The notes beneath the pieces were generated by a model. It did no database searches, had not been told where the DNA came from, and saw only the letters and a list, made by a program, of their open reading frames with translations. Both the position numbers and the translations under genes were made by a program. A stretch of DNA of 64,000 nucleotides from an uncultured Bacteroidales bacterium (lineage in GTDB: Bacteria; Bacteroidota; Bacteroidia; Bacteroidales; Muribaculaceae): positions 1-64,000 of the forward strand of contig CACYSG010000002.1 in the NCBI GenBank assembly GCA_902776955.1, written 5' to 3'. Of the stretch, positions 1 through 64,000 are shown in pieces; within the stretch, counting starts at the first letter, position 1; each line of letters starts with the position of its first letter.

Positions 1-2008
1 CGCCCATGACGACGATGTCAATCACACTGTTGGCGTCGCCGATGTTGACTTCGCCGTCACCGTTCACATCGCCCGTGATACCTATGGTCGCATTAGGATC
101 AAAGAGCATGCCCTTGTAGATGATCTGGCCATCCTTGATGACGTGGCTCAATCCGCAATACTCCTGATGGTTGGCTGAGGCTTCGGGGTAGTGTGTGAAG
201 GGTGTCAACAGGTCGCCGAAGTCACGGCTGTCAAAACCGATGCCCTCGACCAAATAGGCCAAAGTATCGCCCTGTTCACCGATATATGCGATACGGCTGC
301 ATCGCATTCCGTCAATCTCAATTGGGTCGGCCTTGACAAAATTATCGGTGTTTAGGAAATTCTTCTCGGGGTCGGTTTGGCTGTTGATGTAGTAGTTAAT
401 ATCCCACATCCCTTGCAAATTCTCATGCAACAAACAAACGTTGCCATTGCCATAGAAGAAATAGAAATTGATTAGATGGTCTACGACGCTCAGCGGTTCG
501 TTCCTGAAACTGAGAATGCAGGCTTCGTCTTCCCGTAATCCGGCAACCAGTCGTTCTTCGCCAGTGCCGACGCCCTTTGCATCAGAATTCCTGGAATACA
601 CAGCTTTGAACACCCGATCATGGGAGTCCAATTCCGGGTAATTGCCCTTGAACTCGTAGGTATAGTAGTTCTTGGTCGTGTCCCCGTCATTGATTACCAC
701 ATGAACATTGACCCACTTCACCCCCTCGCGAATCACGGGCTGATACCTGTCCTCCACATAATTCTGGGGATAGATGACCTCGCCGTTCTCGACAACCTTT
801 TCAAGACTGTAGTATTCATCGGTGTGGATACCAGGGCTCGTGGGCATTAAAAATGCCAGTGGATAACTGTTCATACCCGTTGCTCCGATGCCTTCAATGA
901 CCTGGAAGTGATCCCACTCTTGACGACTATCAAAATAGCGTTTGGCATAATGCCCGCCCACCTGAACAGTGTCGAGTTGCAGTTGCAGGCTATTATCAAT
1001 AAGAAGATTGTCCCAGTAGGCAACCATATCCTGGAAATCATAGAGCAGGAATTCCTCGCCCGAATAAGTGACATCACTTTGCGGGAAACAAAATGGAGTA
1101 GTACAAACCAAGGCATCGTCATAGAAGGTGCTGTCGGGCACGATGCCATACACCATTTTGTCTTCCTCGCGTAGGTAAACGGGAACGACATCCTTTGGCT
1201 CGCTGTACACGTCATCAGTGCACATGTGCACGGCCTTATAGGTCTTGCCGTTGATGACGGTGTCACCCTTGATTTCAAGAGTTCGGTAAACAACATTGTC
1301 TCCACGGGCCGGATTGGTTAAGTAATCCTCTTCGTAATGGTATTCCTGGATGCTATACGTCCATTTGACGCCCTCGCGCACGAAGGGGACGTACTCGTAA
1401 CCGGGCTCGTCACCGGGTTGGTTGTCTATGGCTTGGATATGGACGAATTTTTTCCAGATGGGAGCATTGCGATAGCTCTCCACGGCACTGGCGGGAACAT
1501 ACAAGGTGGCAGTTTCGTAGCTGTCAAAGCATTCCTCATAGTACATCGCAGGTGGTGTCGTCAAGGGACAAGTAATGGTTGTCAATGCAGAGCACATCGA
1601 GAAGGCATATCTTTCAATGACAACCGTAGGTGTAAGAAGGTTGACACAGGTCAGTCTCGTACACAGGTAGAATGCATTATCCTTGATGGCGGTGATTGAT
1701 TCAGGAATGGTGATGCTCGTTAAACCCTGGCAATAATTGAACGCATAATAGTCAATTGTCGTGACAGGGTAGGTCACGTCCTGATAGGTGACCTGGGCGG
1801 GAATTACCACGTCGCCATGGTAATCACTCAGGTGCATGCCACTACGGTATTCTTGATAGGTGACACAAGCCTCATTGTCCACAATCTTATAGTATATGCC
1901 ATCCACCGCAAACTCATAGTTGGTATAGCTGTAAGGGGGAAGGGCAAAAACGGAGGCTGGCAGTATAAGCGCCAGCAACAGAGTCATCAGTTTCGTTGTC
2001 GTGTTCAT
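1..2008 (-). CDS. Secreted LRR (BspA-type) protein with dockerin-like repeat, 3' end outside window
   Basis: An open frame runs from ATG at 2008 through the left edge, so the C-terminus is missing. The protein starts MNTTTKLMT followed by a hydrophobic signal peptide ending near residue 22 (SVFA). Residues of about 45-180 look like BspA-type leucine-rich repeats (patterns such as ITIPESITAIKDNAF). Two related domains follow, each opening with VREGVKW (near residues 206 and 426). At the edge a dockerin-like calcium loop begins (GDVNGDGEVNIGDANSV). The export signal, the LRR and the dockerin-like tail point to a secreted or surface protein; ligand unknown. It is a paralogue of the gene at 2016-3644, which lacks the LRR part. 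The dockerin-like repeat need not mean a cellulosome, because such repeats are common at the ends of Bacteroidales secreted proteins. Confidence 0.85.
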   Translation of the reverse strand, partial: MNTTTKLMTLLLALILPASVFALPPYSYTNYEFAVDGIYYKIVDNEACVTYQEYRSGMHLSDYHGDVVIPAQVTYQDVTYPVTTIDYYAFNYCQGLTSITIPESITAIKDNAFYLCTRLTCVNLLTPTVVIERYAFSMCSALTTITCPLTTPPAMYYEECFDSYETATLYVPASAVESYRNAPIWKKFVHIQAIDNQPGDEPGYEYVPFVREGVKWTYSIQEYHYEEDYLTNPARGDNVVYRTLEIKGDTVINGKTYKAVHMCTDDVYSEPKDVVPVYLREEDKMVYGIVPDSTFYDDALVCTTPFCFPQSDVTYSGEEFLLYDFQDMVAYWDNLLIDNSLQLQLDTVQVGGHYAKRYFDSRQEWDHFQVIEGIGATGMNSYPLAFLMPTSPGIHTDEYYSLEKVVENGEVIYPQNYVEDRYQPVIREGVKWVNVHVVINDGDTTKNYYTYEFKGNYPELDSHDRVFKAVYSRNSDAKGVGTGEERLVAGLREDEACILSFRNEPLSVVDHLINFYFFYGNGNVCLLHENLQGMWDINYYINSQTDPEKNFLNTDNFVKADPIEIDGMRCSRIAYIGEQGDTLAYLVEGIGFDSRDFGDLLTPFTHYPEASANHQEYCGLSHVIKDGQIIYKGMLFDPNATIGITGDVNGDGEVNIGDANSVIDIVVMG

Positions 2009-2014
2009 AGTGAT
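1983..2014 (-). repeat. 32-bp leader repeat, copy 1
   Basis: A 32-bp segment covering the start codon and first eight codons (MNTTTKLM) of the gene ending at 2008 is repeated exactly at 3619-3650, over the start of the next paralogue. The sequences diverge completely on both sides, so the 5' coding leader was copied as a unit. Confidence 0.85.
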
Positions 2015-2015
2015 G

Positions 2016-3644
2016 TTATCTTATTTGCTGCCCTAGGATGATGTCGATGATGGCGTTGAAGTCGGCGATGGTGACTTCTCCGTCGCCGTTCATGTCGGCT
2101 GCGGGTATGCGGGTGTGGCCGTTGTTGCCGCCCATGACGACGATATCAATCACGCTGTTGGCGTCGCCGATATTAACTTCGCCGTCACCGTTGACATCGC
2201 CAGGTATGACAATTATCGCATTAGGATTATAGCGCATGCCCTTGTAGATGATTTTGCCGTCTTTAATGACGTGGCTCAGGCCGCACCACTCCTGATGGTC
2301 GGCGGTGGGGTCGGGACGGTGTGTAAACGGCGTCAACAAGTCGCCCATGTCGCGGCTGTCAAAGCCGATGCCCTCGACCACATAGGCCAGCGTATCGCCA
2401 TGCTCATCGAGATAAGCCATACGGCTGCAGCGATAGCCATCGATTATCACTGGCTCAAGCATGACAAGGTTGTCATCGTTCAATTGCTGCTCGCGCTGGT
2501 ACCTAATGAAATAATCCTTGCATTCCTGCATCGTGGCATTTAAGGTTCCCATCTTGTAGAGGAGTTGTGCACGTGGCCCTGTGTATCCATTAAAGTCAAT
2601 CATATTCATGTCTTGGCTGTAAACCTGTGACAATGGTTCATTGCAGTAGGATATGAGCATGGCCTCGTCCTCGCGCAAGGCGGCAACGATACTGTCATTG
2701 TCCACATCAATGGCATGGTAAGCGCCCTCATAGCGGTAAAGAGCCTTACAGGTGAAGTTGATGTCACAGTAATGAACGAACTTCTCGGGGTGGTTACCCT
2801 TGAACTCATAGGTGTAGTAGCAGCAGGTCGTGTCACCGTTGTTGACAGTCACACGCTCATTAACCCACTTCACGCCCTCGCGGATGAACGGCATGTACCT
2901 GTTCTCAACAGAATTCTCGGGATAGATGACCTGGCCATTCTCAACGACCTTCTCGAGGCCGTAAACCTCGTTATGCATGCCCATAGATAGTCCTATAAAA
3001 AGGGCAATAGGACTGCAGTTGATACCAATCAAGCCGATGCCCTCGATAATGGTGAAGCGATTGTTCTGGCCTTTATACCTTTTAACCAAGTGATTACCCA
3101 CGGTGATGGTGTCGACCGATAGCGGCTTTAATAAGGTCCACTCGTTGTCGAAGCTCTCCCAATAGGTAATGGCGTCCTCGAAGTCATAGAGCAGAAACTC
3201 CTGTCCCATTCTGATAGCTGTTGCTTCTACTTCAGAGAATGTCAGCCAGTTGCCCACATAACAGTCATCGTAGAACTTAAACTCGGGAACAAAAGCATAA
3301 ACCTTCTTGTTCTCCTCGCGCAAGTACACGGGCACTGTGTCATTTTCCACGTTGATTGATTCACCGCTATATTTGTGCATTTTCTTGTAGGTCAGACCGT
3401 TGATCACGGTGTCGCCTTTTATTTCCAGGGTGCGGTAAGCCACATTGTCTCCACGAGCAGGATTAGTCTCTAGATCCGCATCGTATTGATAATTAATGAT
3501 ATAGTACGTCCATTTGACGCCCTCGCGCACGAAGGGGACGTACTCGTAATCTTGAGCCACAGCCTGGGTCATGCCCAACAGCGCCAAAATCGATATAAGT
3601 AATGTCTTTTTCATCTCTGTCATCAGTTTCGTTGTCGTGTTCAT
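2016..3644 (-). CDS. Secreted protein with two VREGVKW domains and C-terminal dockerin-like repeat
   Basis: 542 residues. The N-terminus is MNTTTKLMTE, then a second possible start (MKKTLLISI, ATG at 3614) beginning a standard signal peptide that ends at AVAQ. Two homologous domains open with VPFVREGVKW and MPFIREGVKW. The last 60 residues form a paired EF-hand-like dockerin repeat (GDVNGDGEVN and ADMNGDGEVT). It is a paralogue of the upstream-window gene at 1-2008 but lacks its LRR region. The two genes are only 7 bp apart with the same strand, which suggests co-transcription from a promoter near 3691-3700. Function unknown; extracellular location is inferred from the signal peptide. The duplicated first ten residues look like an addition in front of the true signal peptide. 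Confidence 0.85.
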   Translation of the reverse strand: MNTTTKLMTEMKKTLLISILALLGMTQAVAQDYEYVPFVREGVKWTYYIINYQYDADLETNPARGDNVAYRTLEIKGDTVINGLTYKKMHKYSGESINVENDTVPVYLREENKKVYAFVPEFKFYDDCYVGNWLTFSEVEATAIRMGQEFLLYDFEDAITYWESFDNEWTLLKPLSVDTITVGNHLVKRYKGQNNRFTIIEGIGLIGINCSPIALFIGLSMGMHNEVYGLEKVVENGQVIYPENSVENRYMPFIREGVKWVNERVTVNNGDTTCCYYTYEFKGNHPEKFVHYCDINFTCKALYRYEGAYHAIDVDNDSIVAALREDEAMLISYCNEPLSQVYSQDMNMIDFNGYTGPRAQLLYKMGTLNATMQECKDYFIRYQREQQLNDDNLVMLEPVIIDGYRCSRMAYLDEHGDTLAYVVEGIGFDSRDMGDLLTPFTHRPDPTADHQEWCGLSHVIKDGKIIYKGMRYNPNAIIVIPGDVNGDGEVNIGDANSVIDIVVMGGNNGHTRIPAADMNGDGEVTIADFNAIIDIILGQQIR

Positions 3645-4192
3645 AGTGATATGTCGTTTTTAGTTATTAATTGCGATAGGATTTCACCTGCAAAGTTATA
3701 ACTAATTTGTCAAAAAAGCGCCTCATTCCGACCTCATTTTCAAAAATGTAAAATGCTGGAAATATGGTATTTAGAAAACAAAAATCTCATTTTTGTTCAT
3801 AGGTGGATAAAATGAGGGTTGAAGAGCCTCATTACAGGGATTGTTTCGCCTGTAATTATAATCGCCCTAGCGGTCGGGAAATTAATTTTATTCAAAATTA
3901 TCCAAGATGGAGTATTGTTGTTGAACTATGCTACCCCAGGGGACTCAACATTGGTGAGAGGGCGAGTTGAAGGTGGGTCGGAAGTGTTAATTCTCTGGTC
4001 TTGTTGGGAGGGTGTATCATAATTGCGACTCGGCAATATAACCGTGCTATCGCACGGGAAATTAAACAAATTTTTAAATTAAAATTGATAATATTATCAT
4101 ATTAATAAAAATCTTATAATTAATTTGCTAAATTTGGCTTCGCCGAGCTAAAGGTTCCCGCCCGTAGGGCGGTTATTGTTCTAGTGGTTGAA
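3645..4192. other. Gene-free region with regulatory-type repeat and a relic of the next gene's tail
   Basis: No gene is supported here. Positions 3691-3815 hold a block shared with 5943-6080, with a minus-strand TAACTTTG promoter-like box at 3692-3699. Positions of about 3950-4012 resemble the 3' end of the RecA-like gene (4270-4340), so this is probably a broken duplicate of that tail. Positions 4055-4130 are AT-rich. A short hairpin (CGCCC gta GGGCG) lies near 4160-4172. Confidence 0.6.
3691..3815. promoter_or_regulatory. Upstream block, copy 1 (promoter-like)
   Basis: Starts with the minus-strand box TAACTTTGC, in the right place to serve the secreted protein at 2016-3644. From 3725 it carries about 90 bp that closely match 5989-6080, including 32 identical bases starting ATTCCGACCTCATTTTC. 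The two copies lie in the same orientation and flank the RecA-like gene. Either a duplicated promoter/operator or the trace of a segmental insertion. Confidence 0.5.
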
Positions 4193-5476
4193 TTATGACA
4201 CACCCTCACGGGGGACCGCTAGGGGAACAGTGGGGGCGGGGTCGCCGGGGCTGACGGAGGGGGCGGATTGATTGGGTGAGAGGGCGGGTTGAGGGTGGGT
4301 CGGAAGTGTTAACAAAGTGTTAATTTCCTGGTCCTGTTGGGGCCGCCGCTCAGCGTCGGCACGGGGGACCGCTAGGGGAACAGTGGGGGCGGAGTCGATG
4401 GGCCTGACGGAGGGGGCGGATTCATTGGGTGAAGGGGCCTCTTCTTGGGGGTCGGGGTATGGGGTGAGGAGGTGGAGGCGTTGGATCTGGTCGAGTAGGG
4501 CGGCGTCGCGGGTGTGGCGCTTGAGCTGGGTGTGTCGTGCCTTGACCTGTGCGAGGAGGTCGGCGGTGGTGATATCCTGTCCGGGCTGGATGATGCCGTC
4601 GACGATGTCGCGCAGTGTGTCGTCGTCGATGCCTGATGCGGGAGCCATGCGTGGCTGTCCAGTCTCGTGGGGGAGGTTGTCGTTGCCGATGGAGAAGTGG
4701 AACTGGGAGTCGCCGGGGAAGACGTGCAGGTCGTAGCCGCTGATGTGGCGGACTGTGGTGACGTCGCGGACGGTGGACAGGGCGAAGATGTCGTTGGCGC
4801 TGGTGAAGAGGCGCCGGCCGAGTTCTCCAGCGGTACATGCTTTCTTGCCGGTGTGGTTATAGCCGATGAGGAGGAAGGCGGTGTCGCAGTGGTTGACGAC
4901 GTCGCGGACAGTGCGGTCGAAGAGCGTGGCGACTCGCACTCCGCAGTAGGGCATGAAGTGGTCGATGTCGTCGATGACGACGAGCTGTGGCTTGAGGTCG
5001 TTGATGAGCTTCTCGATGCTTCGGTTGAGCCACCAGTGGTCGTCTCGCTGGCCGCCGAGCACGTCGAGGCAGGTGTAGTGGAGGTCGCCATCGTCGGTGG
5101 CGTGGTGTGAGAGCTCGCGGTAGATGGCGGCAGCGACGTGCGGGCCGTTGAGGGTGTCGATCCAGAGGACTTTGCAGGAGGGGGGAGTGGAGAGAGAGGA
5201 GGGTGCTACGGCGGCAGAGCCTCCGCCCACGGGACACGAGGTAGCTGGAGCGGTGAGGACTTGGATGGCTAGGTGCTTGGCGAAATGGTGTGCCCTGCAG
5301 GTTTCCTTGCCAGTGAGGTAGGTGACGTGGTGCTGGCGCAGGTAGGCCTGGCCGTTGATGGAGACGAGGGGGTTGCTGCTGAAGGAGGAGAGGTCGGTGT
5401 CGCTGGTGAACTGGCAGGCTTGCCAGGACTCGTCGTAGCCTTGTGAATTGGCGTCGCGGTAGAAATTGATTTCCAT
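4193..5476 (-). CDS. RecA/AAA_25-like NTPase with degenerate P-loop and repeat-derived insert
   Basis: 427 residues. The fold resembles the RecA-like helicase/ATPase proteins found on Bacteroidales mobile DNA. A Walker A position reads TGKETCRAHH (residues 55-64), without the usual GK[ST]. A strand LWIDT follows (104-108) and a Walker B-like LVVIDD (165-170). Binding or hydrolysis of ATP is therefore doubtful. Residues 81-90 (CPVGGGSAAV) are encoded by a copy of the hairpin repeat found three times upstream at 5598-5816, inserted in frame in the loop between Walker A and the next strand. The proline-rich tail carries two copies of a SAPTVPLAVPR segment, again encoded by repeat DNA (4205-4300 and 4364-4440). 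Upstream lies 460 bp of repeats before any promoter-like box. No partner genes adjoin it; the role is not assignable. Confidence 0.7.
   Translation of the reverse strand: MEINFYRDANSQGYDESWQACQFTSDTDLSSFSSNPLVSINGQAYLRQHHVTYLTGKETCRAHHFAKHLAIQVLTAPATSCPVGGGSAAVAPSSLSTPPSCKVLWIDTLNGPHVAAAIYRELSHHATDDGDLHYTCLDVLGGQRDDHWWLNRSIEKLINDLKPQLVVIDDIDHFMPYCGVRVATLFDRTVRDVVNHCDTAFLLIGYNHTGKKACTAGELGRRLFTSANDIFALSTVRDVTTVRHISGYDLHVFPGDSQFHFSIGNDNLPHETGQPRMAPASGIDDDTLRDIVDGIIQPGQDITTADLLAQVKARHTQLKRHTRDAALLDQIQRLHLLTPYPDPQEEAPSPNESAPSVRPIDSAPTVPLAVPRADAERRPQQDQEINTLLTLPTHPQPALSPNQSAPSVSPGDPAPTVPLAVPREGVS
4205..4440. repeat. Duplicated about 90-bp GC-rich segment inside the 3' end of the RecA-like gene
   Basis: Positions 4205-4300 and 4364-4440 share GGGGGACCGCTAGGGGAACA and the following GC-rich stretch through GGGGGCGGATT. 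Both are read in the same frame and give a repeated proline-rich peptide. Between them (4338-4362) is an imperfect palindrome of the GCCGCCGC...GGCGGC type that also occurs at 5549 and 20592. Confidence 0.75.
5208..5236. repeat. Hairpin repeat copy embedded in coding sequence
   Basis: The segment TACGGCGGCAGAGCCTCCGC plus CCACGGGAC matches the core of the tandem repeat at 5598-5816 with one base changed in the stem. It encodes residues 81-90 of the RecA-like protein, in frame. Confidence 0.8.
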
Positions 5477-5548
5477 GGTGTTTTTCTTTTGGTTTTAAGT
5501 TGTTGTTATTACTGGTGCGAGCCAGAGGCTCGCAATACTTTGACAAAG

Positions 5549-5597
5549 GGGCCGCCGCACTGCGGCGGCACAGGGGACCGCCAGGGGAAGCGTGGGG
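5549..5597. repeat. Palindromic REP-like element
   Basis: A perfect palindromic core GCCGCCGC-ACT-GCGGCGGC is followed by ACAGGGGACCGC. The same architecture with a different stem sequence is seen at 20592-20625, and a decayed copy at 4338-4375. Confidence 0.65.
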
Positions 5598-5816
5598 CTC
5601 TTTTACGGCGGCAGAGCCGCCGCCCACGGGACATGTCGCGGTGCGGGGGGCACGCCGCGGTGACGGGGGACTCTTTTACGGCGGCAGAGCCGCCGCCCAC
5701 GGGACATGTCGCGGTGCGGGGGCAAGTCGCGGTGCGGGGGGACTCTTTTACGGCGGCAGAGCCGCCGCCCACGGGACATGTCGCGGGGCGGGGGCAAGTC
5801 GCGGGGCGTGGGGCAC
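5598..5816. repeat. Three tandem copies of a 72-73-bp hairpin repeat
   Basis: Units begin at 5598, 5671 and 5743 with CTCTTTTACGGCGGCAGAGC. Each contains the stem GGCGGC-AGA-GCCGCC, then CACGGGACATGTCGCGG and a GC-rich spacer. Lies 120-340 bp upstream of the RecA-like gene start. Apparent reading frames across it arise from the repeat and are not supported as genes. Confidence 0.85.
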
Positions 5817-5942
5817 GCGGGGGCGAACTGGTGCAAAGATAGTGAATTTTTTGCTTTTTGTCAAGGGGGGAGGGGTGATTTTTTACAACGGGGGTGACAC
5901 GGGGGTGCCATTTTTTCTCATGATTGTTAGTATTTTTTTCTT

Positions 5943-6080
5943 GCAAAGTTAGGTGTTGAAAATGTTAAATCGGTCTAAAATCGGCAATATTCCGACCTCA
6001 TTTTCAAAAATGTAAAATGCTGAAAATCTGTCATCTAAAAAATAAAAATCTCATTTTGTACTCACCAGGATGAAACAATG
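5943..6080. promoter_or_regulatory. Upstream block, copy 2 (promoter-like)
   Basis: Counterpart of 3691-3815: a minus-strand TAACTTTGC box at its left end, then from 5989 the shared approximately 90 bp. It sits between the RecA-like gene and the divergent TPR regulator, so it could serve either. Confidence 0.5.
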
Positions 6081-6092
6081 GCCATAATGTGT

Positions 6093-6100
6093 TATTTTTG
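6093..6100 (+). promoter_or_regulatory. -7 promoter box for the TPR regulator
   Basis: TATTTTTG fits the Bacteroidetes TAnnTTTG box and lies 65 bp before the start codon at 6165. No convincing -33 TTG is seen at the usual spacing. Confidence 0.4.
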
Positions 6101-6164
6101 CATCAAGAATTCACCGCTACCAGGGGTGGATGGCCGTAAAACTTGAAACAGACAACGCTATCAA

Positions 6165-7886
6165 ATGATACACATCAAGAAAATCTATATTCCACTGATT
6201 GCAGTTTTCTCCCTGATAATTGCAGGGTGTCACCAAGACAGCGCCAAGATGCAGGAACTCTCGCTGATTGACTCGATGGTTTATCATCAGCAGGAAAGGG
6301 AGGCGTTGCCCTTGCTGCAGCAGATGGATACCCAACCATTGAGCAAAGAGGAGCGTGCCTATCACGCCGTGCTGTTGTCGATGGCGATGTACAAGAACTA
6401 CGTCCCCTGCACCAGCAACTCGGCGATTAACGAGGCCGTGGGCTACTATAGGCATTCGGGTGACGACTTGAAATACCTGAAGGCGCTCGTCGCCCAGGGG
6501 TGCGTCAATGAGGACATGGGCAACCTGGAAAAAGCGGTTGAAAGCTACCATCAAGCCGAGGCCCTGCCGCTGGCTACCGACAGCTCGATGATCGCCTATG
6601 CCAAGTTGAGGCTGGGGACTCTGTACCAGTCGCAGGTGATAGGGACTAACACCATCGCGTTGCAGAAGTACAAGGAGGCGTTGCCGATATATAAAGCGCT
6701 AGGGGACAATCACTATGAACTGGTGTGCCTCACCAGCATCGGCGGCATCTACCGCAATATCGAGGGGAAGCATGACTCGGCAGTGATCTATATGGAACAA
6801 GCCGTTGATTTGGCCCAGAAACTAGGTGATGAATACCATGCCTTTGCTAATCGTTATGCGCTGTCGGAATATTATCTGGTCATAGAGCGGAATTATGGGT
6901 TGAGCAAGCAATTCGGTCTGCGGGCTGTTTCGGCCAATCCAGCCATCATCGACCATCCCCGTGCGCATTACCGGCTGGCATCGTCCTACTTGTTCCTGGG
7001 CCAGGCTGATTCGGCGGTTTACTACCTGAAGCGTGCTCCCCAGGCCACCAGCGCGAGGGACAGCATCGTGTACTATGAGCTCCTGTCCGAGCTGGAGCAC
7101 CTTCACTGGAAAGATGAGGGGAAATCAAAATATTATATTGAACTTGCCCATTCCATCGCCGATTCATTGACGATTAGAGGCCTCAACCACCGCCTGCTCG
7201 AGGTGGAAAAGAAATATGACCATCAGTTGGCGGTGCTGAACCAGATGAAAAGTGAATCCCGACTGAAAGAAGCTTTGTTGCTGACGGCGTTGTTGGCGTT
7301 GGCTTTACTGCTGGCGGCCTTCCTGGTGTGGCGGTATAAGAACAAATTGATGATGAGCCAGAACGAGGTTGAGATGCTCAAGGCCGACCTAGACGGGTCG
7401 TTGTCGAGTCTGCAGCAGATGCAGCTTCAGCTGGATGAGCGGGCACAAAGCGCTGAAGGGATGCAACCCCAAAGTGACGAATTGCGTGCCATCATCAATC
7501 AGCAGATCCAAGCCGTGCAACAGCTGATGGCCTGGTCCTACCAATATGACGGCGACAAGTTTATCGCAAAGTTCAGGGAAATGATGACCGTGCCCAGTGT
7601 GGGTGACGACAGCAGCTACTGGTCCAACCTGCAGACCCTGGTCAACGAACTGCACGATAATGTGCTCATCAAGGCCCAAGAGGAGGCCGGGGGGTCGCTG
7701 AACGAGAGCGAATTGAACCTGCTGGCCCTGTATTGCTGCGGCTTCTCCCGCACGGTAATCATGGTGACGATGGGCTACAAGAGCATCGGCACCGTCTATA
7801 ACAAGAAAATAACAATCGCCAAGAAACTCCATGTCACCGACCTTGACGAGTTTGTGAGTTCGCGATGCTCGCAGTTTAGGGTTTAG
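6165..7886 (+). CDS. Membrane TPR lipoprotein regulator with C-terminal LuxR-like helix-turn-helix
   Basis: 573 residues. A signal sequence ends in a lipobox (LIIAGC, Cys22). TPR-type helices fill residues of about 30-350. One membrane segment lies at 370-390, followed by a coiled coil (395-435) and a C-terminal region of about 515-570 (LNESELNLLALYCCGFSRTV... GYKSIGTVYNKKITIAKKL) that matches the helix-turn-helix end typical of Bacteroidales TPR membrane regulators. Such proteins are thought to sense periplasmic events and act on cytoplasmic DNA; the target here is unknown. It is divergent from the RecA-like gene. The lipobox and a single TM are somewhat redundant, so Cys22 may simply be part of an uncleaved anchor. 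Confidence 0.8.
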   Translation: MIHIKKIYIPLIAVFSLIIAGCHQDSAKMQELSLIDSMVYHQQEREALPLLQQMDTQPLSKEERAYHAVLLSMAMYKNYVPCTSNSAINEAVGYYRHSGDDLKYLKALVAQGCVNEDMGNLEKAVESYHQAEALPLATDSSMIAYAKLRLGTLYQSQVIGTNTIALQKYKEALPIYKALGDNHYELVCLTSIGGIYRNIEGKHDSAVIYMEQAVDLAQKLGDEYHAFANRYALSEYYLVIERNYGLSKQFGLRAVSANPAIIDHPRAHYRLASSYLFLGQADSAVYYLKRAPQATSARDSIVYYELLSELEHLHWKDEGKSKYYIELAHSIADSLTIRGLNHRLLEVEKKYDHQLAVLNQMKSESRLKEALLLTALLALALLLAAFLVWRYKNKLMMSQNEVEMLKADLDGSLSSLQQMQLQLDERAQSAEGMQPQSDELRAIINQQIQAVQQLMAWSYQYDGDKFIAKFREMMTVPSVGDDSSYWSNLQTLVNELHDNVLIKAQEEAGGSLNESELNLLALYCCGFSRTVIMVTMGYKSIGTVYNKKITIAKKLHVTDLDEFVSSRCSQFRV

Positions 7887-8020
7887 TGTTTATTGGGCGC
7901 TCTGCTGGCTGCATCTTTTTTCAAACAACAGGAACAACATCAGACAACTAAAACAACTTTTTATTTTTTAATATTTTGTTGTTTGGGTTGTTTGAGGATT
8001 CTTAGCGCCGTGGCGGGGTT

Positions 8021-8526
8021 TATTACGGGGGGCGAGGTATTACGGGGGGACGGTTCTTCAGTCCGAAAAATGCATGCATTTTTCATCCAGAAGAGCCGTC
8101 CCCTTTTCCTGCGTTTTTTCTTTCGTTTGTCGTGTGGCCACGCCAAGGCGAGGCCCTACAGTGCGGATGTTTTCAGAGAATTCAGATTAATCAGTTGTTT
8201 ATTACGGGGGGACGGTTCTTCAGTCCGAAAAATGCATGCATTTTTCATCCAGAAGAGCCGTCCCCTTTTCCTGCGTTTTTTTCTTTCGTTTGTCGTGTGG
8301 CCACGCCAAGGCGAGGCCCTACAGTGTGGATGTTTTCAGGAAATTCAGACTAATCAGGTGTTTATTACGGGGGGACGGTTCTTCAGTCCGAAAATGCATG
8401 CATTTTTCATCCAGAAGAGCCGTCCCCTTTTCTTGCGTTTTTTTTCTTTCGTTTGTCGTGCGGCCACGCCAAGGCGAGGCCCTACAGTGTGGATGCTTTC
8501 AGAGAATTCAGACTAATCAGGTGTTT
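8021..8526. repeat. Three tandem copies of an about 163-bp hairpin element
   Basis: Copies start at 8039, 8201 and 8364 with ATTACGGGGGGACGG. Each opens with a long imperfect hairpin: GGGGACGGTTCTT pairs with AAGAGCCGTCCCC across a perfect palindrome AAAAATGCATGCATTTTT (one A shorter in copy 3). A conserved tail follows (GTGGCCACGCCAAGGCGAGG, CCCTACAGTG, and TTCAGACTAATCAG). It fills the whole 655-bp gap between two convergent genes. Apparent frames here are repeat artefacts. A partial, rearranged copy is at 49740-49840. Confidence 0.85.
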
Positions 8527-8542
8527 TATAAACCTTAGCGGT

Positions 8543-9085
8543 TTAGTGTGGGGGCAGGGTGTTGAGGGTAGCGATGAGTTGGTCGGGGGTGCGGGCGACG
8601 ATTGAGCGGTTGAGGTTCTTACCGCGTCCAAAGGGGGAGTGGTACAAGACATCGAGTTGAGCAACCATTGAATCGAACATGCCATCGAGGTCAGCGACAA
8701 TGATGGGACGATGATCGTCATTGCCAATACACATGATACAGATGGTGGAAATCCACTCGTCGAGTGTGCCTATACCGCCAGGTAGTACAACAAACACATT
8801 GCCATGTTCAATCATGTACTGCTTGCGTTCTTGCAGGTCTCTAGTGGCAACCATCTCGTCACACAATGGTTCGGAAAGGTGAGAAAACACTGCCGGGAGC
8901 ACGCCCACAATGCGCCCGCCCGCCTCGTGGACAGCCTGGGCGGTGGCATGCATGAGCCCTTGATCGGCACCGCCATAAATCAAGGTGTGGCCGTTTTCCC
9001 CTATCCACTGGCCTAACATGGTGGCCAATTGCAGATACTTGTTGTCTAAATTGTCTTGTGCACTACAGTAAACGACGATATTCAT
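8543..9085 (-). CDS. LOG-family (TIGR00730) Rossmann-fold protein, nucleotide phosphoribohydrolase-like
   Basis: 180 residues, normal length for the family. It has YGGADQGLM near residues 37-45 and the signature PGGIGTLDE (102-110), which binds the nucleotide phosphate and carries the catalytic glutamate. Proteins of this family cleave the N-glycosidic bond of nucleoside 5'-monophosphates such as cytokinin ribotides or AMP; older annotations say lysine decarboxylase. Bacterial role here is uncertain. It is cytoplasmic and is followed by birA on the same strand with a 27-bp gap. Confidence 0.9.
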   Translation of the reverse strand: MNIVVYCSAQDNLDNKYLQLATMLGQWIGENGHTLIYGGADQGLMHATAQAVHEAGGRIVGVLPAVFSHLSEPLCDEMVATRDLQERKQYMIEHGNVFVVLPGGIGTLDEWISTICIMCIGNDDHRPIIVADLDGMFDSMVAQLDVLYHSPFGRGKNLNRSIVARTPDQLIATLNTLPPH

Positions 9086-9112
9086 ATTTTTTAGTTTTTA
9101 GTTTTCAGTTTT

Positions 9113-9865
9113 CTAAAGGCTAACGCCTGAGATGATGTGCTTGACTTGCTTGAAGAGGTAGTCGTGGCGGGTGCCGTCGTCGTGGAGGAGGGTGAGAGTG
9201 CCGTCGGGGGCGATGCCGGCGACGCTGGCCATGAAACGGCGGCCGGTGGCGTCCTCCCAGGGGTGCTGCTGGCCGTCGTTGCGGTAGAGGGCGGTCATGT
9301 AACGCTCGTGCAGGTCGCGGCGGGCGTCGTCATCGGCCAGTGAGTCCACCAGCTGCTCGATGCGTGAGCAGACGCGCTTCAACAGGGCCATCAGGTCGTG
9401 TTCGCGGCCTGTGATGTTGATGAGTGAGACGGGGTTAGGGGCGTCGCTCAGGAAGCGCTCCTGGTTGACATTGATGCCGATGCCCACGATGCAGGTGGCG
9501 ATATCGGTGCCGTCGAGGGAATTCTCCAAGAGCATGCCGCAGACCTTCTTGTCCTGCCAATAGACGTCGTTGGGCCACTTGACGGAGAAGCCGTCGCCCG
9601 CCTCGCCCGTCAGCGCCTCGACGACGGCCAGTGCCGCCGCCTCGCTCAGGTAGAACTGGTCGCGGGCCTTGACGGGCGGTCGCTTGAGCAACAGGGAGAA
9701 CGTGAGGTTCTTGCCGTCCTCGCTTTCCCAGGAATTGCCTTTCTGGCCACGACCGGCGGTTTGGCTAGGCGTGTAAATGACTGTACCGCCCGGCAGTGTT
9801 GCTGCCAAGCGGGACAGGTAGGTGTTGGTGCTAGCCGTCTGGCTGACCTTGATGTAGTGTGGCAT
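9113..9865 (-). CDS. birA: Biotin--[acetyl-CoA-carboxylase] ligase
   Basis: 250 residues. Catalytic-domain-only BirA: the biotinyl-AMP loop GRGQKG is at 38-43 and the KWPNDV motif near 98-103. The N-terminal helix-turn-helix of the E. coli repressor form is absent, so it should biotinylate carrier proteins without repressing biotin genes. SDGTRH-like C-terminal SH3-type domain is visible. It lies on the same strand as the LOG gene downstream and tsaE upstream, which are separated from it by a 100-bp stretch of short AT-rich repeats. Confidence 0.93.
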   Translation of the reverse strand: MPHYIKVSQTASTNTYLSRLAATLPGGTVIYTPSQTAGRGQKGNSWESEDGKNLTFSLLLKRPPVKARDQFYLSEAAALAVVEALTGEAGDGFSVKWPNDVYWQDKKVCGMLLENSLDGTDIATCIVGIGINVNQERFLSDAPNPVSLINITGREHDLMALLKRVCSRIEQLVDSLADDDARRDLHERYMTALYRNDGQQHPWEDATGRRFMASVAGIAPDGTLTLLHDDGTRHDYLFKQVKHIISGVSL

Positions 9866-9867
9866 GT

Positions 9868-9975
9868 TAGTTTTTAGTTTTTAGTCCCTAGTTTCTAGTT
9901 TCTAGTCCCTAGTTTCTAGTCCCTAGTCCTAAGACTTTAGACTTTAGACTTTAGACTTTAGACTTTAGACGTTAG
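9868..9975. repeat. Short tandem repeats (TAGTTTCTAGTCCC and 7-bp GACTTTA units)
   Basis: Between tsaE and birA are about seven TAGTYYYTAGTTT-like units followed by five perfect GACTTTA units (about 9931-9968) that run into the last codons of tsaE. A low-complexity tract with no other visible signal. Confidence 0.8.
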
Positions 9976-10417
9976 AGGGGAGGGTCATTTTGAGGGTGCG
10001 GCTGTTGTCGTCGTTGACGGTGATGTCGACGCGCACGGTGTCGTCGGGCAGCAGGCCGTCGATGCGCTCGGGCCACTCAATGAAGCACAGGGCTCCGCTG
10101 TCGAAGTAGTCTTCGGCGCCCAGGTCAACGGCTTCTTCCTCCTTCTCGAGGCGGTAGCAGTCGAAGTGGTAGATGAGTTCGGCAGTGGTGTCGCTGCGGT
10201 ACTCGTTGATGATGGCAAACGAGGGCGAATTGGTCGGGTCGCTTTCCACGCCCAGTTGCTTGCAGAGCGCGTTGATGAACGTCGTCTTGCCAGCGCCCAT
10301 CTCGCCATAGAAGGCATAGACCGTCAGGTCGCCCATCTCGGTCATGAACTTGTAGGCGGCATCGTCGATGGCCTCCAGATTGGGAATCGGTATCTCGATA
10401 ATTCTAGCTTCTTTCAT
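9965..10417 (-). CDS. tsaE: tRNA threonylcarbamoyladenosine biosynthesis ATPase TsaE
   Basis: 150 residues, normal length. Walker A is GEMGAGKTT (38-46), and the family motif FIEWPERI lies near 112-119. TsaE is the ATPase that works with TsaB and TsaD to make t6A37 on ANN-decoding tRNAs. Directly downstream of porX on the same strand, separated by an 80-bp gap filled with 9-bp repeats. Confidence 0.94.
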
Positions 10418-10437
10418 TTTTTTCTCGTTGTTTTTAA

Positions 10438-10483
10438 TAGTGGCTATAGTGGCTATAGTGACTATAGTGGCTATAGTGATTAT
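10438..10483. repeat. 9-bp tandem repeat (AGTGRCTAT) x5
   Basis: Five units of AGTGGCTAT/AGTGACTAT between tsaE and porX. The same 9-bp unit recurs at 43284-43327, 33 kb away. Confidence 0.85.
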
Positions 10484-10497
10484 GGTTTTAGAGTGGT

Positions 10498-12042
10498 TTA
10501 CTTGGGTGAGAGAGTCACGATGGGCACGAGCATCTCTTCCATGGAGATGCCGCCGTGCTGGAACGTGTCGTTGTAGTAGGAAACGTAGTAGTTGTAGTTG
10601 TTGGGATAGGCGAAGAAGTCACGGTTCATCGCGAAGATGTAGGTGCTCGAGATGTTGGGAGCGGGCAGGCCTACACGCTTGGGCTGCTTGATCTCGTACA
10701 CCTGCTTGCCGTTGTAAGTCAGGCTCTTGCCCACCTTGTAACGCAGGTTGGTGTTGATGTTCTTGTCGCCGATGACGTTGATGGGACGGTCAACCTTGAT
10801 GGTGCCGTGGTCGGTGGTGAGGACGACCTTGTAGCCGTTCTCGGCCATGAGCTTGAAGATGTCGAGGACATTGGAGTTCTTGAACCAAGAGACGGTCACC
10901 GAGCGGTATGCCTCGTCGCTGTTAGCCAGCTCGCGTATCATCTTGGACTCGGTGCGGGCATGGGACAGCATGTCCACAAAGTTGAACACCAGCACGTTGA
11001 GTTCATAGTTCTTGAACATGCCGAAGTTCTGCATCAGCTTCTCGCCGGCAGCACTGTCGTTCATCTTGCTGTAGGAGAAGTGTACCTTGCGGCGGTAACG
11101 GTCGAGCAGCGTCTGGATGAGCGGCGCCTCGTTCAGGTTCTTGCCCTCCTCGCTCTCCTCGTCGACCCACAGATCGGGGAACATGCGCTCGATGTCCACG
11201 GGCATCAGTCCCGAGAAGATGGCGTTGCGGGCATACTGTGTGGCGGTGGGCAGGATGGTGGTGTAGAGTTCCTCGCTCTCGATATTGTAGTAGTCGGCGA
11301 GCAGCGGGCTGACGGTGCGCCACTGGTCAAGCCTGAAGTTGTCGATGACGACAAAGCACACCTTCTCGCCCTTGTCGAGCAGCGGCAGCACTTTGGTCTT
11401 GAACAGCTCGTTGCTGCGCAAGGGGTGCTCGGGCTGCGTGAGCCAGCTCTCGTAGTTGCGCTTGACGAACTTGGCAAAGGCGTTGTTGGCCTCGACCTTC
11501 TGCATCTTGAGCATCTCGTCCATCTGGGTGTCGGTGTTGGAGAGCGTCAGCTCCCAGCGAACGAGGGTGCTGTAGAGTTCATACCAGTCCTCGATGGTCT
11601 GTGCCGAGTTGATCATCTGTCCGATGCGCATGAATTCCTGCTGATAGTCGCCTGTCACCTTCTGGGCAATCAGGGCGTCGCTGTGCAGGTTCTTCTTGAT
11701 GGACAGGAGGATTTGCATCGGGTTGACCGGCTTGATGAGGTAGTCGGCAATCTCGCTACCGATGGCCTGGTTCATGATGTCTTCCTCCTCGCTCTTGGTG
11801 ATCATGATGACGGGGACGTTGGGCTGCAATACCTTGATGCGCTGCAGCGCTTCCAGGCCGCTGATGCCCGGCATGTTCTCGTCGAGGATGATGAGGTTGA
11901 AAATCTGGTTGTTTAATGCGTCGAGAGCATCGCGACCGTTGGTGACGGTTTCGACCTCATAGCCCTTGTTCTCGAGGAACAGGATGTGCGGCTTCAAGAG
12001 ATCGATCTCGTCATCGGCCCACAAAATTCTTTCTTTACTCAT
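10498..12042 (-). CDS. porX: Type IX secretion response regulator PorX (receiver + PglZ/alkaline phosphatase-like)
   Basis: 514 residues. The receiver domain (1-120) has the acid pair D10/D11, phosphoacceptor D54 (LDENMPG) and the lysine in YLIKP. The remaining domain is PglZ/alkaline phosphatase-like, with [10 protein letters not shown], a TTDHGT metal-site motif and SHARTESKM. PorX is the regulator paired with the PorY kinase that controls type IX secretion genes in Porphyromonas. It is next to porW (12-bp gap) and upstream of tsaE, which supports the assignment. No porY is present in the window. Confidence 0.93.
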
Positions 12043-12054
12043 ATACTGTTGTTG

Positions 12055-15000
12055 TTAATCTTTCTCCTTGTCGGGTTGGGTGGTGGGAGGAGCCGGAGCG
12101 GTCGGGTTGTCCGGAGTGGTCGGGCTGGCCGGGTTAGATGGTCTAGATGGTCTAGATTGACTAGATTGGCTAGAGGGGCTAGACTGACTAGATTGACTAG
12201 ATTGACTAGAGGGGCTGGACTGTTGGCTAGACTGGCTTGGAGTGGATGAGCCGCCGGATTGTCTGGCCTGGTTCTTGCGCTCCTCGTTGCGGGCGTTAGC
12301 CTCCTCCTTGCGCTGTTGGGCCTTTTCTTTGCGTTCCTGTTCTCGCTCCTTTTGCCGTTGTTTGCGCTCCTGTTCGCGGGCCTTGGCCTGCTCCTTGCGC
12401 TCCTTCTGCTTCTGTTTGCGTTCGCGTTCACGCTCCTTGGCTTTCTCCTTGCGCTCCTTTTCGCGCTGTTTAGCCAGTTCCTTGCGCTCTTTGGCCTTGT
12501 CCTTGCGGGCTTGCTCCTTAGCCTTCTTGGCATCCTTCTTGGCCTGCTCTGCGGCCTTATAGGCAGCCTTTGCCGAGTCTTCACGCCACTTGTAGCGGAA
12601 GTCGCGCTCTTTCTCTTTCTCCTTCTCGGCTTGCTCGATGGAGTCTTGCTCGGCTATCTCTTCAATGCGAGCCAGCTTGCGCTGGTGCTTCTGTTCCTTC
12701 TTGATGCTGTCGTCAATCTCCTTTTGACGCTTGCGTTCTTCCTTCTCGCGCTTCTTGGCTTCGCGTTCGAGCTGCTTGAGGTGCTCTTCCTCGGCGCGTT
12801 CCTGTGCCTTGAGCTCCTTCTCGCTCAAGGGAGCCTGGGTGGTCGTCGGGGTAGCCGTTGACCTGTCGCGGTAGCTGTCGGCCTTGATTTGCTTGCGCTC
12901 GGCTTCCTGGCGAGCCTTCTCTTCGGCCTCAAGTCGTGCCTGTTCGGCGGCTTCGGCCTCGAGACGCGCCTTCTCCTCGGCTTCCTCGCGTGCCTTCTCT
13001 TCGGCATCGCGTTTGGCGAGTTCGGCGGCTTCTCGCTCCATCTGTTCGTACTCGAGGCGCGCTTTCTCGCGCTCGGCAGCGGCCTGAGCCTCGGCCTCCT
13101 CCATCGCCTTCTTCTCTTCCTCGTCAAGTTCCTTCTTCTCGAGGTCGCTGTGCTCCTTGTCGTTCTTCTCCTCCAGGTAGTTGAAGTAGTCCTCAAAGGT
13201 GCGTCCCTCGTTCAAGAGCAGGTTGAAGTTATCCACACTGATGATGACATAGTGCACCTGTCGGGGCACGTTGATGCTCTGGTCCTGCTCAAAGGCCGTG
13301 CGGTAGTGGGTGGCTTCCTTGAAGTCGTCCAATCCCTTGACCACCAGCAGACCCAGCGTACCGAAGTTCATCTGCTCGATATCATAGTCCTTGACCTTGA
13401 AGGCATTGAAGTTGTGTCTTGCTACCTCATAGAGCAGCATGTTGCTGTTCACGCTGTCCAGGGGGAAGAGCAGGATGAACACCTGCGGCTTGTCGTTGTC
13501 CTCGGCAAACGGCGTGAAGGTGCGCTCCAGATCCTGGGGCGTCGTGTCGTTGCTCAGGCGAGTGGTCCACAGCATGCCGCGCACGTTGCTGCCACCGCCC
13601 TCGAGCCTGCGTCCCTGGTTGAGCTGCTTGACAATCTCGGAGGCGACAGGCGTGATGTCGGTCTGCGGATAGCGTTGCAGCATGTCCTTGAGCGTCTCCT
13701 TGAATTTCTCGTGGTTCTTCTCGGTCAGGTAGCTCAACGCGTCGATGAACATGAACTTAGGCATGATCTTGGAGAGCGGATACTTGCGCATCATCTCGGC
13801 ATAGGCCTCGTGCACGCCATCATGGTCGTTGGACAGGTAGCTGGCATAGGCTGCCTCGTACATCTGCTCCTGGTCATTGTTCATGTTCTTGAGGTTCTCC
13901 AAATAGTTGGGATCCTGCATCGCCATGCCATATTTCGATTCGGGGAATTCAATCAGGATGCTGTCCCGATAGGGTTGGGCGTCGGCATCCTGCCCGTTGC
14001 GCATGAACATCATATACATGTTGTAGAATACGTCCAGGCGGTAGGTGTTGTCGGGGTAACGCTCCAACAGCTGTCCGAACTCATAAGCCGCGGCATCGTA
14101 GTCCTCCATCTTGTCCTTGAGGATGATGCCCATGTTGTAGAGACCCTCCTGGATGATCTCGTGGGCCTGCTGGATATCCTCCTCGGTCTTGGGAATCTGC
14201 TTGAGGTAGTATTCCTCGAAGTGCGGATCTTCGGCGCGCTTCAATGCCTCGACGTCGACCTGAACCGTATCGCCGTTTTCATTGACGACGACGCTGTCGG
14301 CGAGTGCAAGCAGAGCGCTGTCGGCTTCCTCGTCGTCAAACGAGAAGGTCGATTTGTTGTAGCGGCGCCAGTTGTCCTCGAGTTTGCGGCTACCCCATTG
14401 TTTCTGGAACTGGGTCTTACCGGCGTTCTTGGTGGCGGCGTTATAGAAGTACCATGAGTTATCGGTGTTCATCGAGTAGGACGCCGGGGAGTTGCCACGG
14501 TCCTGAAGTTGGCTGCCCCTGGCATCCTGCTGGGCCAGGTACTCCTCGCGCTCGGCGGCCTCTTTCTCCTCTTTTTCCTTTTTCTTGAGCTCTTCAATAA
14601 TCTTGGCGATGACGGCTTTCTGCTCCTCGGGAGTCATGGCAGCCAGTTCCAGCAGCGAGTCTTGGAGGGTCACGTTCTGGGAATATACGGCCAACTCATC
14701 GAGCACGTCACTGCGCTTCTTGAGCATCTGGTAGTTGGGATAGTCCTCGTTGACCAGGGGGATAGCCTCGGCATAGCAGGGCTGTGCGAAGTCATACTGC
14801 CTGCGTGCGAAGTAGATGCCGCCCAAGGCGATCTGGCTGATGGCTTTGTCCACGCCATTGCGGGTGCTCTTCTCGGCCGCCAGCTTATAGTTCTCGATGG
14901 CATTGAGCGTATCACCGTGTGAGAGGTAGAGGTTACCGATGGCGTAATAGACCTGGTCGAGATACTCCTTGTTGCGGTCGTAGCGGGTCATGCGCTTCAA

Positions 15001-15921
15001 CGCCTTGACCTCGCTGGCGATGTTGGTGCCCTCATAGACGGCGCTCTGCTTGATGCGAGCGTTGAATTTCGTGCGGTAGGTAAGGCTGCTGCCGCTACCG
15101 GCCTGCTTGTAGGCCAGGTAGGCGTTGTGCTTGTCACCGACATCCTCATAGAGTTGGCCGAGCAGGAAGCACATGCGCGACTTTTGACTACCCTTGAAGC
15201 CCCTGATTGCCTTGGCCAGATAGGGGATGGCCGCTTCGGGTTGCTGGTCCTTGATGTAATAGTCGGCAAAGGCGGCGTTGGCCAGCGCCCTTACCCGCTT
15301 GTTGGTGATTTCGTCGAGGTGTACGTGTGAGAGCACGTTGTCGGCTTCGGCAGGCCATCCCATGGCGCAGTAGCACAAGGCCTCGCGCACTTGACATTCC
15401 TGGACGAGGTCTTTTTTCCAGGTGAAGTGTCGGGTGATGTAACGGAAGGTGGCTGCGGCGTCGAGGAAGTCGCCCTTCATGTACTGGGCCTTGGCCAGCA
15501 GGTACCACGCGTTGTGCAGGTAGGGGTTGTACTCGTCGCGTGCGAGCCATTCCTGGTACTTGGCATCGCGTCCCTTGCCGCTCTTGCGTTTGGGCTTCTT
15601 CTTGATGGAGTGCAGGGTGATGGCCTTTTCCATCTTCTCGATGGTGCGCTCAAAACTGCCCGACGGCTGCGGTGCCTTGGGGTTAGTGCGAGCCTCGGCG
15701 GGATGCATGAGCAGGCGCTGCGAGTAATCGTCCTCGTAGGCGTCCATCATCGCCTTCATCTGCTCGTCATAGTTGGTCTTGCCGTTGAAGTAGACGTTAT
15801 ATTTGGTCGTGAAAGACTGCCAAAAACGGGACCTCGCGGTGTTGGTCTTGTTGCTGCATGCAGCAAGCGCGACCACCATCGCGATAATGACTACCGGTAT
15901 GAAACGTCTGGTTCTGTTCAA
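12055..15921 (-). CDS. porW: Type IX secretion lipoprotein PorW/SprE-like, TPR, with long charged tail
   Basis: About 1288 residues if started at TTG 15921, which gives a clean lipoprotein signal (RRFIPVVIIAMVVALAAC, Cys22); upstream in-frame ATGs would read through the neighbouring gene and hide the signal. The N-terminal half is TPR-rich and PorW-like (FWQSFTTKYNVYFNGKTNYDE, then repeated helical pairs). From about residue 950 to 1230 the protein becomes an A/E/K/R-rich coiled coil, and it ends in serine/glutamine repeats (SSQ) encoded by 9-bp units, then a proline/threonine tail. PorW is an outer-membrane lipoprotein linking the PorLM motor to PorKN and other type IX parts. The charged tail makes this protein much longer than the Porphyromonas version. 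Adjacent porX supports the call. The start codon is the weak point. Confidence 0.82.
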   Translation of the reverse strand: MNRTRRFIPVVIIAMVVALAACSNKTNTARSRFWQSFTTKYNVYFNGKTNYDEQMKAMMDAYEDDYSQRLLMHPAEARTNPKAPQPSGSFERTIEKMEKAITLHSIKKKPKRKSGKGRDAKYQEWLARDEYNPYLHNAWYLLAKAQYMKGDFLDAAATFRYITRHFTWKKDLVQECQVREALCYCAMGWPAEADNVLSHVHLDEITNKRVRALANAAFADYYIKDQQPEAAIPYLAKAIRGFKGSQKSRMCFLLGQLYEDVGDKHNAYLAYKQAGSGSSLTYRTKFNARIKQSAVYEGTNIASEVKALKRMTRYDRNKEYLDQVYYAIGNLYLSHGDTLNAIENYKLAAEKSTRNGVDKAISQIALGGIYFARRQYDFAQPCYAEAIPLVNEDYPNYQMLKKRSDVLDELAVYSQNVTLQDSLLELAAMTPEEQKAVIAKIIEELKKKEKEEKEAAEREEYLAQQDARGSQLQDRGNSPASYSMNTDNSWYFYNAATKNAGKTQFQKQWGSRKLEDNWRRYNKSTFSFDDEEADSALLALADSVVVNENGDTVQVDVEALKRAEDPHFEEYYLKQIPKTEEDIQQAHEIIQEGLYNMGIILKDKMEDYDAAAYEFGQLLERYPDNTYRLDVFYNMYMMFMRNGQDADAQPYRDSILIEFPESKYGMAMQDPNYLENLKNMNNDQEQMYEAAYASYLSNDHDGVHEAYAEMMRKYPLSKIMPKFMFIDALSYLTEKNHEKFKETLKDMLQRYPQTDITPVASEIVKQLNQGRRLEGGGSNVRGMLWTTRLSNDTTPQDLERTFTPFAEDNDKPQVFILLFPLDSVNSNMLLYEVARHNFNAFKVKDYDIEQMNFGTLGLLVVKGLDDFKEATHYRTAFEQDQSINVPRQVHYVIISVDNFNLLLNEGRTFEDYFNYLEEKNDKEHSDLEKKELDEEEKKAMEEAEAQAAAEREKARLEYEQMEREAAELAKRDAEEKAREEAEEKARLEAEAAEQARLEAEEKARQEAERKQIKADSYRDRSTATPTTTQAPLSEKELKAQERAEEEHLKQLEREAKKREKEERKRQKEIDDSIKKEQKHQRKLARIEEIAEQDSIEQAEKEKEKERDFRYKWREDSAKAAYKAAEQAKKDAKKAKEQARKDKAKERKELAKQREKERKEKAKERERERKQKQKERKEQAKAREQERKQRQKEREQERKEKAQQRKEEANARNEERKNQARQSGGSSTPSQSSQQSSPSSQSSQSSQSSPSSQSSQSRPSRPSNPASPTTPDNPTAPAPPTTQPDKEKD
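12121..12240. repeat. 9-bp tandem repeats (TAGATTGAC-type) in porW tail
   Basis: About a dozen 9-bp units such as TAGATTGAC, TAGATTGGC and TAGAGGGGC, in frame, coding SSQ/SSP triplets of the PorW C-terminus. Confidence 0.85.
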
Positions 15922-15971
15922 CGTCAGTCGATTATTGTTGTCGGTATTATATAAACGAGCCTTTTGATGTT

Positions 15972-16424
15972 TTATTGCGTTGACGCGTGATGTTCGCCGG
16001 CCAGTTGCATGAATTCCTGCCTGATGGCCGCTGGCATCGTCAGTCCGCGATGCTTGATGCTCTGCCCCCATCCTAGCAGGTCGGCGGGCTGGAGAGTGTA
16101 GAGCACATCGCGCCACTGCTCCTCCTCATCGGGGGTGTAGCTGTTCTCGTCACGCCCTGCAAAGCCGTCCAGTTCCTCGTCGTCATAGTAGGTGATTTCC
16201 TGTTTGCACTCGCCCGCGAGAATTTGCTCGCTGGGACAGATGGAGCGAATGCCGCAGGACTCGTCGGTACAGCCCCGTTGGGGCACCAAGTCGCCGCCAT
16301 CGTCATTTTTGGCGGTTTCATCGGCGTTTTCTTCCCCCTTTTTGTGATAGAACAGGCGGTCGATGAGCCACACGATGGCGCCACCCACCACAAGTATCGT
16401 CAACAGTATGATTGCTGGTTTCAT
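15972..16424 (-). CDS. Small single-span membrane protein with cysteine cluster
   Basis: 150 residues from ATG 16424 (MKPAIILLTILVVGG). A start at 16472 is possible, but a TACCTTTG promoter box overlaps it at 16450-16457, so the shorter form is chosen. One membrane helix (about 4-25) precedes an acidic segment, then three cysteines in GCTDESCGIRSIC and a fourth in GECKQE; the C-terminal half is soluble. The spacing C-x4-C-x5-C suggests metal or disulfide chemistry, but I cannot name the family. It lies 50 bp upstream of porW on the same strand and is probably transcribed with it, so a link to type IX secretion is possible but unproven. Confidence 0.75.
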   Translation of the reverse strand: MKPAIILLTILVVGGAIVWLIDRLFYHKKGEENADETAKNDDGGDLVPQRGCTDESCGIRSICPSEQILAGECKQEITYYDDEELDGFAGRDENSYTPDEEEQWRDVLYTLQPADLLGWGQSIKHRGLTMPAAIRQEFMQLAGEHHASTQ

Positions 16425-16449
16425 TGCTATATTACGTATTGCCGAGAGG

Positions 16450-16457
16450 CAAAGGTA
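16450..16457 (-). promoter_or_regulatory. -7 promoter box for the membrane protein/porW/porX cluster
   Basis: TACCTTTG on the minus strand, 26 bp upstream of ATG 16424. It fits TAnnTTTG exactly; no clear -33 TTG was found at 19-21 bp. Confidence 0.5.
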
Positions 16458-16663
16458 GTGCTTTTTTTCCATCGAGGGGCCATGACATCTGATTTTATTA
16501 GCTACCGGATTGTAAAAAAAGACATTAGTCGAGCCGTTGGCCGAATTTCTTTAAGCACGACTGCTGGAGGAGGTTGCAAAACTCATGTTTCTTGATCGCG
16601 CTGCGCGCGAGAAATCAAAAAAATATTAGTTCTCTGGTAAACATCGTTTGTTTATGCCGCAAT

Positions 16664-16822
16664 GCGTCCATATCGTCGTCGGAGGCGATAACCGTCAAGG
16701 GGGTCGCCTTCAGCGACATTCTTATGTACATCCTTACCCGTGGTGATGCTGGCTCTCTCGCTTCGCTCGTTTGCCAGCATTACCACGGGTTACTCAGAGG
16801 CTCGCCCGTTGGGCGAGAGCGG
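16664..16822. repeat. Structured dispersed element, copy A
   Basis: Left part (16664-16712) matches the reverse complement of 26155-26214. Right part contains a 17-bp imperfect stem (CCCGTGGTGATGCTGGC with GCCAGCATTACCACGGG, 16/17 paired) around the loop CTCGCTTCGCTCGTTT, then GGTTACTCAGA and a second hairpin CTCGCCC-GTT-GGGCGAG. Copy B at 26153-26310 keeps loop and flank but has different, still complementary stems. Confidence 0.7.
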
Positions 16823-16825
16823 CCT

Positions 16826-17456
16826 CCAAAGCAAACTCCAAAGCAAACTCCAAAGCAATCTCCAAAACAAGCCTCAAAGCAAGCCTCAAAACAAGCCTCA
16901 AGGCAAGCCCCAAAGCATGTCCCCAAGGCAATCCCCAAAACAAGCCTCAAGACAAGCCTCAAAGCAATCCCCAAAACAAGCCTCAAAGCAATCCCCACAG
17001 CAAGTCTCACAGCAAGTCTCACAGCAAGTCTCAAAGCAAGCCTCAAGACAAGCCTCAAAGCAATCCCCAAAACAAGCCTCAAAGCAATCCCCAAAACAAG
17101 CCTCAAAGCAATCCCCACAGCAAGTCTCACAGCAAGTCTCACAGCAAGTCTCACAGCAAGTCTCACAGCAAGCCTCAAAGCAAGCCTCAAGACAAGCCTC
17201 AAAGCAAGCCTCAAGACAATCCCCAAAGCAAGTCCCAAAATAAGCCTCAAAGCAAGCCTCAAGGCAAGCGCCAAAGCAATCTCTCAAAGCAATCCCAAGA
17301 GCAATCCCCAAAGCAAACATCAAAGCAAACATCAAAACAAGCCTCACAGCAAGTCTCAAAAGCAAGCCTCACGGCAAGCCCCCAAAGTAAGCCTCAAAGC
17401 AAGCCTCAAGGCAAGTCTCAAGGCAAGTCTCAAGACAAGTCCCAGAGCAATCCCTA
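16826..17456. repeat. 12-bp minisatellite (about 52 degenerate units of CAAAGCAAGCCT type)
   Basis: A 630-bp tract of 12-bp units such as CAAAGCAAGCCT, CAAAACAAGCCT and CACAGCAAGTCT. The unit lacks stop codons in several frames on both strands, which produces long lysine/glutamine/serine-rich frames; none has a ribosome site or recognisable domain, so no gene is called. Confidence 0.85.
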
Positions 17457-17627
17457 AGGTGGGTTGGTGTTTATAGTTGGTTATCAATCAATGGATTAGG
17501 GTTGTTAGGCGGGTTTTTATTGGGTGGGTAATTAAAAAAAAATGAGATTTGGGTGTAGTTTTTTGGTTGCAGGGTGCGTCTAAAGGGCAAATGAACATTT
17601 TCAGAACCAATTAAAAAATATAAAATT

Positions 17628-20486
17628 ATGAAGAGCGTAAAAAAGTATCTGACTATGAACAAGAGAAGATTGTTCGCAGTCCTGTTGCTGTTGGCGGTGG
17701 TGTGCAGCACCAACGTGGTCAACGCCCAGTTGCAGCCTCTGCCAGTGGATGATGCCGTGAGAATCGGCAAGCTGGACAACGGTTTGACCTATTATATCCG
17801 TCACAACGATTATCCCGAGCATCGTGCCAACTTCTATATCGCCCAGCGCGTGGGCTCGATGCAGGAAGAGGAGCACCAGCGTGGTCTGGCTCACTTCCTG
17901 GAGCACATGGCCTTTAACGGCAGCGAGCATTTCAAGGGCAACGGCATCATCGATTACACCCGCACCCTGGGTGTGGCCTTCGGCCCCGACTTGAATGCAG
18001 GCACCGGTTTTAACCATACCGTATATCACGTCAACAACGTGCCCACTGCCCGCCAGAGCGCCCTGGATTCCTGCCTTCTCATTCTCAAGGACTGGAGCCA
18101 CGGCCTGCTGCTCGAGGATGATGAGATTGACAAGGAGCGTGGCGTCATCCACCAGGAGTGGAGAACACGTCCGTACCAGAAACGCATGCTGGAGAATATG
18201 CTCCCCGCCGTTTATCCCGACTCCAAGTACGCCAACCGCATGATTATCGGTCTGATGGACGTGATTGATAATTTCCCCTATCAGGCCCTGCGCGACTATT
18301 ACCACAAGTGGTACCGTCCCGACAATCAGGCCCTGGTTATCGTGGGCGATGTGGATGTGGACCATACCGAGGCCATGATTCGTGAGTTGTTCAAGGACAT
18401 CCCCGTTGATCCCAACAGCCCCAAGGTGGAGCCTTTCCCCGTTCCCGACAACGAAGAGGGCATCTACTTTGTCAACTCCGATAAAGAAATGGCCCAGAAT
18501 CAGGTCGAGCTGATGTTCAAGCATGACATCATTGACCGTGAAATGAAGAATAGCGTCAATTACCTGTTTATCAACTACATGATGGACGCTATGTCCACGA
18601 TGCTCAACGGCCGTTTCATGGAAAAGATGCAGGAAGAAGATTGCCCGTACCTGGGAGCTCGCTGCAGCGACGGCCCCTATCTCATTGCCAACACCAAGGA
18701 CGCGTTGGCTTTCTCCATCGTCCCCAAACAAGGCGAGACCGAGCAGGCATTGCAGGCTGTCATGACCGAATTGTTGAGAGCCAGGCAATATGGCTTCACC
18801 AACACCGAATATGTGCGTGCCCAGGAAGAGTTGATGAGCCAGCTCGAGCAGCGGTATAACGAGCGCGATAAAATCAGTAACAACGAATATGGCGTTGAGT
18901 ATTATACCAACTTCCTGGATGGCGAGCCCATCGTCTCGATTGAGAATGAATATGCCATCATGAGCCAGATGGTGCCCAATGTCCCCTTTGAGGTAATCAA
19001 TCAGACCCTCCAGCAGATATTGGCCAGTGCAGTGGCCGACACCGACAAGAATTTGGTGGTGGTGAGCTATGAATCCGATGGCGAGGGCGCCGTTCATTCC
19101 ACGAGCGAGAGCCTTAAGGCCGCCATCGATCAAGCCCGCGTGACCCCCATCGAGGCCTATGTTGACGACGTGAAGCAGGAGCCGCTGCTCGCCCAGTTGC
19201 CCAAGCCCGGCAAGATCACCAAGAAGAGCGTCAATACCGCGCTGGGTTATACCGACCTCACCCTGAGCAATGGCGCCCGTGTCATGCTCAAGAAGACCGA
19301 CTTCAACCAGAACGAAATCAAGATGTTTGCCATTCGTCGTGGCGGCATGTCGCTCTATGACGAGAAAGACGCAGCCAGCATCAAGATGATGCGCGCCATC
19401 AATTCGGTGGTTGACCTGGGCGGATTCAATCCCAGTGACATCAGTAAGGCCTTGTCTGGCAAGCAGGTAGGCGTATCCTACATGTGCGACCAGTATCACG
19501 ATGGCCTGATGGGCAATTCCACCGTCAAGGACATTGAAACGATGTTCCAGCTGATGTATCTCAACTTCACCGATATGCGCAAGAATGAGTCGAACTTCAA
19601 TAAGGTCATGTCGCAGCAGGGTGCCCTTCTTGCCAACCTGTCGAGCAACCTGGATGCTATCCTGTTCGATTCTATCAGCAATTCGGTCTATAACCACGAC
19701 TGGCGAGTAAGAAATATGAAGATTGAGGATTTGCCCAATGTTAACCTTGACCGCATGGTACAGATTGCCCGCGAGAGCATGGCAAATGCTGCCGACTATA
19801 CCTTCATCTTCACGGGCTCGTTTGATGAAGAGACCATCTGCCCGCTCATCGAGCAGTACATCGCTTCGCTGCCCAGCAAGAAAGGCAAGAAGAGCAATTG
19901 GCGAAATGTGGCCAACGTCAGTGCCGGCGAAGTCGTCAACCACTTCGATGCCAAGATGGAAACGCCCAAGGTTCAGGCCTATGTGGTATGGCATGACGAA
20001 ACGATGCCCGTGAGCTTTGAGACCAAAGTCAAGGCCAAGATCCTGTGTGATGTGCTCGGAAAAGTCTATATGCAGAAGATTCGCGAGGATGCCGGTGCCA
20101 CCTATACCGTGAGTACAAACTACTCTGCCCAGATGCTGGGTGACACCCCCATGACCGTGGTTGAAGTGTTGTGCCCGTTGAAGCCCGATTTCACTCAACA
20201 AGCGCTTGACATCATCAACGAGGAAATGTTGAAGGCTTGCAGCAACATCGATGCCGGAACCATCAACGAGATCAAGGAAGACCTGCTCAAGAGCTATGCC
20301 ACGCACGTTAAGACCAATGATTACTGGACGAACGTCTTGCTCGAGTACGGCACGACAGGACTTGACCTGTACACCGGATGGGAGGATATCATCCGCTCCC
20401 AGACCCCCGAAACGATTTCGGCCTTCGCCCGCCAGCTGGTTGAGGGCGGCAATAGGGTAGAGGTGGTGATGAGCCCCGCCGAATAA
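17628..20486 (+). CDS. Periplasmic M16 (insulinase/pitrilysin) family zinc peptidase
   Basis: 952 residues, two M16 halves. A signal peptide (RRLFAVLLLLAVVCSTNVVNAQ) ends near residue 34; a second in-frame ATG at 17655 (MNKRRLF) is an alternative start. The inverted zinc motif HFLEH is at 89-93 (HxxEH) in the N-terminal half; the C-terminal half lacks it, as usual. Enzymes of this group degrade peptides in the periplasm or on the cell surface. The gene stands alone, flanked upstream by the minisatellite and downstream by a clear terminator. Confidence 0.92.
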   Translation: MKSVKKYLTMNKRRLFAVLLLLAVVCSTNVVNAQLQPLPVDDAVRIGKLDNGLTYYIRHNDYPEHRANFYIAQRVGSMQEEEHQRGLAHFLEHMAFNGSEHFKGNGIIDYTRTLGVAFGPDLNAGTGFNHTVYHVNNVPTARQSALDSCLLILKDWSHGLLLEDDEIDKERGVIHQEWRTRPYQKRMLENMLPAVYPDSKYANRMIIGLMDVIDNFPYQALRDYYHKWYRPDNQALVIVGDVDVDHTEAMIRELFKDIPVDPNSPKVEPFPVPDNEEGIYFVNSDKEMAQNQVELMFKHDIIDREMKNSVNYLFINYMMDAMSTMLNGRFMEKMQEEDCPYLGARCSDGPYLIANTKDALAFSIVPKQGETEQALQAVMTELLRARQYGFTNTEYVRAQEELMSQLEQRYNERDKISNNEYGVEYYTNFLDGEPIVSIENEYAIMSQMVPNVPFEVINQTLQQILASAVADTDKNLVVVSYESDGEGAVHSTSESLKAAIDQARVTPIEAYVDDVKQEPLLAQLPKPGKITKKSVNTALGYTDLTLSNGARVMLKKTDFNQNEIKMFAIRRGGMSLYDEKDAASIKMMRAINSVVDLGGFNPSDISKALSGKQVGVSYMCDQYHDGLMGNSTVKDIETMFQLMYLNFTDMRKNESNFNKVMSQQGALLANLSSNLDAILFDSISNSVYNHDWRVRNMKIEDLPNVNLDRMVQIARESMANAADYTFIFTGSFDEETICPLIEQYIASLPSKKGKKSNWRNVANVSAGEVVNHFDAKMETPKVQAYVVWHDETMPVSFETKVKAKILCDVLGKVYMQKIREDAGATYTVSTNYSAQMLGDTPMTVVEVLCPLKPDFTQQALDIINEEMLKACSNIDAGTINEIKEDLLKSYATHVKTNDYWTNVLLEYGTTGLDLYTGWEDIIRSQTPETISAFARQLVEGGNRVEVVMSPAE

Positions 20487-20529
20487 GGACAAGATTTGAA
20501 TAGTCAATTTTTTGAGGTTTCCATAATGA

Positions 20530-20569
20530 GAAGCCGGTGGATTCGGAGGGAATCGCCGGCTTCGTTTTT
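20530..20569 (+). terminator. Terminator of the M16 peptidase gene
   Basis: Stem GAAGCCGG/CCGGCTTC with an inner GATTC/GAATC pair, then GTTTTTG; 43 bp after the stop codon. Confidence 0.8.
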
Positions 20570-20589
20570 GCAGTGGTTTAGGGTTTAGA

Positions 20590-20632
20590 GGGGGCCGAGG
20601 CTGAGCCTCGGCACAGGGGACCGCTTTAACGG
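20590..20632. repeat. Palindromic REP-like element
   Basis: Perfect palindrome GCCGAGGC-TGA-GCCTCGGC followed by ACAGGGGACCGC, the same tail as at 5549-5580 with a different stem. Confidence 0.65.
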
Positions 20633-20746
20633 TCGCTTTTGTTGAAAATAGAGCGCAAGGGGATGCAGAAAGATTGCGGTTTTGTTAAATAATCTTAAAA
20701 ATTATGAATGGTAATATCGTTTTGAGGCTGTTTTACACCTTAAATA

Positions 20747-20777
20747 TTGCGTGAATGCGGGAAAAAGAGTACTTTTG
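20747..20777 (+). promoter_or_regulatory. Promoter of rimP-nusA-infB
   Basis: TTG at 20747-20749, 20-bp gap, TACTTTTG at 20770-20777: a full Bacteroidetes -33/-7 pair at the right spacing. Leader to rimP is about 160 nt and contains TTTAGAG tandem repeats at 20862-20894. Confidence 0.7.
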
Positions 20778-20859
20778 CGCCAGCATTCGTGAGAGGGGGC
20801 GTTTGGGCTTCCTCGTTTTTATTATAAATCTAACGCGGGCTAGTGCCCGTCGTTTGGAG

Positions 20860-20894
20860 TTTAGAGTTTAGAGTTTAGGGTTTAGAGTTTAGAG
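20860..20894. repeat. 7-bp tandem repeat (GTTTAGA) in the rimP leader
   Basis: Five near-identical units of GTTTAGA/GTTTAGG. Lies in the transcribed leader of rimP; no other signal seen. Confidence 0.75.
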
Positions 20895-20940
20895 TGCTTT
20901 TACTTTGGCTTGAGAACCTATAAAGTAAAAAATTGGACCG

Positions 20941-21408
20941 ATGATCGACAAGACGGAACTGGAAAAAGTGATTAACGAGGCCCTGGAGGGCACCAAGATG
21001 TTTCTTGTCACCCTCAAGGTGAGCAAGGACAACATCATTGACGTGGCGCTGGACAGCGAAGAGGACATCACTATCGACGACTGTGTGGCGGTGAACGACG
21101 CCGTGCTCGACGCTTTTGACCGCGATACGGGCGAGGACTACGAGTTGACGGTGGGTTCCTATGGCATCACGTCGCCGCTGCTGCTGCCCAGGCAGTACCG
21201 CAAGAACATCGGCGGTGAGGTCGAGGTGCTGACCTGCGACGGTCGCAAGCTCAAGGGCGTCCTTGCCGATGCCGACGACGAAGGCTTCACGCTGACGATG
21301 ACCGTCAAGCGCAAGCTCGAGGGCAAGAAGCGCCCCGAGCTGGTCGAGGAGCAGGAACGGTTCAATTACAGTGACATCAAATACACAAAAAATATCATCA
21401 AAATCTAG
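20941..21408 (+). CDS. rimP: Ribosome maturation factor RimP
   Basis: 155 residues, normal length. The N-terminal part (IDVALDSEEDITIDDCVAVNDAV) and C-terminal SH3-like part (GEVEVLTCDGRKLKGVLADADDEGF, split across residues of about 95-120) match RimP, which helps 30S subunit assembly. It is first in the order rimP-nusA-infB, which is strongly conserved among bacteria. Confidence 0.95.
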   Translation: MIDKTELEKVINEALEGTKMFLVTLKVSKDNIIDVALDSEEDITIDDCVAVNDAVLDAFDRDTGEDYELTVGSYGITSPLLLPRQYRKNIGGEVEVLTCDGRKLKGVLADADDEGFTLTMTVKRKLEGKKRPELVEEQERFNYSDIKYTKNIIKI

Positions 21409-21498
21409 CTTTTGGCGATTGGCATTTAGCATCACGGCCGGTATGATCAACGGCTAACAGCTAAGGGCTAACACTAATGGCTAAAGACAAAAAACATT

Positions 21499-22749
21499 AT
21501 GGCTAGAAGAGAAGAAGCGGTCAACATGACCGAACAGTTTGCCGAGTTTAAAGATCTCAAGGACATCGACAAGACGACACTCATCAGTGTGCTGGAGGAG
21601 TCCTTCCGCAGCGTGCTGTCCAAGATGTTCGGCAATGACGATAACTTTGACGTGATCGTGAACCCCGACAAGGGTGACTGCGAAATCTATCAGAACCTGG
21701 AAGTCGTTGAGGATGGTGAGGTGGAGAACCCCAACAAGCAGATCTCGCTGAGCGAGGCCCGCGCCGACGACGACCCCGACTGTGAGGTGGGCGAGGAGCA
21801 CACCCGCAAGATTGACTTTGCCAAATTCGGACGTCGTGCTATCCTTAACCTGCGTCAGACGCTGGCCAGCAAGATTCTTGACCTGCAGAAGGATGCCATC
21901 TTCAACAAGTTCAAGCCCCTTGAGGGTCAACTGGTGGCTGGCGAGGTCTATCAGGTGTGGAAACGCGAGGTGCTGTTGCTCGACGAGGAGAAGAACGAGC
22001 TGATTCTGCCCAAGGATCAGCAGATTCCCACCGACATCTACCGCAAGGGCGATGTCGTGCGTGCCGTCATCGAGAACGTGGACAACGAGAACAACAACCC
22101 CAAGATCATCGTATCGCGCACTAGCCAGAACTTCCTGCGCCGCCTGTTCGAGCAGGAGGTGCCCGAGATTCATGACGGCCTCATCGTCATCCGTGCCGTG
22201 GCACGCATCCCCGGTGAGAGGGCCAAGATTGCCGTCGAGAGCTATGATGACCGTATCGACCCCGTGGGCGCCTGCGTCGGTGTGAAGGGTGCTCGCATCC
22301 ATGGCATCGTTCGCGAGTTGCGTAACGAGAACATCGATGTCATCAATTACACGAGCAATCCCCAGCTGCTCATCCAGCGTGCCCTGAGTCCCGCTAAGAT
22401 CTCGTCTATCCGTCTGGATAACGAGGAGAAGCATGCCGAGGTGTTCCTGCGTCCCGAGGAGGTGTCGCTGGCCATCGGTAAGGGCGGCCTCAACATCAAG
22501 TTGGCAAGCATCCTCACGGGTTACAGCATCGATGTTTATCGCGATGTCGAGACCGAGGAGGATATCTACCTCGATGAGTTCAAGGACGAGGTTGACGAGT
22601 GGGTAATCGAGGCACTCAAGAATGTGGGTCTCGCCACCGCCAAGTCGGTGCTGCGCACCCCGCGTGAGGAGCTCATTGACCGCGCCGACCTTGAGGAAGG
22701 CACGGTTGACAACCTGCTGGAGATCCTCAAGGCTGAGTTTGAGGAGTAA
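21499..22749 (+). CDS. nusA: Transcription termination/antitermination factor NusA
   Basis: 416 residues. N-terminal RNA-polymerase-binding domain (1-130), S1 domain (about 135-205, EGQLVAGEVYQVW), then two KH domains (VGVKGARIHGIVREL near 256-270 and IGKGGLNIKLAS near 324-335). The long acidic C-terminal repeats of E. coli NusA are absent, with a short helix-hairpin-helix-like end (LATAKSVLRTPREELIDRADL). Binds RNA polymerase and nascent RNA to control pausing and termination. Between rimP and infB, as expected. Confidence 0.96.
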   Translation: MARREEAVNMTEQFAEFKDLKDIDKTTLISVLEESFRSVLSKMFGNDDNFDVIVNPDKGDCEIYQNLEVVEDGEVENPNKQISLSEARADDDPDCEVGEEHTRKIDFAKFGRRAILNLRQTLASKILDLQKDAIFNKFKPLEGQLVAGEVYQVWKREVLLLDEEKNELILPKDQQIPTDIYRKGDVVRAVIENVDNENNNPKIIVSRTSQNFLRRLFEQEVPEIHDGLIVIRAVARIPGERAKIAVESYDDRIDPVGACVGVKGARIHGIVRELRNENIDVINYTSNPQLLIQRALSPAKISSIRLDNEEKHAEVFLRPEEVSLAIGKGGLNIKLASILTGYSIDVYRDVETEEDIYLDEFKDEVDEWVIEALKNVGLATAKSVLRTPREELIDRADLEEGTVDNLLEILKAEFEE

Positions 22750-22875
22750 TCCTTGCTTGAGGCGTCACACCGGTATCACTAGTTACACAACCCAATATTA
22801 TTTCACTTTTTCAACAAGAGACTATTATAAAAGCCCAAGGCATATTGCCGAAAGCGAACAGATAAAAAACATTAT

Positions 22876-25671
22876 ATGGCGATAAAGATCAGTAAAGTCA
22901 TTAAAGACCTGAATGTGGGTAGGCAGACCATTGAAGAGTTCCTGCACAAGAAGGGCATTGAAATCGATGCTAGCATCAACGCGCGCATCGAGGAAAGTGT
23001 CTATGAGATGCTTGTCAAGGAATTCAAGCCCGACATGGACCTCAAGAACAAGTCGGACAAGATGGCTACCGAGCGCCAGAAGGACAAGGCCAAGCACAGT
23101 GCAGCCAAGGAATCGCGCGAAATCAAGACCGTGGTGCCGGGACAGAAGCCCACGTTCCTGGGCAAGATCGACCTTGATGCCAGTGGCAAGCCCAAACCTG
23201 CGGCCCCGAAGTCTGAACCCAAACCCGAGCCTGTAGCCGAGACGCCCGCTCCGAGTCCGGTTGAGGAGAAACCCGTCGTTCCCGAGCCCGAGGAGGTAAC
23301 CGTTGTTGCCGCCCCGGCTGAACCCGAACCCGCTCCCGTCGAGGTCGCCCCCGTGGCTCCCGCCGAGCCCGAGGAGGTTGTCACTCCCGAACCCGAGCCC
23401 GTTGTTGAGGACGAACCCGTCGTCGAGGACGAGAAAGATGACGTGGAGGAGGATGACAATGTCATCAAGCCCGTTGTCGTGGGTCCGCAACTCAAGGTCG
23501 TGGGTAAGGTTGACCTGGCTACAATCAACCAGCAAACGCGTCCTCGCAAGAAGAGCAAGGAGGAGAAGCGCAACGAGCGCATCGCCAAGGCTCAGGCCGA
23601 GAACGCCGGCAAGAAGAAGCGCAAACGCATCGGCAAGGAGAAGGTCGATATCGAGACCGCCGGCAACCAGCCCGCATCGCAGCCCGGCAAGGGCCGTGGC
23701 GGCAAGGATGACCAGGGCGGCAAGCGCGGTAAAGACAAGAAGGCCAACCGCAAGCCGTTGCGTCCCGAGGTCAGCGAGGAGGATGTCCAGCGCCAGATGA
23801 AGGAGACGCTGGCACGCCTCACCGCCAAGCCCACCAAGAAGGCCGCCAACCGTCGCCGCGAGAAGCGAGAGGAGCACCGCGAGGAGGCCCGCGAGGAGGC
23901 AGCACTGGCAGCAGCACAGAGCAAGACGTTGAAGCTCACCGAGTTTGTCACGGCCAATGACTTGGCCATGATGATGAATGTGCCCATCAACAAGGTTATC
24001 GCCACTTGTATGAACCTGGGCGTGATGGTGAGCATCAACCAGCGACTGGACGCCGAGACCATCAACATCGTTGCCGACGAATTCGGCTTCAAGACCGAAT
24101 ATACCAGTGCCGAGGTTGTCGAGGCCATCAGTGAAGAGGAGGACAAGCCCGAAGATCTCGTGCAGCGTCCCCCCGTTGTCACCGTCATGGGTCACGTGGA
24201 CCACGGTAAGACCTCGTTGCTGGACTACATCCGCAACTCTAACGTCATTGCCGGTGAGGCCGGCGGTATCACCCAGCACATCGGTGCCTATAACGTGAAA
24301 CTGCCCAACGGCCGCCGTATCACCTTCCTGGATACCCCTGGTCACGAGGCGTTTACCGCTATGCGTGCCCGTGGTGCCAAGGTGACCGACATCGTTATCG
24401 TGATTGTCGCTGCCGACGACAGCGTCATGCCGCAGACCATCGAGGCCCTCAACCACGCCTCGGCTGCCGGCGTGCCCATCATCTTCGCCATCAACAAGAT
24501 TGACAAGCCGGGTGCCAACCCCGAGAAGATCAAGGAGGAGCTTGCCAACCTCAACTACCTCGTCGAGGACTGGGGCGGCAAGTACCAGAGCCAGGATATC
24601 TCGGCCAAGAAGGGCATCGGCGTGGAAGAGCTCATGGAGAAGGTGCTGCTCGAGGCCGACATGCTCGACCTCAAGGCCAACCCCAACCGCAAGGCTACGG
24701 GTTCCATCATCGAGTCGTCGCTCGACAAGGGACGAGGCTATATCGCCACGGTGCTCGTCGATAACGGCACGTTGCGCGTGGGCGACATCGTCCTTGCCGG
24801 TACCCACTTCGGTAAGGTGAAGGCGATGTTCAACGAGCGTAATGCCCGCATCACCGAGAGCGGTCCCTCGACCCCGGCGCTGATTCTTGGACTTGACGGT
24901 GCCCCGACGGCAGGTGACAAGTTCAATGTCATGGATACCGACCAGGAGGCCCGCCAGATCGCAAACAAGCGCGAGCAGCTGCAGCGTGAGCTTAGCCGCC
25001 GCACCCAGCACCGTGTGAGCCTTGAGGATATCGGCCGCCGCCGTGCCCTGGGTGAGTTCCACGAGCTCAATATCATCGTCAAGGGTGATGTGGACGGCTC
25101 CATCGAGGCCTTGAGCGACTCGCTCATCAAGCTCTCGACCCCCGAGGTTCAGGTTAACGTCATCCACAAGGCCGTGGGTGCTATCACCGAGAGCGATGTT
25201 ACCCTGGCAGCAGCCAGCGACGCCTACATCGTGGGCTTCCAGGTGCGTCCGTCGGCTTCGGCCAAGCGAGCCGCCGAGCAGGAGGGTGTTGACATCCGTC
25301 TCTACTCCATCATCTATGACGCCATCGAGGAGGTCAAGAGCGCTATGGAGGGTATGCTCCAGCCCGACATCAAGGAAGAAGTTACCGGCAGCGCCGAGGT
25401 GCGCCAGGTTTACCACATCAGCAAGGTGGGTACCATCGCCGGAGCCATGGTTGTCGAGGGCAAGATCAAGCGCGGCAGCAAGGTGCGCCTGATTCGCGAC
25501 GGTATCGTTATCCACACGGGCGAGCTCGCATCGCTCAAGCGCTTCAAGGACGACGTGAAGGAGGTTACCAGCGGTTATGACTGCGGTTTGAGCCTCAAGA
25601 CCTTCAACGACCTGCAGGAGATGGATATCGTCGAGGCATTCGAGGAGATCGAGGTTCACAAGACCTTGTAA
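22876..25671 (+). CDS. infB: Translation initiation factor IF-2
   Basis: 931 residues. A short IF2_N domain (1-50) is followed by a long proline/glutamate then lysine/arginine-rich linker (about 65-330). The G domain starts near 434 with GHVDHGKTS (G1), then DTPGHEAF (G3) and NKID (G4). C-terminal domains II-IV complete the protein. IF-2 places initiator tRNA on the ribosome in a GTP-dependent step. The linker's codons are repetitive but the frame is intact. folK follows 8 bp after the stop. Confidence 0.97.
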
Positions 25672-25679
25672 TCAACCCG

Positions 25680-26156
25680 ATGGAATATTACCTCAATATA
25701 GGTAGCAATATGGGCGACCGGCGCGATAATCTCTATCGCGCCGTCGTTGCTCTTGTGGCTGGCAATGACCGATGTGCCGTCTCGTCGATTGTCGAGAGCG
25801 AGCCGTGGGGATTTGACAGCACAAACCGTTTCATGAATCTGGGCATGGTCCTGAGCAGCGACATGGAGCCCCAGGAAATGCTCGAGCACATCCACGACAT
25901 CGAGCGCGGCCTGGGCAGCGCATCCCACCGCGACGAGAGGGGGGGATATGTTGACCGGCTGGTGGATATCGACATCGTCGCGATAGACGACCTGGTGATT
26001 GACACCCCGACGCTGCAGGTTCCGCATCCCCATCTGCCGAAGCGCGACTTCTTCCTGCGGCCCATGATGGAGCTGGCACCTGACTGGCGCCATCCCGTCA
26101 CAGGCCTCACGGCGGCCCAGATGCTGGAACAGTTGTCAGGGGAACAGCCCCTATAA
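25680..26156 (+). CDS. folK: 2-amino-4-hydroxy-6-hydroxymethyldihydropteridine pyrophosphokinase
   Basis: 158 residues, normal for HPPK. It shows LNIGSNMGDRRDNL at the N-terminus, EPWGFDSTNRFMN (about 42-54), the Mg-ATP motif RLVDIDIV (about 97-104) and VPHPHLPKRDFFLRP (about 118-132). The enzyme transfers pyrophosphate from ATP to the pterin in folate synthesis. The start is 8 bp after the infB stop, so it is likely translated from the same mRNA. Confidence 0.95.
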   Translation: MEYYLNIGSNMGDRRDNLYRAVVALVAGNDRCAVSSIVESEPWGFDSTNRFMNLGMVLSSDMEPQEMLEHIHDIERGLGSASHRDERGGYVDRLVDIDIVAIDDLVIDTPTLQVPHPHLPKRDFFLRPMMELAPDWRHPVTGLTAAQMLEQLSGEQPL

Positions 26157-26310
26157 GGCGACCCCCTTGACGGTTATGGGTATTGGGGTCGCCTCCGGCG
26201 ACAATATGGATGCATTGTGGCACCGGGGGTGCCTGCCACTTCACTCGCTTCGCTCGTTTCATTAGCAGGTACCCCCGGTTACTCAGATGACACCCTCCGG
26301 GTGTTTCGCT
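26153..26310. repeat. Structured dispersed element, copy B
   Basis: GGCGACCCC...GGGGTCGCC and GTCGCC-TCC-GGCGAC hairpins lead into a 17-bp imperfect stem (ACCGGGGGTGCCTGCCA with TAGCAGGTACCCCCGGT, 15/17 paired) around CTCGCTTCGCTCGTTT, then GGTTACTCAGA and hairpin ACACCC-TCC-GGGTGT. This fills most of the 311-bp gap between folK and the convergent AraC gene. Nothing else is seen in the gap. Confidence 0.7.
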
Positions 26311-26467
26311 CGCAAAACAAATGTCCCTGCCTGATTCGCCACTTGAACAATGTTTACAGGGCACCCTAATGACTTTTATTGGTGTCAATGAGTTAACCAT
26401 CCGGCACCTGTAGAGGCGTTGAATATCAATACCTTATATTTGTGGGGCTTGTGGTGATGTAGTTGAA

Positions 26468-27364
26468 TTACTTGCCGTAGCCGTTGGCTTTGCGGTAGTT
26501 GTTTGGCGAGAGTCCCAAATGCTTTTTCACGTATTTACCGAAGAACGAGAGGTTGTCGAAGCGCATCTCGGTCGCCACTTCCTTGATACTCAGGTCGCTG
26601 TAGAGCAGTAGCTGCTTGATGCGGCTGATGACTGATGTGGCGATGAGTTCGCTGGCGGTGTAGTCGCTGTGCTTGCGGCAGACGCTGGTCAGGTACTTGG
26701 GAGAGACGCACAACTCGTCGGCATAGGACTTGACGCTGCGGTTGACATTGGAATTCTCGGACAGCAGAAGCATGAAGCGGCGGAAGATGCGGTCTCCCTG
26801 GCGCAGCATGTCATCGTCTTTGCCCTGATCGAGTTTCCTGTTGATATTTGCCAGCAGGTCATAGGCGAAGCAGCGGATGATGTCGCGCATGGTCTCGCGG
26901 CCGAAGTTCATCTCAGGATGGTCCATCTTGAACACGAGAAGTTCATAGTACTTGACCATCAGGTCCACTTCTTCCTGGCTGAGGGTGATGACCGGATTGG
27001 CGATGATGTGCATGATGGATTGCAGCAGTCCCTTGTTGAAGAACCCGAATCCCATGTCGATGCTCATGGCGCAAATCAGGCACGTGAAGTCGTCGCTGTG
27101 GCTCACATTGCCGATGACCGTCTTGCGGTCGACAAACAGCGAGTTGTTCTTCTCCAGCTGGTAGGGTACAGTGTTCAGTTCTACAGTAAGGTTGCCCTCG
27201 AGAACCATGACATAGGCGATGAAGTTGACCTGGAAGTGTTTCATCAGGCCCGGGATGGATGTGATGTTATCGGCAAAGAAAATTTCGCCATCATTGTACT
27301 TGAGGTTGTGATAAACCTCAGGAACATCAGTTAACTCGAGTTGTGTGATAGAATCAGGTTTCAT
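26468..27364 (-). CDS. AraC-family transcriptional regulator
   Basis: 298 residues. The N-terminal half is a cupin-like sensing region; the C-terminal 100 residues hold the paired helix-turn-helix of AraC proteins (ADELCVSPKYLTSVCRKHS, then IKEVATEMRFDNLSFFGKYVKKHLGLSPNNYRK). Ligand unknown. No metabolic operon adjoins it, so the target cannot be guessed from context. Its upstream region (27365-27516) ends at the terminator that once belonged to tRNA-Pro. Confidence 0.9.
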   Translation of the reverse strand: MKPDSITQLELTDVPEVYHNLKYNDGEIFFADNITSIPGLMKHFQVNFIAYVMVLEGNLTVELNTVPYQLEKNNSLFVDRKTVIGNVSHSDDFTCLICAMSIDMGFGFFNKGLLQSIMHIIANPVITLSQEEVDLMVKYYELLVFKMDHPEMNFGRETMRDIIRCFAYDLLANINRKLDQGKDDDMLRQGDRIFRRFMLLLSENSNVNRSVKSYADELCVSPKYLTSVCRKHSDYTASELIATSVISRIKQLLLYSDLSIKEVATEMRFDNLSFFGKYVKKHLGLSPNNYRKANGYGK

Positions 27365-27507
27365 AGTGGGGAGTTATTTTTTCAAGGCGCTAAAATACTG
27401 CTTTTATGCTACTCCTGCAAGTTTTTGTGGTAAAAATGCCTTCATGAGTGTTCCGAAAGGTCGATAGGATGATGTGGTATCGTGTTGCTGTCGGTCGCAT
27501 GAATGGA

Positions 27508-27549
27508 CAAAAGAAAGAGGCAACAAGTTCATTATAAACTTGTTGCCTC
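27508..27549 (-). terminator. Terminator, probably of the original tRNA-Pro locus
   Basis: A perfect 13-bp stem (GAGGCAACAAGTT with AACTTGTTGCCTC, 7-nt loop) is followed in the minus direction by TTTCTTTTG. It ends 4 bp from TGAGTCGG, the same layout as at tRNA-Pro 11.5 kb to the right. Confidence 0.75.
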
Positions 27550-27553
27550 TGCA

Positions 27554-27561
27554 TGAGTCGG
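27554..27561. other. Candidate attachment site (left)
   Basis: TGAGTCGG, identical to 39084-39091, which covers the last 4 bases of tRNA-Pro and 4 bases beyond. Eight bases alone are weak, but both copies sit 3-4 bp from a minus-strand terminator hairpin, and the span between them has integrase, Rep and restriction genes. Confidence 0.5.
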
Positions 27562-27820
27562 CTACCCTGACAAATTATCGAACTAAACGGTTCATTGATG
27601 ACTTCGATAAGGTCGTCAAGTTTTCAAAGTATTGTAAAACACTGAAATATAGCACGTTACATACAGGTAAAAATCAATAAAACCCGCTGTTTTGGGGCCG
27701 ATGGCGGGCGCGTGAACTGTCTGAGCCCCGTTGCTGAGTCTGCACCGCAGATTTTTTGGGGAGGAAACGTACTGTATTTACTTTCCTTACCTTATAATTA
27801 TATTTAAAAAAAGAAGAACA
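27562..27820. other. Left end of the island, gene-free
   Basis: AT-rich 260 bp between the attachment site and the first island gene, with one GC-rich patch (27690-27740). No gene is supported. It could hold the replication origin for the Rep-like protein, but no origin motif was recognised. Confidence 0.35.
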
Positions 27821-28036
27821 ATGAGACGACAACGACAACTGAGCGATGAAACTCGTAAGAAAATTTCAGAGGCAATGAAAGGTCGGCCTAAAAGTGACCG
27901 ACACAAAGCAGCCATTAGTAGAGGTATGCTACATTACTGGGCTCAGATACCTTATCTGAAAGAAAGCACAGAGATAAATAACGAGAATGTAAAACCCTTA
28001 AATTATGAGCCAATGGAAGAAACAAGTAATGATTGA
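27821..28036 (+). CDS. Small basic protein with NUMOD3-like motif
   Basis: 71 residues, MRRQRQLSDETRKKISEAMK then GRPKSDRHKAAISRGMLHYW. The LSDETRKKISEAMKGR segment resembles NUMOD3-type DNA-binding motifs found near homing endonucleases. An AAGAAG ribosome-site-like stretch precedes the ATG. Its 3' end overlaps the start of the Rep-like gene by 32 bp, so the two are probably co-translated. Function unproven; a DNA-binding accessory to replication is a guess. Confidence 0.6.
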   Translation: MRRQRQLSDETRKKISEAMKGRPKSDRHKAAISRGMLHYWAQIPYLKESTEINNENVKPLNYEPMEETSND

Positions 28037-28958
28037 TGCACTTACAATTTGTGGCGAGACCTCAAATGATGGAATGCTGGCAGAGTTGGTGGAGTTGAAG
28101 ATTGGTGACTTCATCTGGATTGGTGATTGTCAATTGTTCAGGCAGAAGGGTAGGTACTATGACTATAGTTTTGAGATACTGCTTACGCTACCTAATGAAC
28201 AAAGATACAAGTTTGGTGTTCTCAATTTTGGATTCAGAAATACTGATGAGGAGTCCAACGTTTGGCCAGATGGTCAGTATAAAGTTTTTATTAAGATTGA
28301 GAATCGCCAATTATATACTGATACTTATCTGGACGATTTGCATGATGTCATGTCTTACCTCTCCATTAAGTTTCATAATATAACAACCCTTGACCTCTGC
28401 CACGACACATTCTTTAATGTCGGTATGGCGATAAGAAGACGATATCGTAACAAAGAAACTACTGTTATCCTAAATGGGAAAGTATGTAAAGATAGAGATG
28501 CAGACCGAGATGAGATACATTCAGATAATTCTGGGAGTCTGAACCGAGATAAGTATAGGACAGTATACATCAAACAGAAAAAAGCAAAGAAAGATAAAAC
28601 AAAGGGGGTGACGCTCACATGCTACGACAAAGTCAAAGAAATAAAAGATTCACAAAAACAGTACATATTGGATTACTATGATAATCCAAAGGCACTGTTC
28701 CGTGTTGAAGTGCATCTCAACAATGAACAGATAAAGCGATTTCTTTCCTCCAACAATATTGGTTATGGATTAAATATTCTGGGGGATAAGGTACGAGAGC
28801 AAATGTTCTTCGATTTCCTTAATAGAATGATTCGCTTCAGAAAGAATAAAGAGAATATTGACTGGCAAAGGATTCTTAGATGGAATTCTGGCAAGGATAG
28901 TAACAACCCCCCCCGCCAGAAACTTTCAAAGAGACATAAAAAAGTGATAATCAAGTAA
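28005..28958 (+). CDS. Rep_trans-like replication initiation protein
   Basis: 317 residues; an internal ATG at 28029 is an alternative start. The layout fits rolling-circle initiators of the Rep_trans/RstA type: LDLCHDTFF (about 129-137), GVTLTCYDKVKEI near 201-213 where the tyrosine of the YDK motif lies, and FRVEVHLNNEQIKRFL near 230-245. By family the tyrosine would nick one strand at the origin. It sits at the left end of the island, and suggests the excised circle can replicate. The codon usage is more AT-rich than in the chromosome. I am sure of the gene but only moderately of the family. Confidence 0.65.
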   Translation: MSQWKKQVMIDALTICGETSNDGMLAELVELKIGDFIWIGDCQLFRQKGRYYDYSFEILLTLPNEQRYKFGVLNFGFRNTDEESNVWPDGQYKVFIKIENRQLYTDTYLDDLHDVMSYLSIKFHNITTLDLCHDTFFNVGMAIRRRYRNKETTVILNGKVCKDRDADRDEIHSDNSGSLNRDKYRTVYIKQKKAKKDKTKGVTLTCYDKVKEIKDSQKQYILDYYDNPKALFRVEVHLNNEQIKRFLSSNNIGYGLNILGDKVREQMFFDFLNRMIRFRKNKENIDWQRILRWNSGKDSNNPPRQKLSKRHKKVIIK

Positions 28959-28977
28959 ATATACCATCAATTAAAAA

Positions 28978-29024
28978 AACCGTCAAAATAATCTTATTTA
29001 AGATACATTTGACGGTTAATTTTT
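28978..29024 (+). terminator. Nested hairpin terminator after the Rep-like gene
   Basis: Outer stem AACCGTCAAA/TTTGACGGTT (10 bp) with inner stem ATCTTA-TT-TAAGAT, then AATTTTTTG. It separates the Rep-like gene from the convergent hsdR gene and might also serve as a structured origin. Confidence 0.75.
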
Positions 29025-29102
29025 TGTCAATATAATCTAAAAAATTATAGTGATGGTTTGGGCTACGTTACTCCTCCAGTTTTGCTGTGTTCAATATGTC
29101 GT

Positions 29103-32100
29103 TTACGGTTCCGCCGCCATCGGGAGGTCGGTGGCGGTGGCGTCGTTTTGGCCGTAGGGCTTTGCCTTTGGTTGCTGGTTGCGGAGGTTCATGTACATGG
29201 CCTTTGCCATCTCCTGCATTACTCGCTGGTAGAACTGCTCGTCCTGGAACAGTTTCCCAAATGCGTCCATCTGTTCGACGTAGCACTGTTGGGCGACCTC
29301 CTCGAAAGCCTTCGGAAATATGGCCTCTGCAAACATGTTAGCGTCGCTGTTCTTTGCTTGCTTTTTGAGCGTCTTGCTCTGCTTGGTCATACGGTCAAAG
29401 ATGGTCTCGACGATGACACGGTCGGCCTCTGTGAATTGGCCAGCGTACATTAGGTTGATTTTGTCGATGATGTTGGCCAGCAGGTCGCGCTTCTCCTCAG
29501 GTTTCTTACCCTTACCGCCCTTCTCGGGCTTGAGCGTCTTCTGCTCGGCCGTGGGAGCCAATTCGATGCTGCCTGAAAAGCCTTCTCTGAACTGACTGTT
29601 CACCAGCGCCAGTTTACCCGTTAGGTCCACCTTCTCCTTTGGATTCTTGGGTAGGAACTTGTAGAGGAACTCGGCGAACACGTAGGTCTTGAGCAGTTCC
29701 TTGTCAAAGGTACGTACAATCTGCGCCATATAGGCGTAGAAGCGGATGAAGTTCTTCACGAGGCGACGCACGGCAAAACGGTTGTCCTCAGTCAGCGTGC
29801 CGTAGTTCTCAAGCACGGGGTTATAGATGCTCGCCAGTTTGCCCAAGTCCTTCGCTCCTTGCTTGCTTGCCGAGTAGAGTTTCCAAACCTTTTCCTCATC
29901 TTCCAAAGACCAAAGATGATAACCATATAATTCTTGTTGGAATTGATACACGATGTTCACGTCAACGGCCTCGCCCAGGAGCGTATCCTCGTAGAAAGGC
30001 TGGAACGAGTCCCTGATTTGGTCGGCGTTATTGACGAAGTCCAGCACGAAGGTATCTACTTTGCCCTTATGGGCACGGTTGAGGCGGGATAGCGTCTGCA
30101 CGGCCTTCACGCCTCGCAGGCCCTTATCTACGAACATGGTATGCAGCATGGGCTGGTCGAAGCCCGTCTGATACTTGTCGGCGACGATGAGCACGTTATA
30201 CAGGTCACTGTCGAAGTACAAGGGCAGTTTAGCCTCACTAATATTGAACTCAGGAGTAGAGTTCAATTTGCTCTCGACATAATCTTCACCCTGATAGGTC
30301 ACGGTACCCGAGAACGCCACAAGTGGCTTCACATCGGTATATCCCTTCTCCTTGCAGTACTCCTTTACAGCGAAGTAATAGCGCACAGCATGGGCTCGTG
30401 AGGCTGTTACAATCATCGCCTTGGCCTTGCCTCCCATCTTAGTTAAGGTCACATCACGGAACTTCTCGACCATAATTTCCACCTTCTGCTTAATGACGTG
30501 CTCGTGGTTGTCGTGATATTGCTTGATGGCGGTGGTTGCAGGTGGCTCGTCGTACTCGGGATTGTCCTGGACGGACTTGGCGATTTCGTATGCCGTCTCG
30601 ATGGTCGTGTAGTTGCTGAGCACGTCCATGATGAAGCCCTCGTCTATCGCCTGGCGCATGCTGTAGTGATGGTAAGCATCATAGGTGCCATCGGGACGCT
30701 GGATGCCGAATGTCTGCAAGGTCTTGGGCTTGGGTGTGGCGGTGAAGGCGTAGAAGTACAGGTTCTTCTGCTGGCCCTGGCTGAGCAGCGTTTCGGTCAA
30801 GAGGTCCATATCGTCCTTCAGTTCCTGTTCGGTCTTCTCTTCCAGTTCCGCCATCTCCTTCAGCGCCTCGTCAGTGTCTGCGAGGGCTGCTTTTAGTTTC
30901 TCGGCGCTCTTCCCGCTCTGGCTACTGTGCGCCTCATCAATGATGATGGCAAAGCGCTTACCAGCATGCGAATCCAGTTCCTTGTAGATGATAGGGAAGC
31001 GGTGTAGCGTGGTGATGATGATGCGCTTCTTGTCGTTGATGGCATCCTTGAGTTTTGAGGAGTTGTCCTTGTCTGTGATGGTCACAATCTGTCCCTCAAG
31101 ATGCTCGAATCCCAAGATAGTCTCCTGCAACTGCGAGTTAAGTACTCGGCGGTCTGTGACCACAAACACGCTCTGGAACTTTTCCTTGTCGTCTGCGTCG
31201 TGCAGTGATGCTAGGCGATAGGTGAGCCAGGCGATGGAGTTGCTCTTGCCACTGCCCGCGCTGTGCTGAATGAGGAAGTTGGTCCCCGCAGTAGCCTGAC
31301 GTGTGTCGGCAACCAGTTTCTCCACCACATCGAGTTGATGATAGCGGGGGAAGATGATGAAGGTATTCTTCTTCTTTATCTGCTTACCATTGACTAGCGA
31401 AATCTTCTCTTCCGTTACGCGTGAGATGTAGCGTTGCAGCAGTGATAGCAGCATGGGGCGGCACAACACACGCTCCCACAGGTAGGCGGTGGGATAGCCG
31501 TCAGGATTGGCGGGGTTGCCACCGTCGCCGATGTTGCCCGCACCATTAGAGCCCTGGTTGAACGGCAGGAAGAAGGTTTCCTCGCCCCGCAGTTGTGTTG
31601 TCATCGCCACCTCGTTCAGGTCCACGGCGAAGCATACCAGTACGCGATTGTCAAATTGGAATATCGGCTCCTTAGGGTCGCGGTCATACATGAACTGCCG
31701 CCGCGCGTTCTCCACGCTCTGACCAGTGAGTTGGTTCTTCAATTCTAGTGCCACGATGGGGATGCCGTTGAGCGAGAGCACCATGTCGATGGTGTTGTGG
31801 TTTTGAGTCGAATATGCGAACTGGCGTGTACAGGTGAGGATGTTACGCTCATACTTCTCTACCAGTTCCACATTGATGTCGCTGGCTGGCTTGAAGTAGC
31901 AGAAACGTAGGGCCATACCCTTGTCCTTAATGCCGTTACGCAGGACGTGCAGCAGACCAAAGTTGCTCACATTGTTCTGGAAAACCTTGTATAATTGAGC
32001 CTCGCTCTGTGCGCCATACACGTTCTGGTACTTCGTCCACATCTTGGGTTGTGTGGTCTCCAGGAACTGCATGAGCACGGGCATATCGATGGCACGGGCC

Positions 32101-32195
32101 TTGTCATAGGTTGCCATGTCGCCCTTCACGTACCCGCCTTGCATGAGCAGATACTGCTCAATGTCGGCCTCAAAATTCTTTTCCTTGGTCTCCAT
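29103..32195 (-). CDS. hsdR: Type I restriction enzyme, R subunit
   Basis: 1030 residues, normal length. N-terminal nuclease part has IVALELKNQL (ExK-type site, near 155). Helicase motor: Walker A HSAGSGKSNS (near 310), DEAHSSQSGK (motif II), and later SF2 motifs (GFDQPMLHTMFVD, LSRLNRAHKGK). It translocates and cuts DNA that lacks the HsdM/HsdS modification. Last gene of the minus-strand hsdM-hsdS-hsdR operon, 6 bp after hsdS. Frame intact. Confidence 0.95.
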   Translation of the reverse strand: METKEKNFEADIEQYLLMQGGYVKGDMATYDKARAIDMPVLMQFLETTQPKMWTKYQNVYGAQSEAQLYKVFQNNVSNFGLLHVLRNGIKDKGMALRFCYFKPASDINVELVEKYERNILTCTRQFAYSTQNHNTIDMVLSLNGIPIVALELKNQLTGQSVENARRQFMYDRDPKEPIFQFDNRVLVCFAVDLNEVAMTTQLRGEETFFLPFNQGSNGAGNIGDGGNPANPDGYPTAYLWERVLCRPMLLSLLQRYISRVTEEKISLVNGKQIKKKNTFIIFPRYHQLDVVEKLVADTRQATAGTNFLIQHSAGSGKSNSIAWLTYRLASLHDADDKEKFQSVFVVTDRRVLNSQLQETILGFEHLEGQIVTITDKDNSSKLKDAINDKKRIIITTLHRFPIIYKELDSHAGKRFAIIIDEAHSSQSGKSAEKLKAALADTDEALKEMAELEEKTEQELKDDMDLLTETLLSQGQQKNLYFYAFTATPKPKTLQTFGIQRPDGTYDAYHHYSMRQAIDEGFIMDVLSNYTTIETAYEIAKSVQDNPEYDEPPATTAIKQYHDNHEHVIKQKVEIMVEKFRDVTLTKMGGKAKAMIVTASRAHAVRYYFAVKEYCKEKGYTDVKPLVAFSGTVTYQGEDYVESKLNSTPEFNISEAKLPLYFDSDLYNVLIVADKYQTGFDQPMLHTMFVDKGLRGVKAVQTLSRLNRAHKGKVDTFVLDFVNNADQIRDSFQPFYEDTLLGEAVDVNIVYQFQQELYGYHLWSLEDEEKVWKLYSASKQGAKDLGKLASIYNPVLENYGTLTEDNRFAVRRLVKNFIRFYAYMAQIVRTFDKELLKTYVFAEFLYKFLPKNPKEKVDLTGKLALVNSQFREGFSGSIELAPTAEQKTLKPEKGGKGKKPEEKRDLLANIIDKINLMYAGQFTEADRVIVETIFDRMTKQSKTLKKQAKNSDANMFAEAIFPKAFEEVAQQCYVEQMDAFGKLFQDEQFYQRVMQEMAKAMYMNLRNQQPKAKPYGQNDATATDLPMAAEP

Positions 32196-32201
32196 TGTTA
32201 T

Positions 32202-33500
32202 TTAGTTTACTTGTTTTTTACCAGTTACGTATTCGTAAATGAGGGATTTCTTGTACTCCTTGAGGGAGTCAATTTTCTCTTGCTTGATGGCTATTAATGT
32301 GTCAATGTCGGCACATTTGGTGTCGAGTAAATCGGCTATTTTTTGCTGCTCAGAGAGAGGGGGAATAGGCATCCTGAAATTGTTCAATCCTGATAATGAC
32401 AAAGCAGGTTGAGCATTTTCTTGAACAAAATGATTAAAACCGCCATTGCATTTAGCCGTCATCATTAGATATACAAAAATAGAATTTAAGATTATCTTGT
32501 TATCTAATGTTATTTTTAGAGAGTTTCCTGAAACTACGCATGGCTTATCTAATTTTGGCAATTCTCCAGCCATTCCATAATTTGCACCAATTTTTGCTAT
32601 AATTATATCATAAGCAGTACAACTACTTCTTTCTATTGTTTTAAAGTGCTCTAAAGTGATTGTCTTAAATGGTTTATATATAAACTTTCCAGTTGTGATA
32701 AATCCACTTTCTATAACATATACATCGCCATTGTCAACATAATGTGTTGATTTTAAATTCGACCCAAATGGGCCATCAACAAAAGCATTTTTAGCCGTTG
32801 ACTTAAAATACTTGATAGGCATTAAAGACCAGTGTTGTGGAATGTCGCCAATCCAGTCGATGCCGCTGTCACGCATGGGAACATTGGGATTGAGGCCTTT
32901 TGTGACAGCCTCGGTGATGACCGATTGTTTGTAGGCTTTCATTTCTTCTATCATCTTCTCCTGAAGGGCAATCATCTCATCGATGTCACCACATACCGTG
33001 TTAAGATAATCCGCTATCTTCTGCTGCTCGGATAATGATGGTGACGTGACAAAGATATTTTTCATCTCTTGCCACCTTGTTGTCCATAAATCAGCAACAA
33101 TGCCATGCCCCCATTTGTAAAATTCATCAGCAAATTGACTTGTATGAAATAGCCAGTTATAATAAGATGAATTCATGTTCTCTCTTGGACACAAAATTGT
33201 ATTAATTAATGAAACTGACCCATCATAATTAGAGATACCGCAAGAACCTCTTCTATCTGAACGACTATTGATAGCAAAATCTCCTTTTCTTACAAGTTTT
33301 CTATTATCACCATCATTAGTTTTTGCCGCAGTTTCTAATTGTGGAAGTATTCCTTTCATAGTAACTGACAACGGTGCAAAGTCCTTATCACTAACTTTTT
33401 CGTTTCTTTGTGTATAAAGACTGTCAATCTTATTTACTTCCCACTCTTTAGGAATTTCGCCAATCCATTCGATTCCGCTATCTTTCATTTCTCTGCTCAT
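32202..33500 (-). CDS. hsdS: Type I restriction enzyme, specificity (S) subunit
   Basis: 432 residues with two target-recognition domains, each starting with a DSGIEWIGEIP/DSGIDWIGDIP segment and ending in a conserved helix (LSEQQKIADYLNT... at about 150-200 and LSEQQKIADLLDT... at about 375-430). The recognition domains themselves are AT-rich and unlike the rest, as usual for hsdS genes exchanged between strains. It overlaps hsdM by 4 bp. No second or inverted hsdS piece is seen nearby. Confidence 0.93.
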   Translation of the reverse strand: MSREMKDSGIEWIGEIPKEWEVNKIDSLYTQRNEKVSDKDFAPLSVTMKGILPQLETAAKTNDGDNRKLVRKGDFAINSRSDRRGSCGISNYDGSVSLINTILCPRENMNSSYYNWLFHTSQFADEFYKWGHGIVADLWTTRWQEMKNIFVTSPSLSEQQKIADYLNTVCGDIDEMIALQEKMIEEMKAYKQSVITEAVTKGLNPNVPMRDSGIDWIGDIPQHWSLMPIKYFKSTAKNAFVDGPFGSNLKSTHYVDNGDVYVIESGFITTGKFIYKPFKTITLEHFKTIERSSCTAYDIIIAKIGANYGMAGELPKLDKPCVVSGNSLKITLDNKIILNSIFVYLMMTAKCNGGFNHFVQENAQPALSLSGLNNFRMPIPPLSEQQKIADLLDTKCADIDTLIAIKQEKIDSLKEYKKSLIYEYVTGKKQVN

Positions 33501-35263
33501 CGTCCCATGATTTTAGCCATCAGTGCTGTTTCTTTTTGCTCTAGTTCTTGTAGATGAGCAAAGATTTCCTCGCTGCTACGTGGAGCGACATATTTATAGA
33601 ACTCCCTTGTAAATGGGATTTCGTAGCCCACTTTGCTTTTCTTGGTGTCAATCCAAGCATCAGGATTATAGGGCAACACATTGCGTGCCATGTAGTCGTC
33701 AATGTCTTCCTTGATGGGGATGATTTCGGTGTCGCGCTTGCTGCTGTCGGGCTGCGGTTTGCCTTTCTTAAGGATGGGACTGCCGTTCTCATCGAGCAAT
33801 GGCGACTCCACCACAACCTTGGTGAACTTGAAGTCGTCGTTGTCCTTGACCTTGGTTTCAACGGCCAATTCGCCATCGGTGAACGTGCCCGTAGTAAACG
33901 CCGAGTAGGCATTGGCAATGAGATTGATGCAACGGTCTGTGAACTCGTTGCGTTTGTTGCCAAGTGATTTACGCCGCTTTTCAAAACATTTGCTCGCATC
34001 CACAAGCAGCACTTGTCCAGCATGCCCAGGAGCCTTGTCCTTGGTCACAATCCAAATGTAGGTGGCGATGCCAGTATTGTAGAATAGGTCGTTGGGCATC
34101 TGCACAATGGCTTCAAGCCAATCATTCTCTAATAGGTAGCCACGGATGTTGCTCTCGCCACTGCCAGCGTCACCTTTGAACAAAGGCGAGCCATTCTGAA
34201 TGATAGCCATGCGGCCCGTATCCTTGAGTTTAGAAATTCCGTTGAGCATGAACAGTTGCTGCGAGTCGCCTATGGCAGGAAGGCCCGGGGCAAAGCGTCC
34301 AGCCTCGCCCAATTTGTGCTCCTGCTCCACAGCCGCCTTCTCGTTTTTCCACTCGATGCCGAAGGGGGGATTACTGATGATGTAGTCGAACTTGAAGCCG
34401 CTGAACTTGTCATCGCTCAGGGTGTTGCCCTTCTTCATGTTCTCGTCGTTGCCGCCCTTGATGAGCATATTGGCCTTGGCGATGGCGTAGGTTTGGGCGT
34501 TCAGTTCCTGGCCGAACTCGGTGATGCTGGCATCGGGGTCGATTTCGACGAGTTTTTCGGTGAGGCAGTCAAGCATCTGGCTGGTGCCCATCGCCATGTC
34601 ATAGATGGTCGCCGTCACACCCTCCTCACGCAAGCGGTCACGCTCAGGAGCCACGAGGAGTTCCGCCATCAGGTAGATGATGTCGCGTGCGGTGAAGTGG
34701 GCTCCCGCCTGCTCGTCGTAAGACTCGGAGAACTTGCGCACTAGTTCTTCAAAAATGTAGCCCATGTCCACCGCCGTGATGGTGTCGAGGCCCATGTAGG
34801 CCTTCTTGCTGCTGAACTCCTGGAGCACGTTAAACAGCACGCCGTTGTCGTCCATCCTCGTAATCTCCTTTTCGAAGTCAAAATTCTCGATGATGTCGAT
34901 GACATTGGGAGAGAAGTGGTTGAGGTAGGAGCGCAGGTTATCGGCGATGTTCTCGGGGTCACTGAGCAAGGATTCGAGGGTAAAGCGGCTCGTATTATAG
35001 AAGTTGAACCCCGCAGCCTTGCGCAGGAAGCCGTCCTTGACCACAATGCCGCGCTGGTCGAGCATGGCATCGGTATCCAGTACCGCCTGCTTTGTGGCGG
35101 CGAGGACGTCGTTAAAGCGCTTGATGACGCAAATGGGGAGTATCACATTACCATACTCGTGTGGCTTGTAGAGGCCCACAAGTTTATCGGCGATGGCCCA
35201 GATAAGGTTCGCCTTCTCCTGCACGTTGATGGATGTCTGTTTTGCTAATTCTTCAGTTGACAT
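33497..35263 (-). CDS. hsdM: Type I restriction enzyme, methyltransferase (M) subunit
   Basis: 588 residues from ATG 35263 (MSTEELAKQ), preceded by AAAAGGAAAG. A start at 35290 would overlap the promoter box and is less likely. An N-terminal helical domain precedes the methyltransferase fold: AdoMet motif YDMAMGTSQML and catalytic NPPFGIEW (N6-adenine type). It modifies the site chosen by HsdS. First gene of the operon. Confidence 0.95.
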   Translation of the reverse strand: MSTEELAKQTSINVQEKANLIWAIADKLVGLYKPHEYGNVILPICVIKRFNDVLAATKQAVLDTDAMLDQRGIVVKDGFLRKAAGFNFYNTSRFTLESLLSDPENIADNLRSYLNHFSPNVIDIIENFDFEKEITRMDDNGVLFNVLQEFSSKKAYMGLDTITAVDMGYIFEELVRKFSESYDEQAGAHFTARDIIYLMAELLVAPERDRLREEGVTATIYDMAMGTSQMLDCLTEKLVEIDPDASITEFGQELNAQTYAIAKANMLIKGGNDENMKKGNTLSDDKFSGFKFDYIISNPPFGIEWKNEKAAVEQEHKLGEAGRFAPGLPAIGDSQQLFMLNGISKLKDTGRMAIIQNGSPLFKGDAGSGESNIRGYLLENDWLEAIVQMPNDLFYNTGIATYIWIVTKDKAPGHAGQVLLVDASKCFEKRRKSLGNKRNEFTDRCINLIANAYSAFTTGTFTDGELAVETKVKDNDDFKFTKVVVESPLLDENGSPILKKGKPQPDSSKRDTEIIPIKEDIDDYMARNVLPYNPDAWIDTKKSKVGYEIPFTREFYKYVAPRSSEEIFAHLQELEQKETALMAKIMGR

Positions 35264-35287
35264 GGTTCTTTCCTTTTTAGACGGCCA

Positions 35288-35295
35288 CAAAGTTA
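35288..35295 (-). promoter_or_regulatory. -7 promoter box for hsdMSR
   Basis: TAACTTTG on the minus strand, 25 bp upstream of the chosen hsdM start. Confidence 0.5.
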
Positions 35296-35364
35296 AGGAA
35301 GAAAGCCGACAAAAACAAGAACATACTTTTTCGAGTACCTATTTATTGATAAAAGTAAAAGAAG

Positions 35365-36006
35365 ATGAAAAATGAAATTAGACGATTGATTAAAGAGGAA
35401 ATAGCCCGTGTGAAGCGGTGTGAAGAACTGACCGAGATGGTCTGGGAACGCTGGGGCGGAAAAGAAGATGGAGTACCCTTGTTCACATTATGCACCTATG
35501 TTCCAATGTCAACGCAAAAGGAGGTCGGGGACAGGGAGGAAGTGTTTCGCGAGATTGTGTTGGACATCAAGGACGGCTTCGAGGACGATGAAGACTATAT
35601 GCAGTCATATCGTGCAGTGCTGCTCACGCTGGCAAAGCAAATACTCGAGACATGGGGTGAAACAGCGCAAGAACTGACGGTGATACCCATACCAGCATCG
35701 AGCCGTGAACGGACATCCCAGAGGTGGAAAAACCTGCTTGAGGACCTGACCACCATTACCAGTATGGAAAACGGTTACGGGGCGCTGATGCCGACGGAAG
35801 ATAGGATACCACGTCACTGGCGCCACGGAAGAATCCCGCCGAAACCATTCAAGGTTGACAAGTCGCTTGTGGAGGGCCGTATGGTCATCCTGCTGGACGA
35901 CCTAGTGAACTCGGGGAAAACTATGTCCCAGGCCGCTGAACAGGTCGAAGAAAACGGTGGTCACATCGTCGCGTGCTTCACTATAGGGAGGACCCCAGAG
36001 TCCTAG
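35365..36006 (+). CDS. Phosphoribosyltransferase-like protein
   Basis: 213 residues. The C-terminal half has the PRTase signature (MVILLDDLVNSGKTMSQ, the DDxxxSGxT phosphate/PRPP loop) and an upstream VIPIPASSRER motif, both typical of ComF/Upp-type PRTase folds. The N-terminal 100 residues are charged and unassigned. The substrate is unknown. It is divergent from hsdM with about 100 bp between starts, so the two may be co-regulated. In a mobile defence island it might be an accessory rather than a salvage enzyme; that is inference. Confidence 0.75.
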   Translation: MKNEIRRLIKEEIARVKRCEELTEMVWERWGGKEDGVPLFTLCTYVPMSTQKEVGDREEVFREIVLDIKDGFEDDEDYMQSYRAVLLTLAKQILETWGETAQELTVIPIPASSRERTSQRWKNLLEDLTTITSMENGYGALMPTEDRIPRHWRHGRIPPKPFKVDKSLVEGRMVILLDDLVNSGKTMSQAAEQVEENGGHIVACFTIGRTPES

Positions 36007-36067
36007 CCTATGGGAAAGCCCCCTCCAGATGCCCCTCCATCCCCCCAGGGGGGTGGGCCCTCTATGT

Positions 36068-36097
36068 AACCCCTCTCTAAGGAGGGGTTATTTGTTT
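36068..36097 (+). terminator. Terminator after the PRTase-like gene
   Basis: AACCCCTC-TCTAAG-GAGGGGTT followed by ATTTGTTT; perfect 8-bp stem. Confidence 0.8.
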
Positions 36098-36145
36098 GAT
36101 TATTATGCAATTAACTGTTTTGAGAAAAATTTTCCCAAGTAGAAA

Positions 36146-36469
36146 TCAGGGGTGTGAGCGTAGAGTAATGTCAGCGTCAAGGATATCAGCCAGTTCCCAA
36201 ATGTCTTTAAATCGAAATATCTTATTGTGAACGGTGATGTATCCCTCTACTTCAGCCACATCTTCCTCCGCCGATGCGAGAAGCCGACTCGGAGTCACAC
36301 CGAGCACTTCGGACGCTTTTTTAATTGTACTTAGCCTTGGATTACCGCCCAGCGCTCTCGACAGTGATGCAGGACTAACCCCCATTTGCTCTGCCACGTC
36401 TTTTGACTGAATACCTTTAATCCGACATATCCGTCGGAAGTTCAACTGAATGTTATTTAATGGTTCCAT
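36146..36469 (-). CDS. XRE-family HTH repressor-like protein
   Basis: 107 residues. Helix-turn-helix at about 20-60 (KDVAEQMGVSPASLSRALGG). The rest (residues 70-107) is unassigned. Divergent from the small serine recombinase; the two starts are 150 bp apart, and a repressor controlling the recombinase is the simplest reading. Its -7 box lies only a few bases before the ATG, so its transcript is likely leaderless. Confidence 0.85.
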   Translation of the reverse strand: MEPLNNIQLNFRRICRIKGIQSKDVAEQMGVSPASLSRALGGNPRLSTIKKASEVLGVTPSRLLASAEEDVAEVEGYITVHNKIFRFKDIWELADILDADITLRSHP

Positions 36470-36473
36470 GCAG

Positions 36474-36481
36474 CAAAGGTA
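36474..36481 (-). promoter_or_regulatory. -7 box of the HTH repressor (leaderless arrangement)
   Basis: TACCTTTG on the minus strand, with CTGC and then ATG. Initiation about 5-7 bases past the box would fall at the start codon. Confidence 0.5.
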
Positions 36482-36531
36482 TTAAAAATAATGTAGATGG
36501 ATTTATTTTTTTTAAAAAAATCGGTTTTCGT

Positions 36532-36562
36532 TTTGCAGAATAATTTACTTATATTACCTTTG
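36532..36562 (+). promoter_or_regulatory. Promoter of the small serine recombinase
   Basis: TTTG at 36532-36535, 19-bp gap, TACCTTTG at 36555-36562: a good -33/-7 pair 57 bp before the start. Confidence 0.7.
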
Positions 36563-36618
36563 CGGCGAAAATAATTAGAAAATAAGTAAATTTATTCTAT
36601 TAAAAAAATGTGAACGGA

Positions 36619-37242
36619 ATGTTAAGAGTTGTTATCTACGGGCGCGTGTCAACAACCGTGCAGGATTACGAACGTCAGGTGAACGAACTGACCGCTCTTG
36701 CTGAAGGCAAGGACTGGAGCGTCGTGCGCGTGTTCACAGAGAAGGCCTCAGGGGCTAAGTCGAACAAGGAACGTCGCGGCTTGAGCGACATGCTTGAGTA
36801 CATTGACCAGAACGATGTCAGCAAGGTGCTGGTGACAGAGTTATCCCGACTTGGGCGTGACACGCTCCAAGTGCTCCAGGCAGTTCAAGCACTTAACGAG
36901 AAGGGCGTGTCGCTTTACATCCAGAACTACGGCATCGAGACATTGAACCCAGACGGGAGTGCGAATGCCATGGGGCAGTTCATGATAACCCTACTAGCCG
37001 AGGTTGCGAAAATGGAGCGTCGGCTCATCCGTGAGCGCATGGCATCAGGGTATCGCCAGCACATCCAAAACGGGGGAATCGTCGGGAGAAAAGCAGGCTT
37101 CAGGAAGAGTGACGAACAGATGAGGACCCAGTATGTGGAGGTCATTCGGCTTTTGAAGAAGGGCTACTCGTTTGTCAATATCCATAAGATAACAGGAACA
37201 TCCATCAATACAATTAAGAAATGCCGACAGTATATCTGTTGA
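36619..37242 (+). CDS. Small serine recombinase (resolvase/invertase type)
   Basis: 207 residues from ATG 36619; GTG 36610 is also possible. The resolvase domain has YGRVST with the nucleophile serine near residue 11, then VTELSRLGRD, and the dimer helix MGQFMITLLAEVAKMERRLIRERM. A short helix-turn-helix closes the protein. It would cut and rejoin DNA by 2-bp staggered breaks, as a resolvase or an invertase. Its substrate is not visible; no inverted pair suggestive of an invertible segment was found around it. Confidence 0.9.
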   Translation: MLRVVIYGRVSTTVQDYERQVNELTALAEGKDWSVVRVFTEKASGAKSNKERRGLSDMLEYIDQNDVSKVLVTELSRLGRDTLQVLQAVQALNEKGVSLYIQNYGIETLNPDGSANAMGQFMITLLAEVAKMERRLIRERMASGYRQHIQNGGIVGRKAGFRKSDEQMRTQYVEVIRLLKKGYSFVNIHKITGTSINTIKKCRQYIC

Positions 37243-37415
37243 CCTAATATCGAGTAGATGGCCTAGCGAGGCTGTCGCCGACGGCCTACGAGAACGTAGC
37301 CGAGGGGGTATCGGGGGCGTTGCCCGCAAGGGATTTCCCGTTACTTGCCGTCACCCTCCAACGCTTTGCATAAGCCGCCTTGAGCGGAGCCCGACGGGGC
37401 AAATATCGTAATGTG
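37243..37415. other. GC-rich gene-free stretch between the recombinases
   Basis: 170 bp, far more GC-rich than the flanking genes, with short inverted pairs (GGCCTAGCGAGGC, CGCCGACGGC). It may be a resolution or transfer site, but no known motif was recognised. Confidence 0.3.
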
Positions 37416-37550
37416 ATGCTTAGCGATGAAAAACGTCATGCGTATGAGCAGCAATTACACGACATCGGTGTTACTAGTAAGGAGGAGCAACAGAAAGTGC
37501 TGGATTTTCTGGTGTCCTTAGTGGTTATTGTTTCCAGCAAAAAGGATTAA
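37416..37550 (+). CDS. 44-residue protein upstream of the integrase
   Basis: MLSDEKRHAYEQQLHDIGVT continues to a short hydrophobic end (FLVSLVVIVSSKKD). It ends 7 bp before the large recombinase start, an arrangement typical of translational coupling. A GTG lies one codon before the ATG. No family recognised; may be a coupling peptide or a small excision factor. Confidence 0.5.
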   Translation: MLSDEKRHAYEQQLHDIGVTSKEEQQKVLDFLVSLVVIVSSKKD

Positions 37551-37557
37551 TAAAATA

Positions 37558-39096
37558 ATGAGTAAAAGAAAGAAAAAAAAGACTAAGGTCGTTGAGTACA
37601 GCAAACTTGAGAACAAGGTGGCTGCGCTCTGGACCAGGGTTAGTACAGAGCGCCAGGAAGAGCATAACTGTTCACTGGACACACAGAAGAAAATCTGCAA
37701 GGAGTATGCAGAGCGGAACGGTATCCGCATCAAGCGAGAGTATGGTGGGACTCATGAGAGTGCTAAGACTCAAGGAGAGAAATACAAAGCCATGATTGCA
37801 GCCGTAGCGGCGGACCCCGAAATCAATGTTATACTGGTGTATTCCTTCGACCGTTTCAGTAGAGCAGGAGAGGAGGCAATCATGACCAAGGCGTACCTCA
37901 AGGCTAAGGGCGTGTACGTCATCAGTGCCACCCAACAGACTGACCCTGATTCTGCCGCAGGGACGTTTATGGAGAATATCCTCTTTCTCTTCAATCAGTT
38001 TGAAAACAGTCTTCGTCGTGACAAGGCTGTCACTGGCATGACTGAATGCCTGCGGCGTGGCGAATGGTACGGGACGCCTCCACTGGGCTATGACCATAGG
38101 AAAGAGGGAAAACATCATATCCACACTATAAACGCTAAGGGTGTAATACTACGTAATGCTTTTATCTGGAAGGCTGAGGAAAACTGTAGTGATGTGGAGA
38201 TTGTCCGCAAGTTGCGAGCCCTAGGCCTAGAGATAAACAGGAAGCATCTTAACATGGTGCTGCACAACCCGTTCTACTGTGGACTGATTTCTCATAACCT
38301 GCTCGGTGATGAGGTCATCGAGGGCAAACAGGAGAAGATGATAGACCGTGCGACGTTCGACAAGATTCAGAGAATAACCCGTGCTGGATATGACCAGGAG
38401 AAGGAAAATGAGGCTTATCCGCTCAAGCGTCATATTCGATGCTCCGATTGTGGCGGTTATCTGACAGGCTATCTTGTCAAGAAAAAAGGTCTAACATACT
38501 ACAAGTGCAATAAGATAGGTTGTAAAAAGAATATCAGTACCAATAAGTTGCATCAACTGTATGCTGACCTACTGGATACTTACACTATTCCCGAGCCACT
38601 GCGACCTATACTGGCTGGCATCGTTAAGGATGTGTTCAAGACCAGAGGCAATGAGATGGCTGCTAGAAAGGCGGTGCTGAAGAAAAGGAAGACAGAATTG
38701 GAGCGGCAAGTGAAAGATGTCAAAGTCCGCCATGGACTCGGTAAGATAGATGATGACGTCTATACCGTCACCATAAGAACTTTGAATAGTGATTTGTCTG
38801 ATGTCGAACGGGAGTTACTGAATTGCTCTCAGGATTTATCGAACCTAGCCGAGTTCGTTGATGATGTGATTGAAACTTGCTGTAAATTAGGTACTTTGTG
38901 GAGGGATGGCGACTTTGATTTCAGGCAAAAATTGCAAATATTGGTCTATCCTGATGGAATCTACTTTGACAAGAAAAATGGGGGATATCGAACCGAAAAT
39001 GAGAACGAGGTATTCGGTATATTTCGCAGAATATCAAGTGATTATAAAGAAAAAACGACAAGCGAAATTTCCGCTTGTCGCCTTGAGTCGGGGTGA
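37558..39096 (+). CDS. Large serine recombinase, probable integrase of the island
   Basis: 512 residues from ATG 37558; translation from TTG 37528 is possible but would overlap the small gene. N-terminal catalytic domain with LWTRVSTERQEE (nucleophile Ser in RVS) and YSFDRFSR, recombinase domain (WYGTPPLGYD), zinc-ribbon CSDCGG... YYKCNKIGCKK, then a coiled coil (about 380-450). Such proteins integrate phage and mobile islands between specific att sites. The last 9 bp of the gene lie within tRNA-Pro, and the att repeat 39084-39091 is inside its 3' end, so integration fuses the gene end to the tRNA. Confidence 0.9.
   Translation: MSKRKKKKTKVVEYSKLENKVAALWTRVSTERQEEHNCSLDTQKKICKEYAERNGIRIKREYGGTHESAKTQGEKYKAMIAAVAADPEINVILVYSFDRFSRAGEEAIMTKAYLKAKGVYVISATQQTDPDSAAGTFMENILFLFNQFENSLRRDKAVTGMTECLRRGEWYGTPPLGYDHRKEGKHHIHTINAKGVILRNAFIWKAEENCSDVEIVRKLRALGLEINRKHLNMVLHNPFYCGLISHNLLGDEVIEGKQEKMIDRATFDKIQRITRAGYDQEKENEAYPLKRHIRCSDCGGYLTGYLVKKKGLTYYKCNKIGCKKNISTNKLHQLYADLLDTYTIPEPLRPILAGIVKDVFKTRGNEMAARKAVLKKRKTELERQVKDVKVRHGLGKIDDDVYTVTIRTLNSDLSDVERELLNCSQDLSNLAEFVDDVIETCCKLGTLWRDGDFDFRQKLQILVYPDGIYFDKKNGGYRTENENEVFGIFRRISSDYKEKTTSEISACRLESG
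39046..39080 (-). terminator. Island-supplied terminator of tRNA-Pro
   Basis: CGACAAGCG/CGCTTGTCG stem (9 bp, 7-nt loop), followed in the minus direction by TTTTTTCTTT. It lies inside the 3' end of the recombinase gene and 8 bp from the tRNA 3' end. Confidence 0.8.
39084..39091. other. Candidate attachment site (right)
   Basis: TGAGTCGG, matching 27554-27561; overlaps the last four bases of tRNA-Pro. Confidence 0.5.
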
Positions 39097-39161
39097 GAGG
39101 ACTCGAACTTCCGACCTCCACGTCCCGAACGTGGCGCGCTAACCAACTGTGCTACACCCCG
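39088..39161 (-). tRNA. tRNA-Pro (anticodon CGG)
   Basis: 74 bases. Acceptor CGGGGTG/CACCCCG with discriminator A, anticodon stem CCACG/CGTGG and loop TTCGGGA (anticodon CGG, reads CCG). The D and T arms are regular, apart from one A-C mismatch and one G-U in the T stem. CCA is not encoded. The 3' end is the island's attachment site. Confidence 0.93.
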
Positions 39162-39178
39162 AGACTCTTTTAGCGGTG

Positions 39179-39210
39179 CAAAGATACAGCAAATTTTTGA
39201 ATTAAAGCAA
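39179..39210 (-). promoter_or_regulatory. Promoter of tRNA-Pro
   Basis: On the minus strand TTG (39208-39210), 21-bp gap, TATCTTTG (39179-39186), 17 bp before the tRNA 5' end. Confidence 0.7.
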
Positions 39211-39235
39211 GTTTTTGTCAAAAATATTTAGTTTT

Positions 39236-39262
39236 CGTCCAAAAGAACCGTCCCTTTGGACG
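39236..39262 (-). terminator. Hairpin downstream of polA
   Basis: CGTCCAAA/TTTGGACG perfect 8-bp stem; the loop contains AAGAACCGTCCC, a piece of the 163-bp repeat at 8021-8526. It lacks a strong T run, so termination is only probable. Confidence 0.45.
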
Positions 39263-39268
39263 AAAGGG

Positions 39269-42130
39269 TTAGTGGGCGTCGAGCCAGTTGGAGGCGGCGC
39301 CGTGGCTGGCGGTGAGTCGTACGTTGCCCTGGTAAACGCTTTCCATCTCGTGGATGACGATGCGCTGGACGCGGTCGAGTTCGCTGGGGATGACGTCAAA
39401 GTTGAGTTCGTCGTGCACTTGCAGAATCATTGACGAACGGATGCCTTCGTCCTTGAAGCGGCGGTAGATGCGCACCATGGCGAGCTTGATGACATCGGCG
39501 GCGGTGCCCTGAATGGGGGCGTTGATGGCATTGCGCTCGTTGAATCCCCTGACCACCGCGTTGCGCGAGTTGATGTCGGGCAGCATGCGACGACGGCCGT
39601 AGAGCGTGGTGACATAACCTTTCTCGCGGGCTTGGGCGATGCTGCGGTCGATGTAGTCACGCACCTGTGGGAAGGTGGTGTAATAACCGTCGATGAGCAT
39701 CTTGGCCTCTTCGCGTGAGATATTCAGCCGCTGTGCGAGTCCGAAGGCGCTGATGCCGTACAGGATGCCGAAGTTGGCCGTCTTGGCCTTGCGGCGCTCG
39801 TCGCCGGTGACCTGTTCGAGGGGCTTGTGGTAGATGCGGGCTGCGGTGATGGCGTGGATGTCGTGACCGTGGGCAAAGGCGTCAAGCATTGTCTTGTCGT
39901 GGCTCAGGTCGGCGACCAGTCGCAGTTCAATCTGGGAATAATCGGCGCTGAAGAACACGTTGCCGTCGGCAGGGATGAACGCGCGTCGGATTTCCTTTCC
40001 GTCATCGGTGCGCACGGGGATGTTCTGCAGGTTGGGATTGGTCGATGACAGGCGCCCGGTGGCGGTGACGGTTTGGTTATAGGTGGTGTGGATGCGGCCG
40101 GTATGGGGGTTGATGAGGGCCGGCAACGCATTGACATAGGTTGATAACAATTTGCGTATTCTCCTGAGCTCCAATATCTTGTCGATGAGGGGGTGACGGT
40201 CGCGCAGCTTGAGCAGGATGTCCTCGGTGGTGCTGTATTGGCCCGTCTTGGTCTTCTTGGCCTTGGGGTCGATTTTGAGGTAGTCGAACAGCACCTCGCC
40301 CACCTGGGCCGGCGAAGCCGTGTTGAAGGGGATTCCTGCCAGTTCATGGCACTCGGTTTCCAGGCGGTTCATCTGGTCGGTTAGTGTGGCCGAGTAGTCC
40401 TTGAGGGCCTTGACGTCGATGCGTGCGCCTGCCAGTTCCATGCTGGCGAGCACCTCGATGAGCGGCAGCTCAATCTCGGTCAATAACTTGTCCAGACCCT
40501 GCTGCTTAAGGGACTTGTCGAGCACGTCGGGAAGCTGGAAGGTCAGGTCGGCGGCTTCACAGAGCAGTTGGGTGAGTTCGTCGACGGGAAACAGGGACTG
40601 TTCCTTGGGCGCTTTGCGTCCCTTGGTTCCCAGCACGGTCTCGGGGTTGATGGCGGTGTACTGCATCAGCTCATAGGCCATCTCGGCAGTGCCGTGACTG
40701 CGTTCGGGTTGCAGCAGGTAGTGGGCGACCGCTGTGTCGTAGTAGGGAGCGGTGAACTGAATGCCGTGTTGGTTCAGGGTGACGATGGTGCGCTTGATAT
40801 CGCTGCTGACGATGCACGCCTTGCCGCCGAAGAGCGGCGCCAGCGCCTGAAGCATGTCCTGCTTGTCGTCGCAATAAACGAGTGTGGCCTCGTGAGCCCG
40901 TGCGCACAGGGCCATGCCGATAATCTTCATCTGCATGGCGCTCTCACCCGACCCGAGCAGGGCAACGGCGACCCGGCTGTGTTTCCTCAGTTCACCGGCC
41001 AGCCTGGCGGCGTCGGCGGGTGTGGTGATGATATGGTATTTATGGTCAACGTCGTTCAGCGAGCGGATGGCAGGAGCCGCCGTCGATGCGGGCGCCTGTT
41101 CGGGCTCGTCGAGGTCGAACAGCGACAATTGCTTGCCGGGCTGGGCGAGCTGGGTTGATTGGGCAGATTGGACGGATTGGACGGATTGGACGGATTGGAC
41201 GGATTGGGCCGATTGGGAGGGTTGGGTGGCAACCGTTTTGTCAAGGCCCGCGTTGGCCTCGCCGCCCACGATGAGGCGTTGGGTGAGGGTGCGGAACTCC
41301 AGTTCGCCGAACACGCGCTGCAGGGCTTCCATATCGACGGGTTCACGCTGCAGGGCGTCGGCATCGAGGGTGACGGGCACATCGGTGATGATGGTCGCGA
41401 GCCACTTCGACAGGCGTATTTGCTCGGCGTTCTCCTCGACACGTTGTTTCTGTGCCCCCTTGAGTTCGTCGGTGTGTTCCAGCAGGTTTTCGATCGATCC
41501 GTATTGCTGGATGAGTTTCTCGGCGGTTTTGGGTCCTACTCCCGGACATCCGGGGATGTTGTCGGCCGTGTCGCCCATCAGTCCCAGGATGTCGATGAGC
41601 TGGGTGGGAGATTGGATGCCGTACTTGTCATTGACCTCCTCGACGCCCAGGATTTCGTTCTTTCCAGGGTTGAAAACCTTGATGTTAGGTGTCACAAGCT
41701 GGCCGAAATCCTTGTCTCCCGTGACCATATAGGTAAAGAATCCCTGCTGCTCGGCCTGGTGGGAGAGGGTGCCGATGACGTCGTCGGCCTCATAGCCCTC
41801 GACTTCAAAGATGGGTATGCGGTAGGCCTTGAGGATGCGCTTGATGTAGGGCACCGCCACGAGGATGCCCTCGGGCGTCTTCTCGCGGTTGGCCTTATAG
41901 GGCTCGTAGCTCTTGTGCCTGAAGGTGTTACCTCCTGGCGGGTCAAAGCAGACGGCGATGTGTGACGGTCGTTCCCGCTTGAGCAGATCCTGCAGGGTAT
42001 TGACAAAGCCGAATACCGCCGACGTGTCGATGCCGGTGGATGTGATGCGCGGGCTGCGAATCATGGCGTAGAAAGCCCTGAAGATGAGCGCATAGGCGTC
42101 AAGCAGCAAAAGTTTCTTGGTGGGTTCCAT
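39269..42130 (-). CDS. polA: DNA polymerase I with degenerate proofreading domain
   Basis: 953 residues. 5'-3' exonuclease domain (1-295), a serine/glutamine/valine linker encoded by 9-bp repeats (about 302-325), the 3'-5' exonuclease-like domain (about 355-555) and the polymerase domain, with TGRLSSTNPNLQNIP, RRKAKTANFGILYG (O helix) and VHDELNFDV. The proofreading site looks dead: where E. coli has FDTET this protein has LLGSGE, LKYD is IKRT, and YAAED is LCEAA, so all four metal-binding acids are missing. Flap processing and synthesis should be intact. Alone in its operon. Confidence 0.96.
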   Translation of the reverse strand: MEPTKKLLLLDAYALIFRAFYAMIRSPRITSTGIDTSAVFGFVNTLQDLLKRERPSHIAVCFDPPGGNTFRHKSYEPYKANREKTPEGILVAVPYIKRILKAYRIPIFEVEGYEADDVIGTLSHQAEQQGFFTYMVTGDKDFGQLVTPNIKVFNPGKNEILGVEEVNDKYGIQSPTQLIDILGLMGDTADNIPGCPGVGPKTAEKLIQQYGSIENLLEHTDELKGAQKQRVEENAEQIRLSKWLATIITDVPVTLDADALQREPVDMEALQRVFGELEFRTLTQRLIVGGEANAGLDKTVATQPSQSAQSVQSVQSVQSVQSAQSTQLAQPGKQLSLFDLDEPEQAPASTAAPAIRSLNDVDHKYHIITTPADAARLAGELRKHSRVAVALLGSGESAMQMKIIGMALCARAHEATLVYCDDKQDMLQALAPLFGGKACIVSSDIKRTIVTLNQHGIQFTAPYYDTAVAHYLLQPERSHGTAEMAYELMQYTAINPETVLGTKGRKAPKEQSLFPVDELTQLLCEAADLTFQLPDVLDKSLKQQGLDKLLTEIELPLIEVLASMELAGARIDVKALKDYSATLTDQMNRLETECHELAGIPFNTASPAQVGEVLFDYLKIDPKAKKTKTGQYSTTEDILLKLRDRHPLIDKILELRRIRKLLSTYVNALPALINPHTGRIHTTYNQTVTATGRLSSTNPNLQNIPVRTDDGKEIRRAFIPADGNVFFSADYSQIELRLVADLSHDKTMLDAFAHGHDIHAITAARIYHKPLEQVTGDERRKAKTANFGILYGISAFGLAQRLNISREEAKMLIDGYYTTFPQVRDYIDRSIAQAREKGYVTTLYGRRRMLPDINSRNAVVRGFNERNAINAPIQGTAADVIKLAMVRIYRRFKDEGIRSSMILQVHDELNFDVIPSELDRVQRIVIHEMESVYQGNVRLTASHGAASNWLDAH
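41159..41222. repeat. 9-bp tandem repeats (TTGGACGGA) in polA
   Basis: Five to six in-frame units of TTGGACGGA/TTGGGCAGA encode the SVQ repeats of the polA linker. Confidence 0.85.
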
Positions 42131-42290
42131 AATCGGTCAATAAACGTTTAAGGCCATAAAGTTAGTCATTTTTTTCTGATTTTGGGACGTTTTGGCCTTC
42201 AGGTTTGAGTGATGAGGTACTTTTATACCGTTTTGTATTCAAAAAACATTTTTTGCTCTCAAATTTGGTGACTCTCCCAGGAATTATTGC

Positions 42291-42298
42291 TAACTTTG
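42291..42298 (+). promoter_or_regulatory. -7 box immediately before the polyprenyl synthase gene
   Basis: TAACTTTG ends 7 bp before ATG 42306, so the transcript would be leaderless or nearly so. A TTTG at 42264-42267 is 23 bp away, slightly long for a -33. Confidence 0.5.
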
Positions 42299-42305
42299 CA
42301 GTCTG

Positions 42306-43283
42306 ATGGCAGTATCGCTAGAACATATTCATTCACAATTGCGGCCGCAGCTCGATGAGCTCAACCGCATTATCACCACGACGTTGACCAGCGGCAGCGA
42401 GTTGACGAACAATATCGTGTCCAATTATCTCAAGTGCAAGGGCAAGATGCTCAGGCCCATCGTGACGCTGTTGAGTGCCAAATTCTTTGGCGGCATCAAC
42501 GAGAAGGCCCTGCAAGGAGCTGCCGCGATCGAGATGTTGCACAACGCGTCGCTCATCCATGACGATGTCATCGACGAGGCCCAGGAGCGTCGCGGCCTGC
42601 CCACCATCAACAGCGTGTGGAGCAACCATGTGGCGGTGCTCGTTGGCGACTTCTTTGTCACCGGGGCGCTGCGCTGCGGTGTTGCCACTGGCGACGGTCG
42701 CATCCTGAGCGCGCTGGCCGACATGGGCCGTGACCTGTCCCTCGGCGAGATTGATCAGGTGGACATCGCCCGCAACCACAACATTGACGAGGCCACCTAC
42801 ATGGAAATCATCCGTGCCAAGACGGCTTCACTGTTTGAGTGCTGCGCCGCCGTCGGCGGATATGCCAACAACGCGCCTCAGACGGCCATCGACGAGTTGC
42901 GCCGCTATACGCGTCTGCTGGGCATCTGTTTCCAGATCAAGGACGACACGTTTGACTACTACAACGACCCCATCATCGGCAAGCCCACGGGAAATGACTT
43001 GCGTGAGGGCAAGGTGACACTGCCCCTGATTTACGCCTTGAATCGTACCGACCTGCCCGAGCATGACGAGATGCTCGCGCTCGTCAACAAGGAGTCCCCC
43101 ACGAGCGAGGACATCGACCGCCTGATCGAGTTTGCCAAGCGTGCCGGAGGTATCGATTATGCCTACGAGACGATGAAGCGCCTGCGCGACGAGGCCAACG
43201 ACGTGCTCATGCCCTATTCGCCCGATGAGACTGTGGACCAGTTCAGGGAAATCTTTGATTATGTGATCGAGAGGAAGTTATAG
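42306..43283 (+). CDS. Polyprenyl (octaprenyl-type) diphosphate synthase
   Basis: 325 residues. First aspartate-rich motif [13 protein letters not shown] (D86-D90) and second QIKDDTFDY (D213-D217). It extends isoprenoid chains on allylic diphosphates, for menaquinone side chains by family. Chain length cannot be fixed from the sequence alone. Followed by rnhB after a 50-bp gap of 9-bp repeats; the two genes may be co-transcribed. Confidence 0.93.
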
Positions 43284-43327
43284 TAACTATAGTGTTTATA
43301 GTAACTATAGTGACTATAGTGATTTCA
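43284..43327. repeat. 9-bp tandem repeat (AGTRACTAT) x5
   Basis: Units AGTAACTAT, AGTGTTTAT, AGTAACTAT, AGTGACTAT, AGTGATTTC between the polyprenyl synthase gene and rnhB; same unit as 10438-10483. Confidence 0.85.
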
Positions 43328-43335
43328 AGACTGCC

Positions 43336-43944
43336 ATGTTGCAACCTTATTTGATAGCGGGACGCGTCGAGGCTGGCTGTGACGAGGCTGGCCGTGGATG
43401 CCTTGCCGGGCCCGTGACGGCAGCGGCGGTTATCCTGCCCCCCGACTTCCACAACGGCCTGATTAACGACAGCAAACAGTTGACCGAGCGCCAGCGCGAG
43501 CAGCTGCGGCCCGTCATCGAGCGCGAGGCTGTGGCCTGGGCCGTGGCGATGGTCTCACCCCAGGAGATTGACCGCATCAATATCCTGCGGGCGTCGATTG
43601 CCGCGATGCACCGCGCCCTCGACCAACTGGCCGTTCGTCCTGAGGGCATTCTCGTTGACGGCAACCGCTTTTTTCCTTATCACGACATTCCACACACTAC
43701 CATTATCAAGGGCGACGGCAAGATGCTGAGCATCGCCGCGGCATCGATCTTGGCCAAGACTCACCGTGACGAGTTCATGCGTCGGCTTGACGAGGAGTAT
43801 CCCCAGTATGGCTGGGCACGCAACAAGGGGTATCCCACGCCCGACCATCGCGCCTGCATCGCCCGTTACGGCATCACGCCGCATCATCGCCGCACATTCC
43901 AATTGTTACCGCAGCCGACCCTGTTTGACGACCTCACCGAATGA
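43336..43944 (+). CDS. rnhB: Ribonuclease HII
   Basis: 202 residues. Signature [15 protein letters not shown] (catalytic D16, E17) and VDGNRFFPY, with a third acid in the HRDEFM region. It nicks RNA in RNA-DNA hybrids, including single ribonucleotides in DNA. The protein is of normal length. Confidence 0.95.
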
Positions 43945-43969
43945 GGTGAAACGGGGGGGGCTTTGTCGG

Positions 43970-44032
43970 GCGGGGTCGGACGGGGTCGGACGGTGTCGGA
44001 CGGTGTCGGACGGGGTCGGACATTGTCGGACT
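43970..44032. repeat. 10-bp tandem repeat (GTCGGACGGG) x6
   Basis: Six units of GTCGGACGGG/GTCGGACGGT after rnhB, degenerating at the right end. No other signal seen. Confidence 0.85.
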
Positions 44033-44072
44033 TTTTTCCTTTTTCTTGTTATTTGGGAGTGGGTTGTTGCCA

Positions 44073-44111
44073 AAAAAAATGGGGGCAGGTGCCCTTGCGG
44101 GTCCTGTCCCC
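44073..44111 (-). terminator. Terminator of the dockerin protein gene at 44160
   Basis: GGGGGCAGG pairs with CCTGTCCCC (8/9), then in the minus direction ATTTTTTTTGG. Confidence 0.7.
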
Positions 44112-44159
44112 ATAATGGGATGAAAAATTATCTGTTTTCTAATTTCTCACTTTCTGGAA

Positions 44160-46298
44160 TTAGCTGTTCTGAACCTTGGTGATCAGCAGGGTAACGTCGG
44201 TAACGTTGATAATACCGTCGCCGTTCATGTCGGCATTGGCAGTGTTGATGGTGCTGTAGTTGTCGTTCAGAACGGCATTGATCAGCATGGTAACATCGGT
44301 GATGTTAACTACATCGTCGTTGTTCACGTCGCCAATGTTGATCACGGGCTCGTCACCCTTCACCTTGAAGATGTAAGCGGGAGTCTGGATTGAGCTATCC
44401 TCGTTGTAGCAGTTGAACAGAGGAGAGGGAACGTCACTCTGCATATTGATGTTGAAACGCAGGTAGTTGCGCTGGGTTGCACCAACGAAGACGATGGTAG
44501 CGGCAGCACTGTCGGGATCGATCGTGATAGCAGCGATGGAGAGGCTGTCGATCTCGGCCTGAGCCCTGAGGTAGTTCTTGGGAGTTGCCAGATTTGCGCC
44601 GGCGGCATAGAGGTAACCCTCGTTAGCCTTCATAGCCCAATTCTCATCCTGAGCCTCGAGCGTGATGACGTTGGCGGCATCGGTGGTGATGGTCAGATCC
44701 TCGGCGATGGTTACATTAACAGTACCGAAGTTGTTGGGCTTGGCAGCGCCCATAGCATAGGCATCACCGGCAACGCCAGCGCTCACGAGGATGATCATGT
44801 CACCATCGGCGAGTTCGGCAGCATCGGTAACGAGAGCGAAGGTGCGCTCAACGGCGGGCTCAACCTTGGTGTAGGTTGCGGAAACCTCCTCGCTGTTCAC
44901 GCCACTGATGGTAGCGTAAGCCTTAACAGTAGTGGTCTCCTCTACAGTGAAGGGAGCAGTGTACTCCTGGAAGTCGCCATCATTGAGGGCGTAGTAAACG
45001 GTTGCGCCTTCCTCGTTGTTGGTGATCACAACCTCGTAGTTGTCGGTAAAGGTGGTGCTTGCGGGCAGGGTGGGAGCGGCGCAAGTGATGATGGGCTGGC
45101 CACCAGCAAGGGTGATGTTGATGGGCAGGAGTTGCAGACCATTGTAGTAGCCTACCATAGCCTCGATGTCATAGGTGTTGCCCTCGAGGTCGGTGGGATA
45201 GGTGATGTTGAACTGGTTGTAGATGGCCAGGCCATCGGCGGTGTAGAGGTACTTGGCATCCTCGCCAGCTACCAGGCTCACACCCTTGAGGAGGATGCGC
45301 TGGTGCATCTTGGAAGCGTCGATCTCGGCCTCGGTGTACTCGGTGGCAGTCATCTCAACAAGGGCATCCTCGGTAACACCCACGTTGTTGGGGAACTGGA
45401 ACTCGCTCATACCGTGGAACAGGGTGAACTGTGCATCCCACTCCTCGGCCAGGGTAGCGCCTTCAACAACGGCATCGGAAACCTGGTTGCCAAAGATCAA
45501 ACCGTAACCGGTCTCGTCCTGGATCCAGATGCGGCCGCCATTGCGATAGGTCACAACGGGGTTGCCGTAGAAAATGAAGTAGGTAGCACTATCCAGAGCA
45601 TTAGCCTGTGCGACGGTGCTCACCTCTTCCATACGGTAGTAGTTGGCGTGAACCTCGTTGCTCTCGGCTTCACCCTTAACGGCCTTGGCATAGATGGTGC
45701 TGGTCGCGTAGATGGGGAAGGCAGCGGTGTAAGCCTGATAATCACCATCGTTGATGCGATAGAGGATGCTGGCATTCTCGTCAGCGCAGGTCAGCGTGAT
45801 GGTCTGGCTACCGATGAACTTGGTGTTGTTCTCGGGATCAAACACGGGAGCGTCAATGTGCTCAGAGCCGCCGTCATCGATGGTAAAGACGATCTTAGTG
45901 CAGCGAATCTGCTTGGTGGTTGTGAATTGAACAGTGGTAGCCTCACCGGTCCAAGTGCCTTTAGAGCCATCAGTGGTGTAGGTGCCCACGGTGTAGGTGC
46001 TGTTGCCAGGACCATAGTTGTTGGTACCGGTAGCGGTGCAAGTGATCTCAATCTTGGTGATGTTACCAACGGTTGAGGTGATGGTTGCTGTCGAGCCGGC
46101 ATAGAAGCGATAGTTGTCGGTTCTGCCAAACGCAGCATCGTCACAGGCGACGGTAATGCCACCGCTCGTCATCTCATCAGGTGTGGTGTTGCCACTGGTC
46201 GTACCTGCGGGATCACCAGGAGTGAAGGTTACAGTGGTCTCGGCCCAAGCCGACATGGTCAGCAGGGCTAACGTGAGGAGAGAAAATAATTTCTTCAT
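44160..46298 (-). CDS. Secreted protein with chitobiase/FN3-like repeats and dockerin-like tail
   Basis: 712 residues. Signal peptide MKKLFSLLTLALLTMSAWA. Two chitobiase C-terminal/FN3-like domains (about 155-225, SILYRINDGDYQAYTAAF; about 405-480, TVYYALNDGDFQEYTAPF) surround a region with an OB-fold look (YKLQLLPINI-type strands near 380-395). The C-terminal 60 residues carry a paired dockerin-like repeat (GDVNNDDVVN, ADMNGDGIIN). Extracellular or surface; the ligand or enzyme activity is unclear, since no catalytic domain is seen. It is downstream of the other secreted protein genes on the same strand but has its own promoter. Confidence 0.88.
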   Translation of the reverse strand: MKKLFSLLTLALLTMSAWAETTVTFTPGDPAGTTSGNTTPDEMTSGGITVACDDAAFGRTDNYRFYAGSTATITSTVGNITKIEITCTATGTNNYGPGNSTYTVGTYTTDGSKGTWTGEATTVQFTTTKQIRCTKIVFTIDDGGSEHIDAPVFDPENNTKFIGSQTITLTCADENASILYRINDGDYQAYTAAFPIYATSTIYAKAVKGEAESNEVHANYYRMEEVSTVAQANALDSATYFIFYGNPVVTYRNGGRIWIQDETGYGLIFGNQVSDAVVEGATLAEEWDAQFTLFHGMSEFQFPNNVGVTEDALVEMTATEYTEAEIDASKMHQRILLKGVSLVAGEDAKYLYTADGLAIYNQFNITYPTDLEGNTYDIEAMVGYYNGLQLLPINITLAGGQPIITCAAPTLPASTTFTDNYEVVITNNEEGATVYYALNDGDFQEYTAPFTVEETTTVKAYATISGVNSEEVSATYTKVEPAVERTFALVTDAAELADGDMIILVSAGVAGDAYAMGAAKPNNFGTVNVTIAEDLTITTDAANVITLEAQDENWAMKANEGYLYAAGANLATPKNYLRAQAEIDSLSIAAITIDPDSAAATIVFVGATQRNYLRFNINMQSDVPSPLFNCYNEDSSIQTPAYIFKVKGDEPVINIGDVNNDDVVNITDVTMLINAVLNDNYSTINTANADMNGDGIINVTDVTLLITKVQNS

Positions 46299-46393
46299 AA
46301 AAACGTTGAAATGAATGAGTTAATGAAATATGTTAATAAACAAAAAAATGTTCATTTTGAGCGCTTTATGTTAGCGAGGTCCGTTTCACGCCG

Positions 46394-46424
46394 CAAAGGT
46401 AGTGACATTTGGCGAAATGTGCAA
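46394..46424 (-). promoter_or_regulatory. Promoter of the secreted protein at 44160-46298
   Basis: On the minus strand TTG (46422-46424), 20-bp gap, TACCTTTG (46394-46401); leader of about 90 nt. Confidence 0.7.
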
Positions 46425-46462
46425 CAGTTTGGCTTGTTTTCTTGTTTCTTAAAAAAATAGGG

Positions 46463-46490
46463 GAGGCTACTCGCTGATGCGGGTAGCCTC
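46463..46490 (-). terminator. Terminator of the 937-residue secreted protein gene
   Basis: GAGGCTAC/GTAGCCTC stem with CG/CG inside; minus-direction T run TATTTTTTT. Confidence 0.85.
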
Positions 46491-46533
46491 TCTGGTGGTT
46501 TCCGGTCGCTAGCGGTTAGCGCCGTTCAGGTGG

Positions 46534-49347
46534 TTAACGGATGACCTTGGTGGTGCGGGTCGAGCCGTCGCTGTAGCGGGTGATGACGATGTTCACGCCG
46601 TCGAAGGGCACGTCGCTCTTGACGCCCTGGGCGTTGTAATAGGTCTTGCTCACCTCGTTGGCAGCGTTGATCTCGGCGATGCTGGTGGGAATCTCATCCC
46701 AGCCGATGGTCTTCTCAACAACATAGTACAGCGGGCCTTCCTCGCCGGCACGCAGGAACGTCTCGCCGGTGGTCTTGTAGTAGAAGCGCACGAGGAACTT
46801 GGTCTGGCTGTTGACCAATGCACCGTAGCCCAGCAGGTCGAACTCGTCACCAATCATGATTGAGGGTTCGTTGGTCACCTCCTCGATGATGAGTTCCTTG
46901 GCGTTGCGCGGAGCGCTGGGATCGTTGACGGGCATGTTGGTCGCGGGATTGATGACATAGCCGCGCACGCCGTCACAGAGCCTCCAGACGCGGTACATGA
47001 AGGGCTCATAGACCACGTTGGCGCCCACGGGCACGATACCGTTGACGGTGATGGTGGGGTTGAAGATAGCGCACAGGTTGTTGTTCTCGTCCCTCCACTC
47101 ACCGAACTGTGTGGTACTGCGGGTACCGGTCACATAGGCGTTGATGTCGCCGACGCCGGTCTTGAGGATGGCGCTACCATAGCTGTTCTCGCCGTCATGG
47201 TTGACGCGCTGGGTACCGAAGGTCCAGATGACGGGAACATAGGTGGCGAAGTCGCCAGGTTCACCATAGAGCACGTCGGTGTCGAACAGGCTGAACGGAC
47301 CCTCCTCGTAGGGGGTGTCCTTGAGACCCAGGTAGTCGTTCATCTCCATGAATGAGCCGTCGCCAACACGCTGGAGCTTGGAAATGGTGACATCGGGATT
47401 GGTGTTGTCACCGCGCTCGATGGTGTAGTAGTAGGTGGCGGGGTTGTTCACGAGGTTCATCTCGAAGTTGGCGTTCTTCACGCCGACAGGGAGCGAGGGC
47501 TCGGTGTCGCCCATTACCTCGTCGAGGGTGTAGAAGCCGTCGATGCTGGCATTGGTCTTCTGGACGGGAACCTCGACGGTGTTGGTGCCCTTCTCGCTAT
47601 CACCGTTGTTGAGCATGAGCACGTAGCCGTAGCGCTGCGGGTGGTCGTTGGAGGCCGTCGAAGCGGTGAACTGGTCAACGAAGGTGATGGGGCTCATAAC
47701 GAGGGCGCCCATGTTGTTGGTGTGCAGCATTCCGGCAGTGGTGATGGCCACATTGTAGCCGGCCAGCGGATGCTGGTTCTCGTATTCTACCAGGTAGCTG
47801 ACTGAGTTGTTGCCCTGAGGAGTGAGGGTGAGGTTGGCCACGGGGGTCTTCACATCCTCATTAGTCAGGTCGAAGCGGTAGAGGGTGAAGCTGCCCTCGC
47901 CGCCGGCAACGCGTGCGGGAGTGAGCGCGTTGAGCTCATCCTCGTTGGCGATGTTGAGGTAGTTGCGGTAGTAGTTCAGCTCCTCGGCGCTGCGGTAGTC
48001 GCTCTCGTAGTGACCGAGCTTGAGCTCCAGGAAGTCGTTGGTGCCGGGGATAACCACGTCGGCGATGTTGCTCCAAGCCTCGAACGCGCTGTTCTGGGTA
48101 GCCTCGCCGTGGACGATGTAGCTGATGGTGTAGCTGTGCTCGCCCTGGGGCTCCTGGTAGGTGTAGGTCGTGCTGGTGGTGGTCGTCAGGTACTCGTAGC
48201 TCTGGGTGCCATGCTCGTCGGTGGTGACGATGTAGACGGTGTAGGTCTGGGGCACTTCGCCAGCCACCTCGTTGAGCGTCGAGGTCCAGTCGAGGGTCAC
48301 GTCATAGTATCCCTCGGTAGCACTGATATTGGCATCGGCCTCAAGCTGGATGACATACCTGCCGGTGGTGGGCTGGTAGTTGGGATTGTAGTCGCGCTGC
48401 TGATAGGCGTTGCGGTTGTCGGGGATGAAGATGATCATGTCGCTGAGCGACTTCTCCTCGGTACTTGAGTGACCCGACATCGAGAAGTAGTGCTTGAAGC
48501 TGATGACCGAAGCACAGTCGTGAACGACGGGATAGGTCTCGCCCTCGTTCATCTTCTGGTAGAAGTCGGTGATCTCGGCATCGGGGTCGGTGGTGGTGGG
48601 GCTGTACTCCTCAAACATGTTGTAGAACGGTGCATAGGGCGGCTCGAGGTCGCTGGTGGTGGGGTCAAAGTGGACTGACTTGCCCTTGCCTAGGATGAAG
48701 AAGCGGTTGAACGTGCCCGAGATGTTGAACAGCGTTCCGGCATCGTTGCCCGATCCCACGCGCAGCCCGTCGCTGATGAGCTGGATGCTCTCGACATACT
48801 TCGAGAAGTAGTCCACCAGGTCGGCCTTGGTCGATGTGTGGAAGGTGGGGTCGTCGGTGTAGTTTTTGAGTTTCACCAGGAACAGGGTGTGTCCGTCCTC
48901 ATTGGGTGCGGTCACGTCATCGTCGCTGATGTTCCAACCCACCTCGACGTGGCGGGTGAAGAAAAGCAGATAGCTTTCCACGTCATACTGCTCACCATAA
49001 TAGACGCTGCTGTTGGTAACGGCCGTATACTTGTTGCCGGGGATCTCGGGGTTGCAGTACACCCAGCGCAGCATGTCATACATCTGGTAGGGGTTGGTCA
49101 CCTCGTCGGTGAGGCTTGCGGTACGGGTCTGGCCCGACGCGTTGGTCCACGTGTAGGTCTTGCTGGCGTACCATGCATAGTCGTGGGTAACGGTAGGAGC
49201 CGAGGCGGGAGCCTTGTGGCCCATCATCTTGGGTGCGGGAGTGAGGAATTTCTCACTCGGTGTGATGCTTTGTGCCTGAGCCACTTGGGTGCCCGACAGC
49301 ATCAACAGGGCTGTTGTCATGAGCCCAAAAAAGTTTTTAGTTTTCAT
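46534..49347 (-). CDS. Large secreted protein with type IX-like C-terminal tail (full architecture)
   Basis: 937 residues. Signal peptide MKTKNFFGLMTTALLMLSGT ending at VAQA. The N-terminal half (about 45-500) matches the 718-residue protein at 53800, and the C-terminal half (about 560-937) matches the C-terminal half of the 1245-residue protein at 50048. The last 40 residues (YYNAQGVKSDVPFDGVNIVI, then TRYSDGSTRTTKVIR) look like a type IX sorting tail, shared with the 1245-residue protein. No enzyme domain was identified; adhesion or matrix function is a guess. Own terminator downstream. Confidence 0.85.
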   Translation of the reverse strand: MKTKNFFGLMTTALLMLSGTQVAQAQSITPSEKFLTPAPKMMGHKAPASAPTVTHDYAWYASKTYTWTNASGQTRTASLTDEVTNPYQMYDMLRWVYCNPEIPGNKYTAVTNSSVYYGEQYDVESYLLFFTRHVEVGWNISDDDVTAPNEDGHTLFLVKLKNYTDDPTFHTSTKADLVDYFSKYVESIQLISDGLRVGSGNDAGTLFNISGTFNRFFILGKGKSVHFDPTTSDLEPPYAPFYNMFEEYSPTTTDPDAEITDFYQKMNEGETYPVVHDCASVISFKHYFSMSGHSSTEEKSLSDMIIFIPDNRNAYQQRDYNPNYQPTTGRYVIQLEADANISATEGYYDVTLDWTSTLNEVAGEVPQTYTVYIVTTDEHGTQSYEYLTTTTSTTYTYQEPQGEHSYTISYIVHGEATQNSAFEAWSNIADVVIPGTNDFLELKLGHYESDYRSAEELNYYRNYLNIANEDELNALTPARVAGGEGSFTLYRFDLTNEDVKTPVANLTLTPQGNNSVSYLVEYENQHPLAGYNVAITTAGMLHTNNMGALVMSPITFVDQFTASTASNDHPQRYGYVLMLNNGDSEKGTNTVEVPVQKTNASIDGFYTLDEVMGDTEPSLPVGVKNANFEMNLVNNPATYYYTIERGDNTNPDVTISKLQRVGDGSFMEMNDYLGLKDTPYEEGPFSLFDTDVLYGEPGDFATYVPVIWTFGTQRVNHDGENSYGSAILKTGVGDINAYVTGTRSTTQFGEWRDENNNLCAIFNPTITVNGIVPVGANVVYEPFMYRVWRLCDGVRGYVINPATNMPVNDPSAPRNAKELIIEEVTNEPSIMIGDEFDLLGYGALVNSQTKFLVRFYYKTTGETFLRAGEEGPLYYVVEKTIGWDEIPTSIAEINAANEVSKTYYNAQGVKSDVPFDGVNIVITRYSDGSTRTTKVIR

Positions 49348-49664
49348 TTTGGTTAAAATTTAAAAAGTTAATAATTAAAAAATGTTGTTGATAGAGTTCC
49401 TTTATTACATTATTAATATATACTTGTTATAGCTTTTATGCTTCGGGGGGCTTTTCCCCTCGACATAGTCGCTAGTGGGTGAAATACAGTTATGCAGGCT
49501 TGCTCGTTTCCATATATGCTTAAATTATGGGAAAATGAATTCTGCCTTACACTTTTATCTACGCAAAGTAAAGCAATAATTGCGATATGGCAAAACAATT
49601 AACGCATTTTTTGAGTGAATCTTTACAATTGTTAAGTTTGGTGATGCCCCGAGGTAACCATTCA

Positions 49665-49699
49665 GCCGTTTGACCCCACGCTAAGGCGCAAAGCCGCTA
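49665..49699. repeat. Dispersed repeat, copy 1
   Basis: GCCGTTTGACCCCACGCTAA followed by GGCGCAAAGCCGCTAAG; the same leading 25 bases occur at 56531-56555. Its 3' part varies in number of GGCGCTAA units. Confidence 0.7.
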
Positions 49700-49864
49700 A
49701 GCTTTTATAAGGCATCGGCAGAACGCGCTGTAGAACGGATATTACGGAAAAAATGGATAATACGGGGCCGTTCTCTTGGGTCCCAAAAACAACAACTGAT
49801 TAGTCTGAATTTTCTGAGGCCCTACATCCTTTGGCACGCATTGTTGATGTGCTGGAATAAAACA

Positions 49865-49896
49865 ACAAGGGCGCGCCGTCGGCGGCGGGCCCCTGT
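49865..49896 (-). terminator. Terminator of the 1245-residue secreted protein gene
   Basis: ACAAGGGCGCGCCG pairs with CGGCGGGCCCCTGT (12/14) around TCGG; minus-direction sequence TTGTTTTATT. Confidence 0.65.
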
Positions 49897-50047
49897 TTTG
49901 CATTTAATTCTACTGTGGTTATGATAAAATTGTTAGTGTAATATAATAATTACTAGTCTTTTTCTTGATAGTTCGGTTTCCAGCCATCGGTGTCGGCACG
50001 CATACGGGTGCCGACACCGTCAAGGCTGTGTTACCGAGTCGCGCTCG

Positions 50048-53000
50048 TTAGCGGCGCATAACCTTCTGGGTAGAGTAGGTGCCGTCGCTGTAGCGGGTCA
50101 CAACGATGTTGATGCCCTGGAACGGCTGGCTGGACTGCATACCCTGCAGGTTGTAGTAGGTCGTGCTTACTACCTCACCGTGATCGGTCGAGGTGTAAAC
50201 ACCCTTGATGAAGGTGGGGATATCCGGGTCGGGATCGCCCTCGCCCTCAACGCCGTAGAAGCCATTACCTCCACCGTCACGGTTGGCCATCAGGAACATA
50301 CCGTTCAGATTGTTGTTCTGATTCTGATGCAAGCCTTCACCTGTTGACCTGTAGTAGAAGCGAACGAAGACCGTAAGGTGCCTGGACGTGAGGTTGTCCT
50401 GAGCCGCGAAGAGCATGTTCATCTGCTGAGGAGTAACGAAGTGCACATCACCGGTGGTGTCGGTTTCCCATTCCGCAATCTTCGACTTGTGGAAGATGGT
50501 CATGTCGGGATGTATACCATCATAGACGATGTTGGTCGTACTGTCGGCAATAAACTCCTCCCAAACGAGGAACGGTTCGTTGGCGGGGATGGTGCCGCGG
50601 CCCTCGAAGTGGGTTCCGGGTCGCTGATAGATATCGTCGGGATCGCCATCAACCCACTCAAACCTGCGCAGGAAGGTCGTGTCACTCATTACCCATACAC
50701 GGAACATGTAGGGCTCATACTTGATGTTGCTGACCTCGGGGTTAGGCAAGAAGCCACGGGCTGTGAGGTCGGTGATCATGTAGATGCTGCAAGGAATGGT
50801 GTCGTTACCGACGATCTCTTCCCAGTTGGTGGAGCCGTCCTTACCATCCTGACGCTCGAGCTTGGGCTGGCCCATGAGCTCGACCTTACCCACACTGGTC
50901 TTCCATATGGGCGAGCCGTAGCTGTTGTGCAGACCGTCGTTGTCCCAGTTGAGACGCGTGTTGTTGGCATCGTTACCATGGGTCCATACGATGGGCACAT
51001 AGGCAAAGTAGTCACGGTTATCATAATTGCCGTAGTGCTTGCCTTCGTCACCCTGAAGAGCGCTGGCGGGCAGCACCGTGTTGATGGTGTCAAAGCGGTA
51101 AACAGGACCGTATGGGAACGGCTCTTGCCACGTAAAGTAGTGGTCAAACTCTACATATCGAGCACCGTCGTTCTGCAGATAAGACAGCTCAAGGAAGTCC
51201 TCATCCATGATGCTGTTGCGGCTGCGGTCGAGGGTATAATAATAGATTGTACCACTCTGCTTCACCGTCATCTCAACGTCGGCATTGATCAGGTTGAGAT
51301 CCACGACTTGGCGCAGGGTATCGTTGAGGACATCCTGCTCAGTATAGTAACCCAATACCTTAGAGCGCGTAACTTCCACGGGGATGGTGTGGTCGTTGGT
51401 GGTGCGAGGCTCGCCAATGAGCTTGGTGCTATCCTCGGTCATGACGTAGGTGTACTCCGTGGGATGGTTGTTGTTGGCCGTCGATACCGAGAAGCGGTCC
51501 ACAAACATCAAGTCGTCATTCCAGTTGATGACACTGTTGTTGGTATAAGTGCCAGGCAACTGCGTCCAACCGGTCAAGTCAAGTCCGGTAAGAGCAGGAA
51601 CCAGCACTTGCTGGGTCGTGGTACTCATGCGGTGGTCACCGTCGTTGATCATAGCGGTGACGGTGACGGTGACGTAGTAGTCTTGGTCGGTACGCTCCAG
51701 ATAGTCGGGGTTGGTAACCTCTTGTCCGTCAACGTACATGTGCAGCTCGCCTTCACCGGTACCGGTTACCTGGACAGTCACGTCAAGTACTTGGCTGTTG
51801 ATGGATGGAGCGGGAGTGGGAGTGAGCGTAGATGCCTGTACCGTATAGGTTGCGGTTGCGGGATCACTTTCGAGTTTACCAGGCTCCTGAGCCGTTGCGC
51901 TGGCGGTGACAGTAACGTCAGTCTCGCCGCGGCCGATATTGATGGTCACGCTGCCTACGCCGGTTGCCGTCTGGCCACCAACGGTGAGGGTTACCGTGGC
52001 CGTGGGATCGGTAGCAGTAGCGGTAACATGGCCGTACTGAGCATCCTGAGTATAAGAAATCGTGGGAGCAGGAGTCTTCTCCATGGTGCTCTTGAAGATC
52101 AGCTGAACTGCAAGGTCACCGGGACGGTCGGTGTTGTCCGAACCTGAAACGCCATCACCCCACCAAGTGCGAGTATAGGAACCACTGGAGGATGTCCTAG
52201 CATACATTAATGAGTAATGGGTGTGTCCAGTGCTATTGCTGTTGACAGCCATAGGTGCAAAGCTTGAACTGTTTTGCTGATAGAAGGTGTAGCCGATAAA
52301 GATATAGTCATCACCATCAGGTACGGTAAACTCAACAGGTTGCTCGAGGAAGAAGTCATGCCACTCACCGCCTTGCAGACCCAAATAGGTCGGCGTGTTG
52401 ACGTTGCCGGTGAAGGCAAAGGTAGCCTTGGGCAAGAATGTGCTGGTTGAACCGGATGTGGTAGAATAGCCGTTGCCTACTGAAACCAAGCTGACGTTGG
52501 CACTCTGGTCGTCACCCAGGAAGTTGGCATGAGCCCAATCTCCGTTACCCGTGCAAGACATTTGAACCAACAGGTTGCCGCCAGTGTAGGTGAACGGTGT
52601 GGCAAAATCAATCTTCCATTCGGTGGCTCCACTATTGGCGACAGGCGTAATTGTTGCCACCGTGGTCAGGCCAGAAGTAATCTTATTGCCGGTAGTGCCA
52701 GTGCCGAAGTTGTCGGTGGTGGTATTGGCAAGACGTACAGTCACTGTACTGCCACTGAAGGGGATACCGATTCCGGGCTCCGGATAGAATGTCAGCGAAG
52801 TGATCTGAGCGCCATTAGCCATAGACAGCTGTCCTGCGCGGTAGATCATCTGGTTATGGTAGCCATAATCCTGGTTGTATCCGCTAACGGGGAGACTCTC
52901 GCTCTTTGTAGCACCACGACCGATATCAACAGTATTGATGTTGACGGTAATAGTGGTCTGAGGGATGTCCCACGTGTAGGTGTTGGATGAAGTTGATATT

Positions 53001-53785
53001 GTGGTGGCAGTACCGCCATTTACAGTAATCGAGGATGAAGAATAATCACCGAAGGCAGTAATTCTTAGTTTAATATTGGAATAGTTGGAGAACAGGTTGG
53101 ATGGAATGGTAATCGTACCGCTAGTGTAGCAGACAGAACTCTGATATGAACTCCAACTGCTTGAACATGACCATCCTGTGGGCAGTGCATAATTGCTAGA
53201 ATTATATTGCCACTGGCATCCAGGAATTACGGTATTGTTGCTGCCATAAACCAACTCTATTCTAGTGAAGTTTACATCGGAACCACTAGGTTTGATGGTG
53301 ATATCATTGTAGCCAGTAGTGGTCTCGGTTTGAGTGCTGGTGTTGCCACTCATCAGTTGACCGAGGCTCCAAGTGTATCCTTCAGAACTATATACAGAAC
53401 TCTCGTCAACGGGATAGACTATAAAGTTGCTCACGTTAACCGACTGAGAACCAGCCAGAGCAAAACGGAAGCCGATAATTGAATCACCGAGATGCTCTTC
53501 AAATTCGCTGCGGTCCAGCATTACGACTGTCGTAATATCTTGGGCGGCGTTATAATATCCGGCATAGCTGATACCAGTGGCATCGAAGTCATCGGTAGTG
53601 TAAGGGCCAAAGAGGTATTCGCCCGAACCCAAAGATGGCATACGGAACTGACCGTTGGGTGAGTACAAATAAGCTGTGCCTGTTGGCGTGAAATCGGGAA
53701 TTCCATTCTTACCAGGCAGTTTCTGCGCGTTAAGCGACATCGAGAGCAGCGTCATGGCTGCCAAAATCATATATATCTTTTTCAT
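50048..53785 (-). CDS. Large secreted protein, new N-terminal region joined to shared C-terminal half, type IX-like tail
   Basis: 1245 residues. Signal peptide MKKIYMILAAMTLLSMSLNAQ. Residues 20-560 hold adhesin-like beta-rich segments rich in Ser/Thr/Gly. A chitobiase-type segment with a repeated TATYTVQAS pattern follows (about 570-690). From about 770 the protein matches the C-terminal half of the 937-residue protein, ending in the same tail (YYNLQGMQSSQPFQGINIVV, then TRYSDGTYSTQKVMRR). It is 14 bp downstream of the 718-residue gene on the same strand and surely co-transcribed. No catalytic site recognised. Confidence 0.85.
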   Translation of the reverse strand: MKKIYMILAAMTLLSMSLNAQKLPGKNGIPDFTPTGTAYLYSPNGQFRMPSLGSGEYLFGPYTTDDFDATGISYAGYYNAAQDITTVVMLDRSEFEEHLGDSIIGFRFALAGSQSVNVSNFIVYPVDESSVYSSEGYTWSLGQLMSGNTSTQTETTTGYNDITIKPSGSDVNFTRIELVYGSNNTVIPGCQWQYNSSNYALPTGWSCSSSWSSYQSSVCYTSGTITIPSNLFSNYSNIKLRITAFGDYSSSSITVNGGTATTISTSSNTYTWDIPQTTITVNINTVDIGRGATKSESLPVSGYNQDYGYHNQMIYRAGQLSMANGAQITSLTFYPEPGIGIPFSGSTVTVRLANTTTDNFGTGTTGNKITSGLTTVATITPVANSGATEWKIDFATPFTYTGGNLLVQMSCTGNGDWAHANFLGDDQSANVSLVSVGNGYSTTSGSTSTFLPKATFAFTGNVNTPTYLGLQGGEWHDFFLEQPVEFTVPDGDDYIFIGYTFYQQNSSSFAPMAVNSNSTGHTHYSLMYARTSSSGSYTRTWWGDGVSGSDNTDRPGDLAVQLIFKSTMEKTPAPTISYTQDAQYGHVTATATDPTATVTLTVGGQTATGVGSVTINIGRGETDVTVTASATAQEPGKLESDPATATYTVQASTLTPTPAPSINSQVLDVTVQVTGTGEGELHMYVDGQEVTNPDYLERTDQDYYVTVTVTAMINDGDHRMSTTTQQVLVPALTGLDLTGWTQLPGTYTNNSVINWNDDLMFVDRFSVSTANNNHPTEYTYVMTEDSTKLIGEPRTTNDHTIPVEVTRSKVLGYYTEQDVLNDTLRQVVDLNLINADVEMTVKQSGTIYYYTLDRSRNSIMDEDFLELSYLQNDGARYVEFDHYFTWQEPFPYGPVYRFDTINTVLPASALQGDEGKHYGNYDNRDYFAYVPIVWTHGNDANNTRLNWDNDGLHNSYGSPIWKTSVGKVELMGQPKLERQDGKDGSTNWEEIVGNDTIPCSIYMITDLTARGFLPNPEVSNIKYEPYMFRVWVMSDTTFLRRFEWVDGDPDDIYQRPGTHFEGRGTIPANEPFLVWEEFIADSTTNIVYDGIHPDMTIFHKSKIAEWETDTTGDVHFVTPQQMNMLFAAQDNLTSRHLTVFVRFYYRSTGEGLHQNQNNNLNGMFLMANRDGGGNGFYGVEGEGDPDPDIPTFIKGVYTSTDHGEVVSTTYYNLQGMQSSQPFQGINIVVTRYSDGTYSTQKVMRR

Positions 53786-53799
53786 CGCTTATATCGTTT

Positions 53800-55947
53800 T
53801 TATTCGTTAGGCATTTTCTGATAACCGTTAGGTATCGCAATATCATTGACATTTGTGGTGTCTTGGGTAGCATCATAGTAGCGGATGCGGTAGTATACCT
53901 TATTGCCAATACCGCGAACCTCGAGCTTGGCAATGCCAGTATTGTCACGCCACAGGGTGTAGCTGGCCGTTTGGTTGGGCCACTCTTGCTTAAGCTGACC
54001 CAAGGTCATACCAGTTCCTGGTGACAGGTTGGTGGGATACAGGTAGTTGCGGTAGTAGTTCCTCTCCTGCTGGATGATGAAGTCGCTCTCGTAGCGCTCG
54101 CGGTAGAGAATCATAAAGTCGAACAGACCGGGAATCTGAACATCATCGGGGTTACTGTAGGTGAAGAAGTAGTCGTTGCCGATGACATCAGGATGCTCGG
54201 GGTCATAGATGGGGAAGCCCAAGACCACGTATCTGATCTGTTGGCTGGCCTGAGTCTGCTGCACGTCGTAGGTATAAACCAGTTCATTGGGATTATAGAG
54301 AGTGTCCAGCGGAGTGTAAGTCTCATTGCCCAAGCTGTCGGTTGTTACCGTGTAAATGACATAGGTCTGAGGCACCGTGTTGTTGACCATATCGTTCAGC
54401 GTCGAGGTCCATGCGAGTGTCACGGTGTAGGTGCTGTCCTGAGCGTAAGTATCACTAGGCTCGGTCTCGGCAGTCAGGAAAATTCTGTACAGACCCACCT
54501 GGGGCTGATGGCCCTCCTCGTAATTACGGTCGTCTTGAATAGACCTCAAGTCGGGGATGTAGAATACCATCGGTGATACAGATTTGTAAACCGTGGTATC
54601 TTTACCGTACATCGCATAGTAGTGCGACAATGAGAGTACAGATTGGCAGTCGTGCTTAACGGGATAGTAATCACCGTTGGTCCACATGTTCTGATAGAGG
54701 TCAGTTGTCGCCTCAGAGGCAGTAGTGGCAGTGGGGCTGAATTCCTCATACAAACGATAGAACGGTCCGTCGCAGCCAAAGATATATTTTGAGCACACGG
54801 TGGCCGTCTTTCCCTTGCCGATGAGGTAGAAGCGGTTCAATGCACCCTGGTAAGCGAAAACGGTACCCGAAGTCTCGGAACCCTCACCCACGCGGAGACC
54901 GTCGGTCAGCAACTCGGCCGAAGCATAGTATTCGTCAAAGACGTCGATGAGTTCCTGGGCGGTTGATGGATAAGCGCGCTTTTCATATTCAGCCCGATAG
55001 GCAGCATAATCCGTCTGGGCATCATATTCCGGAAAATCTTTCAACTTGAGCAGGAAAATGGTATAGCCGTTAAGATTGGGTGCAGAAATGGTTCCGTAAT
55101 CATGAGCCATATAGTAAGTCTCTGTTACCCTGGTGTTTTTGGCCGTGAAACCATTTAAAAGATTTATATTATTTCCATCTGCCGTTTCATTATAGACTTG
55201 ATAGTCGCAGGTGTTGGTGTTTGACGTACTCATGGCACTGATCGTGACCTTGTAACCTTCGGCGGGCAGCAAGCTAGCGGGAACGGTGATGACACCACCA
55301 TTAGGGAAGTACCAGCAAGAGCTACCATCGTATGTGGTGCGAGTACGTGTTCCAGTATAACTCCAACCACTGTAGATATAATTGGAACTTGCCGACCAAT
55401 GCATCAACTCAGTGCCATCTAAATAGTCAATATTGATGCTGAAGAGCCGTCCATAGGTGTTATCGATATAGACAATAAGATCAACCTTTGTACGCGTACC
55501 GATTTCCCAGCCACGGCCCTCACCATAATAAACTGTAGCGCCCTGAATCACATCATTATAACGGATGCCAGGGATGTTCTGGTTCATGTAGGTGCTGCGG
55601 AACAGCCAGTACATCTGATTGGGGTCAGTTACTGTGTCGGTCAGTGAAGCGGTGTGCGACGGGTAGTTGGTCGTGGGACCCTCATACCAAGTATAGCTGA
55701 TAGCACCATACTGGGCCTTGGTATAAACCGTGTTGGCATACACATCGTTGTTAGCTCTGTTGGGAGCTTTCCTCACGCCATCACCCTTCATCAGAGATTG
55801 GGGGATGCGCATTGCACGTTCCTGCACAGGGGCAGAAACCCATTCAGCTGCCGGCGACGAGTTGTTTTGCCTCTGTGCCGAAGCATCATTGGTCCAGCCT
55901 ACTGCTAGGAGCAGACTGAACGCCAAAAGTGTTAGTTTCTTTCTCAT
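53800..55947 (-). CDS. Secreted protein matching the N-terminal half of the 937-residue protein, no type IX tail
   Basis: 715 residues from ATG 55947 (MRKKLTLLAFSLLLAVGW; ATG 55956 is also possible), with a signal peptide ending DASAQ. It matches the N-terminal half of the 46534-49347 protein: SYTWYEGPTTNYPSHTASLT, DPNQMYWLFRSTYMNQNIPG, and ESDFIIQQERNYYRNYL near the end. It stops where that half stops and has no sorting tail. First gene of a two-gene operon with the 1245-residue protein, so the pair together rebuilds the full architecture. How it stays outside the cell without a tail is unclear. Confidence 0.85.
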   Translation of the reverse strand: MRKKLTLLAFSLLLAVGWTNDASAQRQNNSSPAAEWVSAPVQERAMRIPQSLMKGDGVRKAPNRANNDVYANTVYTKAQYGAISYTWYEGPTTNYPSHTASLTDTVTDPNQMYWLFRSTYMNQNIPGIRYNDVIQGATVYYGEGRGWEIGTRTKVDLIVYIDNTYGRLFSINIDYLDGTELMHWSASSNYIYSGWSYTGTRTRTTYDGSSCWYFPNGGVITVPASLLPAEGYKVTISAMSTSNTNTCDYQVYNETADGNNINLLNGFTAKNTRVTETYYMAHDYGTISAPNLNGYTIFLLKLKDFPEYDAQTDYAAYRAEYEKRAYPSTAQELIDVFDEYYASAELLTDGLRVGEGSETSGTVFAYQGALNRFYLIGKGKTATVCSKYIFGCDGPFYRLYEEFSPTATTASEATTDLYQNMWTNGDYYPVKHDCQSVLSLSHYYAMYGKDTTVYKSVSPMVFYIPDLRSIQDDRNYEEGHQPQVGLYRIFLTAETEPSDTYAQDSTYTVTLAWTSTLNDMVNNTVPQTYVIYTVTTDSLGNETYTPLDTLYNPNELVYTYDVQQTQASQQIRYVVLGFPIYDPEHPDVIGNDYFFTYSNPDDVQIPGLFDFMILYRERYESDFIIQQERNYYRNYLYPTNLSPGTGMTLGQLKQEWPNQTASYTLWRDNTGIAKLEVRGIGNKVYYRIRYYDATQDTTNVNDIAIPNGYQKMPNE

Positions 55948-56530
55948 ATTATCCACTAAATTTTAATTAATTAAAATATTGAATTTCATTAAGCTTAAGC
56001 GAATTAGACCCTATCATATCCTTGTCGGGGAAACCCTGTGGCACATCAATCATTCTCATGTCGCTCAATTTCCAGCGCTGTCGTGATGGCTTGTTTTGAA
56101 AAGCTTTGTGTTGTAGTATTTCCTCATCATTTAAAATATGATAACTTCCTCTTCAGCCTGCAAAATTAATACCAAATTTTAGAATCTGCAAGAAAAAACC
56201 CGATGAACAGGTAAAAAATATGAATGTTTTAATGTCTGTCCACGGCTTTTAGTCGCTAGCTGTTAGCTGTTAGCGGGCATTCATGCATCTATTAATGTGA
56301 TTTTCAAGAATTTGACTAGTTGCGTAAATTATTATAATAAATTATTCATGAAATTAGCATAATTGGCTACATTTTGGGTTCGCGTTGGCCCGGCTGAGTG
56401 TTAGGTTGTCGCAAAACTAAAGTTTTTGAGAAAATAATGCGCTACGGGCGAGAAATTTGGCAAATAAATTAATAATTCCCCGTTGGTGGAGTTGTGAATA
56501 AATTAAGGATCCGTGAAAAAAAATTTAAAT

Positions 56531-56567
56531 GCCGTTTGACCCCACGCTAAGGCGCTAAGGCGCTAAG
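56531..56567. repeat. Dispersed repeat, copy 2
   Basis: GCCGTTTGACCCCACGCTAA then two and a half GGCGCTAA units; counterpart of 49665-49699. Confidence 0.7.
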
Positions 56568-56729
56568 TAAAGTTCGCCAATAAAGCGGAGAAATGATGGT
56601 AATTACACTTGTGGGATTTTTCTGGTTATTGTGACAGCGGCGAGGGCGGTGCATCACTGTTCTGTATTTTATGTGTTTTTTTGATAATATTTTTGGTCTT
56701 GAGCAGGGAGAAAAATGACGGCGAATTAG

Positions 56730-56885
56730 GGCCAATTGGTCGGATTGGGCTAATTGGACTAATTGGTCGAATTGGTCGAATTGGACTAATTGGTCGAATT
56801 GGGCTAATGGGACTAATAGGACTAATTGGTCGAATAGGAGTAATAGGAGTAATAGGACTAATTGGTCGGATTAGTCCTATTTGGT
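56730..56885. repeat. 9-bp tandem repeat tract (ATTGGACTA/ATTGGTCGA), about 17 units
   Basis: Units ATTGGACTA, ATTGGTCGA, ATAGGAGTA and variants, ending close to the S41 peptidase stop codon. Same type as the tracts in polA and porW but non-coding here. Confidence 0.85.
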
Positions 56886-56905
56886 TGATTGTTGGGGGGT
56901 GGTGG

Positions 56906-57910
56906 TTATTGGTTTTTGGTTTTCTGGGTGAGGATGTCGATGGCGGTGTCGAGGATGGCGTCGCGGGTGCGGTCGTTCTCGTCCATGTCAACGCGCACGT
57001 CGGGTGCTACGCCGAACTCGGTGAGTCGGCCCTGGGCGTCCATGATGGGGCACGACGAGAAGCGCACGCGCCAGCCGTTGGGCAGCTCGCTGGTGAAGGG
57101 TAGGCCACAGCCGCCGCCTGTGGTGTCGCCCACGATGGTGACCTGGTCGAGCCCCTTCATGATGGAGACGAAGTTGTTGGTGGCGCTGAAGGAGCCGCGG
57201 CTTGCCAGCACGACGACGGGCTTGAGGTAATGGATGTGGTTTTTGGCTGGCTCGAAGTAGTAGGGGTAGGGCTCGCTCAGGTCGTTGTGGCCCTTGCCTG
57301 TCTTGTGGCAGATGTAGCCCGCAAGGGTTTTCCCCTCGATGAAACGGGAGACGAGTTTCTCGACGTTGGTGAGCATGCCGCCGCCGTTGTCGCGCACGTC
57401 GATGATGAGGCCGTCGGCGGTGGATAAGTAGCTGAGTATCAGGTCCAGGTTGCCCTCGCCGATTTCGCTTGAGAAGGAGCCGTAGTACATGTATCCGAAG
57501 TTGTCGGGCAGGATCTGGTACTTGATGCCCGAGGACCTCATGTAGTCGAAGTTGAGGTAGTGCTGGTCGATGATGCGCTCGTCGTAGTTCACGGGCCACT
57601 GTTCCCACACCCAGTATCGGGAAACGTCATGGGTGGCGATGAGGTTGGTGTGGCCGTCGCGCAGTTCCTTGAGCATGGTGCCGCAGATGTCAAACAACTC
57701 CCTGTCGGTCATCTCGTTAGACACGCGGGCGCGGTAGCGGCTGTGCACCTCGTTCCAGTCCACCTGCTTGTAGTCAAAGAAGCTGTAGTGCTCGTCCATG
57801 ATGGTCCACAACGCCTCGAAGTTACCCACCTGGTCATGCTCAAACTCGTCCTTCTCGGCACACCCCACCAAGACCAGTAAAACTACAAAGTATAATAATA
57901 TTCTTTTCAT
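56906..57910 (-). CDS. Lipoprotein S41-family peptidase
   Basis: 334 residues. Lipobox LVLVGC (Cys17). The S41 (C-terminal processing) protease domain has DGLIIDVRDNGGG (about 191-203) and SRGSFSATNNF with the likely catalytic serine near 245, then GDTTGGGCGLP. No PDZ domain is visible. Probably an outer-membrane or periplasmic processing or housekeeping protease. Upstream lies the GxxExxY cassette, which may have replaced its native promoter. Confidence 0.88.
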   Translation of the reverse strand: MKRILLYFVVLLVLVGCAEKDEFEHDQVGNFEALWTIMDEHYSFFDYKQVDWNEVHSRYRARVSNEMTDRELFDICGTMLKELRDGHTNLIATHDVSRYWVWEQWPVNYDERIIDQHYLNFDYMRSSGIKYQILPDNFGYMYYGSFSSEIGEGNLDLILSYLSTADGLIIDVRDNGGGMLTNVEKLVSRFIEGKTLAGYICHKTGKGHNDLSEPYPYYFEPAKNHIHYLKPVVVLASRGSFSATNNFVSIMKGLDQVTIVGDTTGGGCGLPFTSELPNGWRVRFSSCPIMDAQGRLTEFGVAPDVRVDMDENDRTRDAILDTAIDILTQKTKNQ

Positions 57911-57921
57911 CGTCTTTAGAT

Positions 57922-58482
57922 AAAACTACGAATTCCGCGAATTAAACAAATTTTTGGCATCCGCGCTCTTATTATTTCAAATTTCACTAATGGCATCCGC
58001 ATACTTCATGAATGATTAGTTGTTGCTGCACTGTTGTGGATATTGCAAAAACGTTCAGTTTTTAAACTTGTTTCGCCAAAGTTTGCGAGAATTCCCAACT
58101 CATAGCCAGTGGCTTTCAGATAATTAATTATTTGGGCTTTCTCAATATCTGATAATTTGTTGATCGCTTTCAGCTCCACAATAATCTTATCATAACAAAC
58201 AAAATCGGCGATATAATCTTGCTGAAGAGGAATACCTTTATAAAAAACCTTCAGGCTGGCTTCTCTCTTATAGGGAATTCCCTTAGCTATGAATTCGCGC
58301 TCCAGCGCTTCTTGGTAAACTTTCTCCAAAAAGCCGCATCCCAGTTCACGATGAACCGTCATCATGCATCCAATGATATCGTATGATTCTTTAGGATAGA
58401 TTATCATAAGATATGTAGTTTGTTTAATTCGTAATAATTGAATGCGGATGCCAATTAGTTAAATTCGCGTAATTCGTAGTTT
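57922..58482. mobile_element. GxxExxY cassette with inverted terminal repeats (about 561 bp)
   Basis: Left end 57922-57964 (AAAACTACGAATTCCGCGAA, then TTAAACAAATTTTTGGCATC and CGC) and the right end, read inverted from 58482 (AAACTACGAATTACGCGAAT, then TTAACTAATTGGCATCCGC), are the same sequence at about 85% over some 40 bp. Between them is only the GxxExxY gene. A gene-less relative, matching the left 85 bp, lies at 59277-59403. Confidence 0.7.
58006..58407 (-). CDS. GxxExxY protein, PD-(D/E)XK nuclease-like (PDDEXK_3)
   Basis: 133 residues, complete. The family motif is GFLEKVY (G25, E28, Y31). The nuclease-like core is IADFV...KIIVELKA, an Asp followed by ExK, as in PD-(D/E)XK enzymes. 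The family (PF13366) is widespread in environmental and Bacteroidales genomes and its function is not established. The stop codon lies inside the left repeat and the start codon is 35 bp inside the right repeat, so coding and repeat are one unit. Confidence 0.85.
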   Translation of the reverse strand: MIIYPKESYDIIGCMMTVHRELGCGFLEKVYQEALEREFIAKGIPYKREASLKVFYKGIPLQQDYIADFVCYDKIIVELKAINKLSDIEKAQIINYLKATGYELGILANFGETSLKTERFCNIHNSAATTNHS

Positions 58483-58489
58483 AAGAGCC

Positions 58490-59272
58490 TTAGTGGCCGA
58501 TGCCGAGGACTAGGGAGTGGGTGACGTCGTGGACCTTGAGGTGGTTGACGTTCCAGTGCTCAAGGCGGGTGCGGTAGCCGAGGCGCAGGGTGACCTTGCC
58601 GAGGTGCAGGTCGGCGCCCAGGTAGTGGGTCATGTCCAGGCGGTTGCCCCACCAGCCCAGGTGGGCGAGATTCTTGTGGTTGCCCAGGTAGATCTCGTAA
58701 TAGCTCTCGTCATACTCGGGGGCGAAGAAAACGCCTGCTACAGGCAGCTGCACCTGGTAACGCAGGGTGATGGGTTTGCGCCACAGGCGTGTGTGCAAGT
58801 CCGCTCCGGCGGCAACGCCGACGTTCCAGTGGGCACGCACGGTGACGGGGTTGTTGCTGTTGACGTCGTTGTAGACGATGCCCGCGCGCAGCTGGGTCAT
58901 CGGGCCCGCCGTCAGGCTCATCCTGCCGGTGACGGCCCAACGGCGCTGCATGTTGAACGCGAGGTCGCCCATGAGCTTCATCAGGTCGTTGTTCTTGGCC
59001 GGGTTCTCGACGTAGTTGTAGTCGGCGCCCACATTGAGCTGCCACTGCCATCGCCCTTGCTTGCAGACCCTTGAGGCCTCATAGGCCAGCCCCAAGTCAA
59101 TGCCGTCGTAGGTGATGGGCGTGAGGTAACTGTCGTGAATCGAGGCATAGCCAGCGTCGACCATGAACATCGACACGCCCTCAGGTGCCTCGTCGGGGTG
59201 GGCACTTGCGGGAAGCGCTATCAACAGCAAGCTGCCAAAAACGACTAATAATATTAATATTCTGCTCTTCAT
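58490..59272 (-). CDS. DUF3316-like outer-membrane beta-barrel protein
   Basis: 260 residues from ATG 59272 (MKSRILILLVVFGSLLLIAL), with a signal peptide ending PASA. The upstream ATG at 59317 would read through the mini-element. The body is alternating beta strands ending in VTHSLVLGIGH, and YLTPITYDG near the N-terminus resembles DUF3316 proteins. An outer-membrane barrel is likely; function unknown. It is squeezed between two copies of the GxxExxY-type repeat. Confidence 0.75.
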   Translation of the reverse strand: MKSRILILLVVFGSLLLIALPASAHPDEAPEGVSMFMVDAGYASIHDSYLTPITYDGIDLGLAYEASRVCKQGRWQWQLNVGADYNYVENPAKNNDLMKLMGDLAFNMQRRWAVTGRMSLTAGPMTQLRAGIVYNDVNSNNPVTVRAHWNVGVAAGADLHTRLWRKPITLRYQVQLPVAGVFFAPEYDESYYEIYLGNHKNLAHLGWWGNRLDMTHYLGADLHLGKVTLRLGYRTRLEHWNVNHLKVHDVTHSLVLGIGH

Positions 59273-59276
59273 TAAT

Positions 59277-59403
59277 AAACTACGAATTACGCGAATTAAA
59301 CTAATTTGCATCCGCATACTTTATTATTTCGAATTTCACGAATGGCATCCGCATTGTTTTTATATCACTGTGGTGCTTGCCAATGCGTGAAATCCGTAGT
59401 TTT
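59277..59403. mobile_element. MITE-like gene-less relative of the GxxExxY cassette
   Basis: 127 bp. Left end AAACTACGAATTACGCGAAT and inverted right end AAAACTACGGATTTCACGCA; the interior 59300-59365 matches 57945-58010 of the cassette, including two GCATCCGC boxes. It exactly fills the gap between the DUF3316-like gene and parC, and its right end touches the parC stop codon. Confidence 0.65.
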
Positions 59404-62174
59404 TAGTCGTCAAAGGGGATGCGCTGCTGGCCGGTGAACTGGTCGAGCACCTCGTCCTGGCTGATGCCGTCGGTCGTGATGGGTTCGCCGGGTTCGCTGG
59501 TTCGGGTTGTGGGGGGCGCGTCGTCGGGGCTCGGGGTCTCCTCGGGCTGGGGAGCCGGCTCACGCGGCTCGACCTCGGTGATGGAGTCCACCTCCCAGTT
59601 GGTGACGCGGCGTCCCTTGGCCTTGAAGGTCTTCACGCCGATAAACTCCTCGGCGTCAATCACAAAGGGCTCTCGTGCCTTGTCGGCACCGCCCATCTTC
59701 ACCTCGAAGCGCGGGCAGGGTTCGTCGCTCAATAGCAGCAGCCTCGACTCGGGGTTGGTGCCGATGAAGCTCTGCTTCTTGGTGTTGTCCTCGAGCGTGA
59801 AACGTTTCACGTAGGGGTGGCCCTGGTCGGCGTCGTCGAGCACGGCGGTCCAGACCTTGTCCTTGACATACTTCTCGATGCGCAGGATGCCCTCGTCATA
59901 GTGGTTGGTGGCCTCGGCGCTGGTGGTGTAGAATTCGCCCGTCTGCATGATGACCAGGATGCGGTCCTCGCCGCCGAAGAGTCCCAGCGAACGCCCGTGC
60001 TTCTCGTAGTTGATGCGCAGGATGTCGGGGTCGAACCACACCTCGCGGTCGCCGAGGGTGGACTGGCCGGCCTCCTTGAGCGAGATGCGTGTCACCTCGT
60101 TCTTGGTCACGATGTTACCGCGTGCCTGCTTGCCCTTGATGGCGAGTTCGGCCAGGTCGACGTCAAACTGCAGGATCTTGAGCCTGAACTTGGGTTTGAG
60201 GGTGATGCGCAGCACCTCGGCCTCGCCGTTGGGGTTGGCGGTGAACCAGGTGATCTTGCTGCCCGGTTTGCCCTGGGTGATGTCATATTCCCTGTCGCGT
60301 GTGATGCCCGTGACGGCAAAACGCTTCATGTAGGTCGTGCCGCCGCGTCCGTCCTGGTAGAGGACGTTGTAGATGGTGCGGTCGTCGCCCTTCTTGAACA
60401 CGTTCAGGTACAGGATGTTCTTGCCGACGTAGATCTTGTCGGCCACCTTGGTGACCTTGAACTTGCCGTTCTTGTAGAAGATGATGATGTCGTCGATGTC
60501 CGAGCAGTTGCACACAAACTCGTCCTTCTTCAGTCCCGTGCCGATGAAGCCGTCGGCGCGGTTGATGTAGAGCTTCTGGTTGGCCTCGGCGACCTTGCTG
60601 GCCACGATGGTGTCAAACTCGCGGATGACGGTGCGGCGCGGGTACTTCGAGCCGTACTTGGTCTTGAGGTTCTTGAACCACTCGATGGTGTGCTCGGTCA
60701 GGTGTGCCAGCTTGTAGTCGATGTCCTCGATGCGCTCCTTGAGTCGCGCGATGTTCTCCTCGGCCTTGTCGCTATTGTACTTGATGATACGCTTCATCGG
60801 TATCTCGAGCAGGCGCAGCAGGTCGTCCTCGGTAATCTCGCGGTAGAACTGGGGCTTGAAGGGCTTCAAGCGCTTGTCGATGTGCTTGAGGGCGCGTTCC
60901 TGGTCCTTGGCGTTCTCAAATTCCTTGTCCTTGTAGATGCGCTCCTCGATGAAGATTTTCTCGAGCGAGACGTTGTGGAGGGCTTCCATCGTCTCACCAC
61001 GCTGGATTTCAAGCTCCTGGCGCAGGATGTCGCGCGTGCGGTCCACGTTGTAGCGCAGCACGTCGCTCACGGTGAGGAACTGCGGCTTCTGGTCCTTGAT
61101 GACGCAGCAGTTGGGCCAGATGGAGATTTCGCAGTCGGTGAAGGCATACAGCGCGTCGATGGCGATGTCGCTGCTCGAGCCGGCCTGTAGCGAGACGATG
61201 ATCTCGGCCGTGGCGCTGGTGTTGTCCTCGACCTTGCGGATCTTGATTTTGCCGCGTTCGCCGGCCTTGAGGATCGACTCGATGACGGTGCCGGTGGTCT
61301 TGCCGTAGGGCACGTCCTTGACCAGGAGTGTCTTGTTGTCGAGTTTCTCGATTTTGGCCCTCACGCGGACGTATCCGCCGCGCTCGCCGTCGTTGTAGTG
61401 GCTCACGTCGATGTAACCGCCCGTCTGGAAGTCGGGGTAGAGGTGGAACTCCTCGCCGCGCAGGTACTGTATCGCCGCGTCGATGACCTCGTTGAAGTTG
61501 TGCGGCAAAATCTTGCACGACAGGCCGACGGCGATACCCTCGGCGCCTTGGGTCAGCAACAGCGGGAACTTGGCGGGCAGCGTCAGCGGCTCGCGCTTGC
61601 GGCCGTCATAGGAGAGGCCCCAGTCGGTCACCTTGGGGTTATACACCGCGTCGAGCGCAAATTCGCTCAACCTGGCCTCGATGTAACGGCCGGCGGCCGC
61701 ACCGTCGCCGGTAAGGATGTTACCCCAGTTACCCTGGGTGTCGATGAGCAGCTCTTTCTGTCCCAGCTGCACCAGCGCGCTGTAGATCGAGGCGTCGCCG
61801 TGGGGGTGATACTGCATCGTCAATCCCACGATATTGGCCACCTTGTTGAAGTGACCGTCGTCGGCCTCCTTCATGGCGTGCATGATGCGGCGCTGCACGG
61901 GTTTGAAGCCGTCCTCGATGTGGGGGACGGCGCGCTCCAGGATCACATAGGAGGCATAGTCGAGAAACCAGTTCTCGTACATTCCGCTCAGCTGCAGCTT
62001 TTTATCTTTAGGCACCTGATAGGAGGAGTGGGCCTGCGGCTCGTTGCCGTCGTCGCCGTTCTCGGGCGCGGGGGCATCGTTCTCGTTGGCGTTCATGTCG
62101 TCTTGGGCATTGCCCTCGACAGGCTCCTGTTGCTCCTGTCCTTCCAGTTCGTCTTCGTCTTTCTTCATATCCAA
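59403..62174 (-). CDS. parC: DNA topoisomerase IV subunit A
   Basis: 923 residues. An acidic low-complexity N-terminus (1-50) precedes the GyrA/ParC breakage domain: KPVQRRIMHAM, QYHPHGDASIY, and AAGRYIEARLS with catalytic Tyr164. The C-terminal part is a beta-pinwheel-like domain (to about 850), then a proline-rich acidic tail. Cuts and rejoins DNA to unlink sister chromosomes, with ParE as partner. ParE is not in the window. The ATG may be 62174 or 62168. Confidence 0.93.
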   Translation of the reverse strand: MDMKKDEDELEGQEQQEPVEGNAQDDMNANENDAPAPENGDDGNEPQAHSSYQVPKDKKLQLSGMYENWFLDYASYVILERAVPHIEDGFKPVQRRIMHAMKEADDGHFNKVANIVGLTMQYHPHGDASIYSALVQLGQKELLIDTQGNWGNILTGDGAAAGRYIEARLSEFALDAVYNPKVTDWGLSYDGRKREPLTLPAKFPLLLTQGAEGIAVGLSCKILPHNFNEVIDAAIQYLRGEEFHLYPDFQTGGYIDVSHYNDGERGGYVRVRAKIEKLDNKTLLVKDVPYGKTTGTVIESILKAGERGKIKIRKVEDNTSATAEIIVSLQAGSSSDIAIDALYAFTDCEISIWPNCCVIKDQKPQFLTVSDVLRYNVDRTRDILRQELEIQRGETMEALHNVSLEKIFIEERIYKDKEFENAKDQERALKHIDKRLKPFKPQFYREITEDDLLRLLEIPMKRIIKYNSDKAEENIARLKERIEDIDYKLAHLTEHTIEWFKNLKTKYGSKYPRRTVIREFDTIVASKVAEANQKLYINRADGFIGTGLKKDEFVCNCSDIDDIIIFYKNGKFKVTKVADKIYVGKNILYLNVFKKGDDRTIYNVLYQDGRGGTTYMKRFAVTGITRDREYDITQGKPGSKITWFTANPNGEAEVLRITLKPKFRLKILQFDVDLAELAIKGKQARGNIVTKNEVTRISLKEAGQSTLGDREVWFDPDILRINYEKHGRSLGLFGGEDRILVIMQTGEFYTTSAEATNHYDEGILRIEKYVKDKVWTAVLDDADQGHPYVKRFTLEDNTKKQSFIGTNPESRLLLLSDEPCPRFEVKMGGADKAREPFVIDAEEFIGVKTFKAKGRRVTNWEVDSITEVEPREPAPQPEETPSPDDAPPTTRTSEPGEPITTDGISQDEVLDQFTGQQRIPFDD

Positions 62175-62191
62175 AAAGGTGATTTAACCTG

Positions 62192-62224
62192 CAAAGATAG
62201 TAAAAAGCCACCAGTTTTGAGCAA
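62192..62224 (-). promoter_or_regulatory. Promoter of parC
   Basis: On the minus strand TTG (62222-62224), 22-bp gap, TATCTTTG (62192-62199), 18 bp before the ATG at 62174. Confidence 0.55.
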
Positions 62225-62280
62225 TCGGAGGCTAGTTTTTTGTTTTTGAGGGGATTTTGAGGGAGGGTGGAGCTGCAGGG

Positions 62281-62892
62281 ACGGACCGCCGCTGTCGCGG
62301 CTGGAACGGGTGGGACGGACCGCCGCTGTCGCGGCTGGAACGGTTGAAACGGACCGCCGCTGTCGCGGCTGGAACGGGAGAAACGGACCGCCGCTGTCGC
62401 AGCTGGAACGGTTGAAACGGACCGCCGCTGTCGCGGCTGGAACGGTTGAAACGGACCGCCGCTGTCGCGGCTGGAACGGATGAAACGGACCGCCGCTGTC
62501 GCGGCTGGAACGGATGAAACGGACCGCCGCTGTCGCGGCTGGAACGGTTGAAACGGACCGCCGCTGTCGCAGCTGGAACGGTTGAAACGGACCGCCGCTG
62601 TCGCGGCTGGAACGGGTGGGACGGACCGCCGCTATCGCGGCTGAAACGGTTGAAACGGACCGCCGCTGTCGCGGCTGGAACGGGAGAAACGGACCGCCGC
62701 TGTCGCGGCTGAAACGGGTGGGACGGACCGCCGCTGTCGCGGCTGAAACGGGTGGGACGGACCGCCGCTGTCGCGGCTGAAACGGATGAAACGGACCGCC
62801 GCTGTCGCGGCTGGAACGGGAGATACGGACCGCCGCTGTCGCGGCTGGAACGGGAGAAACGGACCGCCGCTGTCGCGGCTGAAACGGGTGGG
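62281..62892. repeat. 34-bp tandem array, 18 contiguous units
   Basis: Each unit is ACGGACCGCCGCTGTCGCGG plus CTGGAACGG (29 constant bases, hairpin GCCGC-TGTC-GCGGC) and a 5-base word: GTGGG, TTGAA, GAGAA, ATGAA or GAGAT. Unit boundaries are exact over all 18 copies. The array occupies most of the gap between the VWA gene and parC. There are no spacers, so it is not a CRISPR array. Confidence 0.92.
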
Positions 62893-62899
62893 ACGAATT

Positions 62900-62922
62900 A
62901 GAGGCGCAAAATTTGCGCCTCT
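62900..62922. terminator. Palindromic hairpin downstream of the VWA gene
   Basis: AGAGGCGCAAA-A-TTTGCGCCTCT, a perfect 11-base inverted pair, 32 bp past the VWA stop codon. No clear T run follows, so it is a possible terminator only. Confidence 0.5.
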
Positions 62923-62953
62923 ATAGGTGTGGCCTTTATCCTTTAAGGGTGTT

Positions 62954-64000
62954 TTATAGGCCGGTGATGCGGACGACGGGGCCCAGGGGGCTGAGGTTTT
63001 CCTCGTTGCCGCCTTGGGCGGTGAGGATCCATGCCAGGGGCTTGTGTCGCTTGTTCTCGGGGAGTTTGGGCTTGGCGGCGTAGCCGTCGGTGAGGAAGAC
63101 TAGTCCGTCATACTCCTCGTGCTCGTAGTAATAGTCGATGGCCGGCTGGAAGTTGGTGCCTCCACGCCCGATGATGCGTATGCCGTTGGTGGCTTGCTTG
63201 AGAGCGATGGGATGCTCGGTGGTAATCTGACTATCGAACTGGATGACCTCGATGCTCTCGATGCCCTGCTTGAAGAAGCGGTTGATCACGGCAAGGAATT
63301 TCTTGATGTCCTCGTCGGGCACGCTGCCGCTGACGTCCACGGCGACAAGCAGGCGGGTGCTGTAGGAGTGCTGGCTGCCCATCGCGTCAAAGCCGTAGCG
63401 CCGGTTGGGGCGCATGCGCGTCAAGTGCCGCTTGGAACTCAGGATGCTCGCGCGGAAGCGGCTGAGGATGGCACGGAAGTTCTGCTGGCTCACCAGTGTG
63501 CTCTCGATGAGGGCCTTGAGGTCGCCATTGAGCGAACCCCACTGGTTGCACCGCTGTGCCGTCTCGATCTCGTGGTTGACCTTCTCGCTCATCAGTTCGT
63601 CCTCTTCCCAGAGCGATGCTCCGGCATCGGCTTCGAGCAGGTCGTCGGTCAAGTCGCCGTTGCCCTTCATCCCGTCGGGCAAATCCATGTCGATGGGGAT
63701 GCCGTCGCCCTCGTCGCTCATCTCCAGGTCCATCACCTGACCCGCCATGAGCGAGTAATACTGCTCAAAGGCCTGGTCGCGGGGGATGTCGAAGATGCGC
63801 GGCGGTTCCAGCCCGATGGTGTCCATGCCCTCGAGGTTGTCGCACAGGGTCAGGTCGCTCGACAGGCGCATCACGTCGCGCCGCGGGTTGTAGGGCTGGC
63901 GCTGGTAGGGATGCTTGAGGATGATGCGCAGCACCTCGGCCTTGAGCCTGAGCGCCAGTTGCTGGTCGTTGAAGTGCTCCAGCCGCTCGGGGTTATACTC
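62954..64000 (-). CDS. VWA-like (DUF2201/metallopeptidase-like) protein, 5' end outside window
   Basis: At least 349 residues; the frame remains open to the right edge (…LEHFNDQQLALRLKAEVLRI), so the true start is outside. The C-terminal part has a VWA MIDAS motif (VAVDVSGSVPDE, DxSxS) and IGRGGTNFQPAI; upstream is a DUF2201_N-like region. Such proteins are usually paired with a MoxR-type AAA ATPase, expected just beyond the edge. Role unknown, perhaps complex assembly or metal insertion. Confidence 0.85.
   Translation of the reverse strand, partial: EYNPERLEHFNDQQLALRLKAEVLRIILKHPYQRQPYNPRRDVMRLSSDLTLCDNLEGMDTIGLEPPRIFDIPRDQAFEQYYSLMAGQVMDLEMSDEGDGIPIDMDLPDGMKGNGDLTDDLLEADAGASLWEEDELMSEKVNHEIETAQRCNQWGSLNGDLKALIESTLVSQQNFRAILSRFRASILSSKRHLTRMRPNRRYGFDAMGSQHSYSTRLLVAVDVSGSVPDEDIKKFLAVINRFFKQGIESIEVIQFDSQITTEHPIALKQATNGIRIIGRGGTNFQPAIDYYYEHEEYDGLVFLTDGYAAKPKLPENKRHKPLAWILTAQGGNEENLSPLGPVVRITGL

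Follow-up and report, generated by a model that had tools for sequence, protein, structure and literature searches.

Whether a small gene enclosed by inverted repeats, with a gene-less copy of the same ends beside it, represents a mobile element, and whether the protein that it encodes is the factor that mobilizes it, is the question raised by this locus. In the window, i.e., the whole 64,000-nt stretch of DNA that was analyzed, a 560-bp unit at positions 57923–58482 consists of a GxxExxY (TIGR04256) gene between inverted repeats. The sequence-only reading of this DNA had described such an enclosed gene, and its arms, 57923–57952 and 58453–58482, indeed show 90% complementarity over 30 nt and lie 500 nt apart.

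The cassette and its gene-less copy

The features of the locus are as follows:

57923..57952, + strand: left inverted arm, with tandem units TACGAATT, CCGCGAATT, and AAACAAATT, period 9
57969..58002, + strand: subterminal repeat (family D3), second copy at 59321–59354 (94%)
58006..58407, − strand: GxxExxY/PDDEXK_3 gene, 133 aa, recognized by profile match and conserved residues
58426..58482, − strand: right inverted arm, of which the 30-nt arm proper is 58453–58482
59276..59403, + strand: gene-less copy, its left ~80 bp cassette-like and its right end (59382–59402) degenerate

The left arm matches itself at a lag of 9 with a value of 0.62, and weaker similarity extends to 58002. Four matches to the core AAACTACGAATTNCGCGAATT were found in the window at up to three mismatches and none in 100 shuffles. 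Ungapped inverted pairs scoring at least 34 in the whole window comprise the cassette arms, the pair formed by an arm and the gene-less copy, and one unrelated palindrome family at 8065–8408, in which the palindrome GAAAAATGCATGCATTTTTC occurs three times at a spacing of ~162 bp. The gene-less copy matches window positions 57923–58002 at 86% and the inverted arm at 58442–58483 at 95% over 42 nt, so that the similarity to the left part of the cassette previously claimed for it stands over ~80 bp; the claimed inverted end does so only in part, its far end being degenerate (22 nt, 82%). The copy lies between two genes, as had been read, namely an ORF listed at 58490–59317, the likely start of which is an internal ATG, and an ORF ending at 59403. 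By eye, the translations of the neighbors are OMP-like and parC-like beside the gene-less copy and S41-like on the other side of the cassette. Low-complexity ORFs on both strands, with repeated GLIGRIG/RPISPI, are located at 56609–56991 beside the 3′ end of the S41-like gene. No Rfam match was obtained for window positions 57800–59600 up to an E value of 1.

In the genome from which the window derives there are 51 matches to the repeat at E ≤ 0.1, the last three of them weak, and three of the 51 are in this window. The same genome has two GxxExxY genes, the second of which is associated with a different repeat. Four inverted pairs of 323–365 bp in this genome (L005, L006, L007, and L030) contain, by eye, nested arrays and hairpin sequences. 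They were considered as gene-deletion derivatives of the cassette and rejected, since no gene remnant was found in L001–L030 outside the cassette itself.

The GxxExxY protein

The ORF at 58006–58407 belongs to the GxxExxY family, scoring 145.8 bits to TIGR04256 (cut-off 35) and 138.7 bits to PF13366 (cut-off 22). Seven residues, G25, E28, Y31, D68, E78, Y96, and N109, are invariant in 66 aligned members, and K80 and Q92 are nearly so, each being present in at least 90% of them. RecB-type nucleases have a D/E-x-K/Q..Y motif layout, and the conserved residues of the window protein fit it. In the predicted structure (pLDDT 91.7) the closest solved fold is Cas4 SSO0001 (4ic1; E 8.2e-4, TMq 0.53), followed by LHK-Exo (E 8.7e-4); these were the only two PDB matches at E ≤ 0.001, with lambda exonuclease and MGME1 next in the ranking and Holliday-junction resolvase and homing-nuclease domains lower (E 0.16–0.19). 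Two close matches were found in BFVD, one of them named a PD-(D/E)XK nuclease of Halogranum tailed virus 1. Judged by these residues and by the modeled fold, GxxExxY is most probably a PD-(D/E)XK nuclease of RecB/Cas4 type, which would be catalytically active. T7 endonuclease I, detected only weakly when a sequence profile was compared with the PDB (E 0.23 and 0.41), is not relied on.

Neither the family profiles nor the fold search matched GxxExxY to a transposase family or fold, and none of the anti-phage defense families of PADLOC-DB 2.0.0 matched at E ≤ 0.1; PHROGs gave three weak matches (best E 0.0036). In PMC8934634 a GxxExxY gene is reported beside a reverse transcriptase. Open-licence PMC text yielded nothing on an association between GxxExxY and repeats, nor any occurrence of six repeat strings sought in it.

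Inverted flanks at GxxExxY loci of related genomes

The TIGR04256 profile matched 44 of 61 genomes, that of the window included (43 above the cut-off), with up to 12 matches each and 159 in total. From these, taking higher-scoring matches first, 110 distinct loci were drawn; 112 loci were read, and removal of two duplicates (L031 and L111) and one locus at a contig end (L080) left 109 for an arm test in which up to 250 bp before the gene was aligned with the reverse-complemented sequence, again of up to 250 bp, that follows it. Inverted flanks, defined by no more than 1 of 100 shuffles scoring as high, were found at 95 of the 109 loci, the arm pair being non-significant at the other 14. An arm score of at least 28 was reached at 87/109 loci, vs. 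2/32 other ORFs of the same loci and 0/30 ORFs of the window. A smaller set had given inverted flanks with z > 4 at 28 of 31 loci; L041 and L042, which scored 53 and 52 in that set, failed in the 109-locus test because of the choice of start codon and the flank length.

The arms, mostly located within tens of bases of the gene, consist by eye of about three tandem units of period 8–11 in most cases, and the units differ between lineages, the types recognized including CGAATT, CTGATT, CGCTAAG, CACAGAG, AACAAC, ACAAGAAAT, ACATAAG, and CGTAAAT, among others. Arm similarity is correlated with protein similarity across 92 loci (Mantel rho 0.25; the largest value in 999 permutations was 0.10), a correlation that derives mostly from proteins more than 70% identical and is in part shared descent. 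Window-type copies were also counted within the genus, with at most 15 candidates scored per genome and protein comparison confined to the proteins fetched. Of the eight genus genomes for which a fetched protein shared at least 60% identity with that of the window, seven had at least nine scored copies; among the 28 other genus genomes, 18 were without window-type copies and three had 11–15 scored copies without a close protein.

When 400 kb of G033 was scanned for tandem arrays that have an inverted partner, three pairs were returned, vs. none in a block-shuffled control. One belongs to a GxxExxY cassette, one, made of TTGCGTTTG arrays, encloses an HUH-like gene, and the third consists of two period-7 elements without a gene, which happen to lie on either side of a gene that reads, by eye, as an acyl-CoA dehydrogenase. 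The same scan returned no pair in the window, where it missed the cassette itself, and it therefore undercounts. The motif GGCATCCGC, or a close form of it, is present at window positions 57992–58002, 58442–58452, and 59344–59354, and it recurs in this form or a close one in G033:C1 at ~6680 and ~309031 (L173 and L188). It adjoins arrays of very different units, of both the GxxExxY and the period-7 type, and may represent a shared core.

A repeat type shared across phyla and archaea

A stronger test, across phyla, used a narrower alignment built for the subfamily with the sequence LGPGLLESVYE; from its 565 relatives in named genomes the best 80 were taken, 78 of the loci being testable and two too short. 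By the same shuffle test an arm pair was significant at 50/78 loci, in records titled Methylococcaceae, Planctomycetota, Chloroflexota, Deltaproteobacteria, Alphaproteobacteria, and Methanosarcinales archaeon, and not significant at 28, including loci titled Gemmatimonadales, Bryobacteraceae, Dehalococcoidia, and Methanothrix. The earlier question of whether GxxExxY genes always lie inside these repeats is answered in the negative: they mostly lie inside repeats of this kind (50/78 here and 95/109 above), but lineages have repeats of their own.

CACAGAG-like tandem pairs were present within 300 bp on both sides of the gene at 42 of the 78 loci, on one side at 25, and on neither at 11, such that arrays occur on at least one side at 67/78; 218 of these pairs are directed inward vs. 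53 outward, where 8.2 would be expected from the rest of the loci. True upstream/downstream pairs scored at least 28 at 43/78 loci vs. 38/400 mismatched pairs drawn across phyla, the latter scoring as they do because the repeats are shared. The flank counts over bacteria and archaea therefore indicate that one repeat type accompanies one protein subfamily across two domains.

Sites with and without the element

Sites were sought by comparing window positions 57300–59900 with 101 genomes of the genus, 98 of which gave a match. The cassette is in place at the locus corresponding to that of the window in G006, G124, and G102. Matches to the cassette alone, elsewhere in the genome, were found in seven others (G019, G113, G115, G036, G099, G079, and G082, with a shorter one in G071); they run from query positions 613–625 to 1183–1186, the arms being at 624–1183, and at least those of G019, G036, and G115 are at one common site. 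In G024 a 93%-identical protein is encoded at the neighboring site, the one occupied in the window by the gene-less copy. The 1-kb flanks of eight window-like cassettes resolve into six sites, three of which fall within the protein group at least 80% identical to that of the window.

Several orthologous sites were compared among genomes at the level of single bases. At the L034 site the gene is present in G025, and G093, which shares 98.8% identity with G025 over a test region taken from another gene, has 41 bp with no such repeat; G115 and G070 are also without the repeat, G017 lacks this type and has another palindrome, and G098 has a gene-less pair within 90 bp. At the L040 site the gene is present in G036 and an equally large cassette in G115, gene-less copies that share the outer ends lie within 87 bp in G098 and within 63 bp in G070, and G017 and G093 are without such arms and contain other short palindromic sequence. 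The L067 site holds the gene in G025, a unit of the same size in G093, and 28 bp in G115, and at the L116 site there are cassette-sized units with different arms in several species and short elements of other types in G093 and one G070 locus. A single site can thus be found gene-bearing, gene-less, or element-free, and element types turn over, whether by gain or by loss.

Clean empty sites in relatives had been named as a check, and element-free sites do exist, but they are not exact to the base. For the locus of the window itself, clean empty sites were rejected across the sites of 29 species, nearly all of which hold another array element or other sequence. In the orthologs of window positions 57880–58499 and 59260–59405 (L223–L252), AACAAC, ACAATAAGTACAAT, or CGAATT elements are found depending on the species, as if these positions were hot spots. 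Among 82 cassettes there was no excess of target-site duplications of 4–8 bp over mismatched pairs. Among 154 protein pairs within genomes, a single pair reaches 93% identity and no other exceeds 67%, and recent duplication of whole cassettes is therefore rare. The proposal that the two copies in the window form a transposable pair accordingly retains its inverted ends, dispersed gene-less relatives, and element-free sites, and lacks a target duplication above control; the GxxExxY protein, which had been put forward as the possible transposase, may fill that role.

Dispersed copies and their dependence on the gene

The pattern CACAGAGN{1,4}CACAGAG was detected in 28 of 31 source genomes, which were the authors' selection among the 80, with up to 139 copies; the reversed pattern gave five in all. 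In the archaeal genomes G133 and G140 many of the copies, among the places listed, are inverted pairs of ~60–80 bp. Co-occurrence was then assessed in 247 genomes of the window's phylum, of which 126 match the gene profile and 121 do not. The CACAGAG repeat is present in 58/126 genomes with the gene vs. 4/121 without it, the copies numbering 403 vs. 8, and at least three copies are found in 32 gene-bearing genomes vs. one without the gene. Fisher's test gives p = 2e-16, which serves only as a guide because the genomes compared are related and the counts are therefore not independent. The reversed pattern gave 23 copies in 12 of the 247 genomes, nine of them gene-bearing; in G159 there are eight reversed copies vs. 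12 true ones. The 68 gene-bearing genomes without the CACAGAG repeat would be expected if other lineages used other repeats. Repeats scattered independently of the gene would, according to the sequence-only reading, make the association one of chance; the repeats look independent in the window's own genome (51 matches to two genes), but this fails across genomes.

These genomes also bear on an unlikely, though appreciable, alternative, in which a Y1 (HUH) RAYT-like transposase moves the palindromic repeats in trans, as for REPINs, and GxxExxY, trapped between two of them, serves as cargo or helper. All 33 genomes with at least three CACAGAG copies, 32 of which are gene-bearing, have a Y1_Tnp match, and that many copies are found in 0 of the 19 genomes that carry the gene but lack Y1, as such a transposase would lead one to expect; the lack of target duplications is likewise in keeping with it. 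Among the 69 genomes with Y1 and without GxxExxY, however, three have any CACAGAG copy and one has at least three. GxxExxY predicts the CACAGAG repeat better than Y1 does, and the association of one CACAGAG type with one GxxExxY subfamily across domains also argues against a passenger role. Help from a Y1 transposase for the repeats is possible, or genomes rich in mobile elements may simply carry both.

Loci of the Y1 profile PF01797 provide a further comparison, in which flanking pairs were significant at 16 of the 24 testable loci (of 30). By eye these look like G+C-rich hairpin REPs of another kind, which again speaks against the transposase as mover of the GxxExxY repeats, although the control is rough: the gene was placed by its H-x-H motif, and the ORF is more than 400 bp off the locus center at about half of the 24, in part because of contig ends. 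Y1/RAYT loci sharing the GxxExxY-type arrays were looked for by eye among these 24 and none was found, the exception being the HUH-like gene of G033. This gene (G033:C1:316645–317172; L188) is flanked by inverted TTGCGTTTG arrays of period 9, which differ from the hairpin-type repeats of other Y1 loci, and, scoring 13.6 bits to Y1_Tnp, below the cut-off of 23, is a point in favor of the transposase alternative.

S23 cassettes with a similar layout

TIGR02436 (S23 four-helix bundle) is a multicopy family, detected here in 50/61 genomes. At its loci L143–L172 flanking inverted repeats were found at 27/30, a figure without an ORF control of its own, and many of the arms are arrays of period ~7 (TTAGTTT, AGTTGTT). 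According to PMC4990558, the 23S rRNA intervening sequence of Coxiella has tandem heptamers upstream of an S23 ORF and ends within an inverted-repeat stem, and a mobile-element origin is among the hypotheses cited for it. Since the S23 and GxxExxY cassettes share a layout, they may represent either two parallel classes or the products of shared machinery.

Shared handling by the host, through replication slippage, cruciform cutting, or action of RNase III on RNA, would account for both sets of hairpin array ends if small proteins such as GxxExxY and S23 only stabilized or exploited the hairpins. The matching layout and period-7 arrays at TIGR02436 loci and the heptamers and stem of the Coxiella intervening sequence (PMC4990558) would fit such handling; it leaves the near-confinement of the repeats to gene-bearing genomes unexplained, however, and is considered quite improbable. 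Static arrays, with the arms serving the gene as operators or as RNA structures and the dispersed copies serving as regulatory sites elsewhere, would suit the closeness of the arms to the gene but not the similar cassettes at different sites, the element-free sites, the many gene-less inverted pairs, or the elements nested in one another, and are very improbable indeed.

A proposed nuclease-centered mobile element

The association of GxxExxY with the repeats, and its mobility, are well supported. A single gene within inverted ends, many gene-less pairs, and dependence of the repeats on the gene together led to the proposal of a nuclease-driven analog of REPIN–RAYT, in which the 560-bp unit is a small mobile element with inverted tandem-unit ends and the GxxExxY nuclease is its cognate trans-acting factor; this reading is given an even chance of being correct. 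The GxxExxY protein would recognize the unit arrays of its element, or a hairpin or cruciform formed by the two arms, and would cut or trim at the arrays, after which repair-coupled copying could place the unit in other intergenic sites. Copies may arise both of the gene-bearing form and, in trans, of the gene-less pair, in which case one gene would sustain a population of dispersed palindromic repeats in the manner of REPIN–RAYT. We infer that GxxExxY binds and cleaves DNA and that it causes gain by movement and not only differential loss. Points that weigh against the proposal are the lack of target duplications, the co-occurrence of many-copy genomes with Y1, the rarity of recently duplicated cassettes, the loci with no significant arm pair, the three genus genomes rich in scored copies but lacking a close protein, the 68 gene-bearing genomes without the CACAGAG repeat, and the layout shared with S23 genes.

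REPIN–RAYT systems were themselves recognized from like evidence, i.e., a gene between inverted ends, gene-less pairs, and gene dependence, as set out in PMC3116915. Common to both are a gene near inverted repeat copies, extragenic gene-less inverted pairs, and a repeat group tied to a specific gene: the inverted flanks (95/109 loci), the doublets listed in G133 and G140, and the dependence of the repeat population on the gene (58/126 vs. 4/121 related genomes) are of this kind. The cognate gene, in contrast, is TIGR04256/PF13366, of RecB/Cas4-type PD-(D/E)XK class by prediction and not HUH Y1, and the ends comprise several tandem units rather than one palindromic REP. Having no HUH enzyme, the GxxExxY cassette is not a member of REPIN–RAYT.

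Resemblances to other systems are also partial. Autonomous elements and their MITEs have gene-bearing and gene-less forms that share inverted ends, as is the case here, but the GxxExxY cassette differs from MITEs and insertion sequences in that no known transposase fold and no target-site duplication were detected, and by the tests made it is not a MITE. PD-(D/E)XK homing endonucleases and TnsA of Tn7 are members of the same nuclease superfamily with roles in DNA mobility; homing genes are not known to have inverted tandem ends, which set GxxExxY apart, and TnsA works with TnsB. To our knowledge, no element is known in which a RecB/Cas4-type nuclease is the sole protein, which also weighs against the proposal. 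The 23S rRNA intervening sequence (PMC4990558) has a small ORF in inverted repeats with short tandem repeats, as here, but its protein has another fold and the sequence is located within rRNA genes and excised at the RNA level.

A broader and more tentative reading, to which somewhat less than an even likelihood is attached, is that these cassettes constitute a new class of prokaryotic element, in bacteria and archaea, whose sole protein, a RecB/Cas4-type nuclease, recognizes its own inverted tandem-unit ends, co-diversifies with them, and spreads gene-less copies in trans, the S23 period-7 cassettes being a second, parallel class.

The GxxExxY gene and its repeats look like a little-noticed mobile DNA system. 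GxxExxY is a scattered and often multicopy family. A mobile lifestyle bound to repeats, if true, would account for its patchy distribution and would assign dispersed intergenic repeats of the CACAGAG, CGAATT, and CGCTAAG types to an owner; it would also extend, by a class of nuclease, the means by which DNA is moved in bacteria and archaea. The pairing of protein with repeat, specific to each lineage, poses a problem of protein–DNA recognition that is open to direct test.
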